A DNA stretch of 64,000 nucleotides, taken from the NCBI RefSeq assembly GCF_003966565.1, contig NZ_AP018718.1, forward strand, positions 1,674,001 to 1,738,000, in the 5' to 3' direction. Numbering within the stretch: position 1 is the stretch's first letter; every line of letters starts with the position of its first letter. This document shows positions 1 to 64,000 of this stretch, one piece after another. This stretch comes from Sulfuricystis multivorans (lineage in GTDB: Bacteria > Pseudomonadota > Gammaproteobacteria > Burkholderiales > Rhodocyclaceae). Below the pieces are notes generated by a model. It was not told the origin of the DNA and ran no database searches. It saw only the letters and a list, made by a program, of their open reading frames with translations. Made by a program: the position numbers and the translations under genes.

Positions 1-161
1 ACCCCGACGATCCAGGCGATCAAGCCATGCCGCATCTCGCCACCGTTGAAGCGCCGCTCCAGAAAGCGCGCGTAGGCCGAAAATGCAGCGAACACCTGGG
101 CGGCAGGCGTTGCTTTGATCTGCTCGAGGACGAGTACGCAAAGAAGGCTGAGAAGCGTCAT
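1..161 (-). CDS. CobD/CbiB family protein, N-terminal part (runs off the window)
   Basis: The minus-strand reading frame opens at an ATG at 161 and is still open at base 1, giving the first 53 residues, beginning MTLLSLLCVLVLEQIK. The hydrophobic start followed by a Leu-Glu-Gln and a later conserved FNGGE-like turn resembles the beginning of CobD/CbiB family membrane proteins (adenosylcobinamide-phosphate synthase relatives). In many betaproteobacteria such a gene lies next to a CoA-type Nudix hydrolase, as here. The family has several membrane segments; only the first is visible. The assignment rests on a short N-terminus plus context, so the family is likely but a real role in cobalamin synthesis is not shown. 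Confidence 0.6.
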   Translation of the reverse strand, partial: MTLLSLLCVLVLEQIKATPAAQVFAAFSAYARFLERRFNGGEMRHGLIAWIVG

Positions 162-216
162 AAGGGCGACCGACGACTGGCTGCGTCGAAGATAACACAC
201 TCCCCCATATGCCGCC

Positions 217-813
217 TTACAAGTCAGACAGGGCTTCGCGCAGACTGACCAGGATGCTGGCGGTCGCGCCCCAGATGTAGTAATCCCGCCACGGCACCGC
301 CCAGAAGCTGCGCCGCAAGCCCTCGATGACAACGGTTTCGCGGCGGTAGTTCGCCGCATCGAGGAAGAATTCCAGGGGCACCTCGAACACTTCGGCGACC
401 TCGAAGTCATCGAGCCGCAGGTCGAGTGGCGGAGTGACGAGCCCGACCACCGGCGCGATGCAAAACCCGGTGCCGGTGAAATGATCGGGCAGCCTGCCCA
501 GCACTTCGACTTGAGCAGGCTCGATGCCGACTTCTTCACGACTTTCGCGCAGTGCCGTAGCGATGGGCGATGCATCAGGAGCCTCGCATCGCCCGCCGGG
601 AAAACTCACTTGGCCGGCATGATCGCGCAGATGCGCGGTGCGCTGGGTGAGCAGCACGGTCATGCCGCTCACGCGCGCAACGATCGGCACCAGCACGGCC
701 GCCGGAACGACCGGCGCCGGCGGCGATGGCGAGGTATAGACGGCCGGCGCGGCGCCCGATGGGACGAAACGGCGACGCAGCCAGTCGGCGGTCAGGGATA
801 GCGCCGGCGACAT
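217..813 (-). CDS. NUDIX hydrolase, CoA pyrophosphatase (NudL/YeaB) type
   Basis: A 198-residue protein with a Nudix box (PGGR...TALRESREEVGIEP, about residues 72-99) preceded by the LLTQRTAHLRDHAGQVSFPGG stretch that marks the CoA-pyrophosphatase subgroup. Enzymes of this group hydrolyse CoA and its derivatives to 3',5'-ADP and acyl-phosphopantetheine using Mg or Mn bound by the REEVG glutamates, all of which are present. The length is normal. It is separated by one base from the downstream end of the protease gene on the same strand, so the two are probably co-transcribed. CoA as substrate is inferred from the family and not shown by the sequence. Confidence 0.88.
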   Translation of the reverse strand: MSPALSLTADWLRRRFVPSGAAPAVYTSPSPPAPVVPAAVLVPIVARVSGMTVLLTQRTAHLRDHAGQVSFPGGRCEAPDASPIATALRESREEVGIEPAQVEVLGRLPDHFTGTGFCIAPVVGLVTPPLDLRLDDFEVAEVFEVPLEFFLDAANYRRETVVIEGLRRSFWAVPWRDYYIWGATASILVSLREALSDL

Positions 814-814
814 C

Positions 815-1468
815 TCAATAGCGTTGCACGAGGCTCAGCGTCGTGCCGTCGCGGCGCATTTCCATCCGCTTCAGAAAGCTCATGCCAAGCAGCACGACCG
901 GCATGTCATGCTCATGGACGGTGGCCTCGACGTCGCGCAAGGTGATGTTGCCCACCCGGACGCTGGTAAGCCGCACCCGCCAGACGCGCGTCATGCCATT
1001 GGCGGTCTGCGTCATGGCCGGCTTCGCATTGCCGAGATCGACGCGTGCCCGACGTGCATCCGCAGCGCCCAGCGAAACGAAGGTCGCACCGGTATCGACC
1101 AGGAAACGCATCGGCTCGCCGTTGATACTGCCGCTGGTGACGAAATGTCCTTGGGCATCGGCAGTCAGTACCAACGCCGGCTTTTCGGCCTTGGGCACGG
1201 AGACGACGCTCTGACCGATCTCGATGCGCCGGCGCTTGCCGTCGCTTTCGAACACCGCGGCGCCGGCTTCGATGGCCACGAGCTTCACCCCTTCGGCAGA
1301 ACGCTCACCCACCGACAACAACTGGCGCCGGCCGCCATCGATCACCACCAGCGCTTTGTCGGCCATCAACCCGACGAGCGCCAGATCGGCCGCCACTGCG
1401 AGGCTGGGCAAAATGCCAGCCAGCGCAGCGCTACAATGCATCGAGAGCACAGCTTTTCTGCCCCTCAT
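815..1468 (-). CDS. Retropepsin-like aspartic protease (TIGR02281 type), exported
   Basis: A 217-residue protein with the single-domain aspartic protease motif VDTGATFVSL (near residue 125) and a C-terminal hydrophobic LLGMSFL segment, the pattern of the bacterial clan-AA DTGA family. The start at 1468 gives a good signal peptide: basic RGRK, a hydrophobic core, then AVAA. An earlier ATG at 1489 would overlap the divergent gene that starts at 1479; a later ATG at 1441 would lose the basic residues. These proteins are thought to work as periplasmic or membrane-anchored dimers; substrates are not known. The single catalytic Asp is present, so activity would need a homodimer. Confidence 0.75.
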   Translation of the reverse strand: MRGRKAVLSMHCSAALAGILPSLAVAADLALVGLMADKALVVIDGGRRQLLSVGERSAEGVKLVAIEAGAAVFESDGKRRRIEIGQSVVSVPKAEKPALVLTADAQGHFVTSGSINGEPMRFLVDTGATFVSLGAADARRARVDLGNAKPAMTQTANGMTRVWRVRLTSVRVGNITLRDVEATVHEHDMPVVLLGMSFLKRMEMRRDGTTLSLVQRY

Positions 1469-1478
1469 CTTCAATGCC

Positions 1479-2177
1479 ATGAAACCCATCGCGATCTTTC
1501 GTCACAGTGCCGGGGAAGGCCCCGGCTATTTTGCCAGCTTTCTCGATGCCCATGCCATACCCTGGCAGCTGATCCGCATCGATGCCAATGATCCGCTACC
1601 GCAAGACGCGGCCGCTTTTTCCGGCTTGTGCCTGATGGGCGGGCCGATGAGCGTCAATGACGATCTGCCCTGGATTCCTCAAGTGCTCGGGCTGATCCGC
1701 GCCGCGGTTGCGGCCGCCATCCCGGTGATCGGCCATTGTCTGGGTGGGCAGCTGATGGCGAAAGCACTCGGCGGCCAGGTGACGAAAAATCCGCTCAAGG
1801 AAATCGGCTGGGGATGGGTCGAGACCACCGATCCGACGGCGCGCGACTGGCTGGGCGATCTTGAGCGCTTCGAGGCCTTCCATTGGCATGGCGAGACTTT
1901 TTCGATCCCGCCGGGGGCGACGCGCATTTTGAAGAGCGCGTTTTGCGCCAACCAGGCCTTCGTGCTGGGCCCACATCTCGCCCTGCAATGCCATGTCGAA
2001 ATGACCGAGGCGATGATTCGGCTATGGTGCCAAGCGTGGGCCGACGAGCATGCCGAGCCCGGCCCATCGGTGCACAGGCCGGAAGAAATGTTCATCGATC
2101 TCGAACAGCGCCTTGCCGCGATGCGCGTCGCTGCCGACCGGCTTTACGCGCGCTGGATCGCGGAGCTAAAGCGCTGA
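1479..2177 (+). CDS. Class I glutamine amidotransferase (GMP synthase-like, stand-alone)
   Basis: A 232-residue type 1 glutamine amidotransferase domain. The nucleophile elbow GHCLGGQ (Cys about residue 88) and the catalytic His in LQCHVEMT are clear, and GGPMSVNDD is the usual oxyanion-loop region. It lacks the ATP-pyrophosphatase domain of true GMP synthases, so it belongs to the stand-alone amidotransferases whose acceptor is usually unknown. The start at 1479 was chosen because MKPIAIFRH begins the first beta strand of the fold; the frame is open further upstream but that part overlaps the divergent protease gene. The gap to the divergent start is only about 10 bases, so one or both promoters lie inside the neighbouring gene. 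Confidence 0.8.
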   Translation: MKPIAIFRHSAGEGPGYFASFLDAHAIPWQLIRIDANDPLPQDAAAFSGLCLMGGPMSVNDDLPWIPQVLGLIRAAVAAAIPVIGHCLGGQLMAKALGGQVTKNPLKEIGWGWVETTDPTARDWLGDLERFEAFHWHGETFSIPPGATRILKSAFCANQAFVLGPHLALQCHVEMTEAMIRLWCQAWADEHAEPGPSVHRPEEMFIDLEQRLAAMRVAADRLYARWIAELKR

Positions 2178-2203
2178 GTGCCGTTCCCCCAACGCCGAGT
2201 TGC
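2178..2203 (+). repeat. Dispersed 26-bp repeat, copy 1 (intergenic)
   Basis: GTGCCGTTCCCCCAACGCCG followed by AGTTGC. It matches the consensus GTGCCGTCCCGCCAGCGCCG-A-CTTTC at most positions. It begins directly after the amidotransferase stop codon and fills the convergent gap before yajQ. Confidence 0.6.
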
Positions 2204-2213
2204 GCTTACCGCT

Positions 2214-2708
2214 TCAGTCGCGGAAGTTGCCGAAGGCGAGCGGATAATCGGTGACCGTTTTCTTCACCAGTGCGATCACGGCCTGCAGATCGTCGCGCTT
2301 GGCACCGGCCACCCGCACCGCGTCGCCCTGGATCGTCGCCTGCACCTTGAGTTTGCTCTCTTTGACGAGCTTGACGATCTTCTTGGCGAGCTCCTGGTCG
2401 ATGCCGGACTTGATCTTCAGCTCCTGCTTGGCCTTGTTGCCCGAGACACTCTGCACCGCGCCGATATCGAGGCGCTTGGTGCTCTCGCGCTCCTTTTTCT
2501 CCATCTCGGGAAACAGGATGTCCTTGATCTGGCCGAGTTGGAATTCCGAGTCGCCCCAGAGCGTGATCACTTTGTCTTTTTCGTTCAGCTCCGCTTTCGC
2601 GCTCGTGCCCTTGAAATCGTAGCGATTGCCGATCTGGCGGCCGGCGACATCGACCGCGTTTTTGATCGCCACCATGTTCGCTTCCGAGGTGATATCGAAC
2701 GACGGCAT
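2214..2708 (-). CDS. yajQ: YajQ family cyclic-di-GMP-binding protein
   Basis: A 164-residue protein of the UPF0234/YajQ family, starting MPSFDITSE and containing NRYDFKGT and a duplicated ferredoxin-like alpha/beta arrangement (KSGIDQELAKKIVKLVKESKLKVQA is characteristic). The ATG at 2708 was preferred over one 13 codons upstream because the family always begins at MPSFD. Members bind nucleotides, and in Xanthomonas a homologue binds cyclic di-GMP and affects transcription. The gene ends against the convergent amidotransferase gene. With the HD-GYP and GGDEF-EAL genes at 36-40 kb it is a third possible c-di-GMP component here. Confidence 0.93.
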   Translation of the reverse strand: MPSFDITSEANMVAIKNAVDVAGRQIGNRYDFKGTSAKAELNEKDKVITLWGDSEFQLGQIKDILFPEMEKKERESTKRLDIGAVQSVSGNKAKQELKIKSGIDQELAKKIVKLVKESKLKVQATIQGDAVRVAGAKRDDLQAVIALVKKTVTDYPLAFGNFRD

Positions 2709-2712
2709 GACC

Positions 2713-3024
2713 TCACCCGAAATGGCAGACGTAATGATAGGGCTCACCCGTCACCTCGATCTCGAACGAGGAATTGCCAGGCACCCGGAACGATTCACCC
2801 GCCGCGCAGGTTTGCCACTCCCCGCCAGCAATACGATAGCGGCAGGCACCGGCGACGGTTTCCATGATCTCCGGCGCACCGGTGTTGAAGGTGAGTGTTG
2901 CCGGCAGGATGACGCCGACGCTCTTCTTCGTGCCATCGGCGAAAACCACGGTGTGGCTGACGCACTTGCCGTCGAAATAGACATTGGCTTTCTTGATCAC
3001 CGAGACATTGTCGAACTGGCTCAT
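2713..3024 (-). CDS. ppnP: Pyrimidine/purine nucleoside phosphorylase PpnP
   Basis: A 103-residue single cupin domain (former DUF1255) with the family landmarks [23 protein letters not shown] and VPGNSSFEI. The length equals the family norm. PpnP reversibly phosphorolyses several nucleosides to base plus ribose-1-phosphate. The start at 3024 overlaps the stop codon of the upstream DUF2788 gene by four bases (ATGA), indicating translational coupling. The yajQ start lies five bases past its stop codon, so DUF2788, ppnP and yajQ form one tight unit. Confidence 0.92.
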
Positions 3025-3245
3025 TGGATTCCCCACATTTTCTGGATGATGTTCTTGGCGACGAAACCGAGCATGCCGAACGCGAGCACGAAGAACAGCA
3101 CGAAGGTGCCGAGCTTGCCGGCCTTCGAGCGCCAGGCCAGCTCGCCGATGATGAACAGCATGTAGAGCATGAAGGCGCCAAGCCCGAAGGTAACGCCGAA
3201 CTCGGCGATCTGCGACTCGGTAAACCCGAAGACCGTGCTTTCCAT
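3021..3245 (-). CDS. DUF2788 domain small membrane protein
   Basis: A 74-residue protein with two predicted membrane helices (about residues 18-36 and 46-64) separated by a short basic loop WRSKAGK. The sequence fits the DUF2788 family, whose function is unknown. It follows argG by 11 bases on the same strand and overlaps ppnP by four bases. Nothing visible suggests an enzymatic role. Confidence 0.8.
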
Positions 3246-3256
3246 GCCGCCACCCG

Positions 3257-4540
3257 TCAGCTTGCCTTGCCGGTCCGCTTGGTGCGGTGGCTACCTGCCT
3301 TGGCGCGTTTCTGGCGCGCGTTTGCGGCGATGCGCATCCTGAGCGCATTGAGCTTGATGAAGCCCGCCGCGTCCTTCTGGTCGTAGGCGCCGGCATCGTC
3401 CTCGAAGGTGGCGATGGTCGGATCGAACAGCGAATCGGTCTTCGAATCGCGCGCGACGACCGAGACCGAGCCCTTGTAGAGCTTGACGCGCACCCAGCCA
3501 TTGACGTTTTGCTGGGTGTGGTCGATCAGCACCTGCAGCGCGCGCCGTTCTGGACTCCACCAGTAGCCGTTGTAGATCAGACTCGCGTAGCGAGGCATCA
3601 GATCGTCCTTCAGATGGGCCACCTCGCGGTCGAGGGTGATCGATTCGATGGCGCGATGGGCCTTGAGCAAGATCGTGCCACCGGGAGTTTCGTAACAGCC
3701 GCGCGACTTCATGCCGACATAGCGGTTCTCGACCAGATCCAGCCGGCCGATGCCGTGCTTGCCGCCAATCTGATTCAAGGTGGCGAGCAGCTCGTGCGGC
3801 TGCATCTTCTTGCCATCGATCGCGACGAGATCGCCGTGCGCGAACTCGAGCTCGAGATATTCCGGCTTGTTGGGCGCCTTCTCGGGAGCAACCGTCCAGC
3901 GCCACATGCTCTCTTCAGCCTCGGCGGACGGATCTTCGAGATGGCGGCCTTCATAGGAGATGTGCAGCAAGTTGGCATCCATCGAATACGGAGAGCCACC
4001 CTTCTTGTGCTTCATCTCGATCGGAATGCCGTTGGCTTCGGCATAGGCGAGCAATTTTTCGCGCGAGAGCAGATCCCACTCACGCCACGGCGCGATGATC
4101 TTGACGTTGGGCAGCAGCGCATAGGCGCCGAGCTCGAAGCGCACCTGGTCATTACCCTTGCCGGTGGCGCCGTGCGCGATGGCGTCTGCGCCGGTCTTGC
4201 GGGCGATCTCGACCAGCCGCTTGGCGATCAGCGGCCGTGCGATCGAGGTACCGAGCAGATATTCGCCCTCGTAGACCGTGTTGGCGCGAAACATCGGAAA
4301 GACGAAGTCGCGCACGAATTCCTCGCGCAGATCCTCGATGAAGATGTTCTTCGGTTGGATGCCGAGCTGCAGTGCTTTCTGGCGTGCCGGTTCCAGTTCC
4401 TCACCCTGCCCCAGATCAGCCGTGAAAGTGACCACCTCGCAACCGTAGCGATCCTGCAGCCACTTGAGGATCACCGAGGTATCCAGCCCGCCCGAATAGG
4501 CCAGCACGACTTTTTTGATGCCCGATTTCGCTTTTGCCAT
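3257..4540 (-). CDS. argG: Argininosuccinate synthase
   Basis: A 427-residue ATP-dependent ligase that joins citrulline and aspartate in arginine synthesis. The N-terminal ATP-binding loop [10 protein letters not shown] (residues about 13-22) and the conserved [22 protein letters not shown] and [10 protein letters not shown] blocks are intact. The last 20 or so residues form a lysine- and arginine-rich tail ([15 protein letters not shown]) beyond the usual end of the enzyme. It is co-directional with argF (three-base gap) and argD, forming an argD-argF-argG operon in transcription order. Confidence 0.97.
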
Positions 4541-4543
4541 TTC

Positions 4544-5467
4544 TTATTCCTTCACCTTGCCCAAAACGAGAAACTCCAGCAATGCTTTCTGCGCGTGCAG
4601 CCGGTTCTCGGCCTCATCCCAGACCACGCTTTGCGACCCGTCGATCACCTCGGCGGCAACCTCCTCGCCGCGATGTGCCGGCAGACAATGCATGAAGAGG
4701 GCATCGGGCTTGGCAACCCGCATCATCTCGCCATCGACCTGCCAGTCTTTGAACGCCTTCATGCGCTTTTCATTCTCGGCCTCGAAGCCCATCGAGGTCC
4801 ACACGTCGGTGGTGACGAGATCGGCGCCACGCGCCGCGTCCATCGGGTCGGCGAACTGCTCGAAGTGGTCGGTGCCATACAGGCCGGCACGCTCGGGCTC
4901 GACTTCATAGCCGGGCGGCGTCGAGACATGGACGTTGAAATCGAGCACTTCGGCGGCCTGCAGCCAGGTGTTGCACATGTTGTTCGAATCGCCGATCCAG
5001 GCTACCGTCTTGCCCTGGATGCAGCCGCGATGCTCGATGAAGGTGAAGATGTCGGCGAGGATCTGGCAGGGGTGATATTCATTGGTCAGCCCGTTGATCA
5101 CCGGCACACGCGAATGACGCGCGAAGCGTTCGATGATCTCCTGCTCGAAGGTGCGGATCATCACCACATCGGACATGCGCGAGATGACCTCGGCAGCATC
5201 CTCCACGGGCTCACCGCGACCGAGCTGCGAGTCGCGCGTGTTGAGATAGATCGCCGTGCCGCCGAGCTGCTGCATCCCCGCCTCGAAAGAAAGACGCGTG
5301 CGCGTGCTGGCTTTCTCGAAGATCATCACCAGCGTGCGGTCCTCGAGCGGCCAGTATTTCTGGTAGGACTTGAAGCGCTGCTTGATGATGCGCGTGCGCT
5401 CGAATAGATACTCGAACTCGGCGCGAGTGAAATCCTTGAACTGCAAGAAGTGTCTCGGGTTGTGCAT
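4544..5467 (-). CDS. argF: Ornithine carbamoyltransferase
   Basis: A 307-residue enzyme converting ornithine and carbamoyl phosphate to citrulline. The carbamoyl phosphate site STRTRLSF (near residue 55), the HPCQ motif and the ornithine-binding HCLPAHRGEE loop are all present, and the length is normal. It lies nine bases after argD and three bases before argG on the same strand, which supports one arginine biosynthesis transcript. Confidence 0.97.
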   Translation of the reverse strand: MHNPRHFLQFKDFTRAEFEYLFERTRIIKQRFKSYQKYWPLEDRTLVMIFEKASTRTRLSFEAGMQQLGGTAIYLNTRDSQLGRGEPVEDAAEVISRMSDVVMIRTFEQEIIERFARHSRVPVINGLTNEYHPCQILADIFTFIEHRGCIQGKTVAWIGDSNNMCNTWLQAAEVLDFNVHVSTPPGYEVEPERAGLYGTDHFEQFADPMDAARGADLVTTDVWTSMGFEAENEKRMKAFKDWQVDGEMMRVAKPDALFMHCLPAHRGEEVAAEVIDGSQSVVWDEAENRLHAQKALLEFLVLGKVKE

Positions 5468-5476
5468 CGCGACTCC

Positions 5477-6649
5477 TCAGCCGGCCAGGAAATGCCGCAC
5501 CACCATGATGAGCTTGTCGACGAGCTCGTCGGCCTCCGCATCGCACATCACCAAGGGCGGCAAGAGGCGCACCACTTTTTCGGCGGTGACGTTGATCAGA
5601 ATGCCGGCTTCCAGACCTGCAGCCACCAGGGCCGCGCAGGGTCGATCGAGCTCGATGCCGAGCATCAGCCCCTTGCCACGAATCTCGACGATACCGGCAA
5701 CGCCCGCGAGACCGCTTTCCAGGCGCCCACGCATCCGCTCGCCCAGCACGCCGGCGCGCGTCGGCAGATCCTCGTCCTCGAGCACCGTCAGCGTCGTCAG
5801 CGCGGCGACCATCGCGAGGGGGTTGCCGCCAAAGGTCGACCCGTGGTTGCCCGGCTTGAAGACGCCAGCGGCCTTGCCGGCGGCCAGACAGGCGCCGACC
5901 GGCACACCGGAACCCAAACCTTTCGCCAGCGTCATCACGTCCGGGCGAATGCCGGCATGCTGATAGGCGAACCACTGACCGGTGCGGCCGATGCCGCATT
6001 GCACCTCGTCGAGCATCAGCAACCAGCCCTGCGTATCGCAGATCCGCCTCAAGCCGCGCAGATAATCGTCGTGACAGACGTTGATGCCGCCTTCGCCCTG
6101 CACCGGCTCGAACAGTACCGCGACGACGTGGTGATTGTTCGCCGCCACCTGCTCGATCGCCGCCAGATCGTCGAAGGGCACGCGTACGAAACCGGACACC
6201 AAAGGTTCGAAGCCCGCCTGCACCTTGCGGTTGCCGGTAGCGGAAAGCGTCGCCAGCGTGCGGCCGTGGAAGGATTGTTCCATGACGATGATCGCCGGCT
6301 GGTCGATGCCCTTGCCATGTCCATAGAGCCGCGCCAGCTTGATCGCCGCCTCGTTCGCCTCGCAGCCGGAATTGCAGAAGAAGGCTTCATCCATCCCGGA
6401 AAGCCGCGCCAGCCGCTGTGCCAAATTTTCCTGCTCGGGCACCCGATAGAGATTCGAGACATGGATCAGGCGATGCACCTGTCGTTCGAGCGCCGCGGTG
6501 AGGCGCGGATGATTGTGGCCGAGGGTATTGACGGCGATGCCGGCGATGCCATCGAGGTAGCTCCTGCCATGCTCATCGAAGAGACGGCAGCCTTCGCCAT
6601 GGGTGAAGGCCACTGGCTGCCGGGCATAGTTGTTCATCAGGTGCGACAT
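5477..6649 (-). CDS. argD: Acetylornithine aminotransferase
   Basis: A 390-residue class-III pyridoxal-phosphate aminotransferase for the fourth arginine step, probably also acting on succinyldiaminopimelate. The PLP lysine lies in LAKGLGSGVPVGA; the FFCNSGCEANEAAIK and LDEVQCGIGRTG blocks are standard. The frame is open for 26 more codons upstream, but homologues start at about MSHLMNNYARQPVAF, so 6649 was chosen. First gene of the argDFG operon. A strong hairpin with a T-run lies 48 bases upstream of the start (6697-6719). Confidence 0.95.
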   Translation of the reverse strand: MSHLMNNYARQPVAFTHGEGCRLFDEHGRSYLDGIAGIAVNTLGHNHPRLTAALERQVHRLIHVSNLYRVPEQENLAQRLARLSGMDEAFFCNSGCEANEAAIKLARLYGHGKGIDQPAIIVMEQSFHGRTLATLSATGNRKVQAGFEPLVSGFVRVPFDDLAAIEQVAANNHHVVAVLFEPVQGEGGINVCHDDYLRGLRRICDTQGWLLMLDEVQCGIGRTGQWFAYQHAGIRPDVMTLAKGLGSGVPVGACLAAGKAAGVFKPGNHGSTFGGNPLAMVAALTTLTVLEDEDLPTRAGVLGERMRGRLESGLAGVAGIVEIRGKGLMLGIELDRPCAALVAAGLEAGILINVTAEKVVRLLPPLVMCDAEADELVDKLIMVVRHFLAG

Positions 6650-6696
6650 GATCCGCTCCGCGGTTGCAAACAGGAAACCGTCAGCCGCAAAAAGCG

Positions 6697-6719
6697 ACGG
6701 CGGCCCGTGCGGCCGCCGT
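6697..6719 (-). terminator. GC hairpin with T-run ahead of argD (terminator or attenuator)
   Basis: On the minus strand ACGGCGGCC, a five-base loop and GGCCGCCGT form a nine-pair stem, followed within a few bases by CTTTTT. It sits between the rpsT terminator and the argD start, so it either backs up rpsT termination or acts as a leader attenuator for argD. No leader peptide rich in arginine was seen. Confidence 0.6.
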
Positions 6720-6793
6720 GCTTTCATGCTGCGGGGAATCGATCATAAGTGAAAATCGGCACGCTGTGTAGTCTCGCCATTCGATCCGCCGAT

Positions 6794-6830
6794 AAAAAAG
6801 CGCGTGGGGCTCGGCAAGCCACCCACGCGC
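6794..6830 (-). terminator. Rho-independent terminator of rpsT
   Basis: On the minus strand GCGCGTGGG and CCCACGCGC form a perfect nine-pair stem around a 13-base loop, followed directly by CTTTTTT. It lies 25 bases after the rpsT stop codon, a classical intrinsic terminator. Confidence 0.85.
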
Positions 6831-6855
6831 CGTCGTTGCCGTGCTGCGCTTTGGA

Positions 6856-7116
6856 TCAAAGCGCCTTGATCGCGGCGGACAAACGGCTCTTGTGGCGCGC
6901 CGCGGCGTTCTTGTGGATGATCTTCTTGTCGGCGATCGAATCGATGATGCGCTGCGATTCCTTGAAGACCGCCTGAGCGGCGGCCTTGTCGCCGCTGGCG
7001 ACGGCCTTGCGCACCTTCTTGATCGCGGTGCGCAGCCTTGAGCGCAGGCTCATGTTGTGGGCGCGGCGCTTGATCGCCTGAAGGGCGCGCTTGCGGGCTT
7101 GTGCGGTATTGGCCAT
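6856..7116 (-). CDS. rpsT: 30S ribosomal protein S20
   Basis: An 86-residue very basic protein starting [15 protein letters not shown], the S20 N-terminus with its helix-rich [18 protein letters not shown] core and [14 protein letters not shown]-terminal motif. It binds 16S rRNA in small-subunit assembly. It is divergent from murJ, a very common arrangement in proteobacteria, and has its own terminator. Confidence 0.98.
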
Positions 7117-7211
7117 GAAACGTTGCTCGTTGGATGATCGGAAAGGCGCGGATTATAGGGGCAGTCCAACGGCGATGCAAGATGCTTTGCCGAACCTGTA
7201 ACATCCACGCC

Positions 7212-8750
7212 ATGAACCTGATGCGTATCCTCGCCACCGTCAGCAGCCTGACGCTGCTGTCGCGCATTCTCGGCTTCGTCCGCGATTTCGTGATCGCCCG
7301 CACATTCGGCGCCGGGATGGCGACCGACGCCTTTTTCGTCGCTTTCCGGCTGCCCAACCTGCTCCGGCGCATGTTCGCCGAAGGCGCGTTCTCGCAGGCC
7401 TTCGTGCCGATGCTCGCGGAATACCGGCAGCGGCGCAGCGCTGCCGAAACCAAGACCCTGGTCGATCGCGTCGCCACCGCACTGTTCCTCGTCGTGCTGC
7501 TCGTCACGCTCGCTGGCATGCTCGGCGCACCGCTTTTGATTCTCGTCTCTGCGCCCGGCTTTGCCGCCGATGGAGAAAAATTCGACCTCACGGTGACGCT
7601 CACCCGCATCACCTTTCCGTACATCCTGTTCATGGCGCTGGTCGCGCTCTCGGCCGGCATCCTCAATACCTGGAGCCGTTTCGCATTGCCGGCATTCACC
7701 CCGGTACTGCTGAACCTCTCCTTCATCGGCATGGCGCTCATCGCGGCGCAATGGTTCGATCCGCCGGTGCAGGTGCTCGCCTGGGCGGTGTTGCTCGGCG
7801 GTGCGCTGCAGCTCGCTCTCCAGACCCCTGCGCTGAAAACGATCGGCATGCTGCCGCGTTTCGATTTCGCCCCCAATGATCCGGGTGTCAGACGCATCAT
7901 GAAGCTGATGGCGCCGGCGCTGCTCGGCGTCTCCGTCAGCCAGATCTCCTTGCTGATCAACACGATCTTCGCCTCCTTCCTGACCTCTGGCAGCGTCTCC
8001 TGGCTGTATTACGCCGACCGGTTGATGGAATTCCCGGCCGGGCTGCTCGGCGCGGCACTGGGCACGATCCTGCTGCCCAGCCTCTCCAAGGCACACGCGA
8101 GTGGCAAGCCGGAAACCTTCTCGGGCTTGCTCGACTGGGGCTTGCGACTCACCTTCCTGCTGACGCTGCCGGCAGCAACGGCGCTGGCGATCCTTGGCGT
8201 GCCACTGATCGCCACACTCTTCAAGCATGGCGTCTTCACCGCGACCGACGTGCTCGCGACACGCCAGGCACTCGTCGCCTACAGCGTGGGTCTGATCGGC
8301 CTCATTCTCGTCAAGGTGCTGGCACCGGGTTTCTATGCGCAGCAGAACATCAAGACACCGGTGAAGATCGCGTTCGTCACGCTGGCCGCAACCCAAGCGA
8401 TGAATATCGTTTTCATCGTCCCGCTCAAGCACGCAGGGCTGGCTCTGTCGATCGGGTTGGCCTCGTGCCTGAACGCCTGGCTGCTGTTCCGTGGCTTGCA
8501 TCGGCGTGGTGCCTATCGCCCGCTGCCCGGCTGGCCGATGTTCGCGGCGAAGCTCGTCTTGGCGCTGGTGGCACTGGCGCTAACGCTCTGGTTCGGCATG
8601 GGCGAGGAAGCCAACTGGCTGACCGCGTCGAGCTGGACGCGTGTCACGCACCTGTCCCTGTTGGTCGTTGGCGCAGCCGCGGCGTATTTCGGCACGCTGT
8701 GGCTGCTAGGGTTTCGCTTGCAGGATTTCCGTCGCCGCGCCGAGCAATGA
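7212..8750 (+). CDS. murJ: Lipid II flippase MurJ
   Basis: A 512-residue polytopic MATE-like protein with about 14 hydrophobic segments; MurJ moves lipid II across the inner membrane for peptidoglycan synthesis. The N-terminal [19 protein letters not shown] and [19 protein letters not shown] blocks are diagnostic, including the conserved cavity arginines. The ATG at 7212 fits the family start [11 protein letters not shown]; upstream codons in frame lie in the divergent rpsT promoter region. Confidence 0.96.
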
Positions 8751-8761
8751 GGACGGGCGTC

Positions 8762-8787
8762 GTGCCGTCCCGCCAGCGCCGAGTTGG
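8762..8787 (+). repeat. Dispersed 26-bp repeat, copy 2 (intergenic)
   Basis: GTGCCGTCCCGCCAGCGCCG followed by AGTTGG, a near-perfect copy of the consensus, 11 bases after the murJ stop. The copy and its next three bases are bounded by GTGCC and GGCAC, so the ends are complementary. Confidence 0.65.
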
Positions 8788-8806
8788 CACCATGCTGAAA
8801 ACGAAA

Positions 8807-8834
8807 CGGGCAGTCCCGTCACCGGAACTGCCCG
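8807..8834 (-). terminator. Probable terminator of hppA
   Basis: CGGGCAGT and ACTGCCCG pair over eight bases with a 12-base loop. On the minus strand the stem is followed by CGTTTCGTTTTC. It lies 25 bases past the hppA stop, in the convergent gap with murJ. Confidence 0.6.
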
Positions 8835-8858
8835 CTCGTCGCTGGCCTGGAATATCGA

Positions 8859-10964
<2,106 letters not shown>

Positions 10965-11001
10965 ACACCCCCCTTTAGTCAAAACATCAGACTGCGATCA
11001 C

Positions 11002-11038
11002 GAAAGCCGCAGCGCCCCAAAAAAAAGCTGCGGCTTTC
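11002..11038 (-). terminator. Twelve-pair hairpin between pfp and hppA
   Basis: GAAAGCCGCAGC and GCTGCGGCTTTC form a perfect 12-pair stem around a 13-base loop. On the minus strand the loop holds eight T residues. It lies 15 bases past the pfp stop, so it probably ends or attenuates the adk-pfp transcript before hppA, although no T-run follows the stem. Confidence 0.6.
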
Positions 11039-11052
11039 ACCGACTTACATCC

Positions 11053-12321
11053 TCACAACTTGAACTCCGGCAATTTCTTCGCCACCGCGACGTTCTTCAA
11101 AGTCACATACTTGGGCAGACCATCCGGCCCGTAGGGCGGATAGTCCTCGCCCTTCATCAGCGGCGCGAGGTATTCGCGGCACTTGTCGGTGATGCCGAAA
11201 CCATCGCTGGTGATGAAGTTCTTCGGCATCATTTTCTCGACATTGGCCACCTTGGAGAGCGGCGCCATGCCAACCTTCCAGCGATAAGGCTTGCTGGAGA
11301 TACGCTCGACGGTCGGCATCACCGAATTGTGCCCTTTCAGTGCGAACTCGACCGCCGCCTTGCCCATCGCATAGGCCTGATCGACGTCGGACTTCGAGGC
11401 GATGTGCCGCGCGGCGCGCTGCAGATAGTCGGCGACCCCCCAGTGGAACTTGTAGCCGAGCGATTCCTTGATCATGTTGGCGACCACCGGGGCAGCACCG
11501 CCGAGTTGGGCATGGCCGAAAGCATCGCGCGTGCCCTGCTCGGCGAGGAACTTGCCGTCGGGCCAATGGCACCCCTCGGAGACGACGACCGTGCAATAGC
11601 CGAACTTCTTGACCATCGCATCGACCTTGGCGAGGAATTTCTCCTTGTCGAACAACACCTCGGGGAACAGCACGACGATTGGCAGTTCACGCTCCTTGCT
11701 GGAAGCCATCGCGCCGGCGGCAGCGATCCAGCCGGCGTGCCGTCCCATCACCTCGAGTACGAACACCTTGGTCGAGGTCGCGCACATCGAGCGCACGTCA
11801 TAGGTCGCCTCGAGCGTCGAGACGGCGATGTACTTGGCGACCGAACCGAAACCCGGGCAGTTGTCGGTGATCGGCAGGTCGTTATCCACGGTCTTGGGCA
11901 CATGGATCGCCTGCACCGGGTAGCCCATCTTCTCGGACAGCTGCGAGACCTTGTAGCAGGTGTCGGCCGAGTCGCCGCCGCCGTTGTAGAAGAAGTAGCC
12001 GATGTTGTGCGCCTTGAACACCTCGATCAGGCGCTCGTATTCGCGCTGGTTCGCTTCCAGGCTCTTCAGCTTGTAGCGGCACGAGCCGAAGGCGCCGGAG
12101 GGCGTATAGCGCAGCGCGGCGATCGCCGCGGCGGATTCCTTGCTGGTGTCGATCAGGTCTTCGGTCAAAGCACCGATGATGCCATTGCGTCCTGCATAGA
12201 CCTTGCCGATCTTGTCCTTGTGCTTCCTGGCGGTCTCGATCACGCCGCAGGCCGAGGCGTTGATCACCGCGGTCACTCCGCCCGACTGCGCATAGAACGC
12301 ATTCATTTTCTTTGCTGCCAT
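11053..12321 (-). CDS. pfp: Diphosphate-dependent 6-phosphofructokinase
   Basis: A 422-residue phosphofructokinase of the PPi-using group. The substrate loops YNGGGDSADT, PKTVDNDLP and MGRHAGWIAA are present; the GGGDS form with PKTVDND is the pyrophosphate-type pattern, where ATP enzymes have a GGDGS/T-type loop. The enzyme works reversibly between fructose-6-phosphate and fructose-1,6-bisphosphate. The start at 12321 (MAAKKMNAFYAQSGG) follows a GGAGG-type ribosome site. It lies 14 bases after adk and upstream of hppA, a grouping also known in methanotrophs and other autotrophs. Confidence 0.93.
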   Translation of the reverse strand: MAAKKMNAFYAQSGGVTAVINASACGVIETARKHKDKIGKVYAGRNGIIGALTEDLIDTSKESAAAIAALRYTPSGAFGSCRYKLKSLEANQREYERLIEVFKAHNIGYFFYNGGGDSADTCYKVSQLSEKMGYPVQAIHVPKTVDNDLPITDNCPGFGSVAKYIAVSTLEATYDVRSMCATSTKVFVLEVMGRHAGWIAAAGAMASSKERELPIVVLFPEVLFDKEKFLAKVDAMVKKFGYCTVVVSEGCHWPDGKFLAEQGTRDAFGHAQLGGAAPVVANMIKESLGYKFHWGVADYLQRAARHIASKSDVDQAYAMGKAAVEFALKGHNSVMPTVERISSKPYRWKVGMAPLSKVANVEKMMPKNFITSDGFGITDKCREYLAPLMKGEDYPPYGPDGLPKYVTLKNVAVAKKLPEFKL

Positions 12322-12335
12322 GATGACTCTCCTCC

Positions 12336-13079
<744 letters not shown>

Positions 13080-13102
13080 CTATCCCAAGATAGCCGCCAT
13101 GA

Positions 13103-13870
13103 TTAGTGCAGTGCAACAAACTGTTTGCGCACCCGTTCCAGATCTTCTGGCGTATCGACGCCTGGCACCGGAGGATGCGCATAATCGATGACATGGATGT
13201 GAAAGCCGTGCCACAAGGCGCGCAGTTGTTCGAGCGCCTCCCATTGCTCGAGCGGCGCCGGCGCCAGCGAGCCAAAGCGGCGCAGGAAGCCCACCCGATA
13301 GGCATACAGCCCGACATGGCGCCGCACCTCCAATTCCGGGGGCAGCACCGCGGGACGCGCCGCCAGACCATCGCGATGCCAAGGGATCGGCGCGCGCGAG
13401 AAATAGAGCGCGCGCCCGTTGGAGGTGGTGACCACCTTGACGACGTGCGGACTCATAAACTCGGTCAGATCGTGGATGCGGTGCGCCGCGGTAGCCATGC
13501 TCGCCTCACGATCGATCACCAGCGCACCAGCCACGGCATCGATGTGGGCCGGATCGATCAGCGGTTCGTCGCCCTGCACGTTGACGACGATCGCCTCTTC
13601 AGGCCAGCCAAAGAAGCGCGCGACCTCGGCGACGCGATCGGTGCCGCTCACATGGTCGGCGCGCGTCATGACGGCAAGATGGCCGTGGGCCGCAGCCGCG
13701 GCGATGATGCGTTCGTCATCGGTGGCGATGATCACTTCCTGCGCGCCGCTTCGCTGCGCGGCTTCGGCGACGCGCACGACCATCGGTTTGCCGGCGAGAT
13801 CGAGGAGCGGTTTGCCGGGCAGCCGCGTCGAGGCGTAACGGGCGGGGATGACGACGAAGAAGCCGCTCAC
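13103..13870 (-). CDS. kdsB: 3-deoxy-manno-octulosonate cytidylyltransferase
   Basis: A 255-residue CMP-Kdo synthetase that activates Kdo for the lipopolysaccharide inner core. It begins with the nucleotidyltransferase motif [17 protein letters not shown], and has [10 protein letters not shown] and the HVGLYAYR block typical of the family. It is transcribed with the upstream Trm112-like and lpxK genes; the stop codon of the Trm112-like gene directly abuts this start. Confidence 0.96.
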
Positions 13871-14047
13871 TTACTCTTCTTCCGGGGCAAGCTGGCGCGC
13901 CTCGTCTTCGAGCATGATCGGAATGTCGTCGCGGATCGGGTAGGCGAGGCGGCAAGCCTTGCAGACCAGCTCGCCGGCTGCCTTGCGATAGTCGAGCGGG
14001 CCCTTGCACAGTGGGCAGACGAGGATTTCAAGCAGACGCGGGTCCAT
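13871..14047 (-). CDS. Trm112/YcaR-like zinc-ribbon protein
   Basis: A 58-residue protein with CPLC and CKAC pairs, which form a small zinc ribbon as in Trm112-family proteins. The start [12 protein letters not shown] is the family start, so 14047 was preferred to a longer form. It lies between lpxK and kdsB, its common position in proteobacteria. The bacterial role is unclear; the eukaryotic relative activates methyltransferases. It overlaps the end of lpxK by about 20 bases. Confidence 0.88.
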
Positions 14048-15020
14048 CGGTTTTCTCCAGAATGGCCAGAACATGGCGGGCGAGATCGGGCTCGACGTGC
14101 GCCTCGACCGGTAGCACCCAGACCGGCAGCCGCGCGAGGCCGGCGCATTTTAGCGCGTCCTTCTCGGTCATCAGTATCGCATCGCCGGCAAAATCGAGAT
14201 CGACCGCGCTGTAGCGATGATGATCGGGAAACGGATGCGCCTCGAAGACGAGACCGAGCCGGGTAAGGTGATCGAAGAAGCGCTGCGGTTCGCCGATGCC
14301 AGCCACGGCATGCAGCTGCAGACCGGCCAGCTCGCCCGCCGCACAGAGGATTTTCGGATCGTCGAGACGATAAAACCGCTCGCCGACGAGGCGCATCGTG
14401 AAACGCGGCACGTCAGCCACGGCGGGCGCGGCGCAGTCGTGCAGCACCAGCGCCGCGACCTCGCGCAGACGGGCCGGCGGCTCGCGCAGCGGCCCGGCCG
14501 GCAGCGGCCAGCCATTCATCAGTCCGCGCCGGTCGATCACCGCGATCTCGACATCGCGGGCAAGACGGTAATGTTGCAGGCCGTCATCGCACAACAGCAG
14601 ATCGCATTCGGGATGGGCGGCCAGGAGGGCGCGCCCGGCGGCGAGACGGTCCGCGCCGACGACGACCGGGCAGCCGCAGCGGCGCGCAAGCAGCAGCGGC
14701 TCGTCGCCGACCTCTTCTGCCGTGCTGTCCGCGCCGACGATGCGAATATCGCTCGTCGCGCGCCGATAGCCGCGGCTGACGATGCCCGGACGACGCCCCG
14801 CAGTTCGCAGCCGTTCAGCCAGCCAGAGCGTCAGTGGGGTCTTGCCTGCGCCGCCGGCGACGATGTTGCCGACCACCACCACCGGTACCGGCAAGCGCTC
14901 CGATTTCAGCCACCCGCGCCGGTATGCCTTGCGGCGCAGTCCGGCCAGGGCGAAGAACAACAGTCCGAAGGGCAGCAACGACCAGGCAAGGAGTCCCCGG
15001 CGTCGCCAGACCCGCATCAT
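14028..15020 (-). CDS. lpxK: Tetraacyldisaccharide 4'-kinase
   Basis: A 330-residue lipid A kinase that phosphorylates the 4' position of the disaccharide precursor. A membrane-anchoring hydrophobic stretch (residues about 8-25) precedes the Walker A motif [21 protein letters not shown] and DDGLQHYRL follow as in all LpxK enzymes. Two adjacent ATG codons (15020 and 15017) fit the start; a longer start would overlap exbD. It forms an exbB-exbD-lpxK-Trm112-kdsB unit on the minus strand. Confidence 0.95.
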
Positions 15021-15024
15021 CCCA

Positions 15025-15441
15025 TCACGGTTGTTTTTGCTGGGTGGCAAAGGAGATCTGGCTCAAGCCGGCAGTACGCGCGGCCTGCATCACGTCGATG
15101 ACATTCTGATGGGCGGTCTTGGCGTCCGCGTTGATGACGACGATGGGTGAAGCTGCGCCTGCGGCAGCACGCTGCAATGCCTGGGCGAGCGCCTCGACGT
15201 TGCCTGCGACCGGCTGCTTGTCGATCAGCACCGTCCCGGCAGCCGTCACCACCACGTCGATCTCGTTCGGCTTGTCCTGCTGCGCCTGGGCATCCGCCGT
15301 CGGCAGATTGATCTCGAGGCCGGCGAACTTCGAGTAGGTCGTCGTGATCATCAGGAAGATGAGGATCACCAGCAGCACGTCGATCATCGGGATCAGATTG
15401 ATCTCCGGCTCTTCGCGTGTGCGGCCGCGTTGGAAGTTCAT
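15025..15441 (-). CDS. exbD: Biopolymer transport protein ExbD/TolR
   Basis: A 138-residue protein with one N-terminal membrane helix (INLIPMIDVLLVILIFLMITT) containing the proton-path aspartate and a periplasmic domain. With ExbB it forms the proton-driven motor energising TonB-type outer membrane transport. It starts immediately after exbB ends. Position next to lpxK is common in betaproteobacteria. No tonB gene is adjacent. Confidence 0.93.
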   Translation of the reverse strand: MNFQRGRTREEPEINLIPMIDVLLVILIFLMITTTYSKFAGLEINLPTADAQAQQDKPNEIDVVVTAAGTVLIDKQPVAGNVEALAQALQRAAAGAASPIVVINADAKTAHQNVIDVMQAARTAGLSQISFATQQKQP

Positions 15442-16047
15442 TCACCGCCTCTCGCCATGGATCTGTTCGACCAATTTGAGCGCCTGCTGCTCCATCTCGA
15501 TCACACAGCTGTCGACGAAGGCGCGGAAATGCCGGTAGAAGATCATCGCCGGGATGGCGATGATCAGGCCGAAGCCGGTGTTGTAGAGCGCCACCGAAAT
15601 GCCATGCGCCAGCTGCTGCGGATTGTTGCCCGCGCCGGTGGCCGAACCGAAGATCTCGATCATCCCCACGACCGTGCCGAACAGTCCCAACAGCGGGCTG
15701 ATCGAGGCGATCGTGCCCAAGCTGGTGAGGAAGCGTTCTAGCTCGTGGGCAACAGCGCGCCCGGCTTCTTCGATGGCTTCCTTCATCACTTCGCGCGAGG
15801 CTTTGTCGTTGCGCAAGCCGGCCGCGAAGACCCTGCCGAGCGGGGAATGCGCCTCGAGCCGCGCCAGCAGGTCGTCGGTGACGCCGCTCTTGCGGTATTC
15901 GGCGATCGTGCTCTGCAACAGGCCAGTGGGCACGACCCGCCCGCGCCGCAAAGTGAAAGCCCGTTCGATGATCAGCGCCACGGCGATCACCGACGCCGCC
16001 AGCAAAAACCAGATCGGCCAGCCGGCCGCCTGAATGATCGAAAACAC
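15442..16047 (-). CDS. exbB: MotA/TolQ/ExbB proton channel family protein
   Basis: A 201-residue protein with three membrane segments (about residues 8-28, 107-130 and 150-172) and the conserved motor signature LGLFGTVVGMI. It partners with the downstream ExbD, whose start abuts its stop codon. The start MFSIIQAAGWP is 77 bases from the divergent J-domain gene, leaving room for a shared promoter region. Confidence 0.93.
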   Translation of the reverse strand: MFSIIQAAGWPIWFLLAASVIAVALIIERAFTLRRGRVVPTGLLQSTIAEYRKSGVTDDLLARLEAHSPLGRVFAAGLRNDKASREVMKEAIEEAGRAVAHELERFLTSLGTIASISPLLGLFGTVVGMIEIFGSATGAGNNPQQLAHGISVALYNTGFGLIIAIPAMIFYRHFRAFVDSCVIEMEQQALKLVEQIHGERR

Positions 16048-16124
16048 GCTTTATCCTCCGCAACCATTGACGACAGATTGCGCACTTTACTACGAACCGC
16101 CGTCAGTCCCGACTAGAATGCCGC

Positions 16125-17537
16125 ATGAATCGCATGTCAGAAATCTCATCGACCCTCGCCGCCTGGCTGAAGCTGCTCGGACAAGCCAGTGCCGGTGTAC
16201 GAGCGCCGAGTTTCGCCAACGCAGCGGCACCCGAGCAGCAGGAAATCCTCATCGGCGCGCTGGCGGCGCTGGCCGCCGAAGCACTGGCCTGCGATCGCAG
16301 CTTAACGATCGTCACTGCCGACGATGGCCTGCTGCCGGATATCTCGAATGCCCTCGACCTGCATCTGCGTCCGCTCTGTCTGGTCCTGCCGGGCGCCGAC
16401 CACGCCCGTCCGATTGCGCTGCGCGCGACACTGTCGCTCTTGAAAAGCCGACTCTCCCGCACCGCCGCCGACAGCCAAGGGCCCGTCTGGACGGCACAAC
16501 GCGAACGTCTGCGGCATGCGGATGCCCTCTGGCGGATGAGCCTCGCCTGGGTGGCGCGCAATCTGCGTGACGAGGCGCCGCCGGCCGGCATCTTCGCTCT
16601 GTTTCCAGTGCGCATCGCCCCCTGGCAGGCCATCCAGCACACCGCAATGCCAACCGATTGGGTGGTGCTGATGCAAGACGGGCGATTGCCCGCTCAGCTT
16701 TGCAGCCCCTGGCCAGGGGCACGGCACACCCTGCTGCTGTCGTGGGCCGGTGGGAAAACGCAAGGCATCGTTCTTACCGACGAGACCGCGCAGCTTTCGG
16801 CGCAGATCGAGCTGCTCGGCCAGGAGCTCGCCGAGCTGGAGCTCGAGCTGGCAACCGCACAAGGGGAGCTGGCGGCATTCGGTGCCCGCTACCAGATGCT
16901 CGTTGCCGCCCGTATCGTCCGCCTCGACCGGCTGCTGGCCGAACTGGCCGCAGCGCGCCTCGAATGCACGCCACAGGATGCTGCCAAAGTCCAGGCGGCA
17001 CAGGAGGCGCGAGCCCGCGCCGACCAATCGCAGCGCGAATACGAAGCCGGCAGATGCCGTCCTGAAGGGGAGCAGACCCAGTCTTTCGCACCGGACATCG
17101 AGCTCAAGAAGCGCTTTCGTCAGCTGGCGCAGAAGATCCACCCGGATCGCGCCGCCAACGAGGCCGAGCGCGCTTGGCGCACGCAGTTGATGAGTGAAGC
17201 CAACCGCGCCTACCGGGCCGGTGACGCCGTGGCACTCGAGCGCATCTTTGCCCTTTGGCGCGCCGGGCCCGGAGCGGCTGCCGGCGTTGCCGTCCCGAAG
17301 CCGCCGAGTTTTGCGCGCCGACAGGGACTCATCGCCCAGCGCGATGCGATCCGGCAACGTATCGCCGCCATCGGCGCCGAGCTCGACCGGCTCTACGGCT
17401 CGAAGCTCTACGAGCTCTTCGCCGCCGCGCGGCTGGCCGAACGCCAGGGGCGCGATCTGCTCAGCGAAATGGCGCAACGTCTCGATCGGCAGATCGCGCA
17501 GGCGGAAAGCGAGCTCGCCGCACTGATCAAAGGGTGA
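16125..17537 (+). CDS. J-domain-containing protein of unknown function
   Basis: A 470-residue cytoplasmic protein not recognised as a named family. Residues about 1-210 have no clear motif. About 215-320 are rich in Glu, Leu, Ala and Arg with heptad character, a likely coiled coil. About 325-375 look like a J-domain (FRQLAQKIHPDRAANEAER, with the HPD tripeptide), and a second helical coil follows to the C-terminus. An internal J-domain would recruit and stimulate a DnaK-type chaperone. The gene ends 11 bases inside the convergent metallo-hydrolase gene. Two degenerate copies of the dispersed repeat lie inside it (16189 and 17287). ATG at 16125 or 16134 could be the start. Confidence 0.7.
   Translation: MNRMSEISSTLAAWLKLLGQASAGVRAPSFANAAAPEQQEILIGALAALAAEALACDRSLTIVTADDGLLPDISNALDLHLRPLCLVLPGADHARPIALRATLSLLKSRLSRTAADSQGPVWTAQRERLRHADALWRMSLAWVARNLRDEAPPAGIFALFPVRIAPWQAIQHTAMPTDWVVLMQDGRLPAQLCSPWPGARHTLLLSWAGGKTQGIVLTDETAQLSAQIELLGQELAELELELATAQGELAAFGARYQMLVAARIVRLDRLLAELAAARLECTPQDAAKVQAAQEARARADQSQREYEAGRCRPEGEQTQSFAPDIELKKRFRQLAQKIHPDRAANEAERAWRTQLMSEANRAYRAGDAVALERIFALWRAGPGAAAGVAVPKPPSFARRQGLIAQRDAIRQRIAAIGAELDRLYGSKLYELFAAARLAERQGRDLLSEMAQRLDRQIAQAESELAALIKG
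16189..16215 (+). repeat. Dispersed 26-bp repeat, degenerate copy 3 (inside the J-domain gene)
   Basis: GTGCCG and AGCGCCGAGTTTCG match the two ends of the consensus; the seven central bases differ. It encodes AGVRAPSFA. Possibly a decayed copy. Confidence 0.35.
17287..17312 (+). repeat. Dispersed 26-bp repeat, degenerate copy 4 (inside the J-domain gene)
   Basis: TTGCCGTCCCG followed by AAGCCGCCGAGTTTTG. It encodes VAVPKPPSFA in the same frame as copy 3, just after the J-domain. Confidence 0.45.
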
Positions 17538-18408
17538 TTTCCAGACCTTCGTAAGCCAGCATCACCTCGCAACCCGGATCCGGATGGCGGGCAAGCGCCT
17601 CGGCAAACACCCGTTCCAGCTCGTCATCGCTGCGGGTCGGTTCGTGGTGGGTGCATAGCAGCCGTCGGGCGCCGGTGCGGCGGGCCAATTCCAGACCGGT
17701 ATCGAAAGTGCCATGCCCCCAGCCGATTTTCTGCGGATATTCGGCCACCGTGTAGGCGGCATCGACGATCAGCAGATCGACCGGACCGATCGCCGCATCC
17801 AGGTCGGCCTGGCGCTGTTCGATCAGCGCCTGGTATTCGGCCCAAGGCGGGTCCTCCGGCGCGTAAATGTTGCGCCAGGGCTCGTGATCGCCAGTGAAGA
17901 ACAGCGCTTTGCCATTGCACTCGATGCGATAACCGAGATTGGTCACCGGATGGTTCATCAGTATCGGCGTCACGGTCGCATCGCCGACCCGAACCGGCTC
18001 CCCCACGGTCAGCGTCAGGTATTCGACCGCAGCCTTGAGCTCGGCTTCGCGAATCGGGAAATAACTGTATTGCAACTGCACGTTCATCACGTGCTCGACC
18101 CCTTGCTGGGTGATCAAATCGAAGGCACCGTGAATACGCACGACATTGCCGGGAATATGTAGCGGCACGAAGAACGGCAGCCCCTGGATGTGATCCCAAT
18201 GGGTATGGGTGATGAAGATGTTGGCTTCCACGGGAAGCCGGGCGAGCAGGCTCTGCGCCAGCGGAAAGATACCGGTACCGGCATCGAGGATGATCAGTCG
18301 GTCTTCATCGCTCCTGACCTCGATGCAAGTCGTGTTGCCGCCATAGCGCACCGTGCGCGGACCGGGCGACGGGATCGATCCCCGCACGCCCCACATCTTC
18401 ACTCTCAT
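17527..18408 (-). CDS. MBL-fold metallo-hydrolase
   Basis: A 293-residue metallo-beta-lactamase-fold protein. It starts MRVKMWGVRGSIPSPGP with a downstream GGNTTCIEV, a start shared by a bacterial family of predicted phosphodiesterase-like hydrolases. The metal motif THTHWDHIQG and later ligands in ILMNHPV, FFTGDHEP, LLIVDAAYT and THHEPT are present, so two metals can be bound. The start at 18408 overlaps the stop of the upstream HDOD gene by four bases, so the two are coupled. The substrate is unknown; a signalling nucleotide is a guess based only on the HDOD partner. Confidence 0.82.
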   Translation of the reverse strand: MRVKMWGVRGSIPSPGPRTVRYGGNTTCIEVRSDEDRLIILDAGTGIFPLAQSLLARLPVEANIFITHTHWDHIQGLPFFVPLHIPGNVVRIHGAFDLITQQGVEHVMNVQLQYSYFPIREAELKAAVEYLTLTVGEPVRVGDATVTPILMNHPVTNLGYRIECNGKALFFTGDHEPWRNIYAPEDPPWAEYQALIEQRQADLDAAIGPVDLLIVDAAYTVAEYPQKIGWGHGTFDTGLELARRTGARRLLCTHHEPTRSDDELERVFAEALARHPDPGCEVMLAYEGLEITL

Positions 18409-19280
18409 CCCCTCTCCCCAATGCCGATCTGCGCGAAGGTCTGCGCTTCCGCCAGATGTTTGTTCAAATCCCCGAAGCCCGCGACGACCGCGTCCAGATC
18501 GCTGCCGAAGCGCGTCGGCAATTCTGCCATCTCTTCCTCCCGCCAGGGATTGCCCGCTGCCCCGATGCTCTGTTTGCGGCAGATCGCATCGGCCATGCGC
18601 AGGCAATCGAGCATCGCCTGCGGCGCGACATCGGCCGCGTGATGGTCGCGAATGCATGCAACGAGCGCCTCACCGAACTGCCATTTCTTCGCCAGCAGGG
18701 CGCCGACGAAGGCGTGGTCGGCACCGATCACCTCCTGCTCGGCGAGATACAGCGGTTTCCCTTCCTGGGCTGCGATGCCCAGTGCGAGCGTGAATTCGGC
18801 CGCCATGGTGTGGGCGAATACCACCTTGCCGAAATCGTGCAGCAGCCCGGCCACATAGCAGTCACCGGGATCGGCTTCCGAGCGGGTATGTTTCTCGCAC
18901 AACAGGCGCGCCAATGAGGCGACGGCCAACGAATGGAGCAAGTATTGCTGGCTGTCGAAGAAGTCGGTATGAAAGCGCGGCAGCGCCCCGGCGGCGGCAC
19001 AGGCCAGCGCAAGATTTTTGATCGTGTTGAGGCCGAGATAGACGACCGCCTGGCCGACCGAGCCGATCTTGTTGGGCAAGGCATAGTAGGCGGAATTGAT
19101 GACGCGCAGGATGCGCAGCGTCATCACCGGGTCTTTCTCGATCACACCGACCAGCTGCTTGGGCAGGCAGTTGCTGTCCCGCGTCATCGCGAGGATGGTC
19201 TGCACGCTCTTCGGAAACGCCGGCATGCGGTCGACCGCCGCCGTCAGCCTGCGTTCGAGTTCCGGTGACAACTGCGGCAT
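18405..19280 (-). CDS. HDOD domain protein
   Basis: A 291-residue protein almost entirely made of an HDOD domain (about residues 18-215): ITRIL/ILRVINSAYYALPNKIGSV and GLLHDFGKVV are typical. HDOD proteins resemble HD phosphohydrolases but usually lack the full metal site, and act in signalling or cell-cycle control. Here LLHDFGK keeps the HD pair. It is coupled by a four-base overlap to the metallo-hydrolase downstream. Confidence 0.88.
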   Translation of the reverse strand: MPQLSPELERRLTAAVDRMPAFPKSVQTILAMTRDSNCLPKQLVGVIEKDPVMTLRILRVINSAYYALPNKIGSVGQAVVYLGLNTIKNLALACAAAGALPRFHTDFFDSQQYLLHSLAVASLARLLCEKHTRSEADPGDCYVAGLLHDFGKVVFAHTMAAEFTLALGIAAQEGKPLYLAEQEVIGADHAFVGALLAKKWQFGEALVACIRDHHAADVAPQAMLDCLRMADAICRKQSIGAAGNPWREEEMAELPTRFGSDLDAVVAGFGDLNKHLAEAQTFAQIGIGERG

Positions 19281-19340
19281 GCCCTACCCCACCCCAAGGA
19301 CGATGGCGGCGATTATACGGAGCGCGCCAGCGTCTGTTGG

Positions 19341-20219
19341 TCAAACGGCGGCAACGCGTTCGTAATACCGGGCGCGATAGAGCAAACGGCGCTTGTCGGC
19401 CGTTTCAGTGAAGCCGCTGCGATCGTGCAACACGTTGTTGCACACCAGCCCCATGCCAGGCTCGAGCCGGCCGCGCAGGGTCCACGGCGTCGGCGTGGCC
19501 AGGATGCGCTCGAGGGCGGCACGCGCCGCGCTGGCGGCGGCATCCCAGACGATACTCACCGTGCGGGCCGTGTAGCGCATGTGCAGCGTGCCATCTTCAT
19601 TGACGGAAAACACCGGGCCGGGTTGGGCGGCACGCGCCACCCCCTGGTCATCGGTGCGCGGCGGGATGGTCATCACCGCCGGCCGAGACAGGGCGCGGAT
19701 GTAGTCTGGATTCTCGTCGCGCAACAAGAGGTAGGCGATCTCGTGATCGAGCAGCTGATTCTCGCCGCCGCTGGCGGCGCTTTGCACGCAGTGCAGCAGC
19801 AAGCCGCGGATCGTGTGCTCGGGCCGGTTGTAATAGCCGTCGGTATGCCACTTGATCGGCCGGTCAGTGTAGGGAATGAAGTCCTTGCGTTCGCCACGGG
19901 CTTCGGCGCCGGTGACCGAAAGCGGCGAAATGCCGTCGCTGTCGGTCAGCCAGTGGCCATCGAGCGTGCGCATCCCAAGCTGGGCGCCGAGCCGCCGGGG
20001 AATCTCCTTGTCGGGATCCGCGCCGGTCTTGCTGATGTAGATCGCCATGTTGCAGCACCGGTTGAGAGCGACGAGACGCTCGCGCTCCACTGCTTTCAGC
20101 TGGCGCGGATCATCTAGGGCGACGATGATGTCCTCGATGTGCCGCGGCGCGGTATCGAGTTTGCGCGCGCGCCATTCGGCATAGGCGCGGGTGTCGGCAA
20201 GGTCGAAGGGGCCGGGCAT
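19341..20219 (-). CDS. TauD/TfdA family Fe(II)/2-oxoglutarate dioxygenase
   Basis: A 292-residue dioxygenase-fold protein. The iron-binding HTD motif is in KWHTDGYYN (His about residue 122), the distal His in CNNVLHDRSGF, and the 2-oxoglutarate arginine in KRRLLYRARYY. Family members hydroxylate or desulfonate small molecules such as taurine. It is the last gene of a four-gene minus-strand unit that diverges from dsrA, 11 bases after the unknown 202-residue protein. A role in organosulfur metabolism is plausible from context, but the substrate cannot be read from the sequence. Confidence 0.82.
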   Translation of the reverse strand: MPGPFDLADTRAYAEWRARKLDTAPRHIEDIIVALDDPRQLKAVERERLVALNRCCNMAIYISKTGADPDKEIPRRLGAQLGMRTLDGHWLTDSDGISPLSVTGAEARGERKDFIPYTDRPIKWHTDGYYNRPEHTIRGLLLHCVQSAASGGENQLLDHEIAYLLLRDENPDYIRALSRPAVMTIPPRTDDQGVARAAQPGPVFSVNEDGTLHMRYTARTVSIVWDAAASAARAALERILATPTPWTLRGRLEPGMGLVCNNVLHDRSGFTETADKRRLLYRARYYERVAAV

Positions 20220-20230
20220 CGCGTGTCCTT

Positions 20231-20839
20231 TCAGTCGATCGAGCCGCGCAGATCCTGCCGGCGCTGGCTTTTGGCCTGTTCCGGATTGAACAGGCCATCG
20301 AGGGTTTTCTCGAGCATCTTCAGCGACTCAGGAGCCTCGATGTCCATCGCCTGATCGATGACCCAGAGCTTGTCCTTCTCTGGCAAAACATCGCGCAAGC
20401 AGGCGGCGAAGAAGCGTTTGAAAGCGAAATCCGGCCCTTGCTCGGTGTAGTCGAATTCGGCGTAATCCACCACGCGGCGGTTGAAGAGATCGATGAAATG
20501 CCGCTGCGACTCGCCCGGCACCGCTTCGCCCAGCAGCATGATGTTGTTTTCCTCGACGAAGCGGGCGATGTTCTTCACCAGCGCGGACGTGAATTCGTTG
20601 CGTGCCGCGGCATCGAGCTTGCGATGAGCGACCCGGTCGGCTGCCACGGCCAGAAATGCCAGATACTCACAGACGAAATCGAAGTACGGGCGCCCCGGAT
20701 CGATGTCGTAATCGGCCTTGCGCATGCGCTTGATCGATTCGATCGCCAGCTTCCAGGCGAGCACCGCCACCACCGAGGCAAGTGTCGCCGGAGAGCGCTG
20801 TCCCGGCGTGTGGAACTTGGTCTTGAGACGGATGGCCAC
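20231..20839 (-). CDS. Conserved-looking helical protein of unknown function in the dsr-divergent operon
   Basis: A 202-residue soluble protein not recognised. It is mostly predicted helical, rich in acidic and basic residues with aromatic clusters (YFDFVCEYLAFLAVAADR, FKRFFAACLRDVLPEKDK), and has no membrane segment or signal peptide. It contains only two cysteines (about residues 57 and 147). The start lies three bases after the stop codon of the DsrC-like gene and its end is 11 bases before the dioxygenase, so it is firmly part of the operon. The tight linkage suggests it serves the DsrC paralogue; no function is claimed. Confidence 0.75.
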   Translation of the reverse strand: MAIRLKTKFHTPGQRSPATLASVVAVLAWKLAIESIKRMRKADYDIDPGRPYFDFVCEYLAFLAVAADRVAHRKLDAAARNEFTSALVKNIARFVEENNIMLLGEAVPGESQRHFIDLFNRRVVDYAEFDYTEQGPDFAFKRFFAACLRDVLPEKDKLWVIDQAMDIEAPESLKMLEKTLDGLFNPEQAKSQRRQDLRGSID

Positions 20840-20842
20840 GAA

Positions 20843-21181
20843 TTAATAACCGCCCTTGCCATATGGCTGCGGCAGACCGGCGATACGGCAGCCCTGCTTT
20901 GCCGCACCACCATCCGGGAACAGCTCGAACATCAGCTTGTTGTCGGCTTCCGGCATCACGCCTTCATCCTGCAATCCCTTGATCAGGTTGCGCAGATTGG
21001 GGGTATGACCGTCTTCCTGATACTTCTGGCGGAGATAATTGATCACCTTCCAGTGTTGTTCGGTCAGCTCGATGCCTTCCTTTTCGGCGAAGGCATGCAC
21101 CGCTTCCTCGCTGAAATCGGGTTCGAGCAGATAGCCGTAATCATCCACTTCTTTTTCGACGCCATTGATGACGATACCCAT
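20843..21181 (-). CDS. DsrC/TusE-family sulfur-carrier paralogue lacking the penultimate cysteine
   Basis: A 112-residue protein of the DsrC/TusE fold: an N-terminal GIVINGVEKEVDDYGYL and a C-terminal arm AAKQGCRIAGLPQPYG. True DsrC has two arm cysteines. Here the inner one is kept (Cys98, equal to Cys98 of the DsrC at 25994), but the penultimate catalytic one is replaced: the tail reads PYGKGGY with Lys at position 109. TusE proteins keep the opposite cysteine, and RspA-type proteins keep none, so this combination is unusual. It is in a four-gene operon with a Cas6-like protein. It may bind or regulate without forming the arm disulfide used in DsrC trisulfide chemistry. Confidence 0.9.
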   Translation of the reverse strand: MGIVINGVEKEVDDYGYLLEPDFSEEAVHAFAEKEGIELTEQHWKVINYLRQKYQEDGHTPNLRNLIKGLQDEGVMPEADNKLMFELFPDGGAAKQGCRIAGLPQPYGKGGY

Positions 21182-21226
21182 GTTTTTCCTCCTTGCAGTT
21201 GGCTTGTCGAGTTGATGATCGTTGAA

Positions 21227-22114
21227 TCAGGCGGTTGCGGCGTCCGCTGGATTCGACTTGTGCGGCACGAAAACACCGCAGCCGCGTTTGCGTTCGATAC
21301 CGAGGCCATATCGCATCAGGCGCTGGGCGCCTTCGGCATCGAGACCATTCACCATCAGGCTGAAGCCGTGCAACATCCCCTCCGCCGTTCTGGCCGACTG
21401 ACGTTTGCCACAGACGAGAGAGCGCGGAACCACCTGCAGTGCCGCCAAGGCGCGCTGACAGGCGGTATAAAACCATTCCTCATCCGGTGCGTCGCTGCCG
21501 CCGAAGGTCACGAACTTCGAATACAGCACCGGCGCCTCGGGGAGCGCCTTTTCTGTTGCCGCGCCAACCTCGAGGATCGAACCGGCGAGATCGAGCTGGG
21601 CTCCGACCAACGCCCGCGCCTCAGCGAGTCGGCCGTGCGGCAGACGCAGCGTCAAATGCGAACGACGCGCGAGATACCACACCCCTTCCCCTGGACTCAA
21701 GCCGGAAAGGGGATGCACGCCGGCCAGCGCTTCGTTTTCCATCCACGGCAGGATCCGGCGGATCGCCTGCCATAGCGCATCTGCATGGTCGAACGGCACA
21801 CTGCCGCCTTTGAGGACGAATTGGAGATCGACTATTTCCGGGCAGACATCCGTCAGCGCCACCTCGGTCGCCGTCTCGACTAGAGACTGGCCAGCCCCCA
21901 GGACCTCGAGCTGCCGCTGCGACCACTGCCCCATCGTCGCGGCCCAGCGGCCGGCAGTGACCGGATCGATATCGAAGATCGTAAACCGTCGATGCTCGCG
22001 GATGCGCAGGCGCAGTACCGGCACGCCACCCGCCGCGAAGCGGATGTGCTGCAATTCGATTTCCTGATTACCGACCGGCACCCGGAATTTGTCTAGACTG
22101 GTAATCTCATCCAC
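21227..22114 (-). CDS. Cas6/Cmx6-like RNA-processing protein with N-terminal extension
   Basis: A 295-residue protein. Residues about 92-287 match the pattern of type I-MYXAN Cas6/Cmx6 proteins: VDLQFVLKGGSVPFDHADAL, ILPW...GVHPLSG, SHLTLRLP, LYSKFVTF, and the C-terminal glycine-rich loop YGLGIERKRGCGVFVPHKS. Residues 1-90 are an extra small domain (GNQEIELQHIRFAAGG, RRFTIFDID). Cas6 enzymes cut CRISPR transcripts at repeat hairpins. No CRISPR array or other cas gene is in the window; instead the gene leads an operon with a DsrC paralogue and is divergent from dsrA. Possible adoption for cutting other RNAs is inference. Catalytic residues in this subfamily cannot be named with certainty from sequence alone. 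Confidence 0.75.
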   Translation of the reverse strand: MDEITSLDKFRVPVGNQEIELQHIRFAAGGVPVLRLRIREHRRFTIFDIDPVTAGRWAATMGQWSQRQLEVLGAGQSLVETATEVALTDVCPEIVDLQFVLKGGSVPFDHADALWQAIRRILPWMENEALAGVHPLSGLSPGEGVWYLARRSHLTLRLPHGRLAEARALVGAQLDLAGSILEVGAATEKALPEAPVLYSKFVTFGGSDAPDEEWFYTACQRALAALQVVPRSLVCGKRQSARTAEGMLHGFSLMVNGLDAEGAQRLMRYGLGIERKRGCGVFVPHKSNPADAATA

Positions 22115-22396
22115 GATTGCATGGACCTTGCGGCAAAGGCTGAAACGACATTGGAGATGGGGTCGGACTATCGCACCGCAAGATGGCGAGAACCATCACC
22201 AAATGGGAGAAAGCCGAATACCCCATCAGGGTAGGTTCCCTTACCCCTCCGAATGCGGTTATTCTACCTGCCGGAGGTATGGTGCAACCGGACGGTCAGT
22301 CCTGATAATTCAATCCAACAAAGACTGGCGACGGCGGCACGAACAACAGCAGCGAACGACCAGTTCCCAACAGTCACCTACGAACGAGGAGATAAC
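22115..22396. promoter_or_regulatory. Divergent intergenic region: dsrA leader and Cas6-like gene promoter
   Basis: The 282 bases between the divergent starts must hold both promoters. No convincing sigma-70 pair was seen. A bulged hairpin (TACC-CC-TCCG at 22242-22251 with CGGAGGTA at 22272-22279) lies in the dsr leader, followed by CCGG...CCGG complementarity. A clear AGGAG ribosome site lies at 22387-22391, five bases before the dsrA ATG. Confidence 0.5.
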
Positions 22397-23698
22397 ATGG
22401 CCAAACAGCTTCACCCAACCCCTATGCTAGACCAACTCGAGTCCGGTCCGTGGCCCAGCTTCGTCACTGGCCTCAAGCGTCTCGCGAAGGACAAGGATTA
22501 TGTCGTCGACCTGCTCGGCCACCTCGAGCATTCTTACGAAACCCGCAAGGGTTACTGGAAGGGGGGCACCGTGGGCGTGTTCGGTTACGGCGGCGGCGTG
22601 ATCCCCCGCTTCACCGAAATCAAGGACGAAAAGACCGGCCAGCCGGTCTTCAAGGATGCTGCGGAATTCCACACCCTGCGCATCATGCCCCCGCCCGGCA
22701 TGCACTATGACACCGCCACCCTGCGCAAATTCTGCGACATCTGGGAAAAGTATGGTTCCGGCCTGATCGCGCTGCACGGCCAGTCCGGCGACATCATGTT
22801 CCAGGGCTGCACCACCGAGAACGTCCAGCCGGCCTGGGACGAAATCAACGAGATGGGCTTCGATATGGGCGGCGCCGGCCCGGCCGTGCGCACCGCGATG
22901 TCCTGCGTCGGTGCCGCGCGCTGCGAGCAGTCCTGCTACGACGAAGCGCTGGCTCACCAGAAGATCATCAACAACTTCCTCGACGACATCCATCGTCCGG
23001 CACTGCCTTACAAGTTCAAGTTCAAGTTCTCCGGCTGCGGCAACGACTGCATGAACGCCATCCAGCGTGCCGACATGGCCGTGATCGGTACTTGGCGTGA
23101 CAACATGAAGACCGACGACGAGCTCGGCAAGAAGTGGTTCGCCAAGCACGGCATGAACGAGCTGATCAACGACGTCGTCAATATGTGCCCGACGCGCGCC
23201 CTGCAAGTCAAGGACACCAAGGATGTGCGCAAGGACGCACACATCTCCGCCGTCGCGATCAACGACACCCAGTCGCTCGAAATCGACAACAAGGACTGCG
23301 TGCGCTGCATGCACTGCATCAACGTGATGACCGGCGCGCTCGGCCCGGGCAAGGACAAAGGCGCGACGATCCTGGTCGGCGGCCACGGCCACTTGAAGAT
23401 CGGCGCGACGCTCGGCACCGTCGTCGTCCCCTTCATGGACCTCAAGACCGAAGAAGACTACGACAAGCTGGTCGAGCTGGCGCAGAACATCGTCGACTTC
23501 TTCGCCGAGAACGCTCTCGAGCATGAGCGCACCGGTGAGATGATCGAACGTATTGGTCTAGTCAACTTCCTCGAAGGCATCGGCCTCGATCCCGACGCGA
23601 ACATGGTCAACTGCCCGCGTTCCAACCCGTATGTGCGCACCGACGGTTGGGACGAAGAAGTCGCGCGGATCAACGCCAAGAAGAAGGCCGCGGCCTGA
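22397..23698 (+). CDS. dsrA: Reverse-type dissimilatory sulfite reductase, alpha subunit
   Basis: A 433-residue cytoplasmic subunit of the siroheme and iron-sulfur enzyme that oxidises sulfane sulfur, delivered by DsrC, to sulfite. The siroheme/4Fe-4S cysteines are in CVGAARCEQSC and FSGCGNDC; a ferredoxin insert has DCVRCMHC and MCPTRAL. The frame is open 48 codons further upstream, but the family start MAKQLHPTPMLDQLESGPWPS and the AGGAG site fix 22397. First gene of dsrABEFHCMKLJOPN. The presence of dsrEFH and dsrL marks the oxidative (reverse) type. Confidence 0.98.
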   Translation: MAKQLHPTPMLDQLESGPWPSFVTGLKRLAKDKDYVVDLLGHLEHSYETRKGYWKGGTVGVFGYGGGVIPRFTEIKDEKTGQPVFKDAAEFHTLRIMPPPGMHYDTATLRKFCDIWEKYGSGLIALHGQSGDIMFQGCTTENVQPAWDEINEMGFDMGGAGPAVRTAMSCVGAARCEQSCYDEALAHQKIINNFLDDIHRPALPYKFKFKFSGCGNDCMNAIQRADMAVIGTWRDNMKTDDELGKKWFAKHGMNELINDVVNMCPTRALQVKDTKDVRKDAHISAVAINDTQSLEIDNKDCVRCMHCINVMTGALGPGKDKGATILVGGHGHLKIGATLGTVVVPFMDLKTEEDYDKLVELAQNIVDFFAENALEHERTGEMIERIGLVNFLEGIGLDPDANMVNCPRSNPYVRTDGWDEEVARINAKKKAAA

Positions 23699-23717
23699 GC
23701 TTCCTCCTGTGACAGGC

Positions 23718-23741
23718 GGCCGACTCCGTCTGGAGTCGGCC
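23718..23741 (+). promoter_or_regulatory. Strong hairpin between dsrA and dsrB
   Basis: GGCCGACTCC, loop GTCT, GGAGTCGGCC: a perfect ten-pair stem with a four-base loop, no T-run after it. In the middle of a highly expressed operon this is more likely an RNA processing or stability element than a terminator. Confidence 0.75.
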
Positions 23742-23799
23742 GACGGCCAGGCAGATGACCCTGTTCAGATAGCAACCATTTACACTGCGGAGACGATTC

Positions 23800-24873
23800 A
23801 TGGCTCAACCTCAAATGCGCAAGCCAGTCGAGTACTTCCTCGACAACAAGAAATTCCTCCATCCGAAACTCGCCGCCAACTATGGCAACTGGAAATACCA
23901 CGACCGTCCGCGTCCTGGCGTCCTGCATCACGTCTCCAACACTGGCGACGAAGTCTGGACGGTGCGCGCCGGCACCCAGCGGCAGATGGACGTGCACACG
24001 ATCCGTCTGCTGTGCGACATCGCCGACCAATACGCCGAAGGGCGCGTTCGTTTCACGATCCGTTCCAACATCGAATACATCGTCTCCGATGAAGCCAAGG
24101 TCGGCCCGCTGATCGAAGCGCTGGAAAAGAACGGCTTCCCCGTCGGCGGCACCGGTAACTCGGTGTCGATGGTCGCCCACACCCAGGGCTGGCTGCACTG
24201 CGACATCCCGGGCACAGATGCCTCCGGCGTCGTCAAGTCGATGATGGACGCGCTGTTCGAAGACTTCAAGAAGGAAGAGATGCCCAACCGCGTCCGCTTG
24301 TCGACCTCCTGCTGCGAAATCAACTGCGGCGGCCAGGCCGACATCGCGGTGATCATCCAGCACACCAAGCCGCCGAAGATCAACCACGACCTGGTCGCCA
24401 ACGTCTGCGAACGTCCCGCCGTCGTCGCCCGCTGCCCGGTCGCGGCGATCCGCCCAGCGCTGGTCAATGGCAAGCCTTCGCTGGAAGTCGACGAGAAGAA
24501 ATGCGTCTGCTGCGGCGCCTGCTACCCCCCCTGCCCGCCGATGCAGATCAACGACCCCGAGCACTCGAAGCTCGCGATCTGGGTGGGCGGCAAGAACTCC
24601 AACGCGCGCAGCAAGCCCTCCTTCCACAAGCTGGTCGCCGCTGGGCTGCCCAACAACCCGCCGCGTTGGCCGGAGGTCAACGCCATCGTCAAGAAAATCC
24701 TCGACACCTACAAGGCCGATGCCCGTCCGTGGGAGCGCATGGCCGACTGGATCGAGCGTATCGGCTGGCCGCGCTTCTTCGAAAAGACGGGTCTGCCCTT
24801 CACCAAGTACATGATCGACGATTGGCGCGGCAGCCGTTACAACCTCAACGCCTCGAACCACGTCCGCTTCTGA
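23800..24873 (+). CDS. dsrB: Reverse-type dissimilatory sulfite reductase, beta subunit
   Basis: A 357-residue partner of DsrA in the alpha2beta2 enzyme. The cysteines that hold the siroheme-coupled cluster are in SCCEINCGGQADIA and the later ARCPVAAI region, and the ferredoxin domain has CVCCGACYPPCPP. The length is typical. It is 101 bases after dsrA, separated by a strong hairpin, and 13 bases before dsrE. Confidence 0.98.
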   Translation: MAQPQMRKPVEYFLDNKKFLHPKLAANYGNWKYHDRPRPGVLHHVSNTGDEVWTVRAGTQRQMDVHTIRLLCDIADQYAEGRVRFTIRSNIEYIVSDEAKVGPLIEALEKNGFPVGGTGNSVSMVAHTQGWLHCDIPGTDASGVVKSMMDALFEDFKKEEMPNRVRLSTSCCEINCGGQADIAVIIQHTKPPKINHDLVANVCERPAVVARCPVAAIRPALVNGKPSLEVDEKKCVCCGACYPPCPPMQINDPEHSKLAIWVGGKNSNARSKPSFHKLVAAGLPNNPPRWPEVNAIVKKILDTYKADARPWERMADWIERIGWPRFFEKTGLPFTKYMIDDWRGSRYNLNASNHVRF

Positions 24874-24886
24874 GGAATCCGACACG

Positions 24887-25279
24887 ATGAAGTTTTCGAT
24901 TCTGGTCAACGAAGGTCCTTACACGCACGAGGCTTCCGACACCGCCTACCAGTTCGCCAAGGCGGTGTTGGCGAAGGGACACGAGATCTTCCGGATCTTC
25001 TTCTATCACGACGGCGTCAACAACGCCACGCGCCTGACCACGCCGCCGCAGGATGACCGCAACATCGTCAGCCGCTGGTCGAAGCTCGCGCAGGAGAACA
25101 ATCTCGATCTCGTCGTCTGCGTCGCCGCGGCGCAGCGCCGTGGCATCGTCGATGAGGGCGAGATGAAGCGTAACGGCAAGGACGCCACGAACCTGGCGCC
25201 GGGATTCCGCATCTCCGGCCTCGGTCAGCTGATCGAAGCCGGCATCCAGTCCGACCGTCTGGTCGTGTTCGGTGACTGA
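24887..25279 (+). CDS. dsrE: Sulfurtransferase complex subunit DsrE
   Basis: A 130-residue TusD-like subunit of the DsrE2F2H2 hexamer that passes sulfur to DsrC. The active cysteine is Cys78 in LDLVVCVAAAQRRG, the position known for DsrE of Allochromatium. dsrEFH are found in sulfur oxidisers and not in sulfate reducers, which settles the direction of the pathway. Short spacing to dsrB and dsrF supports one transcript. Confidence 0.97.
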   Translation: MKFSILVNEGPYTHEASDTAYQFAKAVLAKGHEIFRIFFYHDGVNNATRLTTPPQDDRNIVSRWSKLAQENNLDLVVCVAAAQRRGIVDEGEMKRNGKDATNLAPGFRISGLGQLIEAGIQSDRLVVFGD

Positions 25280-25291
25280 AGGAGCGCACAG

Positions 25292-25654
25292 ATGACTACC
25301 AAGAAATTCATGATGGTCAATCGCAAGGCGCCCTACGGCACGATCTATGCGTGGGAAGCTCTCGAAGTCGTGTTGATCGCCGCCGCCTTCGAGCAGGATG
25401 TATCGCTGACCTTCCTCGACGATGGTGTCTATCAGCTCAAGAAAGGGCACAACACCAAGGGCATCGAGACCAAGGCCTTCGAAAAGACCTGGGGGGCGCT
25501 CGAGGATTACGACATCACCAAGCTTTACGTCGCCCAGGAATCGCTGGCCGAGCGCGGTTTGTCCGCCGACGATCTCGCGGTGCCCGTCGAAGTGCTCTCC
25601 CGCGCCGAAATCGGCAAACTGATGGAAGAGCAGGACGTGATCCTGTCGTTCTGA
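25292..25654 (+). CDS. dsrF: Sulfurtransferase complex subunit DsrF
   Basis: A 120-residue TusC-like protein of the DsrEFH complex, starting MTTKKFMMVNRKAPYGTIYAWE. It has no conserved active-site cysteine, as expected for DsrF, which is structural. It sits 12 bases after dsrE and 10 bases before dsrH. Confidence 0.95.
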   Translation: MTTKKFMMVNRKAPYGTIYAWEALEVVLIAAAFEQDVSLTFLDDGVYQLKKGHNTKGIETKAFEKTWGALEDYDITKLYVAQESLAERGLSADDLAVPVEVLSRAEIGKLMEEQDVILSF

Positions 25655-25664
25655 GGAAACCACC

Positions 25665-25961
25665 ATGCTGCATATCGTCAACAAATCCCCCTACGACCGT
25701 CCCGCGCTGAATTCCGTCCTCGCCACCTGCGATGGCGGCACGATCCTCCTCATCGAGGATGCCGTCTACGCAGCCGCCAAAGGGGGCAGCGAAGAAGCCA
25801 AGATCAAGGCGGCGATGGGCAAATTCAAAATCTATGCGCTCGCTTCCGACCTGGAAGCGCGCGGGATGGCGGATCGTGTGATCGAGGGCATCACCGTCAC
25901 CGATTACGCCGGCTTCGTCGATCTCGTCGCGGATCACAAAACCTGCCAGTCATGGCTGTAA
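25665..25961 (+). CDS. dsrH: Sulfurtransferase complex subunit DsrH
   Basis: A 98-residue TusB-like subunit, starting MLHIVNKSPYDRPAL. The conserved cysteine of this family is present near residue 22 (LATCDGGTILLIEDAVYAA). It completes the DsrEFH hexamer and precedes dsrC by 32 bases with an AGGAGA ribosome site. Confidence 0.95.
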   Translation: MLHIVNKSPYDRPALNSVLATCDGGTILLIEDAVYAAAKGGSEEAKIKAAMGKFKIYALASDLEARGMADRVIEGITVTDYAGFVDLVADHKTCQSWL

Positions 25962-25993
25962 CCCATTTTCAATCAATCAACTAGGAGACAACA

Positions 25994-26326
25994 ATGGCAT
26001 TCGAACTCAACGGCAAGACCTACGAAACCGACGAAGAAGGCTACCTGGTCAACCTGTCGGACTGGAATGAAGACGTCGCCAAGTACCTGGCCGAGCAAGA
26101 AGGCGTCAACCTGACCGACGCGCACTGGGAAGTCATCAACTTCCTGCGCGACTACTACAACGAGTTCCAGATCGCTCCAGCCGTGCGCGTGCTGACCAAG
26201 GCGATCGGCAAGAAGCTCGGCCCGGATAAAGGCAACAGCCAGTATCTCTATGAGCTGTTCCCCTATGGCCCCGCCAAGCAGGCCTGCAAGATCGCCGGCC
26301 TGCCGAAGCCGACCGGCTGCGTCTGA
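25994..26326 (+). CDS. dsrC: Sulfur carrier protein DsrC
   Basis: A 110-residue bona fide DsrC. The flexible C-terminal arm keeps both redox cysteines: Cys98 (AKQACKIAGLP) and the penultimate Cys109 (PTGCV), spaced 11 residues apart as in Allochromatium. DsrC takes sulfur from DsrEFH and presents it to DsrAB; the trisulfide product links to the DsrMKJOP membrane complex. It is followed by a 149-base gap with a strong hairpin, which could protect a dsrC-ending transcript and explain the high DsrC levels usual in sulfur oxidisers. A one-cysteine paralogue lies at 20843. Confidence 0.98.
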   Translation: MAFELNGKTYETDEEGYLVNLSDWNEDVAKYLAEQEGVNLTDAHWEVINFLRDYYNEFQIAPAVRVLTKAIGKKLGPDKGNSQYLYELFPYGPAKQACKIAGLPKPTGCV

Positions 26327-26343
26327 TTCAGAAATAACCCGTC

Positions 26344-26372
26344 GGTGCACGGCACACTGGTGCCGTGCCACC
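26344..26372 (+). promoter_or_regulatory. Strong hairpin between dsrC and dsrM
   Basis: GGTGCACGGCAC and GTGCCGTGCCACC pair over twelve bases with one bulged base and the loop ACTG; no T-run follows. The right arm belongs to a copy of the dispersed repeat (26360-26385), so the repeat helps to build this hairpin. Confidence 0.75.
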
Positions 26373-26385
26373 AGCGCCGATTTCC
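26360..26385 (+). repeat. Dispersed 26-bp repeat, copy 5 (dsrC-dsrM gap)
   Basis: GTGCCGTGCCACCAGCGCCG followed by ATTTCC. It differs from the consensus at few positions. It overlaps the right arm of the hairpin at 26344-26372. Confidence 0.65.
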
Positions 26386-26475
26386 GCAGTAGCGCCGGCT
26401 GCTCCGACGGCTACGTCAGGACAGCCAACGCAGCTCTGCACTCATGAATGCTGTGTTCGCCGTGGTGCACCGTCC

Positions 26476-27198
26476 ATGACAACGTTCTTCGCGATCCTGT
26501 TCTACCTCGCCTTCGCCATCTTGGTCGTCGGCCTGGCCTACAAGATCTACGACTTTGCCCGCACTCCTGCGCCACTGTCGATCCCGACGACACCGGCGCC
26601 GACCACCACCGCCGGCGTGGCGTTCCGCTTGGCGCGCGAGGTGGTGCTGTTCGAGAGCCTGTTCAAGGGCAACCTGTGGATCTGGTTGTTCGGCTGGATG
26701 TTCCACATGGGACTGTTTCTCGTCCTGATCCGTCATCTGCGCTATTTCATCAGTGATGTTCCGGCCTGGCTGGTCTTCATTCAACCTTTCGGCAAATACG
26801 CCGCATTCATGATGGTGGCCGGACTGGCTGGTCTCTGGGCGCGCCGTTTCCTGGTCGAACGCATCCGCTACATCACCACGCCGTCCGATCATCTTTGGCT
26901 TGTCGTATTGATCGGCATCGGCATCACCGGTGCTGGCATGACCTTCGTCAGCCATGTCGATGTCGTCGCCGTGAAGGCCTTCTTCCTTGGTCTGATGCGC
27001 TTCGACATCCAGCCGCTGCCGGACCACCCTGCCTTGTACATCCATCTGATTCTCGTCGCCTTGCTGATGATCCTGTTCCCATTCAGCAAGCTACTGCATG
27101 CCCCGGGCGTGTTCTTCAGCCCGACCCGCAACCAGGCCGATACCCCGCGCGAAAAACGTCATCTCGCGCCGTGGGCCGCCCAGATCGAGAAGAGCTGA
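26476..27198 (+). CDS. dsrM: DsrMKJOP complex subunit DsrM, heme b membrane protein
   Basis: A 240-residue NarI-like membrane protein with about five helices, including FFAILFYLAFAILVVGLAYKI and LWIWLFGWMFHMGLFLVLI, which carries histidines suited to heme b ligation (FHMGL, IRHLRY, HVDVV). DsrM moves electrons between quinone and the DsrK iron-sulfur subunit. No good ribosome site precedes ATG 26476, but homologues begin at this first membrane helix. One base separates its stop codon from the dsrK start. Confidence 0.94.
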   Translation: MTTFFAILFYLAFAILVVGLAYKIYDFARTPAPLSIPTTPAPTTTAGVAFRLAREVVLFESLFKGNLWIWLFGWMFHMGLFLVLIRHLRYFISDVPAWLVFIQPFGKYAAFMMVAGLAGLWARRFLVERIRYITTPSDHLWLVVLIGIGITGAGMTFVSHVDVVAVKAFFLGLMRFDIQPLPDHPALYIHLILVALLMILFPFSKLLHAPGVFFSPTRNQADTPREKRHLAPWAAQIEKS

Positions 27199-27199
27199 C

Positions 27200-28741
27200 A
27201 TGGCCGACCTTGAATTCCAGATTCCGAAATACCGGGAATATCCGGAAGTGCCTGTGCTCCAGCCGGGTGCGATGGCCCATTCGCACCCGCACGTCGCCAG
27301 CGAAAAGATCCAGGAAGCCATCGGCTTCCAGGGCAAGCTGGATGACGACTGGCAAATTACCCACGACAAGGCGATCGCCAAATTCGGCGAGCTGCTCGGC
27401 AAATACCGCTCGCTCAAGGTGTTCATGGATGCCTGCGTGCATTGCGGTTCCTGCACCGACAAGTGCCACTATTTCATCGGTACCAGCGACCCGAAGAACA
27501 TGCCAGTGGCGCGCCAGGAGTTGATGCGCTCGGTCTATCGGCGCTATTTCACTTTCGCTGGCAAGCTGTTCCCCGGCCTGGTGGGCGCCAAGGATCTGAC
27601 ACGCGAACTCCTTGACGAATGGTACAGCTACTTCTGGCAGTGTTCGGAATGTCGCCGCTGCTCGGTGTTCTGCCCCTATGGCATCGACACCGCCGAAGTG
27701 ACGATGGCCGCGCGCCATATCCTAGACACGGTCGGCTACGGCCAGAAGTACTCGAACGAAATCATCGGCAAGGTCTACAAGATCGGCAACAACCTGGGGC
27801 TACCCGGCCCGGCACTCGAGGACACGCTGCAGGGTCTCGAAGAAGACGTCAAAGAAGACACCGGCGTCGACGTCAAGTATCCGCTCGATGTCCAAGGCGC
27901 CGAAGTGCTGTTGGTCACCCCATCGGCCGACTTCTTCGCCGAGCCGCACATCGAATCATTGATCGGCTACGGCAAGGTCTTCCATGCTGCAGGGATTTCC
28001 TGGACGCTCTCCTCACATGCCTCGGAGGCCGGCAACTTCGGTCTGTTCAATGGCAGCTATGAGACGATGCGCAAGGTCGCCATGCGCATTCGCGAGGCGG
28101 CGTTGGAGTTGGGCGTCAAACGCATCGTCGTCGGCGAATGCGGCCATGCCTGGCGTGTCGCCTATGCGTTCTGGAACACCTTGAACGGTGTCGGTGCCGG
28201 CGGTAACGATCCCTTCTCGATCGAACTGCAAAAGCAGCTCGATCCGCGCTATCCGCAACCTTCGCACATCTGCGAATTCACTTGGGATCTGATCCAGCAA
28301 GGGCGCCTGAAGTTCGACAAGGAAGCCAACGACCACCGCGTCATCACCTTCCACGACTCCTGCAACGTCGCCCGCGCCTCGCGCATGGGCGGCTATCCGG
28401 GCGGCCAGTTCGAGATTCCGCGCAACATCATCAAGGCGGTTGCCAACAAATTCGTCGACATGGCGCCGGAGACGATCCGCGAGGTCACCTATTGTTGCGG
28501 CGGCGGTGGCGGCATCCTGACAGACGAGCTGATCGAAGCGCGCATCAAGGGCGCTTTTCCGCGCATGGAAGCGCTGCAGCAAGTGGTCGAAAGGCATGGC
28601 GTGAACTTCATGGCCACCATCTGTGCGATCTGCAAAGCCCAATTCACCAAGGTCTTGCCGTATTACGGTTTCAACATGCGGCTGGTCGGCGGCGTGCACC
28701 AGCTGGTCAGCACCGCCATCCGCCTCGGCAACGAACATTGA
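27200..28741 (+). CDS. dsrK: DsrMKJOP complex subunit DsrK, HdrD-like iron-sulfur protein
   Basis: A 513-residue cytoplasmic subunit related to the heterodisulfide reductase catalytic subunit. It has two 4Fe-4S motifs (CVHCGSCTDKC and CSECRRCSVFCPYG) and CCG-type cysteine regions (HDSCNVARAS and TYCCGGGGGI) that bind the special cubane cluster. It is thought to act on the DsrC arm disulfide or trisulfide. The frame is open upstream through dsrM; MADLEFQIPKYREYPE at 27200 is the normal start. Confidence 0.97.
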   Translation: MADLEFQIPKYREYPEVPVLQPGAMAHSHPHVASEKIQEAIGFQGKLDDDWQITHDKAIAKFGELLGKYRSLKVFMDACVHCGSCTDKCHYFIGTSDPKNMPVARQELMRSVYRRYFTFAGKLFPGLVGAKDLTRELLDEWYSYFWQCSECRRCSVFCPYGIDTAEVTMAARHILDTVGYGQKYSNEIIGKVYKIGNNLGLPGPALEDTLQGLEEDVKEDTGVDVKYPLDVQGAEVLLVTPSADFFAEPHIESLIGYGKVFHAAGISWTLSSHASEAGNFGLFNGSYETMRKVAMRIREAALELGVKRIVVGECGHAWRVAYAFWNTLNGVGAGGNDPFSIELQKQLDPRYPQPSHICEFTWDLIQQGRLKFDKEANDHRVITFHDSCNVARASRMGGYPGGQFEIPRNIIKAVANKFVDMAPETIREVTYCCGGGGGILTDELIEARIKGAFPRMEALQQVVERHGVNFMATICAICKAQFTKVLPYYGFNMRLVGGVHQLVSTAIRLGNEH

Positions 28742-28773
28742 TCCAACAACCCGATAAACACACGGAGACGACG

Positions 28774-30741
28774 ATGTCAGCGACCCCCGAAACGACGAAC
28801 GTAAAGTTGACCTTCCGCCACTTCAAGGACGGCGAAAAGCCCGATAGTTACAAGCGCTGGCAAGAAAAAATCTTCCAGGCGGGCTGGTCCTACAAGTGCC
28901 CGACCTACATCCAGTCCACGCCCCCGTGTCAGGGTTCCTGCCCGTCGGGCGAAGACATCCGCAGCTACCTGAACATCGTGCGCGGCATCGAAAAACCGCC
29001 GGTAGGCGCCGATGGCAAGCCGGTCATGCCGTGGCAGGAATATGCCTGGCGGCGCCTGACCGAAGCCAACCCCTTCCCGGCAGTGATGGGCCGTGTCTGC
29101 CCGGCGCCCTGCGAATCCGGCTGCAACCGCAACCAGGTCGAAGACCATGTCGGTATCAACTCGGTCGAACACTATCTGGGCGAATATGCGATCAAGAACA
29201 ACCTGCAGTTCAAGAAGCCCGAGAAACTGACCGGCAAGAAAGTCGCCGTGATCGGTGGTGGGCCTGCCGGTCTGTCGGTCGCCTACCAGCTGGCGCTGAA
29301 GGGTCATTCGGTCACCATCTTCGACGACCACGACAAGCTCGGTGGCATGATGCGCTACGGCATCCCGGGCTACCGCACGCCGCGTGAAGTGCTCGATGCC
29401 GAAATCCAGCGCATCCTCAACCTCGGTGTCGAGACGCGCTTGAACTGCAAAGTCGGTGTCGATGTCACGCTCGAGCAGATCCGCAAGGAATTCGACGCCG
29501 TCTTCCTCGGCCTCGGCGCCCAGGGCGGCCGCCAGCTTCCCGCCGAGGGCGCGGAAAACACGCCGAACGTGGTCACCGCGACCGCGTTCCTGAAAGCCTT
29601 CAACGACGGCCGCCTGAAGTCGGTCGGCAAGAATGTCGTGGTCGTGGGCGGCGGCGACACTTCGATGGACGTCGCCACCGTGGCGCGTCGTCTTGGCCAC
29701 ATCGACAAGGTCAACCCGACCGACTGGGAGAAAGCGATCGCCGGCCAGCTCGCCCAGGACGTGGCGGACATCTCCCGCAGAGAAGGCGCCAACGTGGTGC
29801 TGACCTCGGTGTTCATGACCGCCAGCAAGCACGAAATCGAGCACGCGCAATCCGAAGGGATCGAGATCATGCAAGGCTGGATGCCGGTCAAGGTGATCAA
29901 GGGCCCGGATGGCCGTGCCACCGCGTTGCGTGTCAAGCAATGCGAGGCCAAGATGGTCGCAGGCCGCCTCGACATCAAGCCGATCGAGGGCACCGAGAAG
30001 GACCTGCCGGCCGACTTGATCGTCTCGGCGATCGGCCAGACCATCGATCTGACTGGCCTGTCCGAATTCGACAACGGCAAGGGTGGCGTCTCCGCCGACC
30101 GGAATTACCAGGTGCAAGGCAAGCCCGGCGTGTTCTGCGGCGGTGACGTGATCCGCCCGCATCTTTTGACCACCGCAATCGGTCATGGTGCGATCGCCGC
30201 CGACGGCATCGACCAATTCCTGCAGGGCCTCGAAGTGGGCAAGCGGCCGAAGATCGACGTGCATTACTTCGACCTGCTGCGCAAGTATCACGAGAAGGGC
30301 GTCGAGTTCCATGAAATTCATGGCCCGATCCGCGGCTCCTCGGAGTCTAAGGACATCATCCACAACTTCGACAACCGCGCCGATCGCTACATCATCCCGC
30401 ACACCGAGTTGTTCCTTGGTCACTTCCAATACACGCCGCGCAACAAGCGCAAGATCGTCCATCTGACGAAGGAAGAGGCGCTCGGCAACTTCGAGGAACG
30501 CCTCGAGCCGCTCAACGATCAGCAAGTCGTTGCCGAGGCCAAGCGCTGCATGAGTTGCGGCCTGTGCTTCGAGTGCGACAACTGTGTGGTCTATTGCCCG
30601 CAGACGGCGGTCTATCGCGTCAAGAAGACCGAGGCGACCACCGGCCGCTACGTCGCCACCGACTACGACAAGTGCATCGGCTGCCACATCTGTCACGATG
30701 TCTGCCCGACTGGCTACATCCAGATGGGCCTTGGCGAGTAA
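28774..30741 (+). CDS. dsrL: DsrL, NAD(P)H-linked iron-sulfur flavoprotein of the reverse Dsr pathway
   Basis: A 655-residue protein related to the small subunit of glutamate synthase. In order it has N-terminal cysteines (CPTYIQSTPPCQGSCPSG), a FAD site (GGGPAGLSVAY), a NAD(P) site (VVGGGDTSMDVA), and C-terminal ferredoxin motifs (CMSCGLCFECDNCVVYCP and CIGCHICHDVCPTG). DsrL takes up electrons from DsrAB during sulfur oxidation and passes them to NAD(P)+; it is needed for sulfur globule oxidation in Allochromatium. The ATG at 28774 follows a GGAGACGACG site. The frame stays open upstream through part of dsrK in another phase, which is only overlap noise. Confidence 0.97.
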   Translation: MSATPETTNVKLTFRHFKDGEKPDSYKRWQEKIFQAGWSYKCPTYIQSTPPCQGSCPSGEDIRSYLNIVRGIEKPPVGADGKPVMPWQEYAWRRLTEANPFPAVMGRVCPAPCESGCNRNQVEDHVGINSVEHYLGEYAIKNNLQFKKPEKLTGKKVAVIGGGPAGLSVAYQLALKGHSVTIFDDHDKLGGMMRYGIPGYRTPREVLDAEIQRILNLGVETRLNCKVGVDVTLEQIRKEFDAVFLGLGAQGGRQLPAEGAENTPNVVTATAFLKAFNDGRLKSVGKNVVVVGGGDTSMDVATVARRLGHIDKVNPTDWEKAIAGQLAQDVADISRREGANVVLTSVFMTASKHEIEHAQSEGIEIMQGWMPVKVIKGPDGRATALRVKQCEAKMVAGRLDIKPIEGTEKDLPADLIVSAIGQTIDLTGLSEFDNGKGGVSADRNYQVQGKPGVFCGGDVIRPHLLTTAIGHGAIAADGIDQFLQGLEVGKRPKIDVHYFDLLRKYHEKGVEFHEIHGPIRGSSESKDIIHNFDNRADRYIIPHTELFLGHFQYTPRNKRKIVHLTKEEALGNFEERLEPLNDQQVVAEAKRCMSCGLCFECDNCVVYCPQTAVYRVKKTEATTGRYVATDYDKCIGCHICHDVCPTGYIQMGLGE

Positions 30742-30756
30742 CCTCGAGGAGAAGGG

Positions 30757-31146
30757 GTGAGGAGTATGGTCATCGTGAAGCGTTTACTCGTCGGTTTGGC
30801 GGCGGTCCTGCTGCTTGCCCCTACTCTCGCCGCCGCTGGTACGCCGCTGCCGCAGCTCAAGATCGAGAATCCGGGGTCATGCATCGCACCGGTGCCCGAG
30901 ATGCGCCGCAATCACATGGAGATGCTGAAGCACACCCGTGACCGGACCCTGCGCCAGGGTATCCGTGGCGAAAAGGCGAGCCTCAACGAGTGCATCAATT
31001 GTCATGCCAGCAAGACCACCGGCTCGGTGCTCGGCCCAGGCGGTTTCTGCCAGGAATGCCATGCCTACGCCGCCGTCAAGCCGGATTGTTGGGATTGTCA
31101 TCAACCCAAGGCCGGCAACCATCAGGCCGTGGGAGTGAAACCATGA
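30757..31146 (+). CDS. dsrJ: DsrMKJOP complex subunit DsrJ, triheme cytochrome c
   Basis: A 129-residue periplasmic cytochrome with three CxxCH heme sites (CINCH, CQECH, CWDCH) and the conserved distal cysteine in NPGSCIAP that ligates one heme in DsrJ. An N-terminal hydrophobic segment acts as signal or anchor. The start could be GTG at 30757, with GAGGAGAAG well spaced before it, or ATG at 30766, whose AGGAG is too close; the GTG is preferred. It overlaps dsrO by four bases. Confidence 0.93.
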   Translation: MRSMVIVKRLLVGLAAVLLLAPTLAAAGTPLPQLKIENPGSCIAPVPEMRRNHMEMLKHTRDRTLRQGIRGEKASLNECINCHASKTTGSVLGPGGFCQECHAYAAVKPDCWDCHQPKAGNHQAVGVKP

Positions 31147-31892
31147 GCGAAGACCGCATCGAGAACAAATCGCGCCGTAGTTTCGTCGGAGCAGCAGCCG
31201 TCGCCGGTATCGGCGTCGCCGCGCTGGCGCCCGGCCTCAAGTTGATCGAAGTCGCCGGTGCCGCGCAGCGAGCGCCGGGTGAGCCGGCTTCTTCCGCCGT
31301 GCGCTGGGGCATGCTGATCGACACCAGCAAGTGCGCGAGCGGCTGCGACGCCTGCGTGAAGGCCTGCGCGCTTGAAAACGGCATCAACGAAACCGTCACT
31401 GACGCACGCCAGGGCTCCCAGTGGATCCGCAAGATCGATCTCAAAGATCCCAAGACGGGGCAGGAGCATTCGTTGCCGATGCTCTGTCAGCACTGCGAAC
31501 ACCCGCCCTGCGTCGATGTCTGCCCGACCGGAGCCTCGATGAAACGCGCCGATGGCATCGTGCTCGTCGACCGCCACATCTGCATCGGTTGCCGCTATTG
31601 CATGATGGCTTGCCCCTACAAGGCGCGCTCGCTGGTGCATATGCCGCTCACCGAGCAGAATCCTCTGGTGCCGCGCGGCCAGGGATGTGTAGAAGCCTGT
31701 ACCTTCTGCGTGCATCGGGTCGATCGCGGCCAACAGCCGGCCTGTGTCGAGGCCTGCCCGGAAAAGGCCATGCTGTTCGGTAATCTCAACGACCCGAACA
31801 GCGAAATTGCCCAGCGCATTGCGAAAGAAAAGACCACGCAGGTGCGCGCCGATCTGAAACTGAATCTTGGCGTGCGTTACCAGGGAATCTGA
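31143..31892 (+). CDS. dsrO: DsrMKJOP complex subunit DsrO, periplasmic iron-sulfur protein
   Basis: A 249-residue ferredoxin-like subunit with a twin-arginine signal (KSRRSFVGAAA). Cysteine groups for several 4Fe-4S clusters are present: CASGCDACVKAC, CQHCEHPPCVDVCP, CIGCRYCMMACP and CTFCVHRVDRGQQPACVEACP. It sits on the periplasmic side and links DsrJ with DsrP. ATGA overlap with dsrJ couples their translation. Confidence 0.96.
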   Translation: MSEDRIENKSRRSFVGAAAVAGIGVAALAPGLKLIEVAGAAQRAPGEPASSAVRWGMLIDTSKCASGCDACVKACALENGINETVTDARQGSQWIRKIDLKDPKTGQEHSLPMLCQHCEHPPCVDVCPTGASMKRADGIVLVDRHICIGCRYCMMACPYKARSLVHMPLTEQNPLVPRGQGCVEACTFCVHRVDRGQQPACVEACPEKAMLFGNLNDPNSEIAQRIAKEKTTQVRADLKLNLGVRYQGI

Positions 31893-31897
31893 CGACC

Positions 31898-33103
31898 ATG
31901 CAATCTGCCCTCACCCAACGTCTGCGCATACCGAACTTCTACCTCTTGGCAGCCATTGGTGCCATCCTCACCGTGGCAGGCACACTTGCCGCCTTCTACA
32001 TGGAGCATCACGGCCACCAGGTGACCGGCATGAACAACCAGGTCTTCTGGGGCTTGCCACACGTGTTCGCGATCTTCCTGATCGTCGGCGCATCGGGCGT
32101 GCTCAACGTCGCCTCGATCGGCACCGTCTTCGGCAAGAAGGTCTACAAACCACGCGGGCCGCTCTCCGGTTTACTGGCGATCACCATGCTGGCTGCGGGT
32201 CTGTTCGTGATCATGCTCGACCTGGGGCGTGCCGATCGTCTGATCGTCGCGATGACGCACGTCAACTGGACCTCGGTGTTCGGGTGGAACATGGTGCTGT
32301 ATCCCGTGTTTTTTGGCCTGGTTGGCCTCTACGTCTGGCTGCTGCTCGACCGTAAGATGTATGCCTATTCCAAGGCAGCGGGCACGGCGGCCTTCATCTG
32401 GCGTCTGGTGATGACCACTGGTACCGGTTCCATCTTCGGTTTCGTCGTCGCGCGCCAGGCCTATCATTCCGCAGTCATCGCCCCGATGTTCATCATCATG
32501 TCGTTCGCCTGGGGGCTGGCGATGTTCCTACTTTTCCAAACGGCGATGTACAAATGGCAGGGCACCCAGCTGAATGAGGAAATCCGCCTGCGGCTCAACA
32601 ATCTGCTGGGAACCTTCGTGGCAGCGGTCGCCTATTTCGTCGTCGTCTATCATCTCACCAACATCTACTACGCGAAGCAGACCGCCTTCGAACACTTCAT
32701 CCTCGTCTCCGGCGGCATTTATCCGCAACTGTTCTGGGTCGGCTTCGTCGTCGTCGGCACGCTCCTGCCGCTGCTGTTCGTCTTCGTCCCCGCGCTGCGC
32801 AACACACCTTCTTCCAGCATCCTGGCGTCGATTTTCACCATCCTCGGCGGCTTGGCCTTCCTGTATGTATTCATCATCGGCGGGCAAGCCTATCCGCTCG
32901 AAATCTTCCCGGGCATGGAGGTGAAAAGCAGCTTTTTCGATGGCGTGGTCGATCCCTACACGCCCAGCTTGCCCGAGATCCTGCTCAGTATTGGCGGGTT
33001 CGGCCTGTATTTCCTGCTCAGTCTGCTCGCCGTCCATGTATTGCCTTTCATGCCGCAGGACGACATCGCCCAGTTGCAGGCATCGGGCGCGCTACACGAC
33101 TGA
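31898..33103 (+). CDS. dsrP: DsrMKJOP complex subunit DsrP, NrfD-like membrane protein
   Basis: A 401-residue polytopic protein with about ten membrane helices, of the NrfD/PsrC family that exchanges electrons with the quinone pool. The end of the protein (VLPFMPQDDIAQL) is cytoplasmic. It follows dsrO by five bases. A 54-base gap holding a hairpin separates it from dsrN. Confidence 0.95.
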   Translation: MQSALTQRLRIPNFYLLAAIGAILTVAGTLAAFYMEHHGHQVTGMNNQVFWGLPHVFAIFLIVGASGVLNVASIGTVFGKKVYKPRGPLSGLLAITMLAAGLFVIMLDLGRADRLIVAMTHVNWTSVFGWNMVLYPVFFGLVGLYVWLLLDRKMYAYSKAAGTAAFIWRLVMTTGTGSIFGFVVARQAYHSAVIAPMFIIMSFAWGLAMFLLFQTAMYKWQGTQLNEEIRLRLNNLLGTFVAAVAYFVVVYHLTNIYYAKQTAFEHFILVSGGIYPQLFWVGFVVVGTLLPLLFVFVPALRNTPSSSILASIFTILGGLAFLYVFIIGGQAYPLEIFPGMEVKSSFFDGVVDPYTPSLPEILLSIGGFGLYFLLSLLAVHVLPFMPQDDIAQLQASGALHD

Positions 33104-33119
33104 AGCATGCTGCGCGGCT

Positions 33120-33137
33120 GAATCCCGACAGGGATTC
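33120..33137 (+). promoter_or_regulatory. Hairpin between dsrP and dsrN
   Basis: GAATCCC, loop GACA, GGGATTC: a perfect seven-pair stem with a tetraloop, no T-run after it. It is the third hairpin placed exactly between cistrons of the dsr cluster. Confidence 0.65.
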
Positions 33138-33157
33138 GCCGGGCAACGGTTTCCTCC

Positions 33158-34561
33158 ATGCACCGTTTCCTGATCTCCGCCGCGCACAAGTCCTCGGGCA
33201 AGACCACGCTTTCCATCGGTCTGTGTGCGGCGCTCTCCGCACGCGGTCTCGCCGTGCAACCCTTCAAGAAGGGCCCGGACTACATCGATCCGCTCTGGCT
33301 TTCCAGAGCGGCGGGGCGAGGTTGCCGCAATCTCGACTTCTTCCTCTCCCCGCACGAAGAGATCCTTCGCCAGTTTAGCCAAGGCCATGACGCCGACGTC
33401 TGCCTGGTCGAGGGCAACAAGGGGCTCTACGACGGGCTCGCGCTCGATGGCAGCAACAGCAACGCAGCGCTGGCCCGGCTCCTCGATCTGCCGGTGATCC
33501 TGGTGCTCGACGCGCGCGGCCAGACGCGCGGCATCGCCCCGCTGATCCTCGGTTACCAGGCCTTCGATCCAGCGATCCGCATCGTCGGCGTGATCCTCAA
33601 CCGCCTCGGCGGCAGCCGTCACGAAGCCAAGCTGCGCGCCGTCGTCGAGCACTACACCCACGTGCCCGTGCTTGGCGCGATCCACGAAGATCCGCAGCTA
33701 GCGGTCGTCGAACGCCATCTCGGTCTGATGCCGGCGAACGAAGCCGCTCATGCCCATGAGACCATCGCCGCGATTGCCGACCGTGTCGCCCGGCAGGTCG
33801 ATCTCGACAGGCTGCTGGCCATCACCAAGACCGATGTGGCACTCTCCCCTCCTCCGCCCCGCCCGGCCCAGCCCAGCCCCAAAATCCGCGTGGCCATCGC
33901 TCGCGATGCCGCCTTCGGCTTCTACTACAGCGACGATCTCGAAGCGCTCGAGGACGCCGGTGCCGAGCTCGTCCCCTTCGATACCCTCAGTGATGCGCAT
34001 CTGCCGCCCTGTGATGCGCTGCTGATCGGCGGCGGCTTTCCCGAGTCCTTTCTCGACGAGCTCGCCGCCAACACCAGCCTGCGCGAGGAGATTCGCACCG
34101 CAATCACAGCCGGTATGCCCGCCTATGCCGAGTGCGGCGGCCTGATGTATTTGGCCCGTTCGATCACCTGGCAAGGCAAATCCCGGCCGATGGTCGGGGT
34201 GATCCCGGGTGACATTCTGATGCACGACAAACCGGTCGGCCGCGGTTACGTGATCATCGAGCCGACCCAGGATCATCCGTGGTGGCAGGCGCAGAGGTGC
34301 CGTCCCGCGAGCGCCGAACTTCCTGCGATCCACGCCCACGAATTCCACTACTCCGAGATTCGCGGGCTGCCGGCCGACCAGCGCTATGCCTATCGGGTCA
34401 AACGCGGCCACGGCACCGATGGCCAGCACGACGGCATCCTTTGCCACAATCTGCTGGCCTCTTACACCCACCTGCGCGGCACGGCCGGTTGTGACTGGCC
34501 GGCACGCTTCATCCGCTTTGTTAACATGAAATACGATCAGCCATGCCCTCGACGTTCGTGA
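33158..34561 (+). CDS. dsrN: DsrN, siroheme amidase (cobyrinate a,c-diamide synthase family)
   Basis: A 467-residue CbiA/CobB-like enzyme: an N-terminal ATP-binding part (SAAHKSSGKTTLSIGL, FKKGPDYIDPLW) and a C-terminal glutamine amidotransferase part (YAECGGLMYLARSI with the nucleophile Cys, and HAHEFHYSEI). In the dsr context it amidates siroheme to the siro-amide of DsrAB. A copy of the dispersed repeat at 34297-34323 encodes CRPASAELP in the amidotransferase domain, between EPTQDHPWW and AIHAHEFHYSE, and looks like an added surface peptide. Confidence 0.94.
   Translation: MHRFLISAAHKSSGKTTLSIGLCAALSARGLAVQPFKKGPDYIDPLWLSRAAGRGCRNLDFFLSPHEEILRQFSQGHDADVCLVEGNKGLYDGLALDGSNSNAALARLLDLPVILVLDARGQTRGIAPLILGYQAFDPAIRIVGVILNRLGGSRHEAKLRAVVEHYTHVPVLGAIHEDPQLAVVERHLGLMPANEAAHAHETIAAIADRVARQVDLDRLLAITKTDVALSPPPPRPAQPSPKIRVAIARDAAFGFYYSDDLEALEDAGAELVPFDTLSDAHLPPCDALLIGGGFPESFLDELAANTSLREEIRTAITAGMPAYAECGGLMYLARSITWQGKSRPMVGVIPGDILMHDKPVGRGYVIIEPTQDHPWWQAQRCRPASAELPAIHAHEFHYSEIRGLPADQRYAYRVKRGHGTDGQHDGILCHNLLASYTHLRGTAGCDWPARFIRFVNMKYDQPCPRRS
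34297..34323 (+). repeat. Dispersed 26-bp repeat, copy 6 (inside dsrN)
   Basis: GTGCCGTCCCGCGAGCGCCG followed by AACTTCC. It is read as CRPASAELP, in the same frame as the copy in queG (CRPAGADFP). Confidence 0.7.
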
Positions 34562-34605
34562 CTCGACCGGAAGATCACCCTCGAGGCGAAAGCCGCGCAC
34601 ACGCC

Positions 34606-34708
34606 GTAGGGGTAGGCCTTGTGCCTACCCCCTTGTGCCTACCCGTCAACTCGCCCATAGGGCGGGCACAAGACCCACACATAGGGCGGGCACAAGACCC
34701 GCCCCTAC
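34606..34708. repeat. Palindromic and direct repeats downstream of dsrN
   Basis: GGGGTAGG (34609-34616) pairs with CCTACCCC (34624-34631). TGCCTACCC occurs twice (34622-34630, 34636-34644). The 19-base unit ATAGGGCGGGCACAAGACC occurs twice, at 34657-34675 and 34681-34699, and the second copy is followed by GCCCCTAC, complementary to the GTAGGGG at the left end. The whole resembles repetitive extragenic palindromes. Confidence 0.7.
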
Positions 34709-34782
34709 AGGATGTGGGCGGGTGTTTATTCTTGCGCATGGCTATTTCATCCTCTGCGGGTGAGCGTGGTGATCATGCGCGT

Positions 34783-34930
34783 TAGCAGGCCGTTGAAAAA
34801 CGTCACGAGGATGGCCAGATGCAAGGCGCACGGAGCGCAGCGACCGAGACATATCAATAAGATAGGCGAGGGAGCGAGCACCGCGCAACGCCGCAGATGG
34901 CCACCGCAGTAGTTTTTCAACAGCCTGTTA
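34783..34930. mobile_element. MITE-like element with 19-bp terminal inverted repeats
   Basis: The left end TAGCAGGCCGTTGAAAAAC (34783-34801) and the right end (34912-34930, complement TAACAGGCTGTTGAAAAAC) match at 17 of 19 bases. The 148-base interior has no reading frame. A GGCTGTTGAAAAA-type end is common in non-autonomous elements. No clear target duplication was found. Confidence 0.7.
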
Positions 34931-34964
34931 GACAATGTAACATTCCCACTCTGGAGACAGTCCC

Positions 34965-35339
34965 ATGTTTACCCTGACCCCTGCCGCTGCCCAGCAAATC
35001 ATCGCTGCCGCCGCAGCCTACCCCAACGATGACGAAGACATGCCCTGCCTGCGCGTCGCGGCCAAGATCGAAGACGGCGATATCGTTTACGGCATGGGTT
35101 TCGACGAAGAGCGCGAACAGGATACGGTCGTCGAATCCTGTGGCGTCACCGTGCTGATCTCACCTTTGAGCCGCGACCTGCTGGCCGATGCGACGCTCGA
35201 TTTCGTCGAACTGCGGCCCGGCGAATTCCAGTTCGTCTTCCTGCACGGAGAAACGGCTCCAGGCGCAGAGGGCGGCTGTGCCAGTCGCAGCAGCGGCTGC
35301 GGTGGCTGTGGCGGAGGGACGGCGGGAGGTTGTGGCTGA
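34965..35339 (+). CDS. dsrR: DsrR-like A-type iron-sulfur carrier homologue with cysteine-rich tail
   Basis: A 124-residue protein of the HesB/IscA fold ([40 protein letters not shown]). The first IscA cysteine position is not conserved, as in DsrR of Allochromatium, which is thought to help produce DsrAB without acting as a cluster carrier. Unlike that protein, the C-terminus is a glycine- and cysteine-rich tail with about four cysteines in the last 22 residues. It lies one base before the siroheme methyltransferase gene and 403 bases after dsrN. The dsrR name rests on fold and position. Confidence 0.75.
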
Positions 35340-35340
35340 G

Positions 35341-36135
35341 ATGGACCATCCCCTGCTTCCCGAAGTGCCCAGCCGCGGCGCGGCCGTGCCCGGCACGGTC
35401 TATCTGGTCGGTGCCGGACCGGGTGATCCGGAGCTCTTGACGCTGCGCGCGTTGCGGCTGATCCGCGAGGCCGACGTCTTGGTTCATGATCAGCTCGTCT
35501 CCGAGGCGATCCTCGGTCTGGTCAATCCGGTGGCCGAGCGCATCTATGCCGGTAAGCAACGCGGCAACCATGCGGTGCCTCAGGAGGACCTGAATCGACT
35601 GCTGGTGCAGCTCGCCAAGCAAAACAAACGTGTCGTGCGCCTCAAGGGGGGCGATCCCTACACCTTCGGCCGCGGCGGCGAGGAGGTCGAAACGCTGCGC
35701 GAAAACGGCGTACCTTTCGAGGTCGTGCCGGGCGTCACCGCGGCGGCCGGTGTCGCCGCCTACGCCGGCATACCGCTCACCCACCGCAATTACGCCCAGG
35801 CTTGCGTCTATGTCACCGGTCACCTCAAGGATGGCAGCATGAACCTCGACTGGCCAGGGCTCGCCCGCCGCCGTCAGACGGTGATCATCTACATGGGGCT
35901 CTCTGGCCTGTCCTACCTGTGCGAACAGCTGATCGCGCACGGCCTGCCGCCCGACTGGCCCGCGGCGATCGTCCAGCAGGGCACCACCCCAAATCAGCGT
36001 ACCGTCACCGGCACGCTGGCTACCTTGCCAGAACTCGCCGCCCAGGCCGGTCTCAAACCACCGACGCTGATCATCGTCGGCGAAGTCGTCCGGCTCCGCG
36101 ACAAACTCGCCTGGTTCGAGAAAACCCCTGTTTGA
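35341..36135 (+). CDS. cobA: Uroporphyrinogen-III C-methyltransferase
   Basis: A 264-residue SUMT enzyme that makes precorrin-2, the first step from uroporphyrinogen III to siroheme. Motifs: [42 protein letters not shown] and [21 protein letters not shown]. It lacks the dehydrogenase/chelatase domain of CysG. The start at 35341 follows the dsrR stop codon after one base. Location next to dsr genes suggests it feeds siroheme to DsrAB, where DsrN modifies it. Confidence 0.95.
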
Positions 36136-36224
36136 ACAAGGACTGACGTCCTGCGAAAGCAGGGGGTTTTCCACGAGTTCTCTCAAGACCGGCGCCAGCA
36201 TTGTCGTTATATCGTGGTAAAGCC

Positions 36225-37640
36225 ATGGCCAACCACGACAGCGAAGCCCAATTCATCGACATCGCCGATCTGCGCATCGGGATGTACGTCTATGTCGATC
36301 TGGGCTGGATCAAACATCCTTTCGCGCTGAACAGCTTCAAGATCAGCTCGCAGGACCAGATCGACACGCTGATCGAACTGGGCGTCAAGCGCATCCGCTG
36401 GTCGCCGGAAAAGAGCGATCTCGAGCCACGCACCGAGAATGCCCAGAACGCAGTGGCTGGGAATGAGGATGCTCCAGCGGTGGATGACGCACAAAAATTC
36501 GGCGCTGACGGAACGGCACCTTCCAATCCAACCGGCAACGGAACAGCTCACGGACATGAGCCCCCAAGCGCTGCAGGGCGACAGGCAATCAGCGAAATCG
36601 TCGCCGCGGAAGCAGCCGCGCGTGTCGAAGAACGCCGTCGGCGGCAACAACGGCTCGCCGATCAGCTCAAGAGCCTGGAAATCTGCGAACGCGAGTTTTC
36701 CAGCGCATCACGCGGCTATCGCCAGCTCTGCGAACAAGTCGCCTCCCAGCCGGAAATCGCCCGCGAACGCGCCAGCGCGATCGTCGGCACGATGCTCAAC
36801 GAGATGCTCGGCCAGCAGGAAACCGCGATCCGCTTGCTCTCCGAAGGCGTCGGCGATCGCACCGCGCAACATGCCATCAACGTCACGGTCATCGCCCTAC
36901 TGCTCGGCAAGGCACTCGGCCTCGACGACACTCGGCTCGAGACACTCGGCAATGGCGCGCTGCTGCACGACATCGGACTGATCGAGCTGCCGGAGCGGCT
37001 GCGCTGGTTCGACAAGCATTTCACCACTGCCGAACGACGGCTCTATCAAGAACACGTCCCCCATGGCATCAAGCTTGCCGAGCGGATGAGGCTGCCTACC
37101 GAACAACGCGCGATCATCGCCCAGCATCACGAGCTCGCCGATGGACGAGGTTTCCCGCAAGGCTTGAGCGGCGAGCAAATCGACCCTCTGGCGCGCATCG
37201 TCGCGCTGGTCAATCTCTACGACAACCTCTGCAATCCGGTCCATCCGGCCCAGGCGCTCACGCCGCACGAAGCGCAGCGGCTGATCTTCGCGCAGATGCG
37301 CAACCAGTTCGACCCGAAGGTGCTGATGCCCTTCATCCGCATGATGGGCGTCTATCCGCCTGGATCATGTGTCGAGCTCACCGACGGACGTTTCGCCCTG
37401 GTCGTCTCGGTCAATGCCGCACGTCCTCTCAAACCGAACGTGATCATCTTTGATCCGCGCATCCCGCGCGACGAAGCCCTGGTCGAGAACCTCGAACAGG
37501 CCGGGGAACTCGGTATTCGCCGGAGCTTGAAGCCACTGCAATTGCCGCGCGCCGCCTTCGATTATCTGTCGCCGCGCCAGCGCGTCTGCTACTTTTTCGA
37601 GCGAGCCATGCCGATCCATGAACACGGGGTCAGTCGATGA
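36225..37640 (+). CDS. HD-GYP domain c-di-GMP phosphodiesterase with DUF3391 N-terminus
   Basis: A 471-residue protein: DUF3391 at residues about 8-75 (IADLRIGMYVYVDLGWIKHPF), a low-complexity linker, a helical region, and a complete HD-GYP domain (about 205-390) with LLHDIGLIELP and HHELADGRGFP. Such domains hydrolyse c-di-GMP, and the intact HD and GYP-type residues predict activity. The linker around residues 85-105 contains a reverse copy of the dispersed repeat (KFGADGTAP). Its stop overlaps the next gene by four bases, a GGDEF-EAL protein, so synthesis and breakdown of c-di-GMP may be co-regulated. TTG at 36201 is a weaker alternative start. Confidence 0.93.
   Translation: MANHDSEAQFIDIADLRIGMYVYVDLGWIKHPFALNSFKISSQDQIDTLIELGVKRIRWSPEKSDLEPRTENAQNAVAGNEDAPAVDDAQKFGADGTAPSNPTGNGTAHGHEPPSAAGRQAISEIVAAEAAARVEERRRRQQRLADQLKSLEICEREFSSASRGYRQLCEQVASQPEIARERASAIVGTMLNEMLGQQETAIRLLSEGVGDRTAQHAINVTVIALLLGKALGLDDTRLETLGNGALLHDIGLIELPERLRWFDKHFTTAERRLYQEHVPHGIKLAERMRLPTEQRAIIAQHHELADGRGFPQGLSGEQIDPLARIVALVNLYDNLCNPVHPAQALTPHEAQRLIFAQMRNQFDPKVLMPFIRMMGVYPPGSCVELTDGRFALVVSVNAARPLKPNVIIFDPRIPRDEALVENLEQAGELGIRRSLKPLQLPRAAFDYLSPRQRVCYFFERAMPIHEHGVSR
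36495..36520 (-). repeat. Dispersed 26-bp repeat, copy 7 (inside the HD-GYP gene, reverse)
   Basis: On the minus strand GTGCCGTTCCGTCAGCGCCG followed by AATTT. On the coding strand it is read as KFGADGTAP in the linker. Confidence 0.65.
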
Positions 37641-40069
37641 AAGATCGCACCTGGCAGCCGCTGATCGAAGGCATGCTCGAAGCGGTATGGATCGTCGATG
37701 CGCTCGATCTACGCATATTGGCCATCAATCGCGCCGCCAGTGAGATGCTCGGCATCCCGGCGGCCGAGCTGGTCGGTAAGGCGGTCATCGATCTCGCCGC
37801 GACGCCAGAGGACATCTATTTCTGGGAAGACGTCGCCGCGGGACTCACCGACCAGATCCACTCCGAAACGCTGGTGCGCCGTGTCGATGGGACGACGCTG
37901 CCGGTCGAACGGCGCGCCAGCCGCATCACCTTGAGCGATGCGGCGAGCATCTTCCTGGTCGGCCTGCGCGATCGATCCGAAGAGCGACGCTTCGAGGACG
38001 AACTCGAAAAGCTCGTCGCCGAGCTGCGCGCCACACTCGAATCGACCGCCGACGGCATCCTCGTCACCGACCCGAACGGCGTGATCCGCGGCTACAACCG
38101 CCGTTTCGCGGAACTCTGGGACCTGCCGCAGGAATTGACGACGCAACGTAATGACGCGGCGATCCATGGCTGGATGGCACAAAACGTCGTCGATGCCACG
38201 ACCTACGCGGCCCGCCTGACCATGATCGCGCGCTCGCCACTGCTCGAGGCCACCGACACGCTGGTGCTGAAGAGCGGCAAGATCCTCGAGCGCGTCACCC
38301 TGCCCCAATACGCGCGTGGCCGGCCGATCGGCCGTGTCTATTCCTTCCGCGACATCACCCAGCGGGTGGCCGACGAAGCGCGCCTGCAGCTCGCCGCCAA
38401 GGTCTTCGCCTCGAGCCTCGACGCGATCTTCGTCACCGATCCGGAAATGATTCTGATCGACGCCAATCCTGCCTGCGAACGGCTCACCGGTCTATCTCAC
38501 GAGGAGCTGGTCGGCAAGCACACCTACGATCTGCTCACCGACATGATCTCGCGCGAACATTTCGCCGCGCAGGTGGCAACGGCCTTGCAGACTTACGGCT
38601 ATTGGGATGGCGAAGCCTGGCACCGCGATCACGCCGGCAACACGCTGCCCTGCCAGGCCTCGCTGGTGCGCGTGCTCGACAACGAGGGAGCGCTGCTCCA
38701 TTACATCGGTTTCTTCAAGGACCTCTCGGAAACCGTCAATGCCAAGAAGCGCATCGAGGAGCTCGCCTACACCGACGCGCTCACCGGCCTGCCGAACCGC
38801 CTGCTGCTCAACGAACGCATCGAATTCGCGCTCGGCCTGGCCCATCGCGAGAAAGTCGGCTTCGCGCTGCTGTTCCTCGACCTGGACCGCTTCAAGCAGA
38901 TCAACGACTCGCTCGGCCACATGTTCGGCGACCGGGTGCTCGTCTGCGTCGCCGAACGCATCAAGGACTGTCTGCGCCAGGTCGATACCGCCGCGCGGCT
39001 GGGTGGCGACGAATTCCTGATCCTGCTGCACAAGACCGATGCCCGTGGCGCCGAAATCATCGCCCGGCGCATCCTCAACAGCCTCTCCCAGCCTTTCGTC
39101 CTCGACGACTTTTCGTTCACCGTCACCTGCAGCATCGGCATCGCGCTCTATCCCGACGACGGCGAGACGATGGACGATCTGATCAAGAACGCCGATGCGG
39201 CGATGTATCACGTCAAAGAGCGCGGCCGTGCCGGCTTCCGCTTCTATCAGCGGCAGATGAACGTCGGCCTGCTCTCGCGGATGAAGATCGACCACGCGAT
39301 GCGCCAGGCGCTCGCCAATCCGACAGCCGAAAGTCGCTTCGAGCTTTACTATCAGCCGCAGGTGCGTTTCAGCGATAATGCGATCACCGGCGTCGAGGCG
39401 CTGCTGCGCTGGCATGACGCCGAGCTGGGCGAAATCCCGCCAGCCCAGTTCATTCCCATCGCCGAGGAATCCGGCGTGATCGTCAATATCGGCCACTGGG
39501 TGCTCGACGCCGCCGTCGCCCAGTGCGCTGCCTGGCACGCGAAAGGCCTCGAGCTGATGATGGCCGTCAATGTCTCGCCGCTGCAGTTCCAGCAGGCCGA
39601 CTTCGTCGAGCGTGTCGGTCAGACCCTGAAAAAATACGCCCTGCCGCCCCGGCTGCTCGAGCTGGAGCTCACCGAATCGATCCTGATCCAGGACGTCGAT
39701 GACGCGCTGCGCCGTCTCGAAGCGCTGGCCGCGCTCGGCGTACAGTTGGCGATCGACGACTTCGGCACCGGCTATTCGAGTCTTTCCTACCTGAAGCGCT
39801 TCCCGATCCATCGGCTGAAAATCGACCGCTCCTTCATCCAGGACCTGCCCGTCGAAGAGAGCGACACGGCGATCGTCAATGCGATCATCCAGCTCGCCAA
39901 CGCGCTACGCCTCAACGTGATCGCCGAAGGCGTCGAAACCGCCGATCAGCAGGATTTCTTGATCGCCGCCGGCTGCCAGGAATACCAAGGCTTCCTTTGC
40001 ACTGCCGCACTACCAGCGCCGGATTTCGAAACCTTCCTCGCGCACCATCGGCAGGCAAACGGCTCGTAA
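37637..40069 (+). CDS. PAS-GGDEF-EAL domain protein
   Basis: An 810-residue cytoplasmic sensor. Three PAS-like regions cover about residues 10-125, 130-250 and 255-370 (the third with the FVTDPEMILIDANPACERLTG pattern). A GGDEF domain follows (about 380-540) with an intact LGGDEF site, then an EAL domain (about 550-800) with VEALLRW, DDFGTGYSS and KIDRSF. Both c-di-GMP synthesis and hydrolysis are possible from the motifs. ATGA overlap with the upstream HD-GYP gene. No membrane segment was seen, so the signal is intracellular. Confidence 0.95.
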   Translation: MKDRTWQPLIEGMLEAVWIVDALDLRILAINRAASEMLGIPAAELVGKAVIDLAATPEDIYFWEDVAAGLTDQIHSETLVRRVDGTTLPVERRASRITLSDAASIFLVGLRDRSEERRFEDELEKLVAELRATLESTADGILVTDPNGVIRGYNRRFAELWDLPQELTTQRNDAAIHGWMAQNVVDATTYAARLTMIARSPLLEATDTLVLKSGKILERVTLPQYARGRPIGRVYSFRDITQRVADEARLQLAAKVFASSLDAIFVTDPEMILIDANPACERLTGLSHEELVGKHTYDLLTDMISREHFAAQVATALQTYGYWDGEAWHRDHAGNTLPCQASLVRVLDNEGALLHYIGFFKDLSETVNAKKRIEELAYTDALTGLPNRLLLNERIEFALGLAHREKVGFALLFLDLDRFKQINDSLGHMFGDRVLVCVAERIKDCLRQVDTAARLGGDEFLILLHKTDARGAEIIARRILNSLSQPFVLDDFSFTVTCSIGIALYPDDGETMDDLIKNADAAMYHVKERGRAGFRFYQRQMNVGLLSRMKIDHAMRQALANPTAESRFELYYQPQVRFSDNAITGVEALLRWHDAELGEIPPAQFIPIAEESGVIVNIGHWVLDAAVAQCAAWHAKGLELMMAVNVSPLQFQQADFVERVGQTLKKYALPPRLLELELTESILIQDVDDALRRLEALAALGVQLAIDDFGTGYSSLSYLKRFPIHRLKIDRSFIQDLPVEESDTAIVNAIIQLANALRLNVIAEGVETADQQDFLIAAGCQEYQGFLCTAALPAPDFETFLAHHRQANGS

Positions 40070-40081
40070 TGCCCCAGCAAA

Positions 40082-40111
40082 AAGCCCCCGCAGGTGAAAC
40101 CTGGGGGGCTT
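40082..40111 (-). terminator. Intrinsic terminator of tRNA-Thr
   Basis: AAGCCCCCGCAGGT and ACCTGGGGGGCTT pair closely around GAA; on the minus strand the stem is followed by CTTTTTG. It lies five bases past the tRNA 3' end, and may also stop transcription from the GGDEF-EAL gene. Confidence 0.8.
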
Positions 40112-40116
40112 CGGTC

Positions 40117-40192
<76 letters not shown>

Positions 40193-40230
40193 GACGGGCG
40201 CGCATTATAGCGCGCCTTCTCGCATCCGGT

Positions 40231-43200
40231 TCATTTGGTCAGTTCGCGCCAGCTGATCCGCTTCAGCTTGCTTTTGATGCGCACGTCGTTGATCTGATTC
40301 GTCACATTCTGGTCGGTCAAACGGATGATGCTCTTGACCTGCCCTCCGGGCAGGGTAAAGATATTTGCCCGCGTCGCAGCACCCGAATATTGCACCGCGA
40401 TCTGCGTATTTGAAGTCCCAGGTACAAACACGACATGGCCGGAAAGAAAGTCGATGTTGTATACCCAACTCGTAAAACCCGACGCATTACAAGGATCAGG
40501 AGTACCCGGTTTGGTGGTCGAAAACACGAGCGTTCCCAAAACCAGCATCGGGTCGGTCACGCCGCGCTCGCCGGCATCCGGGAAATCGAGCTTCCAACCA
40601 AGGTTGTTGTCGTCGTCGAACACACTGTCCGGGTTGCCGTCACCGTTGATGTCGTAAATCGTTCCCGTCCGGCCGGCACCGCCGGAACTGACCGGAACAT
40701 TGACGAGCCCGTTCGCCGGTGTACTACCTCCCAGCCAGTCCCAGATGCCATAGAAACTCTGTGACTGGGTGTTGGCTAGGTCGGAGTTGCCCAGCAGACG
40801 CCCGGTCGGGAAGAACACCACACGTTTCTTGACGCTGGTATTGGTTTTCGTCACTTCGCCGAGTTCCGGCCGTGCGGTGATCGGCTGGTTCGGCCCGGCA
40901 TCGTATAGAAGGCTCACCGTCGGCGCACCACCACCGGTGAAGTCGAATTTCCAGAGCTTGCCGAGCAAGTCACCACCATAGACATATTTCGTCGTGTTGT
41001 CCTTGAGCGGATCGTCCGCCCAAGCGGCGATGCGCGCCAGACCACTCGGCGTCGCCGTGCTACCTGCTCCGGTGCTTACCTTGTAGATCACCGCTCCGGT
41101 CATCGCATCGAGCACATAGAGATAGCCACGTCCGTCGCCATTGACATGGTTGTTGTAGCCCGAGGTAACCATGACCACCCACTGACCATTCGGCAGCTTG
41201 GTGATCACCGGATTGCCAAAGCTGTAGCCGAGATCACAATCCTCGATCATGCGCGCGATGCCCGACGAGGCATAGCGTGCCGCGCCGGCCGGCGTCGACG
41301 CCGTGCAGCCCGGTTTCTGCCGAAACTCCCACAACACTTCGGGCGCCGTCTGGTTCGTGATGTCGAGCGCATAATAGCCCGGGCCGCCACCGGCCAGCCC
41401 GCCGACCAGGATGGTTTTCCAGACACCGCCGTCTTTGACATCCATCACCACCGGGGAGCCATCGACAAAGTAGCGATGCTTGGTATCGTAATCTTTGTCG
41501 GCGAGACGATACAGGTCGCGGATCACCATCGATGGGATATAAGCCCAGCGCTCCTGCCCGCCGCCACTGGATGCCCCCGACGCATTGAATGCATGCAGCA
41601 TGCCATCGTTCGCTGCGACGTACAATGTTGGATCAGGCCGCAAGGTATTACGGGCGGGGTAACCGACCGCGCTGCCATAATCGTAAAGATATTTACCGAC
41701 ATAGACGGCCTCGGCATTGACGATGTCGCCCATCCTTCCATCCCGCTTACGGAAGTATCCCGTCGTGTTCGTCGTATCCTCGTGGCTCTTGTCACCGCGC
41801 AGATAATCGACCAAGGGCTGCCCTGCTGCTGCGGCCTGATCGGCCGCCGAAAGGCAAAGCGGCCCGATGGCACAGTATTGGGCCAGCCCACCCGCAATCC
41901 AGGATTGGTCGAAGCATCCCTGTTCACTCGCTGGCGGATTACAGGCACCCGGATTGAGGGTTGCATAAGTAAAGGCGCGCGGAGATCCTCCACCGACTCG
42001 GAAAGTCAGGATGCTACGTGCCGACCAGCTCGCGGCATCGAGCAGGGTGTGCGCCTGCCAATCCTCGGAGCCGGTGAAGATCGTGCCATTGATGGTATTG
42101 ATCGACTCGCGTACCAGCTCACCGACCCATTTTTGCGTCCAATACTTCGAACTAAAAAGGAAGTTGTCTCCTGCGGTCACATTGGGGTTACTGGTGGTTG
42201 CCGCGGCATTACTGCCATCATCCACCCAGATGTCATTGATGATGTCGCGCAAACCACGGCTCAGAGTCAAAGGATTCTTCGCCAGCAGATAACTACCATG
42301 GCCGTTGACCGCGGCATGCCAGAGGTCGTCGATGTTCGCCTGATTGTCGGCCGACGGCTGCGGCCAGTTGCAGGAACCCGAAGTCTGCCAAGGGCAGATG
42401 CCATTGACAGCATTGGCGGTGCTGGCGTTAACCCTGAAGCTCACCGCGTCGTAATCGTCGGTGTCGGTTGGATCCGTCGTCGGATCGCCGCTCGGCGTTT
42501 TGTAATCGGCACGATACTGCATCAAGCCATCGACACCCAGGCTCACGCCGTAGGTCACCATGTGCTGAGCCGTATTCATATCGACACCACTCCTGGTCGC
42601 CACATTGTCGGTGCAGACCGAGCCGCCGCTCACACCGAGTGCACCGGTGCAATTGTTCAGGCTGCTGTCGCGCAGATCGGTTTTGTAGTAATAGGCGGCC
42701 ACATCGGCAAGAGTGCCGCTCCAACCGTCGGCAAAAGGTATGGGGGGAACAGGGGGGCTGGCTGTCATATCTCCTTGTCCGACGCCCCCAATCACCATGC
42801 CGCTGCTGTCTTCATTGCCGATCCCACTGCCATTGAGACGCACACCACCAGCACCATTCCAATAACCGTCGGTCGTGACGATGCTGAAATTTTTCTGGCA
42901 TGAATATTGGATGGGATCGGTCGCCCCGGCCAGGCCGGATGACTTGGCAAAATAGCGCCCAACCCGCGACAGTGCTTCGCGCAGTGGTGTTCCGCCGCTC
43001 GGCCGGATTGCGAACAGGCGGGTGTACCAATCCTGCTTGTGGCCGCTTGGGCCTGGGACGAAATTGAAGTCGGCGATGTTGATCAGATCGCGGTTTCCGG
43101 TCGTGTTGCCATTGATGGTCATGAAACCGACACGAAAACGGTCATCGACACTCTGGAAAGCGATCGATATGGCTGTTTTCGTAGACTGAATGCGGGAACG

Positions 43201-44466
43201 ATACCAGGCGAACCAGTTGGCGAAATTGCTCAATTCTTCACTATAGCTGCACGTCGGCTGGTTCGTGCAGTCGCTCCGACCCGAACGGTCGAGCGCCGCA
43301 AACTCGCCGGCATTGCATGGCCCGAAACGCTCGGTGACCGTTCCCGTGGCCGCGACGCAGAGATTGCCGTAGCTGGCCTTGCCAGAGACGATGTCGATAC
43401 GCATGAAACGTCCAGGTGCATACGTCGGGCCGGTTGTGCTGACTCGCAGCGTCGGATAGCGTGGATACCTAAATGTTCCATTCTTCAATGCCTGGCAGCG
43501 ATCGGTCGCGGCCGCCACACCTCCATCGACCAGCCGGTCGCGACCACGAGTATTGTTGCACCAGCGCAAGGCAGCGGGATAGTTATAAGCCACGCCACCG
43601 ACCGTTGTCGGAACCCAGGAGGCAACACAGTTGGTCAGTTTGCGGTTGGTACAGAATTCGCCCGGAATCATCACATAGTAATGTGGCCCGGCATCGCGAT
43701 TGGTATCGATCGTCGGCGCCTGAGGTGTGCCGGTAACGAATTTTCCGCTACCGGTGGCACGCACTGCGTGCATCGTTGTGTAATTTTTACCGGCGATTGT
43801 GCCTGGAACGAGATAGTTGTCTGCCCGCAGACAATCGGTATAGCTCGTGTTGGTACACCATTCGGTATCCGGAAATTCGGTGCGCAGATCGATGCCCGCA
43901 GCACCGTACATCACCCCATAGGCATCCCAGGGGGTCGTCCCGTTACCACTGTAACTGGCACGACTGGTACCATCGGCATTCACTGGCGGACGGTATTCAA
44001 TGGTCGGGTTGTAATAAACCGAGTTGAAGCCCCCGTTGACGATTTCATCATGCGTTCCACCGCCGGCTGATGGCACTTTCAACAGCCAAGTGGTATGGGT
44101 CAAAAAGGGCGGCATGCCGCGCTGATTAGTGCCACCGGAATAGACGGTATCGATGTTATTGCCCGATGAATTCTGTGGCAGGCAAACCCAAGCACTACTA
44201 TTGCTGCTGGGTTGCCGGCAACACTTCGTTCCGGTTTCGCCAGTACTGTTCTTGCAATAGTTATAATCACTATATCCAAGCCAATCGGGGAGATAATCGA
44301 AGCGCATCGAGCCCGAGTCGTCGAGCAGGAACATCAGGTTCGGCTTCACGGGCGATGCGGTGGGCGTGATCAATGGGCCGCTCGAAATGTCCGTTGGGGT
44401 TGCCCAACTATGCCATGCAGGCAGGCCGAGACAGAAAACCAAGGGCAGAAAGCGGAAGCTGTTCAT
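40231..44466 (-). CDS. pilY1: PilC/PilY1 family type IV pilus assembly and adhesin protein
   Basis: A 1411-residue exported protein with a signal peptide (FLPLVFCLGLPAWHSWA). A von Willebrand A-like region begins with the metal site FLLDDSGSM near residue 48 and extends to about 600. The C-terminal third is a PilY1 beta-propeller (about 900-1370) with a calcium-loop-like DINGDGNPD. PilY1 sits at the pilus tip with minor pilins and controls pilus extension, adhesion and surface sensing. It is the last gene of the minor pilin cluster. G+C is visibly lower than in flanking genes, suggesting exchange of this variable gene. Confidence 0.93.
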   Translation of the reverse strand: MNSFRFLPLVFCLGLPAWHSWATPTDISSGPLITPTASPVKPNLMFLLDDSGSMRFDYLPDWLGYSDYNYCKNSTGETGTKCCRQPSSNSSAWVCLPQNSSGNNIDTVYSGGTNQRGMPPFLTHTTWLLKVPSAGGGTHDEIVNGGFNSVYYNPTIEYRPPVNADGTSRASYSGNGTTPWDAYGVMYGAAGIDLRTEFPDTEWCTNTSYTDCLRADNYLVPGTIAGKNYTTMHAVRATGSGKFVTGTPQAPTIDTNRDAGPHYYVMIPGEFCTNRKLTNCVASWVPTTVGGVAYNYPAALRWCNNTRGRDRLVDGGVAAATDRCQALKNGTFRYPRYPTLRVSTTGPTYAPGRFMRIDIVSGKASYGNLCVAATGTVTERFGPCNAGEFAALDRSGRSDCTNQPTCSYSEELSNFANWFAWYRSRIQSTKTAISIAFQSVDDRFRVGFMTINGNTTGNRDLINIADFNFVPGPSGHKQDWYTRLFAIRPSGGTPLREALSRVGRYFAKSSGLAGATDPIQYSCQKNFSIVTTDGYWNGAGGVRLNGSGIGNEDSSGMVIGGVGQGDMTASPPVPPIPFADGWSGTLADVAAYYYKTDLRDSSLNNCTGALGVSGGSVCTDNVATRSGVDMNTAQHMVTYGVSLGVDGLMQYRADYKTPSGDPTTDPTDTDDYDAVSFRVNASTANAVNGICPWQTSGSCNWPQPSADNQANIDDLWHAAVNGHGSYLLAKNPLTLSRGLRDIINDIWVDDGSNAAATTSNPNVTAGDNFLFSSKYWTQKWVGELVRESINTINGTIFTGSEDWQAHTLLDAASWSARSILTFRVGGGSPRAFTYATLNPGACNPPASEQGCFDQSWIAGGLAQYCAIGPLCLSAADQAAAAGQPLVDYLRGDKSHEDTTNTTGYFRKRDGRMGDIVNAEAVYVGKYLYDYGSAVGYPARNTLRPDPTLYVAANDGMLHAFNASGASSGGGQERWAYIPSMVIRDLYRLADKDYDTKHRYFVDGSPVVMDVKDGGVWKTILVGGLAGGGPGYYALDITNQTAPEVLWEFRQKPGCTASTPAGAARYASSGIARMIEDCDLGYSFGNPVITKLPNGQWVVMVTSGYNNHVNGDGRGYLYVLDAMTGAVIYKVSTGAGSTATPSGLARIAAWADDPLKDNTTKYVYGGDLLGKLWKFDFTGGGAPTVSLLYDAGPNQPITARPELGEVTKTNTSVKKRVVFFPTGRLLGNSDLANTQSQSFYGIWDWLGGSTPANGLVNVPVSSGGAGRTGTIYDINGDGNPDSVFDDDNNLGWKLDFPDAGERGVTDPMLVLGTLVFSTTKPGTPDPCNASGFTSWVYNIDFLSGHVVFVPGTSNTQIAVQYSGAATRANIFTLPGGQVKSIIRLTDQNVTNQINDVRIKSKLKRISWRELTK

Positions 44467-44481
44467 TGTGCAACTCCCTAT

Positions 44482-45120
44482 TCAAAGAGAAACGATCGCT
44501 TCGACGAAGGCCGTCGTATTGCGCGGCCCATCGATACGGGTGATGATGCGGTAATACACCCCGGCTGGCGCCGAACCAGAGAATGCCACCGCATCATTGC
44601 GTTTCGATCCGGGCAGCAATCGACTCACATCCCATGTCTTGGCGCAATAGACACCGGCAGCATTGGCTGCGCCATTTGCCGTGCAAAGGCGCTGGATCAA
44701 ATAAGACACCTGAAGGCCGGTATTCGGATCGGACGCCAACACTGCCGGGGTATTCGTAGCAGCATAGGCATTCCACCAGGTCAGCCAGCTTTGGCTAGAA
44801 GAAGGTTGATGATAGGGAGGGGTGGGATTCGGATCGAGCGCATTCGCAACGTAGAAAGGCGTATTGACGTAACCCGGTTCGGCCGGATCCTCATTCAGCA
44901 TGACAGCGCTGGCGCTCACCAGCCATGATGAGGCATCTTCGATGCCGCGATCTCCCTGGCTTACCGCGCTTTTCTGCAGGGCGAGGTTGCCGGCGGTCAG
45001 GATGCCACTATCCACGGTGCGAAACAAGGCAATGCCGGAAAGCAGCATCGCGACGAGCACGATCAACGCGAGAAAGAGAATCACGCCGCGCTGTCTGGAC
45101 GGAATCTTTCGCCTGCCCAT
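44482..45120 (-). CDS. pilX: Type IV pilus minor protein PilX
   Basis: A 212-residue protein with the N-terminal basic then hydrophobic segment RQRGVILFLALIVLVAMLLSGIALFRT, typical of PilX, in which the prepilin signal is short (RQRGV) and the fifth-residue Glu is not present. The C-terminal part is soluble, with four cysteines. It lies 15 bases before pilY1 and two bases after pilW; PilX and PilY1 act together in pilus tip priming. Confidence 0.85.
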   Translation of the reverse strand: MGRRKIPSRQRGVILFLALIVLVAMLLSGIALFRTVDSGILTAGNLALQKSAVSQGDRGIEDASSWLVSASAVMLNEDPAEPGYVNTPFYVANALDPNPTPPYHQPSSSQSWLTWWNAYAATNTPAVLASDPNTGLQVSYLIQRLCTANGAANAAGVYCAKTWDVSRLLPGSKRNDAVAFSGSAPAGVYYRIITRIDGPRNTTAFVEAIVSL

Positions 45121-45122
45121 CG

Positions 45123-46304
45123 CTACACCCCGCTCCAAAGGAGGTTGCGCAACACCACGATCGAATTCGCGACCCGGTAGCGGTAATGCTGATCCGGGAC
45201 GCTCCAGACCGGCCCTTGGGTCAGTGGCCCGTCAGCGGCATTCGTGTTGTCAGCCCACAGCTTGAGAGTCGCCGGACTGACTGGGTCCTTTTCCGCCTGG
45301 CCGCTGCGCGTCACCACTGCGATACGCACCGCCAAAATACGCGCCCCGTCTTCGGCACGCACCGTCTGGCTGGCATCCGACCCCGGCGCATCGGTCAGAC
45401 CAGTATCACTCGCCGGACAAGTCCCGCCCGGTGGCACACGGGTCTTGCAGAAAAGATCGATCACACGATCCCGATTCGGCGCAGTGGTATCGACCCCATA
45501 TTGGGCAACCAAAGCGACCACATCGTTGGCAATAGGCTGCCAGACAGTCAGATCATTGATTTTCGTGCTATCAGCGCAGTTGGAGACGGTGAAATCGCAA
45601 CGCGTCAGCATACCATTGCGAACGGCATACACGACGAATGTGGGGTTGCCCCCAAGATGCATGACTATTGCATTGTCGGCGCCATAGGCCGCGACTGTTG
45701 CGAAATCAATGGCCACCTCGTCATCGACATTGGGGGGATTGATCGTTCCACTCGCTCTGGTCAAGGTGCAATCGCTCCCGGACTCTCCCACCAGTAGAAA
45801 ATCCGGAGGATTGCTGTGAATGCCGTTTTTATTCACCAAATGAAGCACAGTATCCCCTGCCGCTGCTGGCGTTGCGAGGCGACTTCCCTCTATGATCGAT
45901 GCCCCATCTCCCGCAACGATCACGAGCATGTCCGAACCCGGATCACCGGGTGGGATGCCCCACAAGTTGGCAAGGTGGGAAGCAGTCGCACCCGCCGGCA
46001 CGATACTGACCGGTTGCAGATAACGATTGTTCAACCCCGAGGCGAGATTCGATCGTATCCTGCAGCCAAGCACCTGACGATCGAGGAAGCCGTAGCCGGC
46101 GCGCTGCATTTCGCGTTCGATCTGATAGAGCGCGACAATCGCGCCGGATTGCGCTTCGCCCAAGCTGCCGAGAGCGCGCTTACCACTTTCACCACGTATG
46201 TAGACCTGCATGATCGCAATGGTGCCGATCATCGCGATGACCAAGGCTACCAGGAGCTCGATCAGACTGAAACCACGGGATGTTGAGAGGGAGGTGAAAT
46301 GCAT
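45123..46304 (-). CDS. pilW: Type IV pilus minor pilin PilW
   Basis: A 393-residue prepilin with a type III signal (RGFSLIELLVALVIAMIGT): cleavage after Gly and the conserved Glu5. A large soluble domain follows (about 45-393). Length and position between pilV and pilX match PilW. It is co-translated with neighbours: three bases separate it from pilV and two from pilX. Confidence 0.9.
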   Translation of the reverse strand: MHFTSLSTSRGFSLIELLVALVIAMIGTIAIMQVYIRGESGKRALGSLGEAQSGAIVALYQIEREMQRAGYGFLDRQVLGCRIRSNLASGLNNRYLQPVSIVPAGATASHLANLWGIPPGDPGSDMLVIVAGDGASIIEGSRLATPAAAGDTVLHLVNKNGIHSNPPDFLLVGESGSDCTLTRASGTINPPNVDDEVAIDFATVAAYGADNAIVMHLGGNPTFVVYAVRNGMLTRCDFTVSNCADSTKINDLTVWQPIANDVVALVAQYGVDTTAPNRDRVIDLFCKTRVPPGGTCPASDTGLTDAPGSDASQTVRAEDGARILAVRIAVVTRSGQAEKDPVSPATLKLWADNTNAADGPLTQGPVWSVPDQHYRYRVANSIVVLRNLLWSGV

Positions 46305-46307
46305 GGA

Positions 46308-46721
46308 TCATTTCCTGATCTGAGCGACGACGACATGATGATGGGGCGCAACATCGGTGGGCGCCTGCCATGAAATCGTCACCGTGACGACATTATTGGC
46401 GTCGATCGACACGACCGGCTCGTTCGTGCCCGTCGCCCCGGGCAGACCCGTGCCGGCGGCCTGGATCTGATTACGCCAGGCGACGAATTTCGCCCCCCCC
46501 ATCGTCGAGTCGTATTGAGCTGCCAGAGCGGCTGTATCGTCCGTCCACATCTGGCTGATCAGCTGGTCGGCATACATCGCCGCCTCGGCGCGGTATTTGG
46601 CCTCGCCGGTCATCTGCGAAGCCACGGCCTGCATGCCGAGCAGCCCGAGGATGCCGAAGGCGAACAACAGCAGCGCGACGAGCACTTCGAGCAGGGTGGC
46701 GCCATTTTGAGTCTTTTTCAT
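46308..46721 (-). CDS. pilV: Type IV pilus minor pilin PilV
   Basis: A 137-residue prepilin with signal NGATLLEVLVALLLFAFGILG, cleaved after Gly, with Glu5. The LGMQAVASQ and YRAEAAMYADQLI stretches after the helix are typical of PilV. The start MKKTQNGATLLE at 46721 was chosen because prepilins have short leader peptides; the frame is open far upstream but that overlaps fimT. Confidence 0.9.
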   Translation of the reverse strand: MKKTQNGATLLEVLVALLLFAFGILGLLGMQAVASQMTGEAKYRAEAAMYADQLISQMWTDDTAALAAQYDSTMGGAKFVAWRNQIQAAGTGLPGATGTNEPVVSIDANNVVTVTISWQAPTDVAPHHHVVVAQIRK

Positions 46722-46732
46722 GCCGGTCACCT

Positions 46733-47269
46733 TCAACACGCTTGAGGATCGCCCGCCGGTCGGCGCGGATCGCACAAACGCACCTCGCCACCAACGGCCA
46801 CGGTGATACGCAAACAACGGATCGAGCCGCTTGCTCCTTCGCAGTTGTCCACGCTTGGATTCGTAATGTCGATATCCACCACGGCAGGCGGAGAAGCGGG
46901 CAGAATGCGCCGACCCAGATTGTCGAAGACGATATCGACGTTGCCACCGGCAATCGTCGCTTCGACCGCACCCCCATCGGCAGCGGACTTCTGCTGAATC
47001 ACTGTCGTATCGGGCAACATGACTTGCCAACCGCCACCCACGCCGCTGACTGGATCGAACCGGAAAGTGATCTCCATGTTGCGCTTGAGCGCTTCGGTCC
47101 GGGCATATTGCAGGCCAGACAAAACCCCATCGGCCACCGCCCGCACGCGTAGATTGGCGAGCATCGTCACGAAGCCTGGATAGGCGATTAGGAGCAGGAA
47201 GGCGAGCAGCGCGATCGACACCATCAGCTCGATGAGGGTGAAACCTCGTGCCGAGCCCATTTTCAGCAT
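46733..47269 (-). CDS. fimT: GspH/FimT family minor pilin
   Basis: A 178-residue prepilin with signal [21 protein letters not shown] and a GspH/FimT-type domain ([20 protein letters not shown], ending in a disulfide-capable C-terminus). The start could be [10 protein letters not shown] (47269) or the ATG three codons later. It overlaps the end of the upstream pilE-like gene by seven bases. FimT/FimU proteins prime pilus assembly with PilVWX. Confidence 0.87.
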
Positions 47270-47694
47270 GTACCACCTCGCCTGATCACCCAACAGTTGG
47301 CATTGAGCGTCCAGCCTGAGGGAACGGCAGTCGTCGCCCGATTGTTGTCCTGATCGATCGTATAAGTGAATCCAGCCGTCCGTTCGCCGGCTCTGCCATC
47401 CGCCTGAATCGTGTAAGTCGTTGCAGTCAGGGTTGGGCAGGAATAATTGAAAAAACGCCCTGTCGGCAGCGGAGCAACGGTGTTTGCAGCACAGGCGCCC
47501 ACATAGGTGCGGTTGTCGAGGAAATAGGTTTCCATTTTCGCGCGCATTGCGGCGAGCTCGCCATGCGCCTCGGACAGTGCGCCGCGCAGCAGATAATCGT
47601 TGTACGCTGGCAACGCTATGGCCGCCAGGATGGCAATGATGGCGACGGTGATCATCATTTCGATCAAGGTAAATCCGCGCTGAGCCCGTTTCAT
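47263..47694 (-). CDS. pilE: PilE-like minor pilin
   Basis: A 143-residue prepilin with signal [33 protein letters not shown], the PilE/PilA consensus. The C-terminal region has a disulfide-type pattern ([13 protein letters not shown]). In Pseudomonas pilE closes the fimU-pilVWXY1Y2E operon; here it comes first in transcription order. The upstream frame is open but lacks a leader-like sequence, so 47694 was chosen. Confidence 0.9.
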
Positions 47695-47801
47695 GAAATC
47701 GCTCCTCTTCTGCCCTGATTGGAATTTATGCCGATGGCCTCGACGAGGCCAGTGTGCGCCGACGAATGGCGGAAAATGGGCGGCGAACGGCGGCACCGCC
47801 G

Positions 47802-48797
47802 TCAGCCGAGCCCTTTCGGCAACGGAAACCGCACCCCTTCGTCCACCTGCGCGATCTTGGGCGGCGGCGCACCGGTGAGGGCGGCAACGGCAGCGACGAC
47901 TTCGGCGACCAGCGTCTCGGGAGCGGAAGCGCCAGCGGTGATGCCGACCGCTGCGGCGTCAGCGAACCATTCGGGTCGAAGCTCCGCGGCGCGGTCGATC
48001 AACCAGGCTTGGGCGCCTTGCTGCTCGGCCACTTCGCGTAGGCGATTGGAGTTCGAGCTGTTCTTCGAGCCGACGACGAGGATCACATCGCACTGCTGTG
48101 CGAGTCGGCGCACGGCATCCTGGCGATTTTGCGTCGCATAGCAGATGTCGTCCTTCTTCGGACCGACGATGTTCGGAAAGCGGCATTTGAGCGCCGCGAC
48201 GATCGCCGCCGCGTCATCGACCGAGAGGGTGGTCTGGGTAACGTAGGCCAAGGGGGGTGCCGGGGGTGCCGCCCCGCCAGCGCCGACTTTGCGAGGTGAG
48301 TCGGCGCCCGGCGGGACGTCTTCATTTCCACCAGCGCCGACTTTCAGCGTAGCCACATCGGCAACGTTTTCGACCAGATACATGCCATCCGGCCATTGCC
48401 CCATCGTGCCCTCGACTTCCGGATGCCCCTTGTGGCCGATCATGATCACCTCGCGACCAGCCTTGCGATGACGCTCGACTTCGAAATGCACCTTGGTCAC
48501 CAGCGGGCAGGTGGCGTCGAAGACCGTCAGGTGGCGCCGAGCGGCCTCGGCGCGCACGCTCTTTGGCACGCCGTGGGCGGAAAAGATCACCGTCGCGCCA
48601 TCGGGCACCTCGTCGAGCTCGTGGACGAAGATCGCACCCTTGGCGCGCAACCCATCGACGACGAAGCGGTTGTGCACGACCTCATGGCGCACGTAGATCG
48701 GCGCGCCGAACTTTTCGAGGGCGCGCTCGACGATACTGATCGCCCGCTCGACGCCGGCACAAAAACCGCGGGGGTTGGCGAGCAGGATTTGCATCAT
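47802..48797 (-). CDS. ispH: 4-hydroxy-3-methylbut-2-enyl diphosphate reductase, with internal insertion
   Basis: A 331-residue iron-sulfur enzyme of the non-mevalonate isoprenoid pathway, producing IPP and DMAPP. The three cluster cysteines are in [18 protein letters not shown] and ICYATQNRQ. The E-(T/H)xN signatures ([22 protein letters not shown]) are intact. Between DVATL and [11 protein letters not shown] about 27 extra residues are inserted ([31 protein letters not shown] region), built from three copies of the dispersed repeat. The two start codons (48797, 48794) lie in the target duplication of the element at 48798-49030, whose end supplies GAGG as ribosome site. It normally forms an operon with slpA, lspA and ileS. 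Confidence 0.95.
48266..48291 (+). repeat. Dispersed 26-bp repeat, copy 8 (inside ispH)
   Basis: GTGCCGCCCCGCCAGCGCCG followed by ACTTTG. Read on the ispH coding strand as KVGAGGAAP. Confidence 0.7.
48295..48320 (-). repeat. Dispersed 26-bp repeat, copy 9 (inside ispH, reverse)
   Basis: On the minus strand GTCCCGCCGGGCGCCGACT, matching the repeat core. Read as DVPPGADSP, it lies between two forward copies. Confidence 0.5.
48325..48345 (+). repeat. Dispersed 26-bp repeat, copy 10 (inside ispH, right part)
   Basis: TTTCCACCAGCGCCGACTTT plus C; the left five bases of the consensus are absent. Read as LKVGAGGN on the coding strand. Confidence 0.55.
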
Positions 48798-49030
48798 CCT
48801 AAAAACCTCGGTTGGACGCGCCCGATGGTGCGGCCCGGCGGGTGCATGGCGCGACGCGACGACGCTGCAGGCTCATGCCTGCAAGGAGGAGCAACAAAGC
48901 CAAGCGCCCGCCGGGGTGTGCCAGCGGGTGTGTAGCGGGGTCACCGACTCGGTGAGCGGGGGAGGTGTGGCAACCTATGATTCTCAAAGGCATTTTTTGC
49001 CTACAGGAGCGGTCAACTGAGGTTTTTAGG
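48798..49030. mobile_element. 233-bp miniature inverted-repeat element between slpA and ispH
   Basis: The ends CCTAAAAACCTCGGTTG (48798-48814) and CAACTGAGGTTTTTAGG (49014-49030) are inverted repeats, 16 of 17 matching. Both sides are flanked by the direct repeat ATCAT (48793-48797 and 49031-49035), a five-base target duplication. The interior has no gene but several hairpins (TGCAGGC-TCAT-GCCTGCA at 48865-48882; a TCACCGA/TCGGTGA palindrome; AGGCA/TGCCT). It interrupts the usual slpA-ispH junction and ends exactly at the ispH start codon. Confidence 0.85.
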
Positions 49031-49031
49031 A

Positions 49032-49466
49032 TCATAGCACTCCGATCACTTCGACCTCGAAGCGGATCGATTTGCCGGCCAGCGGATGGTTGAAGTCGAC
49101 GAGCGCCGTTTCGTCGTCCATTTCGCGCACCAGCCCGGCGAAGGTCTGGCCATTGGGTGCCGCGAACTCGACGAGAGTGAGCACGCCGATATCGGCTCCG
49201 CCGTTGGGCAGTTCGGCTTTCGGGATGCGTTTCATGAGTTCGGGATTGTGCGGGCCGAAGGCTTGATGCGCTTCGAGCAGGAAGACGTGCCGCTCGCCGA
49301 CGGGCAGGCCGTCGAGGCAGGCCTCGAGGGTGGGCGCGAGCTCGCCGCTGCCCAGCTGCAAGGTGGCGGGTGTCGCGCCGAAGGTCGAGACGATCTCGAT
49401 ATCGTCGGCGGTGGCGACGCGGTAGTGGAGGGTCACGAGGTCGTCGAGCTTGACGCGTTCAGTCAT
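49032..49466 (-). CDS. slpA: FKBP-type peptidyl-prolyl isomerase SlpA
   Basis: A 144-residue FKBP/SlyD-like isomerase and chaperone (VTLHYRVATADD, LGSGELAPTLEACLDGLPVGE, with an inserted flap AFGPHNPELMKRIP and VDFNHPLAGKSIRFEVEVIGV). It lacks the histidine-rich tail of SlyD. The start MTERVKLDD at 49466 overlaps the end of lspA by eight bases. Order ileS-lspA-slpA-ispH is the classic proteobacterial arrangement. Confidence 0.92.
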   Translation of the reverse strand: MTERVKLDDLVTLHYRVATADDIEIVSTFGATPATLQLGSGELAPTLEACLDGLPVGERHVFLLEAHQAFGPHNPELMKRIPKAELPNGGADIGVLTLVEFAAPNGQTFAGLVREMDDETALVDFNHPLAGKSIRFEVEVIGVL

Positions 49467-49929
49467 GGGGCGTGTGCCTGAGTTGCTGCCAGAGCAGCAG
49501 TATGACACCGATGGTGATGGCCGAATCGGCGAGGTTGAAGGCCGGCCAGTGCCAGCCGGCGACATGGAAATCGAGGAAATCGACCACTGCAGCAAAGCGC
49601 AGCCGGTCGATCAAATTGCCGATGGCGCCGCCGAGGATCAGCGCGAAGGCCAATGGTTGCAAGGTTTCCTGCGCGTGTTTGCGGATCATCCAGACAAGCC
49701 CAATGGAGACGGAAAGCGCGAGCAGGATGAAGAACCATTTCTGCCAGCCACCCGCCTGGGCGAGGAAGGAAAACGATGCTCCGGGATTCATCACCAGCAC
49801 GAGATTGAAGAACGGTGTGATTTCGCCGCTCTCGTAAAGATGCAGGCTCGCCAGCACCCAGGCCTTGCTGAGCTGGTCGAGCAGGATCACGAGACCAGCC
49901 AGAGCGAACCAGCGCACCGAATCACGCAA
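49459..49929 (-). CDS. lspA: Prolipoprotein signal peptidase
   Basis: A 156-residue membrane aspartyl protease with four hydrophobic segments that cleaves lipoprotein signal peptides. The catalytic Asp pair is in GNLIDRL and [16 protein letters not shown] near the N-terminus is conserved. No ATG lies near the family start: candidates are TTG at 49929, with GAGG nine bases before it and overlapping the ileS stop, or GTG at 49917. The frame continues upstream inside ileS, which is not used. Confidence 0.92.
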
Positions 49930-52732
49930 ACTCGCGCGCCTCGCCCGCGCCGAAGAGATTGGTCGTGCAGCGGCCGCACAGTTCTGGATGGGCAGGATCA
50001 TGGCCGACATCCTCGCGCCAGTGCCAGCAGCGCGCGCATTTCTTGTGCGGGCTGGGCGTGACTCGAATGGTGAGACCGGTAGACTGTGCCATTTGGCCAG
50101 CGCCAAGATTCGTCAGCGAAACTTTCGAGCAGATCAGCACGAACTTGAGGTCTTCACCCAAAGCGGCGAGCGCCTCGAAGACTTCCCCGGCCGCGGTGAT
50201 TTCGATCTCGGCTTGCAGGGACGAGCCGATCCTGCCTGCGCTGCGCACCGCCTCGATCGCCTTCATCGCCTCCAGGCGCACCGAGCGGATGAGCCGCCAG
50301 CGCGCTTCGATCTGTCCGGCCTGCGGCAGCTCGGGCAGCCGATGCCAGGTCTCCAGCATCACGCTGTCCTTGCCTTGCACCGCGCGAATCTCCTCGGCGG
50401 TGAAGGCGAGGATCGGCGCCATCAGCCGGGTCAGGCTCTCGGTGATGTGCCACAGCGCAGATTGCGCCGAGCGGCGCGGCCGCCCAGCGGCCGGCGTGGT
50501 GTAGAGGCGATCTTTGAGGATGTCGAGATAGAACGCGCCCAGATCCTCGGCGCAGAAGTTCATCAGCGCCTGCACCACCTTGTGGAACTCATAGCGTTCA
50601 TAGGCGGTAGTGCACGTCTTTTGCAGCGCATGCACGAGGAAGAGCGCATAGCGGTCGATTTCCAGCCAGTCCTCGACCGGCAGCATGTGCTGGAGCGGAT
50701 CGAAATCCGCCGTATTGGCGAGCAGAAACTTCAAGGTGTTGCGCAGCCGCCGATAGACCTCGACGACGCGGTCGAGGATCTCCTGCGAGATCGACAGCTC
50801 TCCGGAATAATCGGTCGCCGCGACCCACAGGCGCAGGATTTCGGCGCCGAGCTTGTCGGCGACTTGCTGCGGCGCGACGACGTTGCCTTTCGACTTGCTC
50901 ATCTTCTGGCCCTTGCCATCGACGACGAAGCCGTGGGTCAAGAGCCCCTTGTAGGGCGCACGGCCGTCGATGCAGCAACCGGTGAGCAAACTGGAGTGGA
51001 ACCAGCCGCGATGCTGGTCGGAGCCTTCGAGATACAGATCGGCAGGATAGGCGCACTCGGCTGCATGCGAGCCGCGCATCACGCTCCAGTGCGTGGTGCC
51101 GGAATCGAACCAGACGTCGAGGGTGTCGTTCATCTTCTCGTATTGCGCCGCCTCGTCGCCGAGCAGCTCTTTGGGATCGAGCGAGAACCAGGCTTCGATG
51201 CCGCCCGCTTCGACACGCTTGGCCACCGCTTCGAGGAGTTCCAGTGTGCGCGGGTGCGGCTCGCCGGTTTCCTTGTGCAGGAAGAACGGGATCGGCACGC
51301 CCCAGTTTCTCTGGCGCGAAACACACCAGTCGGGCCGGTTGGCGATCATCGCATGCAGGCGCGCCTTGCCCCAGGGCGGGAAGAATGCCGTCGCCTCCAC
51401 CGCCGCCAGCGCCATCTCGCGCAAGGTCTTGCCTTCGTCACGCCCTCTGACCTCCATGCCGACGAACCATTGCGTCGTGGCGCGGTAGATGACCGGCGTC
51501 TTGTGGCGCCAGCAGTGCATGTAGCTGTGCGTGATCTCGCCACTGGCCAAGAGACAACCGACTTCGGCAAGCTTGTCGATGATCTTCGCATTCGCCTGCC
51601 AGACGTCCATGCCGCCAAAGAAAGGCAAACTTTCCGCAAAACGGCCATCTGCCTGCACCGGGGTGAGGATCTCGTCGTTTTGCATCCCGGCGCGCTTGCA
51701 GGATTCATAGTCCTCGACGCCATAGGCCGGCGCGCTATGCACGATGCCGGTGCCGGTATCGAGCGTCACGTATTCGCCGAGAAACACGGGGGAGGCGCGG
51801 TCGTAGAACGGATGACGAAACTCGAGGCGATCCAGGGCCAGCCCTCGGCAGGCGCCCAGCACCTTGCCTTCGAGACCGTAACGCGCCAGCGCAAGCGCTC
51901 TGAGCTCGGCGGCGAGGATCAAAAGCCCCTTTTCGGTATCGACGAGCTCATAGACGAAATCGGGATGCACGTTCAGGGCCTGGTTGGCCGGAATGGTCCA
52001 CGGCGTGGTGGTCCAGATCACCGCATAGACGGGCGCCTGCGGCACAGCGGCCAAACCGAAGGCGCCGGCAAGGCGAACGCGCTCGGCAGGATCGAGCGGG
52101 AAGGCGACGTCGATCGCCGGGCTCTTCTTGTCGGCATACTCGACCTCGGCCTCGGCGAGTGCTGAGCGGCAATCGAAGCACCAATTGACGGGTTTGAGGC
52201 CCTTGTAGAGATAGCCCTTGCGATACAGCTCGGCAAGCGCGCGAATCTCCGCCGCCTCGGTCGCAAAATCCATCGTCTTGTAGGGGTGCTCCCAGTCGCC
52301 CAGGACGCCCAAGCGGATGAAATCCTTCTTCTGCCGTTCGATCTGCGCCTCGGCATAGGCACGGCACAGCGCGCGCGCCTGATTGCCTTCGAGGTGCTTG
52401 CCGTGCGTCTTTTCGATCTGGTGCTCGATCGGCAGGCCGTGGCAGTCCCAGCCCGGCACATAAGGCGCATCGAAGCCGGCGAGCGTCTTCGAGCGAACGA
52501 TGATGTCCTTGAGGATTTTGTTGACCGCATGGCCGATGTGGATGTCGCCATTGGCATAGGGCGGTCCGTCGTGCAGCGTAAAGCGTGGCCGGCCACGGCA
52601 AGCCTCGCGAATCTTCCGATAAAGTTGCTTGTCCTGCCATTCCTTCACCCAAGCCGGTTCGCGGCGCGCCAAATCGCCACGCATCGGGAAGGGCGTGTCG
52701 GGCATGTTGAGCGTTTTCTTGTAATTGGCCAT
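49922..52732 (-). CDS. ileS: Isoleucyl-tRNA synthetase
   Basis: A 936-residue class I synthetase charging tRNA-Ile. The HIGH motif is in [16 protein letters not shown] in [10 protein letters not shown], and the C-terminal zinc finger in [12 protein letters not shown] and LCGRC. The length is normal and an editing domain lies between. It follows ribF by 14 bases and its stop overlaps the lspA start region. Confidence 0.98.
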
Positions 52733-52746
52733 CTTTTACCTGTCGG

Positions 52747-53682
52747 TCAAACCATCTGCCTGCAGCTGAAATATTTCTGCGTTACCGCCACGTCGCAGGC
52801 GATCTGGGCAGCAAGCGCATCGAACGAATCGAATTTCATCTCTTCGCGCAGCCTGTGCAAGAAATGCACGGTGACGTGCGCGCCATAGATCTCTTGATCG
52901 AAATCGAACAGATGGACTTCCAGCACTGGCCGCAGCCCCAGCCCCAGCGTCGGCCTCACGCCCAGGCTCGCCGCGCCGGGCAAATGGCGCTTGTCCAATC
53001 CCGAGACGGTCGCGGCAAAGACACCGGTGAGCGGCAGACGCTTGCGTTTGAGCTGGATGTTCGCGGTCGGCCAGCCGATCTTGCGGCCGATCTTGTCGCC
53101 ATGCACCACCCGGCCGGAAATGCAGTAGGGGCGCCCCAACAGACGCGCGGCATGTTCGAGATCGCCGCTGCCCAATGCCTCGCGCACCGCAGAGCTGGAA
53201 ACGCGCTCACCGTCGATTTCGATCGTGTGCATCGCCTCGACCGTGAAACCGAAACGCTGACCGGCAGCCTGCAGCATGCCAAAGTCGCCGGCGCGGCCCT
53301 TGCCGAAGCGGAAATCGTCACCGATGATCAGATGCCGCACGCCCAAACCGCGCACCAAGAGCCGCTCGATGAATTCCTCGGCGGTGAGGCTGGCGAGCTT
53401 GCGGGAAAAATGCAGCAGATGCACTTCGTCGATACCACAGGCATCGAGCAGGCCGAGTTTCTCGCGCAAGCTGGTGAGCCGCGCCGGCGCCTGATCAGGC
53501 GCGATGAGCTCGCGCGGATGCGGCTCGAAGGTCATCACCGCTGCCGGCAGGCCGAGCTGGCGGGCCGTGGCGGTGAGGCGTTCGAGCAAGGCACGGTGCC
53601 CGAGATGCACGCCGTCGAAATTACCGATGGCGAGCACCCGGGACGAGGTCGCTTGCGCGGGAATGGTGCGGAAGAACTGCAT
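52747..53682 (-). CDS. ribF: Bifunctional riboflavin kinase / FAD synthetase
   Basis: A 311-residue enzyme: an N-terminal adenylyltransferase domain (AIGNFDGVHLGHRALL, IGDDFRFGKGRAGD) and a C-terminal riboflavin kinase domain (GRVVHGDKIGRKIGWPTANI, LEVHLFDFDQEIYG). It makes FMN and FAD. It heads the ribF-ileS-lspA-slpA-ispH unit. Confidence 0.97.
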   Translation of the reverse strand: MQFFRTIPAQATSSRVLAIGNFDGVHLGHRALLERLTATARQLGLPAAVMTFEPHPRELIAPDQAPARLTSLREKLGLLDACGIDEVHLLHFSRKLASLTAEEFIERLLVRGLGVRHLIIGDDFRFGKGRAGDFGMLQAAGQRFGFTVEAMHTIEIDGERVSSSAVREALGSGDLEHAARLLGRPYCISGRVVHGDKIGRKIGWPTANIQLKRKRLPLTGVFAATVSGLDKRHLPGAASLGVRPTLGLGLRPVLEVHLFDFDQEIYGAHVTVHFLHRLREEMKFDSFDALAAQIACDVAVTQKYFSCRQMV

Positions 53683-53714
53683 TCTTGCAGGCGCTTGGAA
53701 AACGCCCGATTGTA

Positions 53715-54986
53715 TCAGTAGAGTTTTGCCAGCTTCGATTTCGCCGCGGGCGGATTCTGCGCGAAATAGCGCTTCATGCCGGCAAGCAGCGCCTCGGCCA
53801 TCTGGTTCTGGTAAGCCTCGTCGGTGAGACGTTTCTCTTCCTCGGGATTGGAAATGAAGGCGGTCTCGACGAGGATCGAGGGAATGTCCGGCGCCTTGAG
53901 CACGGCGAAGCCGGCCTGCTCGACATGCCCTTTGTGCAGGTCGTTGATGCCGCCGATCTCGTTGAGCACGGCGCGAGCGAGTTTGAAGCTGTCGTTGATC
54001 GTCGCCGTCTGCGACAGATCGAGCAGCGTGCGCGCCAGATGCGGATCCTTGTTGCCGAGATTCACGCCGCCGATCAGGTCGGCGGCATTCTCCCGGTCGG
54101 CGAGCCAGCGCGCGGCCGACGAGGAAGCGCCGTTCTCCGACAAAACGAACACCGACGAACCCCGTGCGGTCGGCTTCATGAACGCATCGGCATGCACCGA
54201 GACGAACAGGTCGGCCTTGACGCGCCGCGCCTTCGCCACGCGCTGGTGGAGCGGAATGAAGTAATCGCCGTCGCGCGTCAAGAGCGCACGCATATTGGGC
54301 TGCGCATCGATCTTCGCCTTGAGGCGACGGGCGATCGCCAAGGTGACCTCTTTTTCGCGGCTGCCGCCGGCGCCGATCGCACCCGGATCTTCGCCGCCGT
54401 GCCCCGGATCGATGACCACCGTGACGAGGCGCGTGATGTCGGACACCTCGGCACGAGGCTTACGATCGGCAGTCGTGGCCGGATCGGCAGGGGCGAATGG
54501 ATCGTCTTGAGCGCGTTTTTCCAGCAGCGCCAGCAGCGGATCGGGGGGCACTGCCGGGTAGAGATCGATCACCAGCCGATGGCCATAGCTGCCGATCGGC
54601 TTGAGGGCAAAGAGCTGCGGCTTCACCTCGCCCTTCAGCTCGATGACGATGCGCACCACGCCGGGTTTGAAACGGCCGGCGCGGATCAGCTTGATTTGCG
54701 GATCATCGTCGAGAATCTTGCCCGGCAGGCTGGCGAGCACCGAATTGAATTCCACCCCTTCGAGATCGAGCACCAGCCGGTCCGGGTCTTTCAGCATCAT
54801 CTGCCGGAACTCGAGCGGTTGATCGTGCTCGATCGTCACGCGCGTGTAATCGGGTGCCGGCCAGACGCGCACGCCGATCAGCGTCGGCGCCGCCGCCCGA
54901 GCCAGCGGCATCACCAGCAGGGTCAGGACGGCGCCGCCGGCGCGGATGAACTCACGGCGGGTAAGGCCGGCGAGCTTGCTAGCCAT
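53715..54986 (-). CDS. amiC: N-acetylmuramoyl-L-alanine amidase (AmiC type), Tat-exported
   Basis: A 423-residue cell-wall hydrolase for daughter-cell separation. It has a twin-arginine signal (LTRREFIRAGGAVLTLL), an AMIN domain (about residues 35-140) and a zinc-dependent amidase_3 domain from about 200: VVIDPGHGGEDPGAIG, SVHADAF and VETAFISNPEEE. The start at 54986 overlaps tsaE by 64 bases, as often seen for this pair. Confidence 0.95.
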   Translation of the reverse strand: MASKLAGLTRREFIRAGGAVLTLLVMPLARAAAPTLIGVRVWPAPDYTRVTIEHDQPLEFRQMMLKDPDRLVLDLEGVEFNSVLASLPGKILDDDPQIKLIRAGRFKPGVVRIVIELKGEVKPQLFALKPIGSYGHRLVIDLYPAVPPDPLLALLEKRAQDDPFAPADPATTADRKPRAEVSDITRLVTVVIDPGHGGEDPGAIGAGGSREKEVTLAIARRLKAKIDAQPNMRALLTRDGDYFIPLHQRVAKARRVKADLFVSVHADAFMKPTARGSSVFVLSENGASSSAARWLADRENAADLIGGVNLGNKDPHLARTLLDLSQTATINDSFKLARAVLNEIGGINDLHKGHVEQAGFAVLKAPDIPSILVETAFISNPEEEKRLTDEAYQNQMAEALLAGMKRYFAQNPPAAKSKLAKLY

Positions 54987-55624
54987 CGCCGCCCCCGTTC
55001 CGATGCTGCCTCGACGCTGGCCAGACGACCGCTTCCTGCATGCTTGAGCCGAATGCAAAGGTCTGGCGCAGGCAAATACGGCGCCGCGCGCGCCGGCCAT
55101 TCGACCAGGCACACACCTTCGGCGGCGAAGTATTCGTCCAGTCCCGCATCGAGAAATTCTTCCGGAAAATTGAACCTATAAAAATCAAAGTGATATAAGT
55201 GTAATCCAGAAATTACATAAGGTTCAACCAATGTGAAGGTCGGGCTCTTCACTGCCTGGCCGGGGTGGAGTTTCTGCAACAGTCCGCGCACCAGCGTGGT
55301 CTTGCCGGCACCGAGATCGCCTTCGAGATATATGACGGCCGCAGGGCTCAGGTCTTTAGGGAAATGCTGAATAAGTTGCTGCGCGGGCGCATCGCCGCGT
55401 TGCGCGGTGTTGGCTTCGGCCGCTTCGCTCCTGTTGGCCTGCACCGGAACTTCGCCTTCGGCTCGTTTTCTCGGTCGCTGCGCACCAAACGCCTTGCGCT
55501 GCATCCCGCTCGCGGCCTTCTTCAGCGTTTCCTTAGGCAAAATCTGGGCAAGCCATGCGCCCAAGGCCAAAGTCGCCGCCTCGTCGGCTAACGCAAATTC
55601 GCGCTTGGCACGGGCATCAGCCAC
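54923..55624 (-). CDS. tsaE: tRNA threonylcarbamoyladenosine biosynthesis ATPase TsaE, with N-terminal insertion
   Basis: A 233-residue form of a usually 150-170 residue ATPase needed for the t6A tRNA modification. The P-loop GDLGAGKTTLVRGLL, KSPTFTLVEPY and HFDFYR motifs are intact. Between the first helix (ADEAATLALGAWLAQ) and the P-loop strand (VIYLEGD) about 60 extra residues are present (about 30-92), rich in Ala, Arg, Glu and Gln, probably disordered. No ATG is available; GTG at 55624 with GGAGG nine bases before it fits, overlapping the end of the toxin gene by eight bases. The C-terminal end overlaps amiC. Confidence 0.88.
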   Translation of the reverse strand: MADARAKREFALADEAATLALGAWLAQILPKETLKKAASGMQRKAFGAQRPRKRAEGEVPVQANRSEAAEANTAQRGDAPAQQLIQHFPKDLSPAAVIYLEGDLGAGKTTLVRGLLQKLHPGQAVKSPTFTLVEPYVISGLHLYHFDFYRFNFPEEFLDAGLDEYFAAEGVCLVEWPARAAPYLPAPDLCIRLKHAGSGRLASVEAASERGRRWLASSPALPAVSSSAPAAPS

Positions 55625-55955
55625 CCAGCAGCGCCTCCAACCGTGTTCGCACGCGCTCGATGTCTTCGTTCGAGAGTTTGCCAAGCTCCCCGCGCACCAG
55701 TCGGCAATCGAGGGTAAAAAGCTTGAAACGCACTTTGGATGGGGCCGGCAAGCCGGCGGCAGAAAGATCTTCGATCGGGCAATCGAGCGCCCACGGCGCA
55801 TTGGCCGCAGAGGTAATCATCGCCATCACTGCATGACCCGTCGGAGCATTGAACCGTTCGGCCGACGAAAGCACCAAGGCAGGCCGGTTCTTCACTGCGC
55901 AGCGGTCGGTAAACGGAAACGGCACCCGCACGACCGCGAAGCGATCAAAGGTCAC
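55617..55955 (-). CDS. PemK/MazF-family toxin
   Basis: A 112-residue MazF/PemK-fold protein: TFDRFAVVRVPFPFTD, KNRPALVLSS, HAVMAMITS and KLFTLDCRLV are typical. MazF toxins are sequence-specific mRNA endoribonucleases. The GTG at 55955 is preceded by GAGGA seven bases upstream and gives the usual short N-terminus; an ATG at 55970 is also possible. It overlaps the antitoxin stop, so the two are coupled. Conserved basic and polar residues are kept, so activity is likely. Confidence 0.85.
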   Translation of the reverse strand: MTFDRFAVVRVPFPFTDRCAVKNRPALVLSSAERFNAPTGHAVMAMITSAANAPWALDCPIEDLSAAGLPAPSKVRFKLFTLDCRLVRGELGKLSNEDIERVRTRLEALLGG

Positions 55956-56175
55956 GATAGGCTTCCTCATCGGCGCTGCCGGCCCATTCGGAAAGCGTGC
56001 CCTCAATCGCACGCAGATAATCGAGATCGAGCGGTTGCACGCGGCGTACCGTCGCCGTTCCGTCGGCGCCGATTTCCCAAGCGATCAAATCGCCTGGTGC
56101 GACCTGTAGCGCGGCGCGCACCTCGTGTGGAATGGTGGTTTGTCCCTTGGCGGTGATCTTGGCGATGGCAAGCAT
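55945..56175 (-). CDS. AbrB/MazE-family antitoxin
   Basis: A 76-residue protein with a swapped-hairpin AbrB DNA-binding domain (AKITAKGQTTIPHEVRAALQVAPGD) and an acidic C-terminal tail (GSADEEAY) that would bind the toxin. It normally represses its own operon. It is followed with overlap by the PemK-like toxin gene. A copy of the dispersed repeat (56051-56076) encodes EIGADGTAT in the domain end, close to the KFGADGTAP encoded in the HD-GYP gene. Confidence 0.87.
   Translation of the reverse strand: MLAIAKITAKGQTTIPHEVRAALQVAPGDLIAWEIGADGTATVRRVQPLDLDYLRAIEGTLSEWAGSADEEAYRDL
56051..56076 (+). repeat. Dispersed 26-bp repeat, copy 11 (inside the antitoxin gene)
   Basis: GCCGTTCCGTCGGCGCCGA followed by TTTCC. 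It could instead be a chance resemblance, because the encoded GADGT turn also fits AbrB proteins. Confidence 0.4.
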
Positions 56176-56264
56176 AGGTATCTCTAGTAAGAAAATCATT
56201 ACTTTCTTACCATACAAACTACCTTCCCGAAAATCAAGCGTCCGACGGGAAGTATCATCCCCCA

Positions 56265-57302
56265 ATGCACGACTGGACTGCCCTCAAGGAAAAGATCCGC
56301 GACTGGGGCCGGGAGCTGGGTTTTACCGCTGTCGGCTTTGCCGGCGTCGATCTCGGCAGCGCGGATCGGCGGCTCTTCGATTGGCTCGCCGCGGGCTTGC
56401 ATGGCGAGATGGATTATATGGCCCGCCACGGGCTGATGCGAGCGCGACCGGCCGATTTGGTGCCCGGCACGCGCGCGGTGATTTGCTGCCGGATGGATTA
56501 TGGGTGCCGTCCCGCGGGGGCCGACTTTCCACATCCGCAGCAGGCGGTCATCTCGCGCTATGCACTCGGCCGCGACTACCACAAGGTGTTGCGCCAGCGT
56601 TTGCAAAGATTGGCGTTGCGCATCGGCGCCGAGGTCGGCGAGTTTGCTTATCGGGCCTTCACCGATTCGGCGCCGGTGATGGAAGTGGAGCTCGCCAAAA
56701 ACGCGGGCTTGGGCTGGCGCGGCAAGCATACGCTGCTGCTTTCGCGCAGCGGTTCGTGGTTTTTCCTCGGCGAGCTGTTCGTCGATCTGCCGCTGCCACC
56801 CGATGCGCCGATCGACGCGCATTGCGGCACTTGCCGGGCTTGCCTCGATGCCTGCCCGACCGGCGCCTTTCTCGGCCCCTACCGGCTCGATGCGCGCCGC
56901 TGCATTTCCTATCTCACCATCGAACTCAAAGGCAGCATCCCCGAAAAGCTGCGTCCGATGCTCGGCAACCGCATCTACGGTTGCGACGACTGCCAGCTGG
57001 TCTGTCCGTGGAACCGCTTCGCGCCGACGACCCGAGAAGCCGATTTCCTGCCGCGCCACGACCTGGACAAGACAAGACTCATCGACCTGTTCGCGTGGAG
57101 CGAGAGCGACTTCAACGACCGGCTGGCGGGTTCACCGATCCGGCGCATCGGTTACGAGCGCTGGCTGAGGAACATCGCCGTCGCCCTGGGCAACGCCGCG
57201 CCCGATCCGGCGGCGAAGTCGGCATTGCAAACGCGCATGGATCACCCGTCCGCGCTGGTGCGCGAGCATGTGGCCTGGGCCTTGTCGCGCTATCCCGGCT
57301 GA
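56265..57302 (+). CDS. queG: Epoxyqueuosine reductase QueG, with repeat-derived insertion
   Basis: A 345-residue cobalamin and iron-sulfur enzyme of the last queuosine step. The ISRYALGRDYHKVLR block, and two ferredoxin motifs CGTCRACLDACPTGA and CDDCQLVCPWN, are complete. Between CCRMDY and AVISRYALGRDYHK about 12 residues (GCRPAGADFPHPQQ) look inserted; they are encoded by a copy of the dispersed repeat. QueG depends on cobalamin, and a cobD-like gene lies at the left edge of the window. It diverges from the toxin-antitoxin pair. Confidence 0.95.
   Translation: MHDWTALKEKIRDWGRELGFTAVGFAGVDLGSADRRLFDWLAAGLHGEMDYMARHGLMRARPADLVPGTRAVICCRMDYGCRPAGADFPHPQQAVISRYALGRDYHKVLRQRLQRLALRIGAEVGEFAYRAFTDSAPVMEVELAKNAGLGWRGKHTLLLSRSGSWFFLGELFVDLPLPPDAPIDAHCGTCRACLDACPTGAFLGPYRLDARRCISYLTIELKGSIPEKLRPMLGNRIYGCDDCQLVCPWNRFAPTTREADFLPRHDLDKTRLIDLFAWSESDFNDRLAGSPIRRIGYERWLRNIAVALGNAAPDPAAKSALQTRMDHPSALVREHVAWALSRYPG
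56504..56530 (+). repeat. Dispersed 26-bp repeat, copy 12 (inside queG)
   Basis: GTGCCGTCCCGCGGGGGCCG followed by ACTTTCC. It is read as CRPAGADFP, the same frame as in dsrN. Confidence 0.7.
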
Positions 57303-58150
57303 TCCCCGGTGACATAGGGCCGCGCTGGATCGGCGCACCACTCGCTCCAGGAGCCGACATAGAGCTTCGAGCCCGGCAGGCCCGCGATCTCCATGCCGAG
57401 CACATTGACGCAGGCAGTCACCCCCGAGCCGCACATATGCACGACGGTGCGCGGATCGCGATCCCCGATCAGGTCGATGAATTCCGCCCGCAGTTCATCG
57501 GCGGGCTTGAAGTAGATCGCCGCGTCGTCGAGACAGTCGTAGTAGAAACGGTTGAGCGCGCCCGGAATGTGGCCGGCGACCGGATCGAGCCGCTCGTTCT
57601 CGCCGGCATAACGATCTTCGCTGCGCGCATCGATCAGCAGCATCTCGGGACGATGCAGATGCTGCAGGACATAGTCGCTATCGACGAGCATCTCGGCACG
57701 CGGCTGTGGCACGAACTGTGCCGGCGTCACGGTTCTCACCGTGGTGTCGAGCGGCAGCTTCGCGCGCCGCCAGCCGGGTAGCCCCCCGTCGAGCACCGCC
57801 ACCTTGTCGTGGCCCAGCCATTTGAGCAGCCACCACAGGCGCGATGCAAAGGCGCTCGCCTCGTTGTCGTAAGCCACCACCTGGGTGTCGGGCGTAATGC
57901 CGCATTCGCCCATGCGACGCGCGAAGGTCTCGATGTCCGGCAGCGGATGGCGGCCGTTCTTGCCAGTCATCGGCCCGGACAGATCGCGGTCGCAATGCAG
58001 GAACAGCGCGCCGGGAACGTGCGCCTTCGCCCAGGCCTGCGCGCCATACTCGGTATTCGCCAGGTCATGGCGACAGTCGAACACCACCCAGCTCGGGTCA
58101 TCGAGATGCGCGGCGAGCGTATCGACATCGACCAGCTTGTCGAACATCAC
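57290..58150 (-). CDS. sseA: 3-mercaptopyruvate/thiosulfate sulfurtransferase (SseA type)
   Basis: A 286-residue two-domain rhodanese. The N-terminal inactive domain has VVFDCRHDLANTEYG; the C-terminal domain carries the active-site loop HMCGSGVTACVNV with Cys at about residue 243, the mercaptopyruvate-type CGSGVTA. It makes persulfide sulfur from mercaptopyruvate or thiosulfate. Its 3' end overlaps the convergent queG by 13 bases, and its start overlaps the STAS-like gene by four bases. A link to sulfur oxidation is possible but not shown. Confidence 0.9.
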   Translation of the reverse strand: MMFDKLVDVDTLAAHLDDPSWVVFDCRHDLANTEYGAQAWAKAHVPGALFLHCDRDLSGPMTGKNGRHPLPDIETFARRMGECGITPDTQVVAYDNEASAFASRLWWLLKWLGHDKVAVLDGGLPGWRRAKLPLDTTVRTVTPAQFVPQPRAEMLVDSDYVLQHLHRPEMLLIDARSEDRYAGENERLDPVAGHIPGALNRFYYDCLDDAAIYFKPADELRAEFIDLIGDRDPRTVVHMCGSGVTACVNVLGMEIAGLPGSKLYVGSWSEWCADPARPYVTGDQPG

Positions 58151-58500
58151 GCCTGCTCCTCGGCAAGCCAGGCGCGCGCATCATTGACATCGTCGAAGAC
58201 GCGCAGCTCGGCGGCGACGAAAGCCTTTTCCAGCCAGGCGCTCCAGGCCAGCCACTGACTGTCGGTGACGACGGCGATCTTCTTGAAATCCCCGCCGTGC
58301 AGGCGCGTGAACTTGATTTCCTCGAGTGCGACATCGACGGTGAACCCCGCCATTTCGGTGAGATCGAAGAGCAGGTTGTGAGAGCCGTCGAACAGATCGT
58401 TGGCGATCAGGTATTCCTCGAACTCGGTGAAGTCCGCGAGGGTGAACTCGCCGATCACGGCGAGAGTCACGGTTTGCGCATCGTGATCGACGGTAATCAT
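58147..58500 (-). CDS. STAS/SpoIIAA-like domain protein
   Basis: A 117-residue protein with the SpoIIAA-like (STAS/SEC14-like) fold pattern: VIGEFTLADFTEFEEYL, NLLFDLTEMAGFTVDVALEEIKF, KKIAVVTDSQWLAW and VFDDVNDARAWL. Such proteins may bind lipids or act in regulation. It overlaps the Rieske gene and the sulfurtransferase gene by four bases on each side, so the three are translated together. Function unknown. Confidence 0.8.
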   Translation of the reverse strand: MITVDHDAQTVTLAVIGEFTLADFTEFEEYLIANDLFDGSHNLLFDLTEMAGFTVDVALEEIKFTRLHGGDFKKIAVVTDSQWLAWSAWLEKAFVAAELRVFDDVNDARAWLAEEQA

Positions 58501-59609
58501 TTGTCAGCCAGCGCCTCCGCCATGAGGCGCCGGTAGAACTCGTGGAAGTGCTGCATGCCATCCTCCATCGGCGATTGATAGGGCCCGATCTCGCTCCTGC
58601 CCTGCTTCAAGAGTGCCCAGCGGCCGCGATCCATGCGCTCGCCGATGTCGTCGTCCTCGAGCGCGGTTTCCATGTAGGCGGCCTGTTCGGCCTTGACGAA
58701 CTCCGGCTCGAACAGCGCGATGTCTTCGGGATAGTAGAACTCGACGACGTTCAAGGTCTTTTGCACGTCCTGCGGGATCAGCGTCGAGACCACCAGCACA
58801 TGCGGATACCACTCGACCATGATGTTCGGGTAGTAGGTGAGCCACACGGCGCCCTGCTTGGGCAGTTCGCCGTTGTAGTAATCGAGCACCGCCTTGTGCC
58901 ATTTGGCGTAGGTCGGGCTGCCGGGCTTGGCGAGCGAGGTGATGCCGACCTTCTGCACCGAATACCATTCGGCGAATTGCCAGGTCAGATCATCGCAGGT
59001 GACGAAATTGCCCAGGCCCGGATGGTAGGGCACGACGTGATAGTCCTCGAGATAGACCTCGATGAAAGTCTTCCAGTTGTAGTTGCACTGATGCAGCTCG
59101 ACATGGTCGAGCTTGTAGCCGGTGAAATCGAATTCATCCGCCACTTTCATCCCGGCCAGATCGGCATTGGCCGAGCGCGGCCCCTTGAACAACAAGCCGT
59201 TCCAGCGCTCCAGCGCGACCTTGTCGAGGTTCAGGCACGGATTGGCGGGAAAATGCGGCGCCCCGATCAGCTGCCCTGCGGTGTCGTAGGTCCAGCGATG
59301 GATCGGACAGACGATGGTCTTGTCGGCTTTGCCCGAACCTTGCAGCATGATCGCCTGCCGATGGCGGCAGACATTGGACATCAGGTAATAGCCATCGGGC
59401 TGATGCGTGATGAGGTGCGAATGGTCGCTCCATTCGGTCGAGCGATAGTCGTAGAGCTCCGGAACCATCAATTCGTGCCCGACATAGCCGGGACCGGCAT
59501 CGAAGAGGAGCTTTTTCTCCAGTTCGAAGAGCTTTTCGTCGAAATACCATTCGACGGGAAACTGGGAAGCCCCCGGGGCCAGCCGCGCCCGCGTTGCGAT
59601 CTCGGACAT
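58497..59609 (-). CDS. Rieske aromatic ring-hydroxylating oxygenase, alpha subunit
   Basis: A 370-residue protein with an N-terminal Rieske 2Fe-2S domain (CRHRQ at about residue 88 and CPIHRWTY about 18 residues further) and a C-terminal catalytic domain with the mononuclear iron ligands in NWKTFIEVYLEDYHVVPYHPGL. It resembles oxygenases acting on quaternary ammonium or aromatic compounds; the substrate cannot be stated. No reductase or ferredoxin gene is adjacent. GGAGG precedes two possible ATGs; 59609 has the better spacing, 59615 is possible. Confidence 0.88.
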   Translation of the reverse strand: MSEIATRARLAPGASQFPVEWYFDEKLFELEKKLLFDAGPGYVGHELMVPELYDYRSTEWSDHSHLITHQPDGYYLMSNVCRHRQAIMLQGSGKADKTIVCPIHRWTYDTAGQLIGAPHFPANPCLNLDKVALERWNGLLFKGPRSANADLAGMKVADEFDFTGYKLDHVELHQCNYNWKTFIEVYLEDYHVVPYHPGLGNFVTCDDLTWQFAEWYSVQKVGITSLAKPGSPTYAKWHKAVLDYYNGELPKQGAVWLTYYPNIMVEWYPHVLVVSTLIPQDVQKTLNVVEFYYPEDIALFEPEFVKAEQAAYMETALEDDDIGERMDRGRWALLKQGRSEIGPYQSPMEDGMQHFHEFYRRLMAEALADK

Positions 59610-59755
59610 ATCCATCAACCTCCAGGAAAAATGCGCCAGACCGGCACCTTGCAATGCCAGGAAATGGCTTGGAACGAGAACGGGAAAGTATAGTGCATTT
59701 GACCTCGGGGGGCAGCATCGGCTATTTTGCAGGGTTCGCGAAACTGCCCACGCCG

Positions 59756-59998
59756 ATGAATTCGATCGCATCCGAATCACCCACTTCTTTCGAGACCGCG
59801 CTGCAAGAACTCGAACGTCTGGTCCAGACGCTGGAAAACGGCAATCTGCCGCTCGAAGAGTCGCTCGCCGCCTATGAGCGCGGTATGGCGCTGCTCAAGT
59901 TTTGTCAGGAAACCCTGGCCTGCGCCGAGCAGCGCATCCGCATCCTCGACGGCGCACAGTCCGCATCATCCGCCACGCCGGAGACGCTCCCACGATGA
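59756..59998 (+). CDS. xseB: Exodeoxyribonuclease VII small subunit
   Basis: An 80-residue helical protein (SFETALQELERLVQTLENGNLPLEESLAAYERGMALLKFCQ), the XseB hallmark. With XseA it degrades single-stranded DNA. The stop overlaps the ispA start (ATGA). The order xseB-ispA-dxs is classical in proteobacteria. Confidence 0.95.
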   Translation: MNSIASESPTSFETALQELERLVQTLENGNLPLEESLAAYERGMALLKFCQETLACAEQRIRILDGAQSASSATPETLPR

Positions 59999-60882
59999 AC
60001 GACGCCTTCTTGCACTGGATGGGCGACATCCAACGGCGCACCGAAGCGGCGCTCGATCACTGGCTGCCACCAGCGGGCACCGCGCCGCAGCGCCTGCACA
60101 CGGCGATGCGTTACAGCGTGCTCGGCGGCGGCAAGCGCATGCGCCCGCTGTTGTGTCACGCCGCTGGTGAGGCGCTCGGCGCCGACTTGCCAGCGCTCGA
60201 TGCCGCCGCCTGCGCGGTCGAGCTGATCCACGCCTATTCGCTGGTGCATGACGACCTGCCCTGCATGGACAATGACGTGCTGCGGCGCGGCCGACCCACC
60301 TGCCATGTCGAATACGACGAGGCCACCGCGCTCTTGGTCGGCGATGCGCTGCAAACCCTGGCTTTCCAGGTGCTGGCCGAATCGCCCGTGCCGTCCTGCC
60401 AGCGCCGACTTTCGATGACCGCCCTGCTCGCCCAGGCGACGGGCTCACGCGGCATGGCCGGCGGGCAGGCGCTCGATCTGGCCGCCGTCGGCGCGACATT
60501 GACGCTCGAAGAGCTCGAATTCATGCATATCCGCAAGACCGGCGCTTTGATCCGCGCCGCCGTGCTATTGGGCGCACATTGCGGCGAGGCCGACGAGGTG
60601 ACGCTCACTTCACTCGGTCACTACGCCAACCGCGCCGGTCTCCTGTTCCAAGTCGTCGACGACATCCTCGACGCCGAAGGCAGCACGGTCACTCTCGGCA
60701 AGACCGCCGGCAAGGATGCCGCGCAGGACAAGCCGACCTATGTCAGCATGCTGGGCCTGCCGCGCGCCAAGGCGCTCGCCGCCGAGCTGCTCGACGAGGC
60801 GCAGGAGGCATTGGCAGCCTGCCCGTTCGACACCGCGCGCCTGAGTCGACTCACCCGCTTCATCGCCGAGCGCAGCTTCTGA
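59995..60882 (+). CDS. ispA: Farnesyl diphosphate synthase
   Basis: A 295-residue polyprenyl synthase that condenses IPP with DMAPP and GPP. The two aspartate motifs are in [12 protein letters not shown] and [22 protein letters not shown] is also present. The stretch [10 protein letters not shown] (between AFQVLAES and [13 protein letters not shown]) coincides with a copy of the dispersed repeat and may be an insertion. It is coupled to xseB (four-base overlap) and dxs (one shared base). Confidence 0.95.
60388..60413 (+). repeat. Dispersed 26-bp repeat, copy 13 (inside ispA)
   Basis: GTGCCGTCCTGCCAGCGCCG followed by ACTTTC, one mismatch from consensus. It is read as VPSCQRRLS. Confidence 0.7.
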
Positions 60883-62741
60883 TGACCGCTTATCCGCTGC
60901 TCGAAACCATCGACGACCCCGCCGCGCTGCGCGCCCTGCCGCGCGAGCGGCTGCCCGAGCTCGCCGCCGAGCTGCGCGCCTTCCTGCTCGAAACGGTTTC
61001 GAAGACCGGCGGTCATCTGTCGTCGAATCTCGGCACCGTCGAGCTGACCATCGCGCTGCACACGGTATTCGATACGCCGCGCGATCTGTTGGTCTGGGAC
61101 GTCGGCCATCAGACTTACGCGCACAAGATCCTCACCGGCCGCCGCACGGCGATGGCACGGCTGAGGATGAAGGATGGCATCTCCGGTTTCCCGCGCCGCG
61201 ATGAGAGTCCCTATGACACGTTCGGCGTCGGCCATTCCTCGACCTCGATCTCGGCGGCGCTGGGGATGGCGATCGCCGCGCGCGATCGCGGCGAAGACAG
61301 ACACGTCGTCGCGATCATCGGTGATGGCGCGATGTCCGCCGGCCAGGCCTTCGAGGCGCTCAACAACGCCGGCGTCACGGAGGCCAACCTGCTCGTCATC
61401 CTCAACGACAACGACATGTCGATCTCGCCGCCGGTCGGCGCGCTCAACAAGTATCTGGCGCGGCTGTTTTCCGGCCGCACCTTCAACGCCGCGCGCAAGG
61501 CAGGCGAGAAGATGCTCTCCGTCGCTCCCTCGCTGCTGGAACTGGCCAAGCGCGCCGAGGAGCACGTCAAAGGCATGTTCGTGCCGGGCACGCTGTTCGA
61601 GGAATTCGGTTTCAACTACATCGGCCCGATCGACGGCCACGATCTCGACAGCCTGATCCCGACACTAGAAAACCTGCGCGCGCTGAAAGGGCCGCAGTTT
61701 TTGCACATCATCACCAAGAAAGGTCAGGGCTACAAACTCGCCGAGGCCGACCCGGTGCTCTACCACGGCGTGTCGAAGTTCGATGCCGCCAACGGCATCC
61801 AGAGCGCCAAGGGCGCCGGCAAACTCACCTTCACGCAGGTGTTCGGCGACTGGCTGTGCGACATGGCCAAAGCCGATGACCGGCTCGTCGCCATCACGCC
61901 GGCGATGTGCGAAGGCTCCGGCATGACGCGCTTCGCCAAAGCCTTCCCGCAACGCTTCCACGATGTCGGCATCGCCGAGCAGCACGCGGTGACCTTTGCG
62001 GCGGGCTTGGCCTGCGGCGGCATGAAACCGGTGGTGGCCATCTACTCGACCTTCCTGCAGCGCGCTTACGACCAACTGATCCACGATGTCGCGCTGCAGA
62101 ATCTCGATGTCACCTTCGCGATCGACCGCGGCGGCATCGTCGGCGCCGACGGGGCCACCCATCAGGGCGCCTTCGACCTTTCGTATCTCACCTGCATCCC
62201 GAACATGGTCGTGATGGCGCCGGCCGACGAGGCCGAATGCCGGCGCATGTTGACCACGGCCTACCACTACCCGGGTCCCGCGGCGGTGCGCTATCCGCGC
62301 GGCGCCGGACCTGCCGTTCCGCCTGCGCCGACTTTGGACGCCATCGAAATCGGCAAGGGCGAACTGCGCCGCCAGGGCAAGAAGGTGGCGATCCTCGCTT
62401 TCGGTACCCTGCTTTCCGCCGCCCTGGAAGCCGGCGAGGCGCTCGATGCGACCGTGGCCAACATGCGCTTCGTCAAGCCGCTCGATACCGATCTGGTGCG
62501 GCAACTCGCCGAGGGCCATGACGCGCTGGTCACCGTCGAGGAAAATGCAGTCATCGGCGGCGCCGGCGCGGAAGTCGCCCGAGTGCTCGAAAATGAGGGG
62601 CAAACGAAGCCTCTGCTGCGCCTCGGGCTGCCGGATCGTTTCATCGAACATGGCGAGCAAGGCCAGATGCTCGCCGAACTGGGCCTGAACGCAGCGGCGA
62701 TGGCCGAGCGGATCAGGCATTTCCTTACCACCTTTACTTGA
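60882..62741 (+). CDS. dxs: 1-deoxy-D-xylulose-5-phosphate synthase
   Basis: A 619-residue thiamine-diphosphate enzyme that condenses pyruvate and glyceraldehyde-3-phosphate, the first step of the isoprenoid pathway that ends with IspH and Isp[14 protein letters not shown], the thiamine-binding [18 protein letters not shown] and the C-terminal [15 protein letters not shown] are all present. A possible copy of the dispersed repeat lies at 62311-62336 in the variable loop after the PRG motif (AVPPAPTL). The length is normal. Confidence 0.97.
62311..62336 (+). repeat. Dispersed 26-bp repeat, copy 14 (inside dxs)
   Basis: TGCCGTTCCGCCTGCGCCGA followed by CTTTG. It is in a loop that varies in DXS enzymes, so an insertion is possible but the resemblance may be chance. 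Confidence 0.45.
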
Positions 62742-62828
62742 GGAAATTAGTCGGGAATGTTATAAAGGGCTCCAAAAGGAGCGCCTGGCAAAGACCAGGC
62801 CACACGCCAACCCCACGGAGACATTCCC

Positions 62829-63641
62829 ATGAACCTGAGAGACATCACCATGGCCATTCCTGACGTCCAATCGAGCCACGATGCCCGCCAGCTACCAATC
62901 GACAAGGTCGGCATCAAATCCATCCGCCATCCGGTGAAGGTGCTGGACAAGAGCGGCGGCGTGCAGCACACGATCGCCACCTTCAACATGTACGTCGGCC
63001 TGCCGCACAACTTCAAGGGCACGCACATGTCTCGCTTCGTCGAGATTCTCAACGCCCACGAGCGCGAGATCTCGGTCGAGAATTATGAGCCGATGCTGCG
63101 CGAGATGGTGAAGAAGCTGGAAGCCAAGACCGGCCACCTGGAGATGAGCTTCCCCTACTTCATCAACAAGGAGGCGCCGGTCTCGAAGGTGAAGAGCCTG
63201 CTCGATTACGACGTCACCTTCATCGGCGAGATCGTCGAGAACGACGGCTACCGGCAGACCACGCGCGTCGTCGTGCCTGCCACCAGCCTGTGCCCCTGCT
63301 CGAAGAAGATTTCCGAGCGCGGCGCCCACAACCAGCGCTCGCACATCACGATCACCGCCACCACCAACAGCTTCGTCTGGATCGAAGAACTCGTGCAGAT
63401 GGCCGAAAGCCAAGCCTCCTGCGAGCTCTTTGGTTTATTGAAGCGTCCCGACGAAAAGCATGTCACCGAGCGTGCTTACGACAATCCGAAGTTCGTCGAG
63501 GACATCGTACGCGATGTCGCCGGCCTGCTCAATGCCGATCCGCGCATCGACGCCTACATCGTGGAATCGGAAAATTTCGAGTCGATCCACAACCATTCGG
63601 CCTACGCGCTCATCGAGCGCGACAAAACCCGCCGCGAGTAG
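62829..63641 (+). CDS. folE2: GTP cyclohydrolase FolE2
   Basis: A 270-residue type IB GTP cyclohydrolase I, opening GTP to dihydroneopterin triphosphate for folate and queuosine precursors. The conserved [19 protein letters not shown] block holds the catalytic Cys, and the C-terminal [13 protein letters not shown] motif is complete. It is 87 bases after dxs with a GGAGA ribosome site. Its last 23 codons are part of the 145-base unit that is repeated downstream. Confidence 0.96.
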
Positions 63642-64000
63642 CGCTTCGGAACTCGAAATTTCGGCGTAGGCTAACCTCGCCCAAGCGAGGTTAAGCGCGC
63701 AGCGCGGCCGAAGCCAAAATTTCGAGTCGATCCACAACCATTCGGCCTACGCGCTCATCGAGCGCGACAAAACCCGCCGCGAGTAGCGCTTCGGAACTCG
63801 AAATTTCGGCGTAGGCTAACCTCGCCCAAGCGAGGTTAAGCGCGCAGCGCGGCCGAAGCCAAAATTTCGAGTCGATCCACAACCATTCGGCCTACGCGCT
63901 CATCGAGCGCGACAAAACCCGCCCGAGTAGCGCTTCGGAACTCGAAATTTCGGCGTAGGCTAACCTCGCTCAAGCGAGGTTAAGCGCGCAGCGCGGCCGA
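63571..64000 (+). repeat. 145-bp tandem repeat including the folE2 tail
   Basis: Copies begin at 63571, 63716 and 63861, exactly 145 bases apart; the third runs to the end of the window and has a one-base deletion (near 63923) and a base change in its hairpin loop. Each holds the last 23 codons of folE2, its stop, and about 74 bases with an inverted repeat: ACTCGAAATTT / AAATTTCGAGT outside and TAACCTCGC-CCAA-GCGAGGTTA inside. Copies two and three are untranslated tail fragments. Confidence 0.92.
63672..63693 (+). terminator. Hairpin downstream of folE2 (repeated in each tandem copy)
   Basis: TAACCTCGC, loop CCAA, GCGAGGTTA: a nine-pair stem 30 bases past the folE2 stop, repeated at 63817 and 63962. 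No T-run follows, so it may be a 3' protecting structure more than a strict terminator. Confidence 0.5.

Follow-up and report, generated by a model that had tools for sequence, protein, structure and literature searches.

A Cas6/Cmx6-like protein encoded divergently from dsrA accompanies sulfur-oxidation genes in Gammaproteobacteria with or without CRISPR genes in the cell

INTRODUCTION

Cas6 is usually regarded as part of a CRISPR system, and the NCBI model TIGR02807 carries the name type I-MYXAN CRISPR-associated Cas6/Cmx6. The closest described relatives of the protein studied here are the Cas6 proteins of type I-MYXAN and type I-B CAST systems (PDB entries 8fcj and 8fcu), which it resembles in full-length profile match, in fold and in the glycine-rich loop. 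Unlike them, it belongs to a lineage that is tied to the dsr genes, it has no cas neighbours, its LH histidine is replaced and its net charge is about zero or negative. Two further differences are a SGNGWxRP stretch in the gamma-group members and a fusion to DUF6967 in the member described here. A precedent for a Cas6 protein acting on RNA other than a CRISPR repeat is Sulfolobus Cas6-3, which, according to the available portion of PMC4041471, cuts the non-CRISPR RNA ncRNA60 in vitro. That protein also cuts CRISPR repeats and is CSM-linked, whereas members of the dsr lineage are found in cells that have no cas1 match.

The protein is encoded in a stretch of 64,000 nt from Sulfuricystis multivorans that was analysed as a whole and is referred to as the window. 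We found no mention of a dsr-linked Cas6 protein in the open-licence literature on Cas6/Cmx6, dsr, DsrC or sulfur oxidation, nor in the accessible parts of PMC5728499, PMC10952691, PMC7540712, PMC5944118 and PMC8889020, and a description elsewhere is possible. The lineage is present in about one-third of the class genomes surveyed (118/369) as a companion of dissimilatory sulfur oxidation, even in genomes of ~1 Mb. It offers a handle on the post-transcriptional regulation of dsr, a question that is open in the literature searched. It also illustrates CRISPR-type machinery that is stably established in metabolism, and it is a warning for surveys that take cas6 genes as signs of CRISPR. If the protein does regulate dsr, the lineage would be a branch of Cas6 with an existence entirely apart from CRISPR.

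RESULTS AND DISCUSSION

The window protein has the profile and predicted fold of Cas6

The gene at positions 21227–22114 of the window (minus strand, GTG start at 22114) encodes 295 amino acids. A preliminary description of this DNA had recognized the pattern of Cas6/Cmx6 proteins, including a C-terminal glycine-rich loop, at residues ~92–287, and profile searches bear this out. The Pfam Cas6 profile PF09559 is covered from end to end (positions 1–191 of 191) by residues 95–287 (21254–21832, minus strand; E 3.7e-52; 177.5 bits against a cut-off of 26.7), and TIGR02807 (cas6_cmx6) matches residues 93–284 with 140.6 bits, above its cut-off of 98.85. Judged by these scores, both matches are far beyond chance. 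In the Cas6 domain, the first helix begins with D109–H110 and the glycine-rich loop spans residues 270–282. Six Cas6 models of PADLOC also match the protein. The Cas6 portion of the domain assignment thus stood, but an N-terminal DUF6967 domain (residues 2–66; 21917–22111, minus strand; PF22295, E 1.8e-27) had been overlooked.

The structural comparisons agree with the profiles. In a sequence search of the PDB at E 0.001, the sole match was the type I-B CAST Cas6 (8fcj_B and five further entries, E 8.6e-15). An AlphaFold2 model of the window protein, made from 69 window and locus sequences, reached a mean pLDDT of 92.7 and a pTM of 0.78, and Foldseek placed 8fcj_B and 8fcu_B at the top of its ranking (E 1.2e-15, TM 0.83 by target length, rmsd 1.8 and 2.2). 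Foldseek gave 33 matches in the PDB at E ≤ 0.001, and each is either a Cas6/Cse3 chain or a Cascade structure containing one. A second model, for the gamma-type relative at locus L081 (21 sequences, pLDDT 87.7), again returned 8fcj_B and 8fcu_B first. The predicted structure of the window protein has the two ferredoxin-like RAMP domains of the Cas6 fold; lack of any such similarity is what the preliminary description had named as evidence against its assignment, and the TIGR02807 search and structure prediction that it had proposed both match Cas6. By profile and by predicted fold, the window protein is a genuine Cas6 homologue.

A scan of genome contigs for close relatives of the window protein gave a single locus, L002, from a Rhodocyclaceae MAG that is the nearest named relative and whose DsrA is 99% identical. 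The DUF6967–Cas6 fusion was seen only in the genome of the window (G000), in G387 and in L002; in most relatives of the family the two are separate neighbouring genes, with DUF6967 just before Cas6. A search of viral contigs with the gamma-group profile gave 26 pattern matches, none of them a relative. DUF6967 is also encoded away from dsr at three loci (L132, L133 and L134, in G106, G223 and G207), where its neighbours are a chorismatase-like gene; ribosomal protein L28 and an EAL-HDOD protein; and a desaturase–transposase ORF.

The Cas6 gene leads a module divergent from dsrA

The gene had been described as divergent from dsrA and as sharing an operon with a DsrC paralogue, and the gene order is in accord with both statements. 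A divergent intergenic region (22115–22396) lies between the start of the Cas6 gene at 22114 on the minus strand and that of dsrA (22397–23698, plus strand; TIGR02064, 517 bits), whose ATG at 22397 stands behind GAGGAG. dsrA is the first gene of the sulfur-oxidation operon and is followed by dsrB, E, F, H, C, M, K and L; the true dsrC (25994–26326, plus strand; PF04358, E 2.7e-50) encodes a protein ending in PTGCV. On the other side, the stop codon of the Cas6 gene is 45 bp before the gene for the DsrC-family paralogue, DsrC2 (20843–21181, minus strand; PF04358, E 5.5e-31), which ends in KGGY and has no C-terminal cysteine. The same strand continues with ORF202 (20231–20839), which has no Pfam or NCBIfam match and is kept in the module of the family, a TauD-like dioxygenase that is also a module member (19341–20219; PF02668, E 2.2e-16) and an HDOD-domain protein (18405–19280) that comes after the module in several close relatives too. 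An Rfam search of positions 13000–34000 gave no match at E 0.1.

Two layouts emerge when the window is compared with 58 fetched loci. In the gamma type, dsrA is divergent from TauD, CL5 (~62 aa), an optional ORF235, Cas6, DsrC2 and often CL8; in the family type, the divergent genes are DUF6967, Cas6, often a tandem TusA protein, DsrC2, ORF202 and TauD. No Pfam match at 0.01 was obtained for CL5, ORF235, CL8 or ORF202. The DsrC2 copies compared end in KGGY (KAGY in L118) and the true DsrC copies compared end in GCV or GCI, such that the C-terminal catalytic cysteine of DsrC sulfur carriers is absent from DsrC2. By its PF04358 match, DsrC2 is a member of the DsrC/TusE family, and members of this family without a C-terminal cysteine are reportedly what Venceslau and colleagues called RspA in 2014. 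We found no mention in the open-licence literature of the constant KGGY-type end of DsrC2 or of its Cas6 neighbour. The tandem TusA-like protein, an additional sulfur-carrier-like gene of the family-type module, was seen by eye behind Cas6 in six loci (L119, L120, L124, L126, L127 and L128); a Pfam run on the L124 copy matched PF01206 twice.

Cas6 and dsrA occur together across the class

A survey of dsr-containing genomes for the same gene next to dsrA had been proposed, and its outcome is strongly positive. Among 121 genomes of the family, 31 carry a true dsrA (29 scoring above the cut-off and two, G369 and G439, with dsrA split between contigs). DUF6967 is present in 30 of these 31 and Cas6 in 28, against none of the other 90 for either (Fisher p 2e-24 for Cas6). 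The three dsrA genomes of the family without Cas6 are G448, G372 and G444. The first two keep DUF6967 along with dsrA, and in G448, which is of the same genus as the window, DUF6967 is followed directly by DsrC2; G444 has dsr and no module within 6.6 kb beside dsrA. In a further family member, G446, the Cas6 gene is in two frames.

The association is equally evident among 369 genomes of Gammaproteobacteria in the GTDB sense, where a threshold of E ≤ 1e-60 was applied for dsrA. PF09559 was found in 118 genomes, dsrA in 117, both in 110 and neither in 244 (Fisher p 1.5e-74); DUF6967 was found in seven. The two genes share a contig in 82 of the 110 genomes and are on different contigs in 28. Eighty of the 82 same-contig pairs are within 4.6 kb of one another, with a median gap of 1730 and a maximum of 4511, and every one of these 80 is divergent; the two more distant pairs are those of G109 and G325. 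Eight genomes have Cas6 only. G219 and G318 do carry a piece of dsrA beside Cas6, and in the remaining six the module reaches or comes close to a contig end (2.3 kb away in G299, less elsewhere). In five of the seven genomes with dsrA only, the contig breaks off close to dsrA or, for G123, just past TauD and CL5, the first genes of the module. The other two, G211 and G355, show no module in the readable ~10.8 and 1.8 kb on the module side and are exceptions, real or apparent, to the link. At the level of loci, dsr genes stand beside Cas6 in 53 of the 54 Cas6-bearing loci among L080–L137.

Beyond the class the picture changes. In a draw of 229 genomes from the phylum, 47 have dsrA, and of the 46 besides the window's own genome only one has PF09559: G689, which is of the same order and has a complete module. 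The dsr region was inspected in 19 of the 45 dsrA genomes of this draw without PF09559. Two, both outside the class (L163 in G662 and L164 in G576), have a full oxidation-type dsr cluster with divergent TauD, CL5 and DUF6967 and no Cas6, and the TauD–CL5–DUF6967 set is therefore wider than Cas6. L176 has dsrEFH and no module, and the other 16 regions show profile matches to dsrA, dsrB and a DsrL-like protein and none to dsrEFH, C, M or K in the stretch examined. Within this phylum sample, the Cas6 of the dsr module is confined to the class.

The lineage is independent of CRISPR loci

The preliminary description had noted the absence of CRISPR near the gene. This holds for the window: Tandem Repeats Finder detected no CRISPR-like array in it, although the same program detects both arrays found elsewhere in the genome, and no cas gene was recognized beside the window gene. 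It does not extend to the genome, which has two cas1 matches, ~1.5 and 0.6 Mb away and both outside the window. We took 20 kb around each (G000:C1:170001-190000, L078, and 1051001-1071000, L079). One is a type III-like locus with a long array of 36-nt repeats, Cas1, RAMP proteins and its own Cas6 (L078:13134-14072), which belongs to a different Pfam family, PF10040, from the dsr-linked protein of the same cell; the other has Cas9 and an array. In light of this PF10040 Cas6 and of the Cas9 type of the second locus, neither should need the dsr-linked protein, and PF09559 matches only once in the genome, at the window gene itself.

For a broader view, cas1 was used as a proxy for CRISPR in 80 genomes: all 30 DUF6967 carriers of the family draw, and 50 selected, with a preference for few contigs, from the 117 remaining Cas6 genomes of the class. 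A cas1 match was found in 41 of the 80. The Cas6 gene is carried by 78, half of which (39) gave no cas1 match, bearing in mind that a system without cas1 would be missed. These 39 include 10 single-contig genomes (G387, G441, G019, G034, G044, G080, G082, G109, G132 and G311) and four of 1.0–1.1 Mb (G039, G142, G255 and G287). Occurrence of the gene only with CRISPR loci, which the preliminary description had set against its own proposal, is not what the genomes show. Of its suggestion of a Cas6-type protein adopted for another RNA, perhaps in the control of sulfur-oxidation genes, the tie to sulfur oxidation rather than to CRISPR is upheld by the co-occurrence with dsrA together with the carriers without cas1. 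The Cas6-like protein is a regular companion of sulfur-oxidation genes, with or without CRISPR genes in the cell, and we regard its identity as a CRISPR-independent Cas6 variant and its linkage to reverse Dsr sulfur oxidation as nearly certain.

As comparators we used eight PF09559 proteins on cyanobacterial plasmids, seven of which are beside cas genes. The eighth, L070 (Gloeobacter morelensis plasmid pGMOR1, 3977-4768), is annotated as CRISPR-associated Cas6/Cmx6 and has no cas genes in the stretch shown; around it are encoded a PAPS-reductase-family protein, a cupin and hypothetical proteins. These eight were aligned with 60 non-CRISPR rows (30 gamma, 27 family and three other DUF6967-linked). 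The gamma rows are the best 30 class matches rather than a random draw, and one of them, L065, comes from a genome in which no dsrA was found (G186). Two rows were dropped (L003, a duplicate of L001, and L036, with the gene in two frames), and loci without Cas6 (L007–L010, L017 and L033) could not enter, which leaves out the Cas6 of G452, located on a different contig. In the unrooted tree of all 68 rows, a branch with support 100/99 separates the eight comparators from the other 60.

This separation bears on whether the protein could be a CRISPR Cas6 that acts in trans on arrays elsewhere in the genome. In favor of this are the two CRISPR loci with arrays and the name of the matching NCBI model, type I-MYXAN Cas6/Cmx6. 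Against it stand the tree, the PF10040 Cas6 and Cas9 of the two loci and, to the extent that cas1 is a fair proxy for CRISPR, the carriers that lack a cas1 match. We consider this explanation scarcely credible and reject it.

Cas6 evolves quickly under purifying selection

Pairwise distances of Cas6 follow those of DsrA, with a correlation of 0.70 over 54 loci that is the highest for the seven partners tested (DsrC2 0.68, TauD 0.47, DsrE 0.24). Between G000 and G387, Cas6 has the highest dN of nine genes compared (0.102) and a dN/dS of 0.10; the ratios for DUF6967, HDOD, DsrA and DsrC2 are 0.29, 0.17, 0.016 and 0.008. The low ratio combined with the highest dN indicates that Cas6 is under purifying selection yet changes fast. 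A decaying leftover of a lost CRISPR system might look like the interrupted gene of G446, but this idea is contradicted by the dN/dS, by the presence of the gene in genomes of 1.0–1.1 Mb and by its fixed place across the class. It is also rejected, with next to no weight left to it.

Sequence features argue both for and against a role on RNA

The consensus of the Cas6 glycine-rich loop is G-phi-G-x5-G-phi-G with a positive residue, as given in the accessible portion of PMC3727216. With C counted as hydrophobic, the consensus is found in 59 of the 60 non-CRISPR rows, 57 of which have K or R inside; the loop of the window protein is GLGIERKRGCG. In the comparators it is present in seven of eight strictly and in all eight if M is allowed for one G. 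The D-H motif at the first helix has its histidine in 30/30 gamma rows, 3/3 other DUF6967-linked rows and 7/7 comparators with residues there, so that the plasmid comparators resemble the window protein (H110) at this position and 8fcj, which aligns with D-N, differs. The 27 family rows have 11 H and 16 Y.

A different result is obtained for the LH histidine, a putative counterpart of the known catalytic histidine of Pyrococcus Cas6. It is present in six of the eight comparators, and in 8fcj, versus none of the 60 non-CRISPR rows; conversely, a W two positions before the LH site is found in 58 of the 60 and in none of the comparators. The D-H histidine was also considered as the catalytic one, a proposal weakened by the comparison of the LH position. 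According to the parts of PMC3727216 available, no catalytic residue is conserved across all Cas6 subfamilies, and two active Sulfolobus Cas6 proteins have neither a general acid nor a base.

The result that weighs most heavily against a plain RNA-binding reading is the net charge of the Cas6 region (K+R-D-E). Its median is -1 in the family (-6 to 3; n=27) and -3 in the gamma group (-9 to 3; n=30), compared with +6.5 in the comparators (5 to 13; n=8). As calculated from sequence, this charge would argue against a strong general affinity for RNA, and together with the absent LH histidine it would count against a simple Cas6-type nuclease.

The same two features are what would be expected if the Cas6 fold had been turned into a protein–protein scaffold of the Dsr machinery, for example one holding DsrC2 or DsrAB, with no work on RNA. 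The module partners would suit such a function, being sulfur-carrier proteins (DsrC2, and the tandem TusA in several relatives) and no RNA enzymes, and the positions conserved specifically in the gamma group, HxIH...SGNGWxRP, could form a new interface. A scaffold does not readily account for a glycine-rich loop that is almost unchanged or for three arginines and two lysines kept in every one of the 21 rows of alignment A2. We view the scaffold as a doubtful alternative and, on balance, find it somewhat more likely than not that the Cas6-like protein works on RNA.

Some copies are found away from dsr

In 20 of the 28 split-contig genomes, where Cas6 and dsrA are on different contigs, the Cas6 surroundings were inspected. 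CL5, Cas6 and DsrC2 stay together in several of these loci (e.g. L185, L188, L190, L191, L199 and L200), and in four (L186, L189, L195 and L198) Cas6 is without module genes. In G109, G325 and G226 (L135, L157 and L183), Cas6 is divergent from rnc, encoding RNase III, and era. All three belong to family f111 and the arrangement probably reflects one event. In L198 (7437-8960), the Cas6-like gene is directly behind a gene for a SpoU-family RNA 2'-O-methyltransferase. No such RNA-gene neighbours were seen by eye for the unlinked copies L186, L189 and L195.

The neighbours in f111 and L198 raise the question of whether the protein is a Cas6, active or binding only, for some other RNA, such as a small RNA or a tRNA or rRNA precursor, with the linkage to dsr reflecting the demand that sulfur oxidation places on that RNA. 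A general RNA role would not predict that 110 of 118 carriers have dsrA, however, and the three rnc cases amount to a single family, with L186, L189 and L195 lacking neighbours of this kind. We therefore think this explanation decidedly unlikely.

A hairpin behind dsrC is a candidate site

A strong hairpin at 26344–26372 (plus strand), 17 nt behind the stop codon of dsrC, is a candidate RNA target. When intergenic gaps (up to 150 nt) were folded and compared with 20 mononucleotide shuffles per sequence, which preserve base composition only, the dsrC–dsrM gap was the most structured of those compared, with a mean z of -2.92 over 52 loci and -1.14 for the next gap. A hairpin of at least 7 pairs is present near the dsrC stop in 43 of the 52 loci, a number that may be an undercount because the strict hairpin test misses some strongly folded gaps (L085). 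Only nine of the 43 have a U-rich tail, and most of these hairpins are thus unlike plain intrinsic terminators.

A rule by which the hairpin depends on Cas6 is unsupported by the exceptions. L164 (G576) has hairpins without Cas6, L117 (G142) has Cas6 with a 30-nt gap and no hairpin and L163 has neither. Two loci with dsr and no Cas6, L138 and L123, failed the strict hairpin test and have strongly folded gaps nevertheless, and the fold with which L139 passed it is weak (-5.5 kcal/mol). As the hairpin is not strictly tied to Cas6, we infer the connection between the two.

Four features would be consistent with a role on RNA: the glycine-rich loop (59/60), the D-H motif of the gamma group (30/30), the structured dsrC–dsrM gap and the rnc–era neighbours in f111. 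In our preferred reading, the Cas6-like protein would be an RNA-binding factor, perhaps an endoribonuclease, that recognizes a hairpin on a dsr-related transcript and modulates the processing or stability of that RNA. DsrC2, with no C-terminal cysteine to carry sulfur, would be the likely partner or sensor. The hairpin behind dsrC would be the foremost candidate for this site, given that transcripts of dsrEFH and dsrC are reported to exceed that of dsrA in Allochromatium vinosum; in this organism on sulfide the excess is significant, according to the available part of PMC3397948, which cites Grimm et al. 2010. The dsrC hairpin could help explain this excess. In the accessible part of PMC5944118, the DsrC protein of A. 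vinosum is further stated to bind DNA upstream of the dsr cluster.

Our leading reading, as yet unproven, is that the protein controls dsr post-transcriptionally. We assign a probability of roughly 0.5 to the view that the protein represents a CRISPR-independent Cas6/Cmx6 lineage, fixed as an accessory of reverse Dsr, that acts as an RNA-binding factor on a dsr-related transcript; for the dsr transcript as the target, the case is evenly balanced. A more detailed version, in which a domesticated Cas6 and a state-sensing DsrC2 cut or protect the dsr message at the dsrC hairpin and thereby set a high ratio of DsrEFH/DsrC to the rest, is speculative and, taken in all its parts, unlikely.

A minor feature of the window is found far from the dsr region. 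Positions 63571–64000 contain three near-identical 145-bp tandem units (99% matches), which run up to the window end.
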